Shown piece by piece: positions 1-28,487 of a DNA stretch of 28,487 nucleotides (within the stretch, counting starts at the first letter, position 1; each line of letters begins with the position of its first letter). The position numbers and the translations under genes are program-made. The stretch is from the IMG/VR virus record IMGVR_UViG_3300037180_000098, positions 1 through 28,487 of that record. One strand, given 5' to 3'. Below the pieces are notes generated by a model that was not told the origin of the DNA, did not search any database, and saw only the letters and a program-made list of their open reading frames with translations. The stretch is from a virus.

Positions 1-3000
1 GAGCTTACTCGCTGTGCTATAGCCAGATTGCATCCCGTACTTAACGGCGGCTGGGTTTGGCGCGTATGTCGTGTCTGTGCAATCCGCCGCAAGATTTCCG
101 TTGATCCAGCACGCCATGTAGCCAGAAGCGCCGATATAGATGGCGAAGTTCCACCACCCTGTTACCGATGCTGAATTAGTAGCTGCGTAGTTTGCATATC
201 CGGCGGCCGTAGTTGCCGCGTTACCAGACAGGCTCGACAGAGCGTTTATATAGCACTGATTGCTGCCAGAGTTCATTCCGATTACGAACTCGTAGCCTTC
301 ATTGGACGAGGCTTTGGAAGGAATGAAAATTACAACCTGTTGACCGGCAGACCACACTTGCCCCACGATCCATCCGGGGACCGTGAAAGCAGCACCCGAT
401 GCAGGCGCACTGATGACTGCATTAGAAAATGCCGTGACAGCGCTCACCACGTTTGTTCCGCCACCACTATTCGGAGGTCCATAGAGCACCTTGTTCGCAG
501 GATCAATCAGCCCGTTGCCTGCTGGAAAGTACAGACCGCTTGAACCATTCCACCACGATTTATTGAGAGTTCCGGTAACGCTCGTGTCTACAGCAGAGAA
601 GTTGGTCGTCGGAATAATCTCTGCTGAACCCTTTGGCGGCGTCCAGAGAAGTTGAATTCCATACGTTGCTACGAGCGAAGTCGCTTCTGCCCACTCAAGA
701 ACGATGGGATAGTAGATGCCCGCCGTTAGCAGAATCTTGGCAGACTGTACGTAGTTGAGATTCGACGCCAGAGCCTGCGTCGTATCAGCAAGATTAGCCG
801 TCCCAACAGCTTCGCCGCCGATATACAGAGAGGCACCACCACCGCTGTTGATACCGAGTGTGTATTCACCCGTGACTGATGGAACCAAGTAGCCTGTCCA
901 GCGGGTGTAGAAGTAACCAGAGCCAGAACTGATCGCACTCGGAACTGAAGACATGCCCGAGTATCCGGCATTTCCATAGTTGATTGTTGCTCCGGTTGCA
1001 GTAGCAGCGGGTGTCCAGCCCAGCGGACCTGCGCCAACTCCATTCCACGGTGCTCCTGTTAAGACAAGACCAGAGCTTGCATCAATCGTGCCGGGATTCA
1101 GGCCGGGCACCACGAATGTGGTCGCAGTCAGCGACGAGAGAAGCTGAGCATTATTATTGAACTGGTTGAAGCTCTGGAATTTGAAATAGAGCGTTTGACC
1201 GGCCCACGTCGGGTCGTACTGATACTGAAAAACCGTGTCATCCAGCCGCATGAACAAGGAACCCGCAGCGAATGAGTTGATCGAGGTGCCCATCTGTCCG
1301 CGCCGGATGTAACCCCCGATTGACGGATCACCCATCGAATACTGGTTATCTCCGGTGACTACGCAAACTGAATATGCGATGACTTCCTCAGCCGTGCTGC
1401 TTCCGATAAAGCACATCGTCACATCGTTGTCGGCATCAGCATTAGAACCCGCATCCAGCGGAGAGCAGTTCTCGGCAAGGTCCACGACCAGATAATTAAC
1501 GGTGTCAGGATCGGAGCCAGCAGCAAAGCTGTCTGCCAGCACGCCAATGCGTGCTGCGTTCTCGATGGTTCCCACCATCGTGTAGTTCTCGTCGTCGCGC
1601 GAAACCCAAATGTTGCAGCCTCCCCACTGTGCAGTAGTGCCGCAGGCACCAATCAGGATGGTGTTGCCTTGCTGCTTCGAGAGTCGGTTCGTCGCTTCGA
1701 ACATTACGACTTCAGAGTTGCCCGGCTCCGCCCACTGATTGACGAGGACAGATGCGCTGCTGATTTGCTTGTTGAAGAGGACGGGTTCGTGCGCCAGCGC
1801 TTGGTAGTCTTCCGCAGTCATCTTCAGACCCGCGACCGGATCGTCTTCCACCTTCGTAATGCGAACAGGCAGATTGTTGATAGCAAGATTGATGTTGTTC
1901 AGTCCAGCAGCCCACGCACTGGAAGTCGTGATCGTCACAATGTCCATCGGTTCCAGATAGGAGTAGATGAAAGGCAGAGTGAATTCATACGTGTTGCGAA
2001 TGCTCACTGAGCGCTTGACGCGCATGTTCGCAGCAAACGTCGCAGAGGTCAGAGTCCTGATGAAGTCAAAGGACACGGGCTCTTCGACGCGCAGACCAAA
2101 GCGGTTGATTGCTGCCTGATCTGACTCCTGACACACGTCGTCTTCATACTGGTTGGCGCGGTTAGAAAATCCGATCTGCGTTTTCGTAATAACGTCTTGC
2201 CACGGTGAGCGCGTCAGCTTGACCGGATCCTCGCCTTCCTTAGCGACGAAGCAGGTATCATCCAGAGCGACGATGTAAGACTGCGGTCCAACCCACGTGC
2301 AGCCATTATCTGCAACTGAAGTTGACCCGTAGGGAACCAGCTTCAGCAGTCCCTCACTCATGAAGGCTGCGCACATGCCAGCTTCAAGCCACTTGCCCAT
2401 CACGCTCGCGGCTGACTCCTGCGAGTCCATCTTTGGCGAGATGAAGAAATTGTTAGCGGCGAACCAGTTCCATGCAGTGCTGCTCACAGTGCGAGTCCCA
2501 GGCGTTCCCGCCGCTCCGCCCCACGTTCCGCTGGACCCGTTGTCAATAGCAGAGACAGGGAAGGGCACGGTGCCGCTACCCAGACCCCAACGAGTATCGG
2601 TGAGCACGCGATAGATGCACTGAACCGGATTGCAGTCAGTGATTCCGCCACCGAATGCGTCAGGCGTCAGAATTTCAAAAGTATTGTCTTGAACCTGAGC
2701 CGACTCACCAAGGAACATCGGACCATAGCCGATGAAAGCGATTCCGGTGTACGCGAGTGCTTGCCCCGGATTTCCCGGCAGTGTTCCAGAAGCGTGATTC
2801 GAGCTACCGCCGCCAAGATTCCACGCGCCACCATCTTCTAACGGTGACCACACAGGCTGCCCTACAGCCCCGCCAATCAGTTCAAAGTTGATAAGCTCAG
2901 GCGCTGACTGTCCAACTGCTGACTGATTGGTGTAGGTCCACGTCATCATCACTTCTTGGTTCAAGTCTGCTGCTGAGAACTGGTAATAGGTGTAATAAGC

Positions 3001-4083
3001 GCCGCCACTGCTTATGGCGGCAAAGAAGCGGTAGGTTCCCGCAGCAGTGGGCGTGCCAGACACCTGTGTGAGCGTGACGCCAGCTTGCGGATTGTTCTCA
3101 CCGTAGTACTGGACGCTGATGTTCTCCGTTGGAGTGTACTGGTTGCTCACCTGAATGCAGTAGGGGTGGGAAGTGCCGTTAATTATCGACGCTGCCGGAA
3201 TCACAGCGATGTCCTGCTGCTGCAAGAGCGAGTAATTCAGTTGGTACCAAACAACGCCTGTTTTGCCTGCATCTGCGGCTGAGAAGTGATACGTGTTTCC
3301 AATATCCTCAGCCGTACCAGCATGCGTCTGAGCGACACCATTTGGATTATTCAGCGTGATCGAAGTCGCTGTCGAAGCAACGCAGGTGAAGGTCCCGTTG
3401 TTCGCAGAGTTTGGGAAACCAGCAACAACGAACCTGAAGCCAACGAACCCGTTTGACGCACCGCTCGGAGAACTGAACGTCCCCGTGTAAACAGTATTTC
3501 CGCCAGAAGCGTTGGCTACGGCCGTCAGCGTGAAAGTTCCGATGCTCGCAGTGCTGATGGAGTACTGACCTGTCGTCAGGGCTGCTGAATTGGCAGCGGG
3601 CGACAGACCATAGTTGTACGGCACCAACTGCATTGGTGCGTTGTCTGTCCCATTGAGGACTGTCGAAGCTGGCTGTCCGTAATCTGTATACGTTTCGCTG
3701 TAGGTGTTCGCGAGCGTTACGCCGTTGTCAGCGATGAGCAGCGCTGCGTTCTGTGGAGAATAGCTCGCTTCTACCGTTATGGTTTCGGCGGTGCCTTGAG
3801 TGGAGAGCCAAGACTGATTCGACCACACGCTACCGACTGCGCTCACTTCTGAACCAGAGAGAGCGCCCAAGACCATAGCAAAGTAGAGATAGGAATCAGC
3901 GCCCTTACCGCCGCCCTTACCGCCGCTAACTTCCTGTTCCTGCAGGGGACCGATGAAAAGCAGTGACTGATGAGTCTTCGCCTGTCCCAGAACCACAGGG
4001 ATCGGGTATCCCTGCGTCGATTGCGTCATCGGGACATTGTTTACCGACTTCGGTTTTTTCTGGCTACCACCGAAAATGCCCAT
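1..4083 (-). CDS. Tail hub / host-specificity protein with PA14 domain, partial (C-terminus beyond window)
   Basis: Very long reading frame, 1361 codons from an ATG at 4083 with no stop before the window edge, so the C-terminus is missing. The N-terminus (IPVVLGQAKTHQSLLF, then a Lys/Gly-rich loop and a segment beginning SYLYFAMVLGALSG) resembles siphoviral tail-tip hub proteins. Residues about 600-765 look like the Phage-tail_3 region of GTA gp15-like hubs. Residues about 175-261 form a Ser/Thr/Gly-rich beta module with an NNGTFT core. Residues about 1020-1140 read as a PA14 domain (VTGEYTLGINSGGGASLYIGG, later GIQLLWTPP). Residues about 1220-1361 are lectin-like (YMACWINGNLAAD), a weaker call. 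The start is one base after the stop of the NlpC/P60 gene, completing the DUF2460-DUF2163-NlpC-hub series. Likely role: central tail-tip protein contacting the host surface, with PA14 and lectin-like parts binding glycans. Confidence 0.85.
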   Translation of the reverse strand, partial: MGIFGGSQKKPKSVNNVPMTQSTQGYPIPVVLGQAKTHQSLLFIGPLQEQEVSGGKGGGKGADSYLYFAMVLGALSGSEVSAVGSVWSNQSWLSTQGTAETITVEASYSPQNAALLIADNGVTLANTYSETYTDYGQPASTVLNGTDNAPMQLVPYNYGLSPAANSAALTTGQYSISTASIGTFTLTAVANASGGNTVYTGTFSSPSGASNGFVGFRFVVAGFPNSANNGTFTCVASTATSITLNNPNGVAQTHAGTAEDIGNTYHFSAADAGKTGVVWYQLNYSLLQQQDIAVIPAASIINGTSHPYCIQVSNQYTPTENISVQYYGENNPQAGVTLTQVSGTPTAAGTYRFFAAISSGGAYYTYYQFSAADLNQEVMMTWTYTNQSAVGQSAPELINFELIGGAVGQPVWSPLEDGGAWNLGGGSSNHASGTLPGNPGQALAYTGIAFIGYGPMFLGESAQVQDNTFEILTPDAFGGGITDCNPVQCIYRVLTDTRWGLGSGTVPFPVSAIDNGSSGTWGGAAGTPGTRTVSSTAWNWFAANNFFISPKMDSQESAASVMGKWLEAGMCAAFMSEGLLKLVPYGSTSVADNGCTWVGPQSYIVALDDTCFVAKEGEDPVKLTRSPWQDVITKTQIGFSNRANQYEDDVCQESDQAAINRFGLRVEEPVSFDFIRTLTSATFAANMRVKRSVSIRNTYEFTLPFIYSYLEPMDIVTITTSSAWAAGLNNINLAINNLPVRITKVEDDPVAGLKMTAEDYQALAHEPVLFNKQISSASVLVNQWAEPGNSEVVMFEATNRLSKQQGNTILIGACGTTAQWGGCNIWVSRDDENYTMVGTIENAARIGVLADSFAAGSDPDTVNYLVVDLAENCSPLDAGSNADADNDVTMCFIGSSTAEEVIAYSVCVVTGDNQYSMGDPSIGGYIRRGQMGTSINSFAAGSLFMRLDDTVFQYQYDPTWAGQTLYFKFQSFNQFNNNAQLLSSLTATTFVVPGLNPGTIDASSGLVLTGAPWNGVGAGPLGWTPAATATGATINYGNAGYSGMSSVPSAISSGSGYFYTRWTGYLVPSVTGEYTLGINSGGGASLYIGGEAVGTANLADTTQALASNLNYVQSAKILLTAGIYYPIVLEWAEATSLVATYGIQLLWTPPKGSAEIIPTTNFSAVDTSVTGTLNKSWWNGSSGLYFPAGNGLIDPANKVLYGPPNSGGGTNVVSAVTAFSNAVISAPASGAAFTVPGWIVGQVWSAGQQVVIFIPSKASSNEGYEFVIGMNSGSNQCYINALSSLSGNAATTAAGYANYAATNSASVTGWWNFAIYIGASGYMACWINGNLAADCTDTTYAPNPAAVKYGMQSGYSTASKL

Positions 4084-4084
4084 C

Positions 4085-4567
4085 TTACTCAGCCACTTTC
4101 TGAACAGGAATGAACTCGCTTTTCAGCGTGAAGAACTTTCTCTGCGTCTTCATCAAGCGCGGGTGCTTGTCACCCGATGCGCCCTGCACTCCGCCTCTGG
4201 CGAATGCGTGAACTACGAATGTCGGCCAACTCACCACTAGCGCTGCGTGCGCGAATGCATGCCCAAGTTTGTAAACAACCACGTCCCCTGGCAAAACTTC
4301 TGCTTCAGGAATCTCATCGAAGTACTTCCGTATTAGGTCGATATATTCCGTTGACTCTTTGTGCTGCGCGACTGAGAGGCTGTAATACTTCGGCAGGTTG
4401 ATGTCTGCTGCCAGAAAGCCTGTGTTGACGTAGACGCCAGCAAGAATCTGTCCGCAATCTGTTCCGCCCTTTGGCCCCTTGACTCGTGACCATCCCCGGT
4501 AGGGAGTTCCGATCCACGAGCGCGTTTCTCGGACAAGCTTTTCCCGTTGCTCAACTGTGAGAGGCAT
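4085..4567 (-). CDS. NlpC/P60-family peptidase, tail-tip cell wall hydrolase
   Basis: The 160-residue product fits the NlpC/P60 cysteine peptidases of phage tail tips. The motif WIGTPYRGW is followed by GGTDCGQ, placing the catalytic Cys at residue 38. The HAFAHAALVV segment supplies the catalytic His (H107), and H120 in VVHAF is a candidate third polar residue. No signal peptide is seen, as expected for a virion component. The family cleaves peptide cross-links in peptidoglycan; in tail tips this is thought to help DNA cross the cell wall. The gene sits between DUF2163-like and hub genes, the same place as GTA gp14. Its ATG is 11 bases after the preceding stop, and the ribosome site (AAGAGAC) is weak, suggesting coupled translation. 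Confidence 0.9.
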   Translation of the reverse strand: MPLTVEQREKLVRETRSWIGTPYRGWSRVKGPKGGTDCGQILAGVYVNTGFLAADINLPKYYSLSVAQHKESTEYIDLIRKYFDEIPEAEVLPGDVVVYKLGHAFAHAALVVSWPTFVVHAFARGGVQGASGDKHPRLMKTQRKFFTLKSEFIPVQKVAE

Positions 4568-4578
4568 AAGTCTCTTTT

Positions 4579-5520
4579 TTAGAAGGCGCTCGATGATGGC
4601 GGGACAAAAGGAGTGCCGCCAAAATTTATGAGGTTATTTACCGCAGTCCCGTTTGCTTGAACTCTGCCACCGCACGCGGTCATTGTTTTGTCACAGCCCG
4701 CAATGACGCTGAATGTGTCGCCAGACTCGACAGGCAGCAGCCATGGATTCATCAAGGTCAAGTTCCCTGATGCATGCAACTTGACTGTTTGGCTGAGTCC
4801 AACATTGTTGCCGGCGGTGCATGTGACAACACCTTCAGTGAAGTAGCCTGCTGCTTGCGAGAAGGCACTGACGGGCAATAGCACGTACTGCGTGCTTCCA
4901 CTTTTCGCTGTGAAAGCTACGGTATAGTTCGCAGCGCTGAGCGTGCAGTTCGAGTCGCAGAAGCTCCACGGGCAAGCTGGCTGAAACGTCCTGTTAGGGA
5001 CCTTCTGGTTTGCCAGATAGAGCGGATCGGCGCACTCAAATTCAACCTTGACGCGGTTGATAGCCTTCACCGAAGTGATAGTGCCTTGAAACTTCGTCTC
5101 GATGCCGCCAGCGGGGATTGTCCCGTATAGCCCAGCGGGAAAGTAAGCTGTGTAGACTGTGATCGAGGCAGCATCAAACAAACCGTTTGCAGCAGCCGCC
5201 AAGATGCCTGTCGATGCCAGACCGGGATACGTCGTAGTGGGCTGCGGCACGCAAACAAGATCCATCGTGTTTGCCTTGAAATCAAAAGCAGCCTCACTCG
5301 TAAAGACTCCACGCTGCCAGCGCCCGTACTGAGTCGCTTTGAAAGTCGTCGTAGCGCCCGTCCACCCAGAAGTACCTGAAGCGACAGTCACATCCAACTG
5401 CCCTTCAGTGGCATACATCACTGTTCCTGTAGGCAGAGTGATGGCAAAGAGGTCGGCCTTCATGCAGTTCTTGTTGGCAGCGAGCCAAGCAATCAGCGTG
5501 CTAGACATGAGTCTTTTCAT
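4579..5520 (-). CDS. DUF2163 / phage BR0599-like tail-tip protein
   Basis: The 313-residue product matches the DUF2163 plus BR0599 family (GTA gp13-like). The N-terminus (MKRLMSSTLIAWLAANKNCMKADLF) is typical. The C-terminal half carries the Cys-rich signature: ACPWSFCDSNCTL near residue 185, then AGCDKTMTACGGRV, and the family ending INFGGTPFVPP. In gene transfer agents and related siphoviruses this protein is a hub of the tail tip that positions the peptidase; in some, paired cysteines bind an iron-sulphur cluster, and the cysteines here would permit this. It lies between DUF2460 and NlpC/P60 genes as expected. An internal ATG four codons in is an alternative start; neither has a strong ribosome site (GGAAA upstream of the first). 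Confidence 0.85.
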   Translation of the reverse strand: MKRLMSSTLIAWLAANKNCMKADLFAITLPTGTVMYATEGQLDVTVASGTSGWTGATTTFKATQYGRWQRGVFTSEAAFDFKANTMDLVCVPQPTTTYPGLASTGILAAAANGLFDAASITVYTAYFPAGLYGTIPAGGIETKFQGTITSVKAINRVKVEFECADPLYLANQKVPNRTFQPACPWSFCDSNCTLSAANYTVAFTAKSGSTQYVLLPVSAFSQAAGYFTEGVVTCTAGNNVGLSQTVKLHASGNLTLMNPWLLPVESGDTFSVIAGCDKTMTACGGRVQANGTAVNNLINFGGTPFVPPSSSAF

Positions 5521-5554
5521 AACGTTTCCACAGTGTCAGCAAGTGTGTGACACA

Positions 5555-6217
5555 TCAGACAAATTCGCTGCTGAACTTGATTGACGAGAAGTCCCACTGA
5601 TCGGTGCTGCTGTTGATCGTGTAAGAACGAGTCGCGTCTACCGTGTCCTCAGAGAAGCGGCAGAGGAAGTAGAAGTTCCCAGTCCACTGAAGAGTTGCGT
5701 TGTTCGCTGGTGCCGTAGTGAACGTAACCACGCCAGTGCTCGACACAGATGCAGGAACAACCCCAGAGCCGTTGACTTGCACGAGGATGCTGCCGTTCAG
5801 ATTTTGAATAAGATCCCAAGCCACTCCGCCAATGCTGCGCGCGAGCTGAAACTGAGTCGAGACTCCATCTCCGGATGCGCCCATTGGTGAAGCAGCGCCT
5901 GCTGTGACGTTCAACATTCCTGAGTTCCCATACGCAACGCTGTTGTCTTGCGGATCAGTGAACAGGAATAGTTGATTGCGCCCTTGACACGCCATCATCG
6001 TTCCCAAGAATGCAGCGACCGTAGAAGAGACCGCAGACTCATTGCCCGTGATGCGGTCCATGTCGAATTCAAAATCCCACAGCGCGTAGGGCGTCATCGA
6101 GACAGAAGCGTTTCCCCTACCTGCTGCGACTTTTTGAAGCACGGTATTGAAGTTCGGAGATTTCGCCAGTCCCTTTGCCATAGAAAGCGGCAACGTCGGC
6201 ATGATGGTGTAGGACAT
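5555..6217 (-). CDS. DUF2460 family distal tail protein
   Basis: The 220-residue product has the layout of DUF2460 (GTA gp12-like) proteins: an N-terminal LPLSMAKGLAKSPNFNTVLQ stretch, a central domain around FEFDMDRITGNESAV and FLGTMMACQGRNQLFLFTDPQDNSV, and a C-terminal beta-rich part with ILVQVNGSGVVPASVSSTG. Family members form a ring at the end of the tail tube that joins tube and hub. Its place directly after the tape measure gene and before the DUF2163-like gene agrees. The ATG is 8 bases beyond the tape measure stop. The N-terminal part diverges from the commonest versions of the family, so the call rests partly on gene order. Confidence 0.75.
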   Translation of the reverse strand: MSYTIMPTLPLSMAKGLAKSPNFNTVLQKVAAGRGNASVSMTPYALWDFEFDMDRITGNESAVSSTVAAFLGTMMACQGRNQLFLFTDPQDNSVAYGNSGMLNVTAGAASPMGASGDGVSTQFQLARSIGGVAWDLIQNLNGSILVQVNGSGVVPASVSSTGVVTFTTAPANNATLQWTGNFYFLCRFSEDTVDATRSYTINSSTDQWDFSSIKFSSEFV

Positions 6218-6224
6218 GATTGCC

Positions 6225-8327
6225 TTACTTGTTCATCTTTCGGAGTTGGTGTGACACATGCTTGTTGATAACTGACGAGTGCTTGGTCAAAACACGTTCC
6301 ATTCCTTCGGCGTCCATAGCCGTGGCATGAATGTGGACGTGGGCGTGAACCTGTTTGCTGCTGCTGCCCTTTCCCTCTGACGCGTTTACCCGGTCAGTCA
6401 AAGCCTTGGTGACTACTGTTTCTCCACCATGACCGATGATGGGAACGGCCCCGGCACCCGGAATCGTGCCGCCCTGCTCAAACGCCAGAGCCTTAGCAAA
6501 GGCGATGCCGCCTTCTGCAATCGCAATTGGCATCGGCGTCCCCTGAGCCAACGCACTGGAAAACTCCGCAGCACCAGCCTTTTCCGCGTTCATCAACTTC
6601 CAGCGGATAAAATTCGAGATGGCGTCCTCAACAATTTCCTTTCCAATCTGCTTCATTGCAGCAGCCATGCTCTTGGCTTCGACGAGGGTCTTCGCCAGTC
6701 CCTGCGAGAAGCTGTCGTTGAACTTCGTCACGCTGGCTTGCAGGGTGCTGTTGATGCTCTGGGCAAGAGTCGGAACGTCCTTGTTCATTTCGCGGAAGAA
6801 CTGCGTCCACGTCGGATACAACTTTGCGAGTTGAACGTTCAGCCCGGCGACCTGAGTTGTGGCATTCGTCGTCGCAACCTTCACATCGACGGCGAATTTA
6901 TTGTTGATCGCGTCCAGTGATGCCATCTTCACAGCAGCATCGTTCAGGAACGCAATGTAGGTCGGATCAGCCTTGTTTCCGCCATTTGCGCCGAGGACGT
7001 TTGCGGCAGCGCGATTGTCGGCATCAATTTCTTCCTGCACCGCCCGGCGCTTGGCAGCTACTTCCTGAGCCAGAGCAGCCAGACGAATCCCGGACTCACG
7101 CTGAACAAGTGCAATCTGCTGCTGGACAGCCTCACGGCGGCTGATCAAACCAAGTTCAGACGCATTGGCGATAGCGCCCTTCTGCTGGTCCAAAGATGCC
7201 TTGGCAGATTCCGCTTGGTCCGCGAAACTCTGTGTTGCTGTCTCCAACTCTTCCTGCGCTGCCTTCTTCTGGGTATCCGCTACAGCCTTGAAGAAGTCTT
7301 CTGTTTGGCTCAGCGCTTCATTGTTGTTTGATCCTTTGTAGGCCGCGCGCTGGGCGCGCCCAAAAGCCACAAAGTCTTCCATGCCCTTCAGGACAGCCGC
7401 GTTGTACTCTTTCTGGCGCTCAGTCGTATCCATGAGCGTGTCTTTGATGGCTTTGTCTGTGGCTTCTTTCTTCTCAGCAGCAACTGCCGCTGTGTTCCGT
7501 TTACGAAGTTCTACTTCCGTCTGCAGCAGGCCGACGAAGGCATTCTGAGCATCCAAGTCAGACTGAGTAGAACCGTGCCCGCCTTGCTGCGCCTCCATCA
7601 ACTCCTTCATCTTGATGGCGGAGTTCAGCGTGCCTTGAAGGAGATCACCCGCATCTTTGTCCTTGTGCTTTTCCAGCAGTTGCGTGTACTGCGACTCAAA
7701 ATTCTCCAGCGCGTCCTTTACGCCGGTCACACCAACTTTGCTTTCGTACCAGTGCTCAGTAATGTCGGCCAGTGTCTTGTCAGCAGCAGAAGCAAGAGTG
7801 CGGAACTGGTCCGCCAGTTCGTTCATGCTCTGGTGGTCGATCAGCACAAGCTGCTTGTGTAACGCAGCCAAGTGATCCCCACGGAGTTCATCAGCCCGGA
7901 TGCCCGCCTGTAGCAGTTTGTCGTCGAGCTTGTTAAAAGCTTCCTGAGCAGTGGTGCCGAAATTAGCCTGAGCGAGCGCCAGCTTATGGGCTTCCTCTGC
8001 AACCTGCTTCTGATGCTCGATGAGCTTGTCGATGACGACGATGGCAGCCACTATGCCAATGATCGGGAGCATCATTGCAAACGCGGCACCCACGCCCGGA
8101 ATGGCAGCGATAAGGCGGGAGAGTTCGCGGGGCAGCGGGATGCCCAACTCATGAGTAAGCAGGCGCACAGACCCGGCAGACTCGCGCATCGAGCCGTCAA
8201 CGGCACCACCAGCCTCGCCGGATTTGTCTTTCAGACCGTCAAGCTCAGACTTGACCTTCCCCATGTCTTCGCGGAATTCTGCTGTTTCCGCTCTGAGCTT
8301 TACGATCAGTGCTCCAACCTCGGACAT
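6225..8327 (-). CDS. Tail tape measure protein
   Basis: The 700-residue product is the longest of the tail block apart from the hub and fibre. It follows the tail chaperone genes directly, the standard place for the tape measure. It opens with an alpha-helical stretch rich in Lys/Glu (VKLRAETAEFREDMGKVKSE). A hydrophobic segment of about 20 residues lies near positions 75-100 (AAFAMMLPIIGIVAAIVVID). Long coiled-coil regions rich in Ala, Gln, Lys and Glu follow. Near residues 630-660 there is a small Gly/Ala-rich segment (AFEQGGTIPGAGAVPIIGHGGE), and then VHAHVHIHATA, both seen in lambda-type tape measures. The protein sets tail length and is ejected ahead of DNA; the hydrophobic segment may enter the host membrane. 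The tail should be of modest length for 700 residues. Confidence 0.9.
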   Translation of the reverse strand: MSEVGALIVKLRAETAEFREDMGKVKSELDGLKDKSGEAGGAVDGSMRESAGSVRLLTHELGIPLPRELSRLIAAIPGVGAAFAMMLPIIGIVAAIVVIDKLIEHQKQVAEEAHKLALAQANFGTTAQEAFNKLDDKLLQAGIRADELRGDHLAALHKQLVLIDHQSMNELADQFRTLASAADKTLADITEHWYESKVGVTGVKDALENFESQYTQLLEKHKDKDAGDLLQGTLNSAIKMKELMEAQQGGHGSTQSDLDAQNAFVGLLQTEVELRKRNTAAVAAEKKEATDKAIKDTLMDTTERQKEYNAAVLKGMEDFVAFGRAQRAAYKGSNNNEALSQTEDFFKAVADTQKKAAQEELETATQSFADQAESAKASLDQQKGAIANASELGLISRREAVQQQIALVQRESGIRLAALAQEVAAKRRAVQEEIDADNRAAANVLGANGGNKADPTYIAFLNDAAVKMASLDAINNKFAVDVKVATTNATTQVAGLNVQLAKLYPTWTQFFREMNKDVPTLAQSINSTLQASVTKFNDSFSQGLAKTLVEAKSMAAAMKQIGKEIVEDAISNFIRWKLMNAEKAGAAEFSSALAQGTPMPIAIAEGGIAFAKALAFEQGGTIPGAGAVPIIGHGGETVVTKALTDRVNASEGKGSSSKQVHAHVHIHATAMDAEGMERVLTKHSSVINKHVSHQLRKMNK

Positions 8328-8330
8328 CGC

Positions 8331-9181
8331 TTACCCTTTCTTAGGCGTCAGGTGCGGCCAGCAGCTATTGAAAATCTGCTCCGCGTCTGGATACCCCGAT
8401 GCTTCCAAATCCTTGATAGCTTTACCGCGAATCTCCATGATCTTCTCGCGCGAGGTTGACGCCGGAACGTTCAGTACTTTCTTGCAATGGCGCTTTGCAA
8501 GATCGAGCCGCTCCTTTTTCTGTGCGCTCTCATCGTCGCGGATGAAATCGAAGGGCTGAAGAATCGGGTCGTCATCCTTACTGCGATTCACGTTTGCCAC
8601 AACAGAGGCCGTCAGCGCGTTGGCGAGCCGCTCATACTTGATCCGGACGTTGCGGCGCTTGCAGAGTGCCTGAAACATCCCCGGCGTAAGCTCCTCGAAT
8701 TCCTCCCAGCTCAGACCGAGGTCGTACCGCGCTACCGCCCACAGGTCCAGCCAGTTGTCGGGCGGCTCCTCTATTCGGTCGGAAGAGCCGTCTGTAAGTT
8801 TGGGTCGGCAGTTGCACCCGCTGGCGCGTTCAGCGCTTTCTCGTAAGCTTCGCGTGCGCCCGGAAACATCAGCTCGAAAATTTCATCCGACAAAAATCGT
8901 TGTGCCTCGGGGTTGAGCGCTTCGATAACTTCGTCCAGCGTCAATTCAGGGTTGAACTTCTCCAAACCACCCCACACGATCTTGGGGAAGTCTTTCCCGG
9001 ATGAAATCTTCTGCCAGTCATCCACCTTCTTCAGGTCAAGGCCTGTGGCTTCTTCGATTCGGGCGATTGCTTTGTACGTGTAGCAGAGCCGCCAAGTACG
9101 AACCGGAGCCCCGTCTTCACTGTCGAGAATGAGGGTGAAATGCGGCGTAACCCGCGTCTTGATTTCTGTTTGCTGTGCCAT
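8331..9181 (-). CDS. Tail assembly chaperone, long form made by -1 ribosomal frameshift (gpGT-like)
   Basis: Predicted 283-residue fusion. Translation starts at the ATG at 9181, slips back one base at CCCAAAC (8804-8798, after codon 128), and continues in the overlapping frame to the TAA at 8333-8331. The downstream frame is open from the slip site. It reads as real protein before its first ATG at 8678 (DNWLDLWAVARYDLGLSWEE, then FEELTPGMFQALCKRRNV), so the 115-residue ORF starting there is not an independent gene. The LTPGMF segment resembles the T part of phage tail chaperones. In lambda the long form binds the tape measure protein and the short form helps load tail tube subunits. The location immediately before the tape measure gene matches. 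The frameshift is inferred from sequence. Confidence 0.85.
8763..8804 (-). promoter_or_regulatory. Programmed -1 ribosomal frameshift signal
   Basis: On the - strand the heptamer CCCAAAC (8804-8798) is in the correct phase, C CCA AAC, for both tRNAs to slip back to CCC AAA. Seven bases later comes CGGCTCTTC (8790-8782), which pairs with GAGGAGCCG (8771-8763): nine base pairs including one T-G wobble, ten-base loop. Slippery heptamer, 5-9 nt spacer and stem are the classic parts of a -1 signal, found in tail chaperone genes of many long-tailed phages. The zero-frame stop codon overlaps the 3' edge of the loop and the stem. Confidence 0.85.
8771..9181 (-). CDS. Tail assembly chaperone, short form (gpG-like)
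   Basis: The 136-residue product is read without frameshifting and ends at TAG (8773-8771). The central segment TYKAIARIEEATGLDLKKV and the following WGGLEKFNPELTLDEVIEAL resemble the N-terminal domain of siphoviral tail chaperones. The ending is Ala/Thr/Pro-rich, as in a linker. It lies between tail tube and tape measure genes, the family's standard position. The ATG has a strong ribosome site (AAGGAGAGTTC). It shares its first 128 residues with the long form; this short form should be the more abundant product. The stop codon lies inside the stem-loop that follows the slip site. Confidence 0.85.
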   Translation of the reverse strand: MAQQTEIKTRVTPHFTLILDSEDGAPVRTWRLCYTYKAIARIEEATGLDLKKVDDWQKISSGKDFPKIVWGGLEKFNPELTLDEVIEALNPEAQRFLSDEIFELMFPGAREAYEKALNAPAGATADPNLQTALPTE

Positions 9182-9279
9182 GAACTCTCCTTAAAAGACT
9201 AAAATGCGGCTCATAGGAGCCTGCTGGGTGCGCGGAAACTAACCCGCACGTGTATCCGCTCACCCTTGGGTAAGGAAGC

Positions 9280-9302
9280 GGGGTGGCTTCTTTCACCACC
9301 CC
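9280..9302 (-). other. GC-rich stem-loop between tail tube and chaperone genes
   Basis: Perfect 7-bp inverted repeat on the - strand, GGGGTGG and CCACCCC, separated by the nine bases TGAAAGAAG, starting 7 bases after the tail tube stop codon. No T-run follows, so it is not a standard intrinsic terminator. It could slow RNA polymerase or protect the 3' end of the tail tube message, which must be made in excess over the chaperones downstream. The role is inferred from position only. Confidence 0.5.
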
Positions 9303-9309
9303 AAGCCGA

Positions 9310-9735
9310 TTACGCCAGGGTCCAAGGGCCAGTGATCTTGATCTTCACGTCAAGCGTGGCGGGCTTGTCCAGCGGAAACGAGCGCGTCATCGACTCAACG
9401 ATGCCGCTGAAGGTCGTGCTGTTCGAGGAGCCGTATAGAGCTTTCATGCTCACAGCGGCGCCAGAGAGACGGATAGCTTCCAAAGCAACCTGCGAAGCGT
9501 CGCCGGGCTGGAACAGGCACTTGACATCGCAAGTCCCCGGATCCTGAGTACTGGAAATGAACGTATCCACACCCTCGGAAGTTCCCATCTGCGTGGTCTT
9601 CTCGGTAGCAACTTTGTCGCCAGAGAAGCTGATAGATTGCACGCCGTCAAGAACGGTGTACGTCGAGGGCGATCCAACTGTGGCGAATTCGAAGCTGTCT
9701 CCGACGCCAACGATTCCTACTACTGGGTTAGGCAT
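9310..9735 (-). CDS. Major tail tube protein
   Basis: The 141-residue product is the size of a small siphoviral tail tube protein and lies just before the tail chaperones. It is predicted to be beta-rich: TVLDGVQSISFSGDKVATEKTTQMGTSEG early and GIVESMTRSFPLDKPATLDVKIKITG at the end. Family identity comes from position and composition rather than a distinctive motif. The ATG has a good ribosome site (AAGGAG, 7 bases before). A short perfect hairpin, CCGCC-TTT-GGCGG (9770-9758), lies about 22 bases upstream of the start, between this gene and the glycosyltransferase gene. Many copies per virion are expected. Confidence 0.75.
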   Translation of the reverse strand: MPNPVVGIVGVGDSFEFATVGSPSTYTVLDGVQSISFSGDKVATEKTTQMGTSEGVDTFISSTQDPGTCDVKCLFQPGDASQVALEAIRLSGAAVSMKALYGSSNSTTFSGIVESMTRSFPLDKPATLDVKIKITGPWTLA

Positions 9736-9780
9736 TGTGTTACTCCTTGTTTGTCTGCCGCCAAAGGCGGATGATTTGTA

Positions 9781-10545
9781 CTACCTTTTCTCCGCTTGAA
9801 TGGCGGCGAAGAATTCGTTCGGGAAAGCACAGCGCGAAACTGACGGCCACTGCTTGTGCTTCCCCAGATAATTTCTCTTCGAGCAAAGATTCTGCCCGTG
9901 GACTCGGCACGCGATGAGCTGTTCCCCGTCGCACGAATCAAGCTGCTTCAGGTGCAGAGCAGCATCGGTAAACGGTCGGTCTTCGCTATCTGTTTCTGGG
10001 AATGAATGCTTTTCCCACCATTGCCGCGTGTAAGCCAGATTCGCACCGTATGCATACGGCTCATGCGGGCTGTCGGGGCTGTAGTGATAGCGATACAGGC
10101 TGCCGTCGTTGTCATTCCAATACAAACTAGAATGGAACCCAGTCACTGCCTTGCCCGTATCCAGCAGCCTCGCGACTTGCTGACTCACGCGATCTGGATG
10201 CTGCCAGTCGTCGTCATCAAAATGGACGATAACGTCTCCCCGCGCGTGCCAGTTGCCTGCGTTCCTAAAAGCGCCGATTGGTCGATGCGGCAAAGACAAG
10301 TACGTGACGCTCTGCCCGTCTACAAGTAGGGCAGCGAATCCGGTGAATCCATCGAGCATCTCAACGCTTTCAGATTTGACGAGCTTGCTTACTCTGAACA
10401 AAAGCTCATCGCTGTCTGAATTGTCGAGAACTACCAACTCCAGCGCGCCCTTGTAGCTTTGGGCGAGAAAGCAATTGAGAGCAGTTCCAGCAAACCTGCC
10501 GTTCGCACTTGGCAGCAACACACTGACGCTTGGCGAAGTCGTCAC
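9781..10545 (-). CDS. Family 2 glycosyltransferase (GT-A fold)
   Basis: The 254-residue product has the marks of family 2 glycosyltransferases. It begins with a nucleotide-binding strand (VSVLLPSANG), then LELVVLDNSD. The GAFRNAGNWHARGD segment (residues 91-104) matches the family's RN.G.....GD signature, and DVIVHFDDDDW holds the metal/UDP-sugar-binding acidic cluster (D110-D113). No transmembrane segment is seen, so it should be cytosolic, moving a sugar from a nucleotide sugar to an unknown acceptor. Start is GTG, overlapping the previous gene's stop as GTGA, so translation is coupled. A sugar-transfer gene between gp10-like and tail tube genes is not part of the core tail block. It may decorate a virion protein such as the neighbouring fibre or tube, or alter a host surface glycan. 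Confidence 0.85.
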   Translation of the reverse strand: MTTSPSVSVLLPSANGRFAGTALNCFLAQSYKGALELVVLDNSDSDELLFRVSKLVKSESVEMLDGFTGFAALLVDGQSVTYLSLPHRPIGAFRNAGNWHARGDVIVHFDDDDWQHPDRVSQQVARLLDTGKAVTGFHSSLYWNDNDGSLYRYHYSPDSPHEPYAYGANLAYTRQWWEKHSFPETDSEDRPFTDAALHLKQLDSCDGEQLIACRVHGQNLCSKRNYLGKHKQWPSVSRCAFPNEFFAAIQAEKR

Positions 10546-10940
10546 TTTTTGTTCTCCAAATCCTGAAGCAAGCCGACTGCTTCAGTTGCGAACACATCCA
10601 GCACTTTGTCTTTGCATGATTCCCATGCTCTCGAAAGCCAGTGTTGTGCTGGGTTGGTTTTCGTTCCAAATTCCTGTAGTGATCCCCACCACGCCGATTT
10701 GAGGGGTCCTACATTGATTTCTAGAGCGGTCTCTCCGTCACCCGAGGACCATTCTGTTTGCGAACCCATTGACTCTTCCAAAACTCCGATATCTACTGGG
10801 ACGGTTTCCTCTGCTGCATCTATCACGACTTCAGCCGCAGGCTTCGCGCACCGTAACAAGTAGCGCTTTGCCGCTGCTGGCGCTTCTTCTTGCAGCATCC
10901 GCGACAAGTCAGCGAGTCCTTCTATCTCGATAGCAGCCAT
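10542..10940 (-). CDS. HK97 gp10-like tail completion protein
   Basis: The 132-residue product resembles the HK97 gp10 family: an N-terminal IEIEGLADLSRMLQEEAPAAAKR helix, a VIDAAEETVPVDIGVLEESM segment (the family's P..TG.L..S motif), and WWGSLQEFGTKTNPAQHWLSRAW, which matches the family's Y...EFGT...P..P...PA ending. Such proteins act at the head-tail junction or terminate the tail tube. The chosen start is the ATG at 10940, which begins at the family's usual N-terminus. A longer version from a TTG at 10988 is open but lacks a ribosome site. No strong ribosome site precedes the ATG either. The stop overlaps the glycosyltransferase start (GTGA). Normally this gene directly follows the head closure gene; here the fibre gene intervenes. 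Confidence 0.8.
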   Translation of the reverse strand: MAAIEIEGLADLSRMLQEEAPAAAKRYLLRCAKPAAEVVIDAAEETVPVDIGVLEESMGSQTEWSSGDGETALEINVGPLKSAWWGSLQEFGTKTNPAQHWLSRAWESCKDKVLDVFATEAVGLLQDLENKK

Positions 10941-11071
10941 GAAGATTTCAGAAAGTGAAAGTACAGGGAAGAGCGCACGGCGAAGCAATCAACTGAGGGT
11001 CGATTGAAAACAAAACACTGTAGCTGGTCGTCTTCGTCTTGAGGCGATGGTCTGCCCTGTAGTCACTTACA

Positions 11072-11087
11072 CTAAGCGGCTCAAAAA
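11072..11087 (-). repeat. Recurrent leader element, copy upstream of gp10-like gene
   Basis: The - strand reads TTTTTGAGCCGCTTAG. The identical 16-mer occurs at 24609-24594, and its first 10 bases recur at 22804-22795, each upstream of a gene start. Here it lies in the 208-bp gap between fibre and gp10-like genes, about 130 bases before the chosen ATG, directly after a small A/T hairpin (AATAC-CTAAA-GTATT). Function unknown. Confidence 0.6.
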
Positions 11088-11148
11088 TACTTTAGGTATT
11101 CTGGAAAGCATCTGAGCAGTGGCCTAGAGAGCCGAGAAGCCGAGAGCC

Positions 11149-13416
11149 TTATACTGATGTCATGCTGAGTTTGTTCCACGTCGCAGAGCCAGCCGCACCG
11201 GTCACAGAGCAGAAGTAGAGCAAGCCGTTGTAATAGATAATTTGGCCAGCCGTGCCAGCCGTGCCAGCTGATGTTGGAGCAGCCGCTGAAGCTGTCATCA
11301 AGGCTGTGGTAAAGGCAAGCGTTCCAGCGGTGTTACCCGAGGTACCTGTTCCTATGCCAACAATCCCGGGGCTTATACGAGAGATTCCTGTGTCTGCAGA
11401 AGCACCGTTAGGCGCCGCTGTACTGGTGAAACCCATAATAGAAGCGCTACCGCCTCTGAAAACCGCCCCTTGTATCAAAAATTCGACTGTTGATCCTATC
11501 TCAAAGAGCACCTCACCAGATGCTGAGTTAATTATCAAGTTGCCGGCACCGTTTATCGTTGTAACGTTAAGTTGCGGTACAGAGACTGCTGCTGTGCCAG
11601 AAGATCCAGTGTGAGTAAATGTAAGAGTGCTAGTTGGATTTGGTCCTACCGATCCAATAATGTTTTGAACGGACCAAACATCTGGAACGGAAGCAAGAGC
11701 ACCTGCTGTGCCTGTGTTTACCGTGCCGGCGAGTTGCAGGATCGGACTGTTAACGACAGCAGATGAAATCGCGACCGGAGTTCCTGTGTTTGTTGTCGAA
11801 CCAGTAGCGTTCACGACCGTGATCGTTGTGCTCGTCGATGCTGTGATCGTGAACGTGCCGTTGTTCCCTGTAGCGCCGCCGGTCCAACCGGAAAACACAA
11901 CAAGCGCGTTCAACCAGCCGTTAGACGCGGCTCCAGTTTCTGCGGCAGCGAGTGTGTACCGCCACGTGTTGCTTCCGAGACTGACTGGGGCTGTTGTCGT
12001 GCTGAGAGCGACAGTCGTCGCTGCGCCTGTCACTGTCGGCGTAGTGTTCTGCCAAAGATCGAATCCAGCAGTCGCTGGCGATGTTCCGGGCGCCTGCGTT
12101 GTGATTGATGTAGTGCCACTTCCGCCGAATGTAGAGGCGCCGGAAACGTTTAGCGCACCAACGTCGAGAGTTCCGTTAGTGCTGCCGTTCGCGCCGGTGC
12201 CGATCCCGAGAATTCCAGGACCTACGCGCGAGAGACTGGTGTCGCTTCCGAGACTCGAATTTTCCCACACGATCAAATTCTCGTTCATGTTGATCGTGCC
12301 AGACATAGTGCCGCCGGTGAGCGCTAAGAATTCAGAACCGAGACCGCTGATGATGCTTGCGAGCAGCGCTTCTTCTGTTTCAGCGCGCGCAGCCTCGACA
12401 GCGACAGCCGCATTCACAAAAGCGTCAGTCGCCACTTTCGTCGTGTTGTCTCCAACGCTCTGCGTCGTCGCAGACGTGCCGTTCGGCAGCGCTGGTGTTC
12501 CAGACAGATTCCCTGCCGTCGTAGCAGCAGTCGCAGTCGCTGCGTTTCCAGTACAGGAGCCGGAACTGCCTGACGTGTTCTGATTCAGCGTGGGAATATC
12601 AGCAGCAACAATCGCGCGCCAAGAGCCAGCCCCAGCGGACCCATTGGGCGCAGCGTAAAAGTAGTTTGCAGTTTGCGAACCAGAAAGATTCGCTGCTGTC
12701 GTAGCGCTAGTTGCTGTCGCGGCATTGCCTGTGCAGGATCCAGAAGAGCCTGTCGTGTTTACTGAATTCGCATAAGTCTCAGCGTTCGACTGGGCAGTGC
12801 TCGCTGCTGACGCCGCGTAACTCTCAGCGTTCGACTGAGCAGTTGCAGCCGCGCTTGACGCAAAACTCTCCGCAGCAGACAGCGCCGAAGCGGCTGCCCC
12901 GTAAGCATCAAACGTTGTATCTAGGCTCGCCTCCAGCGCTGTGATCAGGGCGGAGTAGTTCAGAGCAGACTTGACGTTGCCTGCTGAAGGGTTGCTGATC
13001 GTGATGTAGGTGCCGTCTCCTTCAAAATTGATCGTGCTATCAGAACTGAGCGTTGAGCCGTTCGCTTCGAAGTTTGTGCTCTGCGCTGTCGCTGCCCAAG
13101 CAGGTAGACCATTGACAACAGTCAGCACTTCGCCGCTTGTGCCGATCGGCAGTCGAGCGGGACTCAGGGAAGGATCCTCATAGAGCATGTCGCCCGAGTC
13201 GAGCATCGGATTCTGGAAGCCAGCTGATGCGCCGATCTCAACCATCGAAACGCCATTCCACACATACAGATTCCCTGTGTCTTTGCAGAAGAATTGAATA
13301 CCTGGCTGTATGTCTCCGACAGGAACATTCAGAGCAGCAGCAATTCCTTCTGCTGTAGAGGGAAGGTCAGCAGCATGGCCAGTAGCGATTACGATAAGTG
13401 CGTCAATAATGGGCAT
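11149..13416 (-). CDS. Repetitive tail fibre / virion surface protein
   Basis: The 755-residue product is rich in Gly, Ala, Ser and Thr with few Cys or aromatics, typical of trimeric phage fibres. Residues 178-220 form an Ala/Ser/Gln helix with repeated TAQSNAE units (at 192 and 207), likely coiled coil. A cassette GSSGSCTGNAATAT...NLSG occurs twice (about 223-246 and 282-305; DNA 12679-12750 and 12502-12573). A second repeated segment, RVGPGILGIGTG and RISPGIVGIGTG, begins near 397 and again in the last 120 residues. Residues about 478-551 form a beta module with NNGTFTITAS, like modules in the hub and connector. The end (AGQIIYYNGLLYFCSVTGAAGSATWNKL) resembles tip domains of fibres. The start overlaps the DUF3168 stop (TAATG). 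Placement among head-tail joining genes is odd. Possible roles: side fibre or capsid/neck decoration. Exact attachment unknown. Confidence 0.75.
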   Translation of the reverse strand: MPIIDALIVIATGHAADLPSTAEGIAAALNVPVGDIQPGIQFFCKDTGNLYVWNGVSMVEIGASAGFQNPMLDSGDMLYEDPSLSPARLPIGTSGEVLTVVNGLPAWAATAQSTNFEANGSTLSSDSTINFEGDGTYITISNPSAGNVKSALNYSALITALEASLDTTFDAYGAAASALSAAESFASSAAATAQSNAESYAASAASTAQSNAETYANSVNTTGSSGSCTGNAATATSATTAANLSGSQTANYFYAAPNGSAGAGSWRAIVAADIPTLNQNTSGSSGSCTGNAATATAATTAGNLSGTPALPNGTSATTQSVGDNTTKVATDAFVNAAVAVEAARAETEEALLASIISGLGSEFLALTGGTMSGTINMNENLIVWENSSLGSDTSLSRVGPGILGIGTGANGSTNGTLDVGALNVSGASTFGGSGTTSITTQAPGTSPATAGFDLWQNTTPTVTGAATTVALSTTTAPVSLGSNTWRYTLAAAETGAASNGWLNALVVFSGWTGGATGNNGTFTITASTSTTITVVNATGSTTNTGTPVAISSAVVNSPILQLAGTVNTGTAGALASVPDVWSVQNIIGSVGPNPTSTLTFTHTGSSGTAAVSVPQLNVTTINGAGNLIINSASGEVLFEIGSTVEFLIQGAVFRGGSASIMGFTSTAAPNGASADTGISRISPGIVGIGTGTSGNTAGTLAFTTALMTASAAAPTSAGTAGTAGQIIYYNGLLYFCSVTGAAGSATWNKLSMTSV

Positions 13417-13880
13417 TAAAACGATCCGCCTTCGATAATGGTCGTGAGGTCAGGAGCAGGAGCAACGGCAACGGCAGTGTCGTAGTACCAAACGCGAAAC
13501 TGAAGCAGGCTGCGGAACACGAAGCCCTTGCCGCTGCCCTCTTCATAGGGGAGGTCCCAATCCTTTTCGGTCAACACCGCAGCCACAGCCGTAGAGTTCA
13601 CATCAGGGAGATTGCCCCTGTACGACTCCAGCAACTGCCGAACTGCCAAAGCAATGGAACGGCTTGTGTAATAGTCCGTCGCATAGCAGTCGATCTGAAA
13701 CAGTGCCGAGCGTGTTCCGGTGGCGCCATTCATGGTGTAAACGTCTGATGTCGCGACGCGACTGAGAACGATGTATGGAACAACTGCGCCCTTTGGCGCG
13801 AGAATCCAGTACACGCCGTTGACCAGCGCAGTTATGTCGGCATCAGCTTCGATCAGCGTGTACAACCCTTGCTCAACCAC
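13416..13880 (-). CDS. DUF3168 family tail completion protein
   Basis: The 154-residue product fits DUF3168 (lambda gpU-like / tail terminator) proteins: MVEQGLYTLIEADADITALV at the N-terminus, VVPYIVLSRVATSDVYTMNG, then FQIDCYATDYYTSRSIALAVRQLLESYRG, where the beta strand FQIDCYA and following helix are the family's core. The protein is expected to cap the tail tube end that meets the head. GTG start, with AGGAG seven bases upstream. It begins 3 bases after the previous stop, and its stop overlaps the fibre start as TAATG. Neighbours on both sides are head-tail joining or virion genes. Confidence 0.8.
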   Translation of the reverse strand: MVEQGLYTLIEADADITALVNGVYWILAPKGAVVPYIVLSRVATSDVYTMNGATGTRSALFQIDCYATDYYTSRSIALAVRQLLESYRGNLPDVNSTAVAAVLTEKDWDLPYEEGSGKGFVFRSLLQFRVWYYDTAVAVAPAPDLTTIIEGGSF

Positions 13881-13882
13881 GA

Positions 13883-14272
13883 TTAGTCTCCTGTCCCTGC
13901 CGTGACTGCATCTTGCGTCACGAACGTGTAGATGTGTAACTCGACTTGCTGACCATCGGGATCGTAAAAGCTGTCGATGTTGTGAAGCTGACTCCGAAGC
14001 TGAATCTGCATGCCGCCGTCAATTGAGTACGTTTTGGGATAGCGGATGATCAGCTTATAAGATGAAAGCCCAACACGCGCTTGCTCTTTGTCAACTTCCT
14101 TGCTTCTCCAAGGCGAAATGTTTGCATGGATGTTGCACGCCACTATCGTTGGAGCATTCGGCGTACCATCAGCCGCCTGCCCTGCGTTCGGGTTGGTTAT
14201 GGTGATGTACGAATTGAACTGTGAGGAACTTAGATATTTAGTCCCCGTTGAAACCCTCTTAGGCAGGCTCAT
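13883..14272 (-). CDS. Head closure / head-tail adaptor protein
   Basis: The 129-residue product (from the ATG at 14272) looks like the phage head-tail joining family (SPP1 gp16 type): SSSQFNSYITITNPN, then IHANISPWRSKEVDKEQARVGLSSYKLIIRYPK and SQLHNIDSFYDPDGQQVELHIYTFV, a small beta barrel in known members. The frame is open 14 codons further upstream to 14314, but the ATG at 14272 overlaps the previous gene's stop as ATGA, the usual coupled arrangement, so the shorter start is preferred. Family identity is supported by order: connector, closure, tail completion. Confidence 0.75.
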   Translation of the reverse strand: MSLPKRVSTGTKYLSSSQFNSYITITNPNAGQAADGTPNAPTIVACNIHANISPWRSKEVDKEQARVGLSSYKLIIRYPKTYSIDGGMQIQLRSQLHNIDSFYDPDGQQVELHIYTFVTQDAVTAGTGD

Positions 14273-15282
14273 CGTGGAATCCTGTAGGTCCTGAATGCTG
14301 AGAGCATCAGACAAAGCGTGTGGAAAACCTCGCTGGTCGGCTCAACAGCAACGATGCTCCGGTTCTCCCAGAAATGTGCAGCCAAGAACATCACGGCCAT
14401 CTGGAGTCGCGCATTGACGCTCGCAGGTGCGGAAGTGTCGCCTGCCCAGTACTGAATCTGAATGCAATCTTGGCGACGATCTGTGAGTGGCCACCAATTT
14501 CCTACAACCAGTCCAATTTTGTCGTCCAGCACAAAATAATTCGTCGAGTTCCAAGTGCAGAGCACGCCCATCTGGTCGTAGTACTGAATGATTACGGGGT
14601 TCGTGACGACCTGCGCAGTTCCCGTGTCGGACGCATTCGTGTAGCTCTGCGGAACGACTTGACCGTTGCTGCCAGTCGTGTAGAAGTTATTCCACACAGC
14701 TGTGAACTGTGTTCCAGATGCTGTTGCGATAGTGAGCAGCGCGCCGTTCAGAAAAGGCACAGTGCTCGGCGTCGTCTGCGGGTTCGCAGTATTACCCTCT
14801 GCTGTGCCACTAAGCAGCACGACATTGCCCTCCTCAAACTCGTTCTCACAGGTCACCGTGACCACATTGCCAGCAACTGAAATTGCCGTGATATTTGCGG
14901 CAGTGCCGGTCAGTGTCGGAACTTGCACAGGACGGCGTACTAGCTCGATAGAATCCTTTGTTGGGAAACCCCACCACCACCAAGGGGTAATTGCGAACGC
15001 ATAAGAAAGCTCGTACTGAAGAAAGTTGCGCGGATCCTGTGTGTTGGGGAAGAAGTCGAGCGTCAGAAGTACCTGTTCAAGCTCACAAGCCGTCTGCGCC
15101 ATAATTTCCACTTGTTCTGTGGCAGCTTCGATGAATACTTCAAGCAGCGCATAGTCATCGGTCTGCACAGCAGGCGAACTGCCAGTGATATATTCCTGTG
15201 GAACGTCAAAGCGGCCAAACGCCGCAAGTCGCTCGGGCGTGATGACCGGCTGTGTTCTCGGAGTTAGAATCTTCTGATACAC
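14269..15282 (-). CDS. gp6-like head-tail connector with inserted beta-rich module
   Basis: The 337-residue product is longer than usual connectors of this type (roughly 190-230). The first about 120 residues (helical, ending SIELVRRPVQVP) and the last about 110 (VIIQYYDQMGVLCTWNSTNYFV, then QIQYWAGDTSAPASVNARLQMAVMFLAAHFWENRS) match the gp6 / phiE125 gp8 family. In that family the P-R-x-P and Y-Y-D segments are adjacent. Here about 100 residues (128-226) are inserted exactly between them: a Val/Thr/Gly-rich beta module with GNVVTVTCENEFEEGNVVLL and FLNGALLTIATASGTQFTAV. The connector forms a ring under the portal. The insert probably points outward and is not needed for the core fold. GTG start with GAGGAA upstream; the stop overlaps the next gene (ATGA). 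Confidence 0.8.
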   Translation of the reverse strand: MYQKILTPRTQPVITPERLAAFGRFDVPQEYITGSSPAVQTDDYALLEVFIEAATEQVEIMAQTACELEQVLLTLDFFPNTQDPRNFLQYELSYAFAITPWWWWGFPTKDSIELVRRPVQVPTLTGTAANITAISVAGNVVTVTCENEFEEGNVVLLSGTAEGNTANPQTTPSTVPFLNGALLTIATASGTQFTAVWNNFYTTGSNGQVVPQSYTNASDTGTAQVVTNPVIIQYYDQMGVLCTWNSTNYFVLDDKIGLVVGNWWPLTDRRQDCIQIQYWAGDTSAPASVNARLQMAVMFLAAHFWENRSIVAVEPTSEVFHTLCLMLSAFRTYRIPR

Positions 15283-15284
15283 GG

Positions 15285-16226
15285 TTACTTCCTCTTTTCG
15301 ATCTGAATCTGTTTCATGCGGATCGAATAATCAACCTCGTTCTTGGCCTTGCCGCGCTGAGACACCTCGATGCCATACTCTTTGCAGAGACGGACGAGCT
15401 TCGCATACGCCTCAGCTTTGTGAGCTTCGGGAATGACTTCATCTTGATCGAAGCGCGCCAGAGCGTCTCGGAGATGACTCTTGGTCTTCTCATCGCTTGC
15501 GAACTTGTAAGGCAAGCTCCAAGTAGACGGATCATCGGGATTGCCAGCGTAAACAAAGTCGCTGGCAGTCAAGTGCTCGCCGTCAACTTCGCGCGTCTTC
15601 ACGACGTTTTTCAGTTCTTCGGGGACGTTCCTGAATGCGCTCAGGTCGAAGGCGTTGCTGACCTTCTTGCCGTCCGAGACTTCTGTGGCGAAGCCGTTCT
15701 TGACGGCATCTTTGGCAGACATCCAAGTCTCAGCGTTCATCATGTCAACGACAGATTTCTTGCTGTTCTTAGTCCGCGCCACGTAGATGTCCGCGATGCT
15801 CTCGCTCACCTTGTCGAGCGTGTCTGCAAACTCGCGCACCGTCTTAGCGTCGCCCATTGCACAGCCCTGAGCGGGATGGATCATCATCATTGATCCCGTT
15901 CCCATGCAAATCGTGTCGCCGGACATCGCGACCAGAGACGCAGCAGACGCAGCAAGACCATCAACGCAGACGTTGACTGGCTTGCCGTGATTCTTGAGTA
16001 CGTTGTAAATAGCAACGCCCTCAAACGCGTCACCGCCGGGAGAGTTGATGCGCAGCGTCACGCTGTCGTGTGCTCCAGCTTGAGCAATAGCGTCGGACAC
16101 AGCCGAAGCTGTGATGCCGTCACCGAAGAAGTCAGCGCCGATCACGTCGTAGACTTCGAGCGTCAACACGTTCGCTGTTTGCGCCGCATTGAAGAAGCGC
16201 CGCGCGTCTTTAGAGTTAAGCTTCAT
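15285..16226 (-). CDS. ClpP-like prohead protease with C-terminal extension
   Basis: The 313-residue product has a ClpP/SppA-type serine protease domain. SVTLRINSPGGDAFEGVAIY forms the oxyanion loop. DGLAASAASLVAMSGD carries the nucleophile (the Ser of the AAS motif, residue 94 from this start), and MMMIHPAQG supplies the catalytic His (residue 117). The usual acidic third residue aligns with Glu in NAETWMSAKDAV. From about residue 195 an extra domain follows, with HLTASDFVYAGNPDDPSTWS and a helical segment ending KLVRLCKEYGIEVS, of a type seen in several phage proteases and possibly acting as scaffold. The protease should cut the N-terminal arm of the capsid protein. Start: ATG at 16226 has AGGTGA six bases upstream; the GTG at 16235 does not. 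It overlaps the portal gene end by 11 bases. The capsid gene does not follow, contrary to the usual order. Confidence 0.9.
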   Translation of the reverse strand: MKLNSKDARRFFNAAQTANVLTLEVYDVIGADFFGDGITASAVSDAIAQAGAHDSVTLRINSPGGDAFEGVAIYNVLKNHGKPVNVCVDGLAASAASLVAMSGDTICMGTGSMMMIHPAQGCAMGDAKTVREFADTLDKVSESIADIYVARTKNSKKSVVDMMNAETWMSAKDAVKNGFATEVSDGKKVSNAFDLSAFRNVPEELKNVVKTREVDGEHLTASDFVYAGNPDDPSTWSLPYKFASDEKTKSHLRDALARFDQDEVIPEAHKAEAYAKLVRLCKEYGIEVSQRGKAKNEVDYSIRMKQIQIEKRK

Positions 16227-17868
16227 TGTGTTCACCTAGCGCCAGCTTCACGAGCGCTGCACGCCTTTCTTCTTTGTTGGAAAATGCAGTAGCGCAAACC
16301 TTCTGCGCCTCTTCGAGCGAGACGCTCATTACCTCTGCAACGAATTTCGCTTCGAGCGTTCCCGACTTCTCAAACTTCCGCTCACAGCGCTCCGCAAGGC
16401 TGTTAGCAATTGCCGCCAGCCGCGCTTTCACTTTGGCGGTCTTTGGTTCAGTGCCTTCTGTGTCAGAGTTGCCGCCCTCTGCATCGGGCTCTCCGCTCTC
16501 AGCAGGCTTCGGTGCATTGTTATCTGTTCCAGCAGACTCAGGTGGTTTTTGTCCGGGAATAAACCACTCCTGTTCTGCAATATCGAAGATGCAGGAGTTA
16601 GCCGCCGCAACTAGCACGTCTCCGCCTTCAATGTAGTCGCGGTCTTCAATGGCACGCGCTTCGTTCGGAGTCAGCTGCATCGAGTTGATGAGTGCAGCAT
16701 TCGTCTTCGCTCGCTCATCAGGGGAGCCCCGAAGGATAATGTCCGCATTGTGCTTGGCATATTTCTTGCCGCGCTCTGCTTTCTGAATGAGGTCACGCTG
16801 AATCGACTGCTCGAATGCTGTGGTGTACGGCAACAAGCTCGTGTTGAAATACTCATCGAGAAAGGCGGAACTGGAAGCGTAGGTGCTGTTCTGCGCACCC
16901 AGGCCGAGCTTCACAACCAGCGGCGCGCCGCCAAATAGACGTGCTACGGTTTCTTCGTTCCACTTGCGCGACTCAAGCAACTGAGACTCTTGCGCATTGA
17001 ACGTCATCTTTTCCCACTTGCCGCCGTGGGGGATGATGGTGAACTTGCCAGCGTTCTGTGATCCAGAAAAGTCTTTCTTCAGGCGATCAACGACGTTTTG
17101 CGCCTGCGACTCATCAGGTCCGCCGTCAACAGGGAATGAGATGAAGCCGCCCATGCCTAAGCCGTTTGCAAATTGGCGGCCGGCGGTTTCTTCAGCCGCG
17201 ATCAATACGCTGATTGCTTCTTTGCCGAGCGCGATCAGTGACGCGCCTTCTACGCCAATGCCTTCGATGTTGTGCGACGTAACGTGCCACAAGTCCTCTT
17301 GATAAAACTTCTGAACGACTGAGTGTCCGTCCATGTAGTGCCAGCAGAGAACGGGCACGACTTTGCCTGTTCGTTGATCTCGCTGCGGATTTGGTCCGCC
17401 GCTGTAATCCCATTTGATGTCCATGTTCCAAGCATTCAGCGGAACCAGCTCGACGACATCGCCTTTTTGATCTGTGATTTTCTGGCAATAGCAAGCGCCC
17501 TTCATGATCAACTGTGACGCGAGAAACCAGCGAAGTTGATAGCTTGTCTGCCAGCGGTTCGGAATATCTTTCAAGATCGAGTAAAGCGGGTCACTGATTG
17601 CTGGCTGCCTGCGCTGATGACCGCCAACGACGGAAGTTTCGTGCAGAATGAGCGGCATCTTAGCGATGTCATTCGCGAGCACCTTGACTGAAGAAAGCAC
17701 TGCTGCCACGCGAATTGCTGTGGCTCGCGTTACAGGCTTTCCGGCTGCTGCTGGGAATCCGAGAAGTGACTGAATCAAGTCCGCGCTGGGAGCAGCCATC
17801 GTGCTGGCGCCGCTATTCGTGAACGTATGATATGGCGGGGTATTGAGGTTGAGCGCAGTTAGAGACAT
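16216..17868 (-). CDS. HK97-family portal protein
   Basis: The 550-residue product matches HK97-type portals. RATAIRVAAVLSSVKVLANDIAKMPLIL is the family's N-terminal helix pair, followed by HPLYS-like SDPLYSILKDIPN, RWFLASQLIMKGACYCQKI and ELVPLNAWNM. Further on, QFANGLGMGGFISFP and MTFNAQESQLLESRKWNEETVARLFGGAPLVV are strongly characteristic of the clip/stem region. The last about 120 residues are acidic and low in complexity, then helical. The portal is a twelve-subunit ring at the capsid vertex through which DNA enters and leaves. ATG start with GGAG a few bases upstream; it overlaps the previous gene by 10 bases and the protease by 11. An internal ATG 23 codons later would also leave the domain whole. 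Confidence 0.92.
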   Translation of the reverse strand: MSLTALNLNTPPYHTFTNSGASTMAAPSADLIQSLLGFPAAAGKPVTRATAIRVAAVLSSVKVLANDIAKMPLILHETSVVGGHQRRQPAISDPLYSILKDIPNRWQTSYQLRWFLASQLIMKGACYCQKITDQKGDVVELVPLNAWNMDIKWDYSGGPNPQRDQRTGKVVPVLCWHYMDGHSVVQKFYQEDLWHVTSHNIEGIGVEGASLIALGKEAISVLIAAEETAGRQFANGLGMGGFISFPVDGGPDESQAQNVVDRLKKDFSGSQNAGKFTIIPHGGKWEKMTFNAQESQLLESRKWNEETVARLFGGAPLVVKLGLGAQNSTYASSSAFLDEYFNTSLLPYTTAFEQSIQRDLIQKAERGKKYAKHNADIILRGSPDERAKTNAALINSMQLTPNEARAIEDRDYIEGGDVLVAAANSCIFDIAEQEWFIPGQKPPESAGTDNNAPKPAESGEPDAEGGNSDTEGTEPKTAKVKARLAAIANSLAERCERKFEKSGTLEAKFVAEVMSVSLEEAQKVCATAFSNKEERRAALVKLALGEHNEA

Positions 17869-18383
17869 GTTTCTCCGGCGTCTTCGGACTCGGTTGCAAG
17901 CGGAAGAGAACTCAATGGAGTCTCTTCTAAAGACTCAAAAGCCCTTTCCTGCTCTGAGTGCGTAAAGGCTTCAATAGCCGGATCGTAATCATCCATCTCC
18001 TCGGGGAGCGTAGCGCTCTCATCCTGAAGCGCTTGCCGCGAACCGTCGTATCCATAAAGGATGCGTTGACGCCCAAGCCTTTCGCCGCGCGACTCCCCAA
18101 GACCAAGCTGCTGCAAGTGCCGGTCCCAGAAGAAATACAGGACTTCTGCCGATTGCACCGGACATACTCTTCCGAAGCGATCAAAACGCGTACCTTTTGG
18201 CGGCTTTGTTTCTTTGCGCGGCACCCCGCGGTGTGTATTCGTCAACCCAACGCGGCGCAGAATCCTGCCCACGGAACCCTGCGTAATGCTGAAGACTCGA
18301 CCAATTTCCGTTTGAGTTGCGGCGGGGTGCTGCTGTGCGTACTGCTCGACTGCTTGATGCGATACTTTCCTTGCTCTGGCCAT
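17859..18383 (-). CDS. HTH DNA-binding protein between terminase and portal genes
   Basis: The 174-residue product has a clear N-terminal helix-turn-helix: QTEIGRVFSITQGSVGRILRRVG at about residues 24-46, similar to the HTH of resolvases or homeodomain-like regulators. The middle is basic (HRGVPRKETKPPKGTRFDRFGR) and the C-terminal third acidic (DESATLPEEMDDYDPAIE). I recognise no enzyme domain. Good ribosome site (GAGGGAGAG). The stop overlaps the portal start, so it is made with the head genes. Possible roles: a late regulator, or a second packaging-related DNA-binding protein. A P27-like small terminase already exists upstream, so calling this one the small terminase is not favoured. Function unknown. 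Confidence 0.65.
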   Translation of the reverse strand: MARARKVSHQAVEQYAQQHPAATQTEIGRVFSITQGSVGRILRRVGLTNTHRGVPRKETKPPKGTRFDRFGRVCPVQSAEVLYFFWDRHLQQLGLGESRGERLGRQRILYGYDGSRQALQDESATLPEEMDDYDPAIEAFTHSEQERAFESLEETPLSSLPLATESEDAGETCL

Positions 18384-18414
18384 ATAGAACTCTCCCTCGC
18401 AATTACTAAAAAGC

Positions 18415-18428
18415 TGTGACGCTCTCTT
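18415..18428 (-). repeat. 14-bp direct repeat, copy at end of the large terminase gene
   Basis: The - strand reads AAGAGAGCGTCACA and overlaps the end of the large terminase gene by two bases. It matches 13 of 14 bases of the copy at 20857-20870. It lies about 31 bases before the start codon of the HTH gene, a spacing similar to that of the other copy from its gene. Confidence 0.65.
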
Positions 18429-20169
18429 AACTTGAAGTGACTACGAAAAAAGGCTTGGACACCTTGACTTGGTTTTCAGGTGCAGTTGCTCGCGCGAGCG
18501 CCATGATGAGCGAAGCAGGACCGTCTATTTTGTCCCGCTTACGATCACGTGACGGCTTGACGAAGTTCGTTCCTGACTGCGTGTTCCAGCGCAGTGATCC
18601 CATCTGCCATCGCATAACTGGATTGTGCGCATGAGCAAATTCTGAACGGAGGACTTTCCGCATCAATTCTTGACATGGCGCGTTCATGCGAAGATGCGAC
18701 TGCGGAAAAGGAACGAACTTCTCCATCGGGAACTTCGCTTCGCCCAGCATGCGGATAAGTTCGGAACTCCACGCGTCGTCGTAAGCAATTTCTTTCAGGT
18801 TGAATTGCTTATTTATGTCAGCAATCTGCTCCGCGATGTAGCGCACATCGGTGAGATTGCCTGGGGTTGGTACGATGAAGCCGTCATCACGCCACAAATC
18901 GTACGGGACGCGATCACGCTTTACGCGATCAGCGATGTTGTCAGCAGGGCACCAGAAGAATTCAAGAACGTTCCACTTCTCGGTAGACGTTAGCGGCGGA
19001 AACAGCAGCACTAAAGAAGACGTGTCCAACTTCGGCGCCAAGTCGATGCCACCGAAGCACAACCGACCTTCTAGCTGTTCGAGAGCTTCTCTCCGCAGTC
19101 GCTTGGGATCGGGATGTGTTGCTATATCCTCGCGACAGCACGCGTCCCACTTTTCGATTTCAATCGCGGGATCTGCTGACTCAGACGACCAGATGTTGAG
19201 TGCGAAGCGTTTGAACTCACCAAGACTTGTCGGTTTTCCTTGGGCTTCGTTGAACTCCTTCAGGATCTTCTCTTCGTCGAAGAGGTAACCCATCGACGGA
19301 TTAGCTTTGACCCAGTTCTTGGAGTCTTTCCAGTCGTCTTTTGGGTCCATGCAAAAGATGAACGGCGCGAACTCGTCATCAGCGACATGATCGTCGAGAA
19401 TCTTCGTTCCGTACTCGCGCTCTGACCAGCACAGCGAAGTTCCGTCCGCTGAAGCGCCAGCAGTTGTTGTTTCGATCATCAACGGCTGTTTGCGAGTACG
19501 ACCGCCGTAGCGAAGAATGCTGTAGAGACCAGAGCCGCTTTTCCAGCGGTGAAGCTCATCCAAGATGGAGCAACTAACCATCGCTCCGTCTTCAGAACCC
19601 GCTTCGCGCGACATCTTGCTAGCGCGCCCCAAGTCATCGGTGAAGAGGGCGAGAATGTGCGGGTCATTACCAGCGCGATGTATTGTGGTTTTCAGTTCAG
19701 GACTGCGATCTACGAGAGCCGCAGCTTGTTTGAAGGCAGTGTCCGCTTGCTTTGCCGTAGTAGCTGCGACGAACACACGCGCGGAGCGCTCGTTGTCTGC
19801 TATCAGGTGATAAGGCACAAGCGCTGCTGCAAGAGATGTTTTTCCGTTTTTCTTAGCGATCTCAAGGTATGCGCGTCTGAACCTACGCGTGTGATCTGAC
19901 GATCTCTTCCATCCGTAGACCAAATACAAAAAGAACTGCTGCCACGGCATTAGAACCATCGTGTCGTTGTCTTGGTTCTCTGGCGGAACGCAAAACATCT
20001 CGATGAAATCAATCGGATGTTGACCTGCTTCTGGATCGAAATAGAGGCCGCGTTCATGCGCGTGCTCTAAGTCGCGCCGGTGTCGCTCGATTACTTTTCT
20101 GATCCACGGGCCGCATAGAACTGCTCCAGAAAGACAGTCCTCCATGTAGCGTTCGGCAATGCTTAACAT
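18427..20169 (-). CDS. terL: Terminase large subunit (HK97-like)
   Basis: The 580-residue product is a two-domain packaging motor. The ATPase domain has Walker A in IAKKNGKTSLAAAL (about residues 106-112 for KKNGKTS) and Walker B in SCSILDELH (about 201-205, Glu catalytic). The nuclease domain has Asp in CFGGIDLAPKLD (376), AYDDAW (464) and IDGPASLIMALARA (549), the expected metal ligands. TTTAGASADGTSL is the coupling motif region. It pumps DNA into the prohead and cuts it. The ATG at 20169 has GGAG eight bases upstream; a GTG at 20178 would add three residues but lacks a proper site. The start overlaps the upstream HNH homing-like gene by 7 bases, so the two are translationally linked. It is separated from the small terminase by the capsid gene and that HNH gene. 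Confidence 0.95.
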   Translation of the reverse strand: MLSIAERYMEDCLSGAVLCGPWIRKVIERHRRDLEHAHERGLYFDPEAGQHPIDFIEMFCVPPENQDNDTMVLMPWQQFFLYLVYGWKRSSDHTRRFRRAYLEIAKKNGKTSLAAALVPYHLIADNERSARVFVAATTAKQADTAFKQAAALVDRSPELKTTIHRAGNDPHILALFTDDLGRASKMSREAGSEDGAMVSCSILDELHRWKSGSGLYSILRYGGRTRKQPLMIETTTAGASADGTSLCWSEREYGTKILDDHVADDEFAPFIFCMDPKDDWKDSKNWVKANPSMGYLFDEEKILKEFNEAQGKPTSLGEFKRFALNIWSSESADPAIEIEKWDACCREDIATHPDPKRLRREALEQLEGRLCFGGIDLAPKLDTSSLVLLFPPLTSTEKWNVLEFFWCPADNIADRVKRDRVPYDLWRDDGFIVPTPGNLTDVRYIAEQIADINKQFNLKEIAYDDAWSSELIRMLGEAKFPMEKFVPFPQSHLRMNAPCQELMRKVLRSEFAHAHNPVMRWQMGSLRWNTQSGTNFVKPSRDRKRDKIDGPASLIMALARATAPENQVKVSKPFFVVTSS

Positions 20170-20828
20170 AGAGCACACTCCGCACTCTTGATGCCCCTGT
20201 TAACATGCCAGCGTGTGTGGCAAACAAGCAGTCCGCTCTTCTGTCCTCCAGCACGTCCTGCTTTAGCAAGCGCTCCGGGAATAGAGGCTGTCTTAGTACC
20301 GCCTGCACCACCAGCAGCCTGCTTCTGCTCACGAGTCTGAGCAAGCGCTCCCTTGCTTCCTGATGCTTGACGCTGTTCGAGAGTAAGTCCACAAATTCCC
20401 AGCTTGTTCTCTTTGTTCTTTGTTCCCTGCGTCTTGCCGCCGATTTTGCCGCCAGCACGCCCTGCTTTTGCTTGATGCTCATGCGTTCTCAGCAGTGCAA
20501 ACGCCGTCTGAGCGCGCGCATACACCTCTGCAAGGTACGGCAACTCATCTGCCCTGATGTCAGCGGCGCGTGCGCGCGCCATCAAGCAAACAGTCATCTG
20601 ATACGATGCGCATTCCGGCACAGCGAGTGCGAGCAGATAGTGAGCATATAAATGCTCTTGGTAGCTGCACGGAATCTTATTGTCGGGTGCATCTACAAAG
20701 TCTGGAAAATCCGCTTGTGGCAAAGCGTGATGCTTCTGATCTGAGCCTGTCATTGACTCGACATGGGACCAGTAGCGACTGAAGTCTCTATACGGGTATC
20801 TATCTTGCAGAATTGTTCGTAGATCCAT
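20163..20828 (-). CDS. HNH homing endonuclease-like protein with Gly-rich DNA-binding repeats
   Basis: The 221-residue product has an HNH-type signature at residues 33-63: HHALPQADFP (H33-H34), DNKIPCS (N50), then QEHLYAHYLLAL (H59, H63), the pattern of phage GIY/HNH homing nucleases. After about residue 120 there are short basic Gly/Ala repeats (KAGRAGGKIGGKTQG, ASGSKGALAQTREQKQAAGGAGG), like NUMOD-type DNA-binding repeats. The end is HTRWHVNRGI...CALC, a His/Cys motif common at the C-terminus of such proteins. Homing nucleases cut related genomes and spread by repair, often sitting beside terminase or capsid genes. Here it lies between a terminator and the large terminase gene, overlapping the latter. 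It could alternatively serve packaging. Ribosome site GGGAGAG. Activity unproven. Confidence 0.7.
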   Translation of the reverse strand: MDLRTILQDRYPYRDFSRYWSHVESMTGSDQKHHALPQADFPDFVDAPDNKIPCSYQEHLYAHYLLALAVPECASYQMTVCLMARARAADIRADELPYLAEVYARAQTAFALLRTHEHQAKAGRAGGKIGGKTQGTKNKENKLGICGLTLEQRQASGSKGALAQTREQKQAAGGAGGTKTASIPGALAKAGRAGGQKSGLLVCHTRWHVNRGIKSAECALC

Positions 20829-20856
20829 TTAGTCTCTCCCGCTATGGACGCGAAAG

Positions 20857-20870
20857 TGTGACGCCCTCTT
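20857..20870 (-). repeat. 14-bp direct repeat, copy upstream of the HNH homing-like gene
   Basis: The - strand reads AAGAGGGCGTCACA, matching 13 of 14 bases of the copy at 18415-18428, about 28 bases before the start codon of the HNH homing-like gene. The two copies are in the same orientation and frame the HNH-terL pair. It also touches the tail of the capsid terminator. Confidence 0.65.
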
Positions 20871-20906
20871 GAAAAAGCAAAAGCCCCAAGCGGTTTGCTT
20901 GAGGCT
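20870..20906 (-). terminator. Intrinsic terminator after major capsid gene
   Basis: On the - strand AGCCTCAAGC (20906-20897), a five-base loop, then GCTTGGGGCT (20891-20882) form a 10-bp stem with one A-C mismatch, followed by TTTGCTTTTTC. It begins 30 bases after the capsid stop codon. This should end much of the capsid transcript and lower expression of the genes that follow. Confidence 0.8.
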
Positions 20907-20936
20907 CTTGTGTGCAATCAGCAGGAGAGGTACTGA

Positions 20937-22193
20937 TTACCCATTCGTGTTTAGCTGGACCACAGCTTCGGACAGAACAACGCGCTGATCAGTTCGGCGG
21001 TAACCGAGGATCACCGTTTGTCCGTTCAGAGCCGCAACTTGGTCGAGGACCTTGACGCGGATGTTGCTGTCGCCACGGTCGCCGATGACTGCGAACGCAT
21101 TGAAGTCCCCAAACATCCAGCTCCCCTGAGTAGAGGGAGACGAGATATAAGTCGGCATCTCAGCAGAGAACGCGACCGGATAACCGAACAAACGCGCGGA
21201 ACCGTCTGGATCGAACGTCACAAACGTCTGATACTGCGAAGCCGCGATTTGCGCCTTCAACAGACGGTTGAACTCGGGACGCGATACCAACCACTTAGCG
21301 CGGTTGTAGTACGCGGCATTCAACGAGCCCATCGTGTCAATGATGGGGTTGATGCCCAGAGTCGCAGCGCCACCAGAAATGCTGGCGCCGGTTGCGGTCG
21401 TGCCGTTGCCCAGATAGCCCTGAGGCTGACCGGAGCCAGAACCGTTGGTGAAGAGATACTCTTCTTCAACAGTGATGATGCGGCCCAGTTCAGCAGTCAG
21501 GAAGTCGGCGCAAGCTTTGCTGTCCTGCAACAGTTCCCAAGAAGCATAGATCGAATCGCCGACTACATAAGCCTGCAACTCGGTCGTCGCGAACTGAGGA
21601 ACGTTGGTAGCGAATGCGTTCGTGCCCGAGTTGTTGGACTCGGCCTTGATCGCAGCAGTCGCTTTCGCGCTCTGGTAAGGGAGATTCAAGTTCATGCTGG
21701 TCGTGATGACTTTGCTCAACTTACGAGCAGAGCATTCAACGATAGCCAGATTCGGAATCGACGGATCGGTCTCGATTGGAACCAGCGCGGAACCGTCAGC
21801 AGTCGTTCCACCTTCGCCCAACGCTGCATTCTGGAATGCAAACGCTTCAAAGCCGTGCTTGCCGGACTTCAGAGCTTTCCAAAAGTTGTCGGTGTATTCA
21901 GGCTGCAACTGAGTCGCAGCGCGATAACCGCCCAGCGCGTAAAACTTCTTTGCGGCCACGTCAGCCGAAATCACAGCAGACTGACGAGGAGCGCCAACTT
22001 CAGTGCGGCCCTTTGCAATCGCTGAGAAGCGGGTAATGTTGCTGTTGATCTGGTCGAGTTCCGCAGTGAGGTTCTTGAACTGCTCCTCTTCGGTCGCGGT
22101 GAGCTGGACCTTTGCTTCGGTCGCTTTCTTGAGCATCAGTTCCTGTTGGTCGAGGATTTCGCTCTTGCGTTTGTTCAGTACGGTGCTGTCCAT
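20937..22193 (-). CDS. Major capsid protein, HK97 fold
   Basis: The 418-residue product fits HK97-type capsid proteins. Residues 1-70 are a charged coiled coil (KRKSEILDQQELMLKKATEAK; EEEQFKNLTAELDQINSNITR), the delta domain that acts as internal scaffold and is normally removed by the prohead protease. The mature part begins somewhat after residue 100. It includes GTTADGSALVPIETDPSI, CADFLTAELGRIITVEEEYLFTNGSGSGQPQGYL (the backbone-helix and following loop signature), and WLVSRPEFNRLLKAQ; the end has MFGDFNAFAVIGDRGDSNIRV. ATG start with AAGGA nine bases upstream. A terminator follows. In most HK97-like genomes this gene comes after portal and protease; here it lies between small and large terminase genes. 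Confidence 0.92.
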   Translation of the reverse strand: MDSTVLNKRKSEILDQQELMLKKATEAKVQLTATEEEQFKNLTAELDQINSNITRFSAIAKGRTEVGAPRQSAVISADVAAKKFYALGGYRAATQLQPEYTDNFWKALKSGKHGFEAFAFQNAALGEGGTTADGSALVPIETDPSIPNLAIVECSARKLSKVITTSMNLNLPYQSAKATAAIKAESNNSGTNAFATNVPQFATTELQAYVVGDSIYASWELLQDSKACADFLTAELGRIITVEEEYLFTNGSGSGQPQGYLGNGTTATGASISGGAATLGINPIIDTMGSLNAAYYNRAKWLVSRPEFNRLLKAQIAASQYQTFVTFDPDGSARLFGYPVAFSAEMPTYISSPSTQGSWMFGDFNAFAVIGDRGDSNIRVKVLDQVAALNGQTVILGYRRTDQRVVLSEAVVQLNTNG

Positions 22194-22318
22194 GATGTGT
22201 GAGTTCCTTGTGTGCCCCTGTTTTCGGATCGACGGACACGAATTCAGTCAGGCAGCCCCTTCATCGGAAACGGCCTCATATATCGGTCCAGTAATCTTTT
22301 TCTGGTAAGAGCGCTGGC

Positions 22319-22771
22319 CTAGTTGACGGTTTCGGGCGGAGTGATCGACTCTGCTGTAGGCTGCGGAACTGGACCCGAAGGTGCAGAACGCTTGAGAAAC
22401 TTATCGAGTTTCGACTCTTTCGGCTTTTCTACTGCAACTTTGCTGCGATCTGCCGGATTCATGGCGAAGCGACTAGTGAGCGCAATAAGCGAAGAGACTT
22501 CCGAGCGATTTATTGTGTCGTCTCGCATCTTGCAAACAAGACGAACTAATAGCTCAAAAGCTGTGCGATCAGACTGGAAGCAGACCCCCGGCAGCATTTG
22601 CTTGCATAACTCGCGCCAGATTCGTTTCTGATCTACGCTCAAATATGATGGCGGATTTCCGAGCGGCTTACTGCTGCCGGTTTCTGGCTCGTTGGCGCGC
22701 GCGCGCTCTGGATGGCGGATGAAGCTGCCTTCTGCGTCTAGAACAGCAGTCGGTTTTCTGATCTGTGGCAT
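22319..22771 (-). CDS. terS: Terminase small subunit, P27 family
   Basis: The 150-residue product (ATG at 22771) resembles P27/Terminase_4 small subunits. GNPPSYLSVDQKRIWRELCKQMLPGVC is the family core, then DRTAFELLVRLVCKMRDD, and SSLIALTSRFAMNPADRSKV, the family's L..FG..P..R.K motif with F/A variation. The N-terminus is basic and probably flexible, the C-terminus Pro-rich. Small subunits recognise the packaging site and stimulate the large subunit. The frame is open ten codons further up (22801), but the ATG at 22771 follows an AGGAG site and matches the family start, so it is preferred. It lies just after the 616-bp non-coding region, a common place for cos or pac. Confidence 0.8.
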   Translation of the reverse strand: MPQIRKPTAVLDAEGSFIRHPERARANEPETGSSKPLGNPPSYLSVDQKRIWRELCKQMLPGVCFQSDRTAFELLVRLVCKMRDDTINRSEVSSLIALTSRFAMNPADRSKVAVEKPKESKLDKFLKRSAPSGPVPQPTAESITPPETVN

Positions 22772-22794
22772 GACGTGGAACTCTCCTACACAAT

Positions 22795-22808
22795 GGCTCA
22801 AAAAGCAC
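22795..22808 (-). repeat. Recurrent leader element, copy upstream of terS
   Basis: The - strand reads GTGCTTTTTGAGCC, an exact 14-base match to the copy before the small membrane protein gene (24609 region) and a 10-base match (TTTTTGAGCC) to the one at 11087. It lies 23-37 bases before the terS ATG, with the GGAGAG ribosome site between. Confidence 0.6.
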
Positions 22809-23108
22809 GTCAGGACCTGGCCGGGAACGGCTCGTGAAGTGGAGTTATGTGCAAAAACCGGGCGCGTCGGTCTTCAGGCATGTTCGCCTCAGAGATGCGA
22901 GGCGGCACGGGGCGTCGATTGTACGAACGGTAGGGCCTGCGCGGGGTGTCGAACGCTCAGCAACAACTTCCTTGCGTCCAGCAGGCTCCTATTGAGCGGG
23001 CTGGTGCTTCTGCTGCTGCATCTAAGTGCTTGGCGCTGTCGCGCTTGTCGGCTGATGGAATGTCACTGAGCTTTCATCGCGACTGTAGCTGTTGCTCGAC
23101 TAAGCTAC

Positions 23109-23133
23109 TAGGGAATGTCTGCTTGCTTCCCTA
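23109..23133. repeat. Inverted repeat TAGGGAA / TTCCCTA
   Basis: Perfect 7-bp arms separated by 11 bases, with GCTA and TAGC as further complementary bases outside. No T-run follows on either strand. It lies in the non-coding region before terS. Confidence 0.5.
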
Positions 23134-23217
23134 TCGTGTGCTAGCTCTCTTGCACGCCTGAGTGTTTTTGGTTTGCTCTACCCTGCCTCCGCTTTGGTCG
23201 TTCATAAAGCGAACGGT

Positions 23218-23250
23218 CAGGCAGACAGGCGCTATCTGACTGTCTGTCTG
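23218..23250. repeat. Inverted repeat CAGGCAGACAG / CTGTCTGTCTG
   Basis: Eleven-base arms with one mismatch (which could form a G-T pair) and an 11-base loop. The right arm is itself a CTGT tandem. It could be a hairpin or a protein-binding dyad in the same non-coding region. Confidence 0.5.
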
Positions 23251-23287
23251 CTCTTCTCTTAATCTACATCTACTCTTATTGGTACCG

Positions 23288-23347
23288 CATTTGCTGGATC
23301 ATTTGCGGTCGCATTTGCTGGATCATTTGATACCGCATTTGCGGTCA
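23288..23347. repeat. Five-unit 12-bp phased tandem repeat (CATTTG boxes)
   Basis: CATTTG occurs at 23288, 23300, 23312, 23324 and 23336, exactly 12 bp apart. Units are CATTTGCTGGAT, CATTTGCGGTCG, CATTTGCTGGAT, CATTTGATACCG and CATTTGCGGTCA, so a 24-bp higher-order unit is also visible. The regular hexamers, about one helical turn apart, would put binding sites on nearly the same face of DNA. They resemble iterons or terminase/regulator binding arrays. The array ends 40 bp from the stop of the HTH gene. Confidence 0.75.
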
Positions 23348-23387
23348 GCGATCTCAGTAGAATCAACCAGATGGTGGGAATTCATTG

Positions 23388-23852
23388 CTAGAACTTATTC
23401 CGTAGGGAGTGATGACGTTTTCCGCAGTCGTAGCCAAGTTTCGCAGCTTCAGCGCGCAATCGCCGTGATATTTGACGGACTTGGCTCGATGAAATGCCCA
23501 ATTCCTTAGCGATTTCTTTCGCCTCTATTCCCAAGCGCCATGATTTATATGCGATTGCCGCTTGCAGTTCCATGTACCCGCCTGTTCGCTTTACGACATC
23601 GCGCAAAGCTTTGCTCGATTCCGCCGTCGCTTTCTGCGTAGCTGCTGCGTTGAGCAAAACGAGGCTGAGTGTTGGAGGACACGGAGTAGAGAGGTGATGG
23701 GTAAAATGCCACGCTCTCTCGCGCAGCACCTGGGCAAGCTTCTGATCGTCATTTGCAAACGGAGGAATGTACGGTAAGTGAAAGCTTTTACGTCTTGCCG
23801 TCAAATGAAGATCGTCATCAATACACCAAACAGGATAGTTTCGCATCCACAT
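23388..23852 (-). CDS. HTH DNA-binding protein, coupled to HNH gene
   Basis: The 154-residue product has a C-terminal helix-turn-helix: AKEIAKELGISSSQVRQISRRLRAEAAKLG at about residues 111-140, of the sigma-70 region 4 or transcription-factor type. The preceding helices (TGGYMELQAAIAYKSWRLG) lead into it. The N-terminal 60 residues (MWMRNYPVWCIDDDLHLTARR) are not recognised. It overlaps the HNH stop as TAATG, so the two are co-translated. It is immediately upstream of the repeat array in transcription order, making it a candidate for binding that array as a late-gene activator or packaging-site factor. That link is inference. Alternative: an ordinary phage regulator. Confidence 0.6.
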   Translation of the reverse strand: MWMRNYPVWCIDDDLHLTARRKSFHLPYIPPFANDDQKLAQVLRERAWHFTHHLSTPCPPTLSLVLLNAAATQKATAESSKALRDVVKRTGGYMELQAAIAYKSWRLGIEAKEIAKELGISSSQVRQISRRLRAEAAKLGYDCGKRHHSLRNKF

Positions 23853-24247
23853 TAGCGACCTCTATTCCGCCCTTCGCGCGATGCGGTCGAAACGTCATGA
23901 TGGCGCTTACAAAGGCCGCGACAACGATCTGCATCGAAAAAGGCATCAATTCCAAACGCAGCGACAAGCTCACGAGCGCCTGTTGGAAAGTGGTCAGCAA
24001 CAGTCGCCGCGTGTGGGCAGCCTTCTGGGATAGTGCAGAGAATGTCGCGACGGAATACGGCACGACGCGTGTTCTGCCAGCGCGCGCTGCGATACAGTTT
24101 GCGAACTGAGTCTTGGGCGCGCCAGCTCTCATAATGCGAAGCTTGTTCTTTCTTGACGTTCTCGTGGGAAGCGCAAAATGTCGAGCCGGGGACGGCGCGG
24201 GCGCTACATTGTCCAAAAAGGCAAAGAGATGCAGGCGAAGACGGCAT
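23852..24247 (-). CDS. HNH endonuclease, packaging-associated type
   Basis: The 131-residue product resembles HNH proteins that accompany cos-type terminases. SARWQNTRRAVFRRDILCTIPEGC precedes a DH pair (D85-H86, in TVADHFP), and FDADRCRGLCKRHHDVS carries the last Cys/His pair. The N-terminus has a separate Cys/His cluster (CLFGQCSARAVPGSTFCASH), probably a small zinc knuckle. The middle position normally Asn appears to be Asp/Arg (DADRC), a deviation worth noting. HK97 gp74 and relatives stimulate terminase cutting at cos. Here the gene lies upstream of terS with only the HTH gene and the non-coding repeat region between. Confidence 0.8.
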   Translation of the reverse strand: MPSSPASLCLFGQCSARAVPGSTFCASHENVKKEQASHYESWRAQDSVRKLYRSARWQNTRRAVFRRDILCTIPEGCPHAATVADHFPTGARELVAAFGIDAFFDADRCRGLCKRHHDVSTASREGRNRGR

Positions 24248-24362
24248 GATATTGGAGCTGGCGCTGCTCAGCCTGCTTTTCGGCGGAATGCCGTCGTAAG
24301 CAGGGAGCTAGTTCTATCCGGTAGAGGACACTTGAACTCTTACGAGCAGCGTCAGCAAATCG

Positions 24363-24578
24363 TTAGACAGCTTTTTCAGCAGCCTTGATCGCCTTTTCAC
24401 CATCGGCAACGATCTTCGCCTCAAGCGCTTCGACGCGCTTTTCGAGGTCAGACTTCGCTTTGGTCGTTAACTTGACGAAACCGGCCTTGATCTTGCGGCC
24501 GACAGCTGGCATAAAGGCGCCCACGACGAGCGCGGAGCCGACATAGATGACTTCTTGAGCGGCAAATTCAAACATCAT
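24363..24578 (-). CDS. Small single-pass membrane protein, possible holin-like
   Basis: The 71-residue product has one hydrophobic segment at about residues 10-27 (VIYVGSALVVGAFMPAVG), followed by a basic stretch (RKIKAGFVKLTTKAKSDLEKR) and a charged helix likely to form a coiled coil (VEALEAKIVADGEKAIKAAEKAV). Small, one TM, basic and charged C-terminus are features of some holins and spanin-like accessory proteins, but no family motif is recognised and no endolysin gene is nearby. Strong ribosome site AGGAG before the ATG at 24578. A copy of the recurrent leader element lies just upstream. Role otherwise unknown. Confidence 0.6.
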   Translation of the reverse strand: MMFEFAAQEVIYVGSALVVGAFMPAVGRKIKAGFVKLTTKAKSDLEKRVEALEAKIVADGEKAIKAAEKAV

Positions 24579-24593
24579 GGTAAATCTCCTCTG

Positions 24594-24609
24594 CTAAGCG
24601 GCTCAAAAA
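24594..24609 (-). repeat. Recurrent leader element, copy upstream of membrane protein gene
   Basis: The - strand reads TTTTTGAGCCGCTTAG, identical over 16 bases to 11087-11072. The preceding GTGC extends its match to the terS copy (22808-22795). It lies 16-31 bases before the start codon, right before the AGAGGAG ribosome site. Confidence 0.6.
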
Positions 24610-24622
24610 GCACATTAGTGTC

Positions 24623-24835
24623 TTAGACAGCACGGAATAGCTCTGCAACGTCTGATTTGCTCTGCGCTGCTTTCCTTGCGCGAGACTTGATCTCAGCGTC
24701 AGCAGCAGCATCCTCAAGCACCTCATCAACTAGCACCAGAGCTTTGCGGAGATGAATCCCCCGGACGACTTCTCTGTCTGTCTGCGAAGCACCGATGATT
24801 GCGCATTTGAGTTCGACCAACTTTTGACGGTCCAT
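24623..24835 (-). CDS. Small hypothetical phage protein
   Basis: The 70-residue product is helical and charged (MDRQKLVELKCAIIGASQTDREVV; LRKALVLVDEVLEDAAADAEIKSR), without recognised motif or membrane segment. The frame is open 13 codons further upstream, but the ATG at 24835 follows a strong AGGGAGGAAC ribosome site and leaves 13 bases after the winged-helix gene, so it is preferred. It belongs to the run of short early genes. Function unknown. Confidence 0.65.
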   Translation of the reverse strand: MDRQKLVELKCAIIGASQTDREVVRGIHLRKALVLVDEVLEDAAADAEIKSRARKAAQSKSDVAELFRAV

Positions 24836-24848
24836 TGTTTGTTCCTCC

Positions 24849-25133
24849 CTAAGATTGCTGATGATCTGTGACAAGCCTGTACTCGTGAAGGCCGCGAGAA
24901 ATATAGCGGCGCTGAATTATGAAGTTTCCACCACGCGGCGTTCTCAAATCTCGTAGCCGCGCGCTCACGCTCGCTTCCGGAGCGTTTGTCGCTTCAGAGA
25001 TTTGAGACAGTGTGACCCATCCATGCGTCAGCATGAAACCTTTCACGGCGCTAAGCTGCGCACCGAGTCGAGCGCCATCACGTTCTCGCTCAAATGTTTC
25101 CCCGTAGAAATCAAGCATTATTTCGTTACTCAT
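24849..25133 (-). CDS. Winged helix-turn-helix DNA-binding protein
   Basis: The 94-residue product reads as a single winged HTH: HGWVTLSQISEATNAPEASVSARLRDLRTPRGG (about residues 37-69) is helix-turn-helix, and NFIIQRRYISRGLHEYRLV forms the wing. This matches a class of small phage proteins with the SVSARLRDLR motif. It likely binds DNA in early gene control or replication. Ribosome site AAAGGAGAG before the ATG. The gene follows the replication-type DUF1376 gene by 18 bases, so it is probably in the same transcript. Confidence 0.8.
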   Translation of the reverse strand: MSNEIMLDFYGETFERERDGARLGAQLSAVKGFMLTHGWVTLSQISEATNAPEASVSARLRDLRTPRGGNFIIQRRYISRGLHEYRLVTDHQQS

Positions 25134-25151
25134 GCCTCTCTCCTTTTCGAC

Positions 25152-26075
25152 TCAATTTCCTGTTCCAAAAACTTCGCTAGCGTCGCATTCAGAAACAACC
25201 TCGCCACTCACTAAGCGCGGAGCGTCACGTTTCGCGACGCGCTCTCGTATGTCGCGCTCGATTGCTCGCTCTTGAATTTCGTCTTCTTTTTTCTTCTGCG
25301 CTGCCTGCTCTCGTTTTGCGATCAGTTTCCCGATCGCTTTTGGCAGATAAGTTGTGACCATGATTGCAATCGGAGAAGTGACTCCTTCAAAGCCCTCAGA
25401 TTTGGCCAGAGTTATTGCTTCGTCCATGAACACTTCTCCGTGCTGCGTAATCCAGTCGATCATCTGCTCTCTGTATTTCTTTCCCCACGATCCAACTTCT
25501 GCTATGTGTTTTTCTTCGAGAAAAAAAGAAACAGCAACAACGTTTTGCGAATTTTGCTCGTTTCCTATAATGCTTTGCTGTTGCTGTTGCTGGCTTTCGT
25601 TTTGGACATCAAAATCAATAGCTGGCGCTATCGTGCTATTTGTTTTGATACTGCTCTGCTGGTTATCGTTTTCGATAGCAGTGGCTATCATCCCGCGCTC
25701 ACGATAAGCGGCTTGAGCAGGAGAGTTGGCTGACCCACCTTTCTTACCGAGTTCAGATTGCCGCTGCCTTTCGTTGGCAATTCGCTGAAGTTCTTCATCG
25801 CAGCGAGAACTCCTGTAAGTCCCGTCTTCTTTGTAGAAGAACTCTTGCAAAACTGCCGTGACTGCTGTTTGCTCTTCAGGCGTAACGGCGCTAATCATGC
25901 GAAAAATTCGAGTGTGATCTTGTGGCAGCGGCTTTCCGGCAGCCATGTACTTCAATATGAGCTGCTGATACGCGCCGTGTTCGAGCAGCGTCAGGTGGCC
26001 AGTTTTATTGCTGTAGTCGTTCCAGTAGAACCTGAACCAAATATTCGGTGATTTCTTATCGTTTCGTGTAGCCAT
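25152..26075 (-). CDS. DUF1376 (YdaU-like) phage replication protein
   Basis: The 307-residue product has the DUF1376 signature at residues 10-100: NIWFRFYWNDYSNKTGHLTLLEHGAYQQLIL, then GKPLPQDHTRIFRMISA, and FFYKEDGTYRSSRCDEELQ. Family members occupy the place of replication initiators (lambda O / DnaA-like loaders) in many temperate phages. A Gln/Asn/Ser-rich linker (NESQQQQQQS) lies near residue 160. A second helical domain follows (SWGKKYREQMIDWITQHGEVFMDEA; GVTSPIAIMVTTYLPKAIGKLIAKR) with a highly charged tail. No helicase loader gene (lambda P / DnaC-like) is seen, so the phage probably recruits the host helicase through this protein. Ribosome site GGGAG. Confidence 0.85.
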   Translation of the reverse strand: MATRNDKKSPNIWFRFYWNDYSNKTGHLTLLEHGAYQQLILKYMAAGKPLPQDHTRIFRMISAVTPEEQTAVTAVLQEFFYKEDGTYRSSRCDEELQRIANERQRQSELGKKGGSANSPAQAAYRERGMIATAIENDNQQSSIKTNSTIAPAIDFDVQNESQQQQQQSIIGNEQNSQNVVAVSFFLEEKHIAEVGSWGKKYREQMIDWITQHGEVFMDEAITLAKSEGFEGVTSPIAIMVTTYLPKAIGKLIAKREQAAQKKKEDEIQERAIERDIRERVAKRDAPRLVSGEVVSECDASEVFGTGN

Positions 26076-26235
26076 GACGTGAGTTCTCCCTGTTGTCTAA
26101 TTTCTCTGTTTTCTCGTAGCGCAAGATGACCGGCTCGCCAGCGCGGAATTCTATTTCGATATTTCCGTACAAACTCTGGTTGATCGCATCATCTACCGCC
26201 GTTTGAAGTTTTCGCATCAGTTCTGCTTTCAGCAT
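26056..26235 (-). CDS. Small protein resembling DUF2292 / YezD
   Basis: 59-residue ORF, ATG at 26235 to TAA at 26058-26056. It overlaps the end of the previous gene by 7 bases and the start of the DUF1376 gene by 20. The body LQTAVDDAINQSLYGNIEIEFRAGEPVILRYEKTEK matches the layout of DUF2292: a short helix, YG-I-I-EF strand, GEPV-I turn, then a Lys/Glu end. Members are small proteins of unknown function, found in bacteria and phages. The overlaps at both ends are typical of coupled phage genes. It fills what would otherwise be a 153-bp gap. Confidence 0.6.
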   Translation of the reverse strand: MLKAELMRKLQTAVDDAINQSLYGNIEIEFRAGEPVILRYEKTEKLDNRENSRHGYTKR

Positions 26236-26429
26236 CGAACACCGCCAGCTGGCTCAGAAACTTGGCGCTCAATCGAGCTGCGGAGCTTGTTGATTTGCCG
26301 GAACCTTTCCTTCACCGAGCCGTCAGTCTGAAATTCATCGCAATAGAGGATTTCCAGCATCGAGTTCTGCAACTCATTTTGAAGAAGGAGCGTTTGCTCC
26401 AAAGTTAAGTTGAGTTGTACTGTTTCCAT
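26229..26429 (-). CDS. Small hypothetical phage protein
   Basis: The 66-residue product is Leu/Gln/Glu-rich and helical (VQLNLTLEQTLLLQNELQNSMLEILYC; VKERFRQINKLRSSIERQV) with a possible coiled coil. No family is recognised. ATG preceded by GGGAGAG. It lies in the run of short early genes between the zinc-finger and DUF2292-like genes, overlapping the latter. Function unknown. Confidence 0.6.
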   Translation of the reverse strand: METVQLNLTLEQTLLLQNELQNSMLEILYCDEFQTDGSVKERFRQINKLRSSIERQVSEPAGGVRC

Positions 26430-26474
26430 TTCTCTCTCCCTACCGCCCCAATATCCTCGGCACGTTTTAGTTCA

Positions 26475-26762
26475 TTAAACTGACGCGTTATTCAGAACTG
26501 CTTCTGAGATCGCGCGATCAAGCTGCGTGATCGAGCACACATGCATCACGCGAACGATTGCGTTTTCCTTAGCAGCATTTTCGCGTCGTTCTCGCATGAC
26601 TTTTTGCCACGCTTTTACGCGACACAGTTCTGAACAGAAAACAGCAGTGCAGCGCTCGTGTTCGAAATACGAACGACATTCTGCGCAGCGACAATAGCCA
26701 GCATCAGCCAAAGTCGCGCGGGGCGACATCGAGTTAGCGTAAAAGTCTGCGTAGCCGCGCAT
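26475..26762 (-). CDS. Cys-rich zinc-finger protein
   Basis: The 95-residue product has a zinc-binding cluster CRCAECRSYFEHERCTAVFCSELCRVKAW at about residues 24-52: two CxxC-like pairs typical of small zinc ribbons with the FCS..C.. motif. A basic helical segment follows (KAWQKVMRERRENAAKENAIV). Such proteins in phages usually bind nucleic acid or host proteins; function here is unknown. It is the first gene after the control region containing the palindrome at 26802-26813, so it probably opens the early transcript. Good ribosome site, GGGAG. Confidence 0.7.
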   Translation of the reverse strand: MRGYADFYANSMSPRATLADAGYCRCAECRSYFEHERCTAVFCSELCRVKAWQKVMRERRENAAKENAIVRVMHVCSITQLDRAISEAVLNNASV

Positions 26763-26801
26763 ATGCTCTCCCTGTATTGACTAGCAGCCTGTTACGTCTA
26801 C

Positions 26802-26813
26802 AGCGTTAACGCT
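26802..26813. promoter_or_regulatory. Perfect 12-bp palindrome, candidate operator upstream of early genes
   Basis: AGCGTTAACGCT is a perfect palindrome, 40 bp before the zinc-finger gene start. On the - strand it falls between TTGCAA (-35-like) and TGTAGA (a weak -10-like) with a 17-base spacer, the position of a repressor operator. The promoter reading is weak; the palindrome itself is exact. Confidence 0.45.
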
Positions 26814-26902
26814 ATTCTGTTGCAAGTTATAGACTTGCGAGCACTTAGCTGCTTAAATGCGAAAAGCTCACAAGGGTGTGCATTTTCAAGCAAAAAAAAT
26901 GT

Positions 26903-27115
26903 TCAACTGCTGAGCGTTTTCTGCGCTTCGACATAACGATCAAGATCCTGACGATCAAAGACGACGCGCTTGCCGATCCTCAGAAACGGAACAGCGCGGG
27001 ACCACTGAAGCGCTCGAACTGCTGGAACTGTGCAAGCGAGGTATGCGGCAGCCTGGGGAACAGTGAGACATCGAGGCAAAGCTGTAGCTGAAGGTGCAGC
27101 GGGTGAATTCTTCAA
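26903..27115 (-). CDS. Excisionase-like HTH (MerR-type) protein
   Basis: The 70-residue product is a HTH_17/excisionase-type winged helix: LTVPQAAAYLACTVPAVRALQWSRAVPFLRIGKRVVFDRQDLDRYVE covers most of the protein (residues about 17-63). Such proteins bend att DNA to favour excision and often also repress. The start is TTG at 27115, with GAGGAG nine bases before; no ATG or GTG is available in the frame. It is the last gene before the integrase control region and is transcribed away from it. After the stop there is an 8-T tract and an A/T inverted repeat (CATTTT/AAAATG), perhaps a weak terminator. Confidence 0.75.
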   Translation of the reverse strand: MKNSPAAPSATALPRCLTVPQAAAYLACTVPAVRALQWSRAVPFLRIGKRVVFDRQDLDRYVEAQKTLSS

Positions 27116-27165
27116 GAGACACGACTCCTCAGAATGGGGAGCCTGTCTTGGCTTTAGCGGGCGTA

Positions 27166-27181
27166 GATCGCGAGCGCGATC
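27166..27181. promoter_or_regulatory. Inverted repeat GATCGCG-AG-CGCGATC between excisionase and integrase genes
   Basis: Perfect 7-bp arms with a two-base spacer in the divergent region. The right arm, AGCGCGAT(C), reappears in the next dyad at 27238-27246. Candidate operator or recombinase/excisionase arm site. Confidence 0.5.
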
Positions 27182-27238
27182 ATAAGGCTTAACTCAACCT
27201 TCCCGAGTGTAGAACGCCGCTCCCCGACAGATTCCAAA

Positions 27239-27258
27239 GCGCGATTGCAGTATCGCGC
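27239..27258. promoter_or_regulatory. Inverted repeat GCGCGAT-N6-ATCGCGC upstream of integrase gene
   Basis: Perfect 7-bp arms with a six-base spacer (TGCAGT), about 100 bp before the integrase start. It shares the AGCGCGAT half-site with the dyad at 27166-27181, so both could bind the same protein. Confidence 0.5.
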
Positions 27259-27359
27259 GAGAGCAACGAACAACGTCATCCTAGCATATGCACCGTTTCC
27301 AGTGCAATGACAAAAGTGATGTTTCATCCTCCTCTGTTCTCGGTTATGCTGGGAGTGGC

Positions 27360-28487
27360 ATGGAAAACGAAGCGAAGAAAAAGCAAAGGAAGCGCGGGAA
27401 GGGAAGCGTCGGGCGCGTCAAAGGGTCGCCGTATTTTTACATCTGGTATCGCAGCAAAGGAAAGACCGTCCGTGAGAGCACGCGCTCAGAATCGAAGATG
27501 GCCGCTGCGGCGCTACTTGCGCGTCGAGTGACCGAAGCAGCCGACGGCCTGCCACCAGTTCAAGACCAGAAGAAGTTTACCTACGAGGATGCGCGCGCGG
27601 CGCTGATTGCAGATTACGAACGAGAGAAGCGCGCCTCGCTGTTGACTCGCGCTGACGGGACCAAAGACATCTGTGGCCTCAAGAAGCTCGACGCTCATTT
27701 CGGCGGTCGGCATTTAGCTGACATCACTTCTGATGACGTTGAGGGTTTCATCAAGCAGCGTCAGGACGAAGGCGCAGGGGCCGCCATTATCAATAGGAGC
27801 AACGCGCTGCTCCGGCGAATGCTCAAGCTCATGCAGCGCAAAAACAAGCTGCGCGCTGTCATCTGGGTTCCAATGTTGAAGGAGCCGGAACCGCGTCAAG
27901 GATTTCTAGCGGCGAAAAAGTTTGCAGAACTCGAACGTGCTATGCAAGAGGATTTGCGCCCTGTTCTGTACTATCTCTACATCACCGGCTGCCGGTCTGG
28001 TGCTGCGGAGCAAATTGAATGGCCGCAGGTGATCTTCGACGGGGACAAAGTGGAGATTCTTCTACGGGCAGCACAGGTGAAAAATAAAGAGCCGCTGCTG
28101 CTCGCTCTCGACGAGAAGCTTGCGGCGCCGTTGCGACAGACGCCCAAAGAAAAGCGCGTCGGGCGGCTGTTCAACACGACGAACTTGACGAAGGCTTTTC
28201 GTAAGGCGTGCGTTGAGGTAGGATTAGGGACGTGGCGCGACCCGAAAAACCACGATAAGGGGTACGACGGGCTCACGCTGCACGATCTGCGGCGAAGCGG
28301 CGTGCGCAACTTGCGTCGAGCAAAGGTTCAGGAAGACATCGCGATGAAAATCTCGCAACACAAGACAGCGTCGGTGTTCAAAAGATACAACATAGTCGAT
28401 AGCGACGATCTTCACGAGGCGATGCAGAAGGCATCGGCGCATGTTGCAAATTCGTTGCAAATCGGTTCAGACGCTTCCCGTAAGTGA
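27360..28487 (+). CDS. int: Tyrosine recombinase (phage integrase)
   Basis: The 375-residue product has the three-part layout of phage integrases. A Lys/Arg-rich N-terminus leads into an AP2-like arm domain (GRVKGSPYFYIWYRSKGKTVRES). A core-binding helical domain follows (about 75-160). The catalytic domain has R212 in YITGCRSGAAEQIEW, H308 and R311 in LTLHDLRRSG, H334 in ISQHKTASVF (the usual Gly before this His is Gln) and the nucleophile Y343 in FKRYNI. It integrates and excises the phage genome at attP/attB. The ATG at 27360 has GGGAG six bases upstream; the frame is open 24 codons earlier without a ribosome site. It is the only + strand gene found. Its stop is the last codon of the window, so the adjoining att site is not visible. 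Confidence 0.93.
   Translation: MENEAKKKQRKRGKGSVGRVKGSPYFYIWYRSKGKTVRESTRSESKMAAAALLARRVTEAADGLPPVQDQKKFTYEDARAALIADYEREKRASLLTRADGTKDICGLKKLDAHFGGRHLADITSDDVEGFIKQRQDEGAGAAIINRSNALLRRMLKLMQRKNKLRAVIWVPMLKEPEPRQGFLAAKKFAELERAMQEDLRPVLYYLYITGCRSGAAEQIEWPQVIFDGDKVEILLRAAQVKNKEPLLLALDEKLAAPLRQTPKEKRVGRLFNTTNLTKAFRKACVEVGLGTWRDPKNHDKGYDGLTLHDLRRSGVRNLRRAKVQEDIAMKISQHKTASVFKRYNIVDSDDLHEAMQKASAHVANSLQIGSDASRK

Follow-up and report, generated by a model that had tools for sequence, protein, structure and literature searches.

Results

The window analysed here, a single virus record of 28,487 bases from an uncultured phage, carries its late genes on the − strand. Read in the late direction, it passes from a DUF1376 replication-type gene through several small genes to an HNH endonuclease gene (23852..24247, −; PHROG HNH matches), which takes a position like that of HK97 gp74 and lies upstream of terS in relatives too, and then to a gene for a 154-aa helix-turn-helix (HTH) protein (23388..23852, −). 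An array of hexamer boxes starts 46 bp beyond the HTH stop codon, with the late genes downstream of it: after the array come a cos-like block, terS (22319..22801, −; phrog_83, terminase small subunit), with which the proposed late operon begins, the major capsid gene, an HNH-type homing gene, terL, the portal and protease genes, and the tail genes. This order agrees with the first-pass annotation, which had placed the array between an HTH/HNH pair and terS.

A few features of the surroundings are worth recording in their own right. The order terS, major capsid, terL, portal, protease (18427-22801) is conserved across the family and is unlike the usual order of terS, terL, portal, protease, capsid; L015 and L033 have terL, portal and protease ahead of HNH, terS and capsid. 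The HNH/homing-type gene between the capsid gene and terL (20163-20828) is absent from that place in L006, and its relatives are located elsewhere in L005 and L036. A frame among the tail genes (9781-10545) resembles, by eye, a family 2 glycosyltransferase. Where the window has its HTH gene, many relatives have a P-loop frame (GxxGSGKT) within or overlapping the end of the HNH gene, for example L012:7471-7929, L013:5644-6123 and L009:7447-7881.

The array (23288..23341, −) consists of five exact CATTTG words on the + strand, at 23288, 23300, 23312, 23324 and 23336, in constant 12-bp steps; in the orientation of the late genes the boxes read CAAATG. The units are, in order, CATTTGCTGGAT, CATTTGCGGTCG, CATTTGCTGGAT, CATTTGATACCG and CATTTGCGGTCA, and the alternation of their linkers generates a 24-bp higher-order unit, which Tandem Repeats Finder reports with period 24 and score 93. 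In + strand order a degenerate sixth unit, TTATTGGTACCG (23276..23287, on the − strand as a feature), precedes the array, with 8/12 bases like CATTTGATACCG by eye. We compared the array with 60 third-order Markov versions of the window, scoring the longest run of any hexamer at fixed spacings of 7-30: the longest run was 2 in 53 simulations and 3 in 7, none of the 60 exceeded 3 boxes, and the observed run is 5. Chance is excluded by this simulation as the source of the array. The word itself is not over-represented in the window (14 occurrences found, 18 expected). The exact spacing, the 24-bp unit and the improbability by chance, all claimed from the first reading of the sequence, are thus borne out.

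A search with TerL identified as close relatives L006/L205 (IMGVR 3300050821_006085; 89%) and L036/L206 (85%); it also returned L005, which is a short fragment, and some 30 loci at 55-76%. No isolated phage is a close relative of the group, TerL being about 30-34% identical among the best matches listed, and the search for prophage relatives in genome contigs returned only distant terminases (24-41%), so that no host can be assigned. The first-pass annotation had proposed looking for the array in related phages, and the outcome is divided. The array is conserved in one relative, L205, with five boxes at 12 bp (5686-5739), and L205 is also the only other carrier of the HTH gene that was found. 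L036 has neither, and homing-type HNH genes occupy that place; about 20 more distant relatives, those with the upstream region present, likewise have neither the array nor a detectable HTH homologue. The array and the HTH gene therefore share their distribution, as expected of a regulator and a target inherited together, in a small sample of two phages, the window and L205.

Between these two phages, none of the 30 box bases has changed, against 8 of the 30 linker bases (p = 0.005). The array forms part of a conserved, apparently non-coding island of 185 bp (23190..23374, −; 82% identity over 196 columns with L006/L205), which also contains the candidate promoter described below and two further unchanged blocks, and which is bordered on its flanks by sequence that cannot be aligned between the window and L006/L205. 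Towards terS from the array, the island includes the unchanged blocks TACCAATAAGAGTAGATGTAGATT, GAAGAGCAGACAGACAGTCAGATAGCG and CGTTCGCTTTATGAACGACCAAAGCG. The island was not found in phage records, and a search of viral contigs with its inverted-repeat block matched only the known relative. RNA structure is not conserved (z-scores −2.7 and −3.4 in the window, −1.7 and −1.1 in L205), and the Rfam search gave no match.

Was the array correctly taken as lying in a non-coding region? Probably so, with the qualification that the 12-bp period, being divisible by 3, lets open frames cross it on both strands. Such frames would fit an array that is a short or decayed tandem repeat of coding origin, or that arose by neutral slippage, and that has no regulatory function: the period preserves the frame, the late direction reads ..TANAVSNDPANATANDPANAVPIRVDVD* in the window, with L205 open in this frame up to the same stop, and in the majority of other viral contigs where this box recurs at this spacing it falls in long open frames. 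Among those contigs, the ones with four boxes, which are unrelated to the window, have their repeats within open frames, and the few with three boxes have only short frames and are otherwise unlike the locus. Against a coding origin, the differences between the window and L205 fall on the three codon positions 7, 3 and 6 times (counted by eye), without favouring the third, and the frame is short, at about 35 codons, without an ATG in the window. The linkers, moreover, vary within each array while the boxes do not (mean linker identity 0.39 and 0.36 within the two arrays), whereas coding repeats have near-identical units (1.0 in many of them). We consider an array without regulatory function quite improbable.

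The HTH protein, which we propose as the regulator that binds the array, has a C-terminus resembling HTH_23 and Sigma70_r4 with weak scores, and its profile matches are limited to such weak, generic HTH or sigma region 4 hits; among known late-activator families, no DUF722, phrog_1058, phrog_2198, NCBIfam or Pfam match was obtained. Homologues were not found by these searches in genome contigs or phage records, and both the viral contigs and a set of 16 related viral records yielded only the one in L205. That homologue is 57% identical overall, with 48 of 61 residues identical in the HTH part and about 43% identity in the remainder, by our own count on the alignments. With both the boxes (0/30 changed) and the HTH domain so well kept, conservation of the DNA word thus tracks that of the DNA-binding domain. 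The predicted structure of the protein is of low confidence (mean pLDDT 55), with only weak sigma region 4 domain matches, and we excluded it from the evidence.

The position of the array between HNH and terS, where HK97 has its cos, raises the possibility that it forms the terminase-binding part of cos, as one of the first-pass suggestions had it. In HK97 the cut precedes terS by 49 bp, and just downstream of it, at +15 to +29, is the one 15-bp site bound by TerS, which contains a T-tract (PMC11331095); in the HK97 record 319 bp separate the end of gp74 from the genome end, and terS starts at base 50. The order HNH, cos, terS is shared, with the HNH gene gp74 on the other side of cos. In its position and T-tract, however, the HK97 site resembles not the array, which lies about 490 bp from terS, but a block some 420 bp away from the array, GACCGACGCGCCCGGTTTTTGCACATAACTCCACTTC (22835..22880, −). 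In most relatives this block is kept, 40-100 bp ahead of terS, and takes roughly the form GCCCGACGCC..GTTTTT..CACATA, a T-tract preceded by GCCCGACGCC-like sequence; in several relatives the pattern was not found or was off position. L036 keeps TerS (76%) and the T-tract block without any array, as about 20 further relatives also lack the array. The contig L026 begins inside the T-tract block (L026:1-20), as a virion end would, in what is a single case. Because the array is absent from relatives whose terminases are closely related and the T-tract block matches the HK97 position and T-tract, the array is probably not cos; we reject its membership of an HK97-type cos, regard a terminase-binding role for it as extremely unlikely, and take the T-tract block as the better cos candidate.

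Replication iterons, bound by a phage initiator at an origin, were another of the early suggestions, and the array does resemble the iteron origins of phages and plasmids in its regularly spaced direct repeats; the neighbouring stretch is no more than moderately AT-rich (local GC 0.44-0.46, against about 0.54). Iteron-like origins also seem to occur in the family: in L017, eight TGGTCC boxes in 11-bp steps (4775-4857) lie between genes, following a P-loop gene that looks DnaC-like and preceding an AT-rich stretch, and look like an iteron origin. That array, however, is located elsewhere, next to its replication gene, whereas the window array is neither in nor beside one, the DUF1376 gene being about 1.8 kb away with five genes between. 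Between the window and L006 the boxes are the same, whereas the DUF1376 proteins share just 26% of residues over 93 aa, so that the boxes have been conserved despite diverged replication proteins. The suggestion is left weak by the distance from that gene and by this divergence, and we judge an origin function to be improbable.

Directly downstream of the array, within a fully conserved, AT-richer block unchanged between the window and L205, lies the hexamer TAGATT (23261..23266, −), 21 bp beyond the last box in the late-gene direction, which we consider a candidate −10 element. With TAGATT (23266-23261) as the −10, the array would span about −87 to −34. Scans for consensus promoters gave no match and no −35, and a terminator scan gave nothing.

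Discussion

We propose that the array functions as the operator at a late promoter, from which the HTH protein activates terS and the virion genes; this is the best reading of the locus in our judgement, and one we hold with about even confidence. In this scenario the HTH protein would occupy all five CAAATG boxes in head-to-tail arrangement and, once bound, would recruit RNA polymerase to a promoter with the −10-like TAGATT and no −35 box; transcription from it would turn on the virion genes of the − strand, among them terS, capsid, terL and portal. We infer the binding by the HTH protein, the promoter, and activation rather than repression from the co-occurrence of the array with the HTH gene, the preservation of boxes over linkers, the position and geometry of the array, and the precedent of the late activators Ltr and Alt. 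Among the functions first suggested for the array, that of a late-gene activator array bound by the neighbouring HTH protein is therefore the best supported, with the binding itself still putative. A direct-repeat array does lie between the putative regulator gene and the late genes, upstream of a candidate promoter. Against the operator reading stand the occurrence of the pair in only two phages, a promoter represented by one conserved hexamer, the weak HTH matches, and the failure of the protein to match any late-activator family. Relatives without the HTH gene must control their late genes otherwise.

The precedents are close in layout. Ltr of the Staphylococcus phage phi13, a late transcriptional regulator of the LtrC type, activates the late promoter P23, which needs three perfect 18-bp repeats and one partial repeat at the 3' end of ltr, from −107 to −42 (PMC13123087), and we confirmed the phi13 repeat array in the public sequence record. 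As in the window, the regulator gene lies directly upstream (156 aa for Ltr, 154 aa in the window), the direct repeats are situated at or just after its end and upstream of the −10, and packaging and virion genes follow downstream. The two differ in that the phi13 repeats are 18 bp rather than 12 bp, that the proteins have no detectable relation, phrog_1058 being matched by Ltr only, and that the HNH gene lies downstream of the promoter in phi13 (PMC13123087) and upstream in the window; Ltr activates its late promoter, whereas the HTH protein of the window is presumed to do so. Alt of the Lactococcus phage TP901-1 has its binding sites in four imperfect direct repeats that lie at −76 to −32 (PMC13123087), about the same span and distance as in the window, and its gene, that of a late activator, likewise lies upstream of terS; Alt belongs to DUF722 / phrog_2198, however, which the window HTH protein does not match. 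Our exact-word scan of TP901-1 did not pick out the Alt repeats. Since there is no match of the HTH protein to Ltr (phrog_1058) or to Alt (DUF722, phrog_2198), the protein would be an analogue of these activators and not a member of their families, if the operator reading is right.

The same protein-DNA pair might instead serve accessory genes. The HTH protein could bind the array as a repressor or controller of an accessory 'moron' cassette between HNH and cos, with the late operon outside its control. In favour of this, the stretch that holds the HTH gene and the array, along with the DUF7019 and membrane-protein frames of L205, is variable among relatives, and the array is missing from most of the family, unlike what would be expected of a core late switch. 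In L205 a gene of the DUF7019 / SAVMC3_10250 family (5877-6551) separates the array island from the cos-like block, and hence from terS; the island could act on this gene instead, which makes accessory-gene control a live rival. The window, however, is without the DUF7019 gene, yet keeps the island and the HTH gene with the boxes unchanged, and we consider accessory control unlikely, though still to be reckoned with. A further scenario, which we regard as a long shot, is a lineage-specific insert located between HNH and cos, in which proteins of an undescribed HTH family coat an array of boxes with 12-bp pitch close to cos. Such a coat would link the transcription of late genes with packaging, for example by preventing polymerase and terminase from occupying one stretch of DNA together.

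Returning to the array as a late operator, such a reading, if true, would set the operator apart from cos in this group of phages, with the T-tract block named as a concrete candidate for the latter. It would also extend the set of phage late activators with a repeat operator by an HTH family unrelated to the others, and would place such an activator in a phage group without a close isolated relative.
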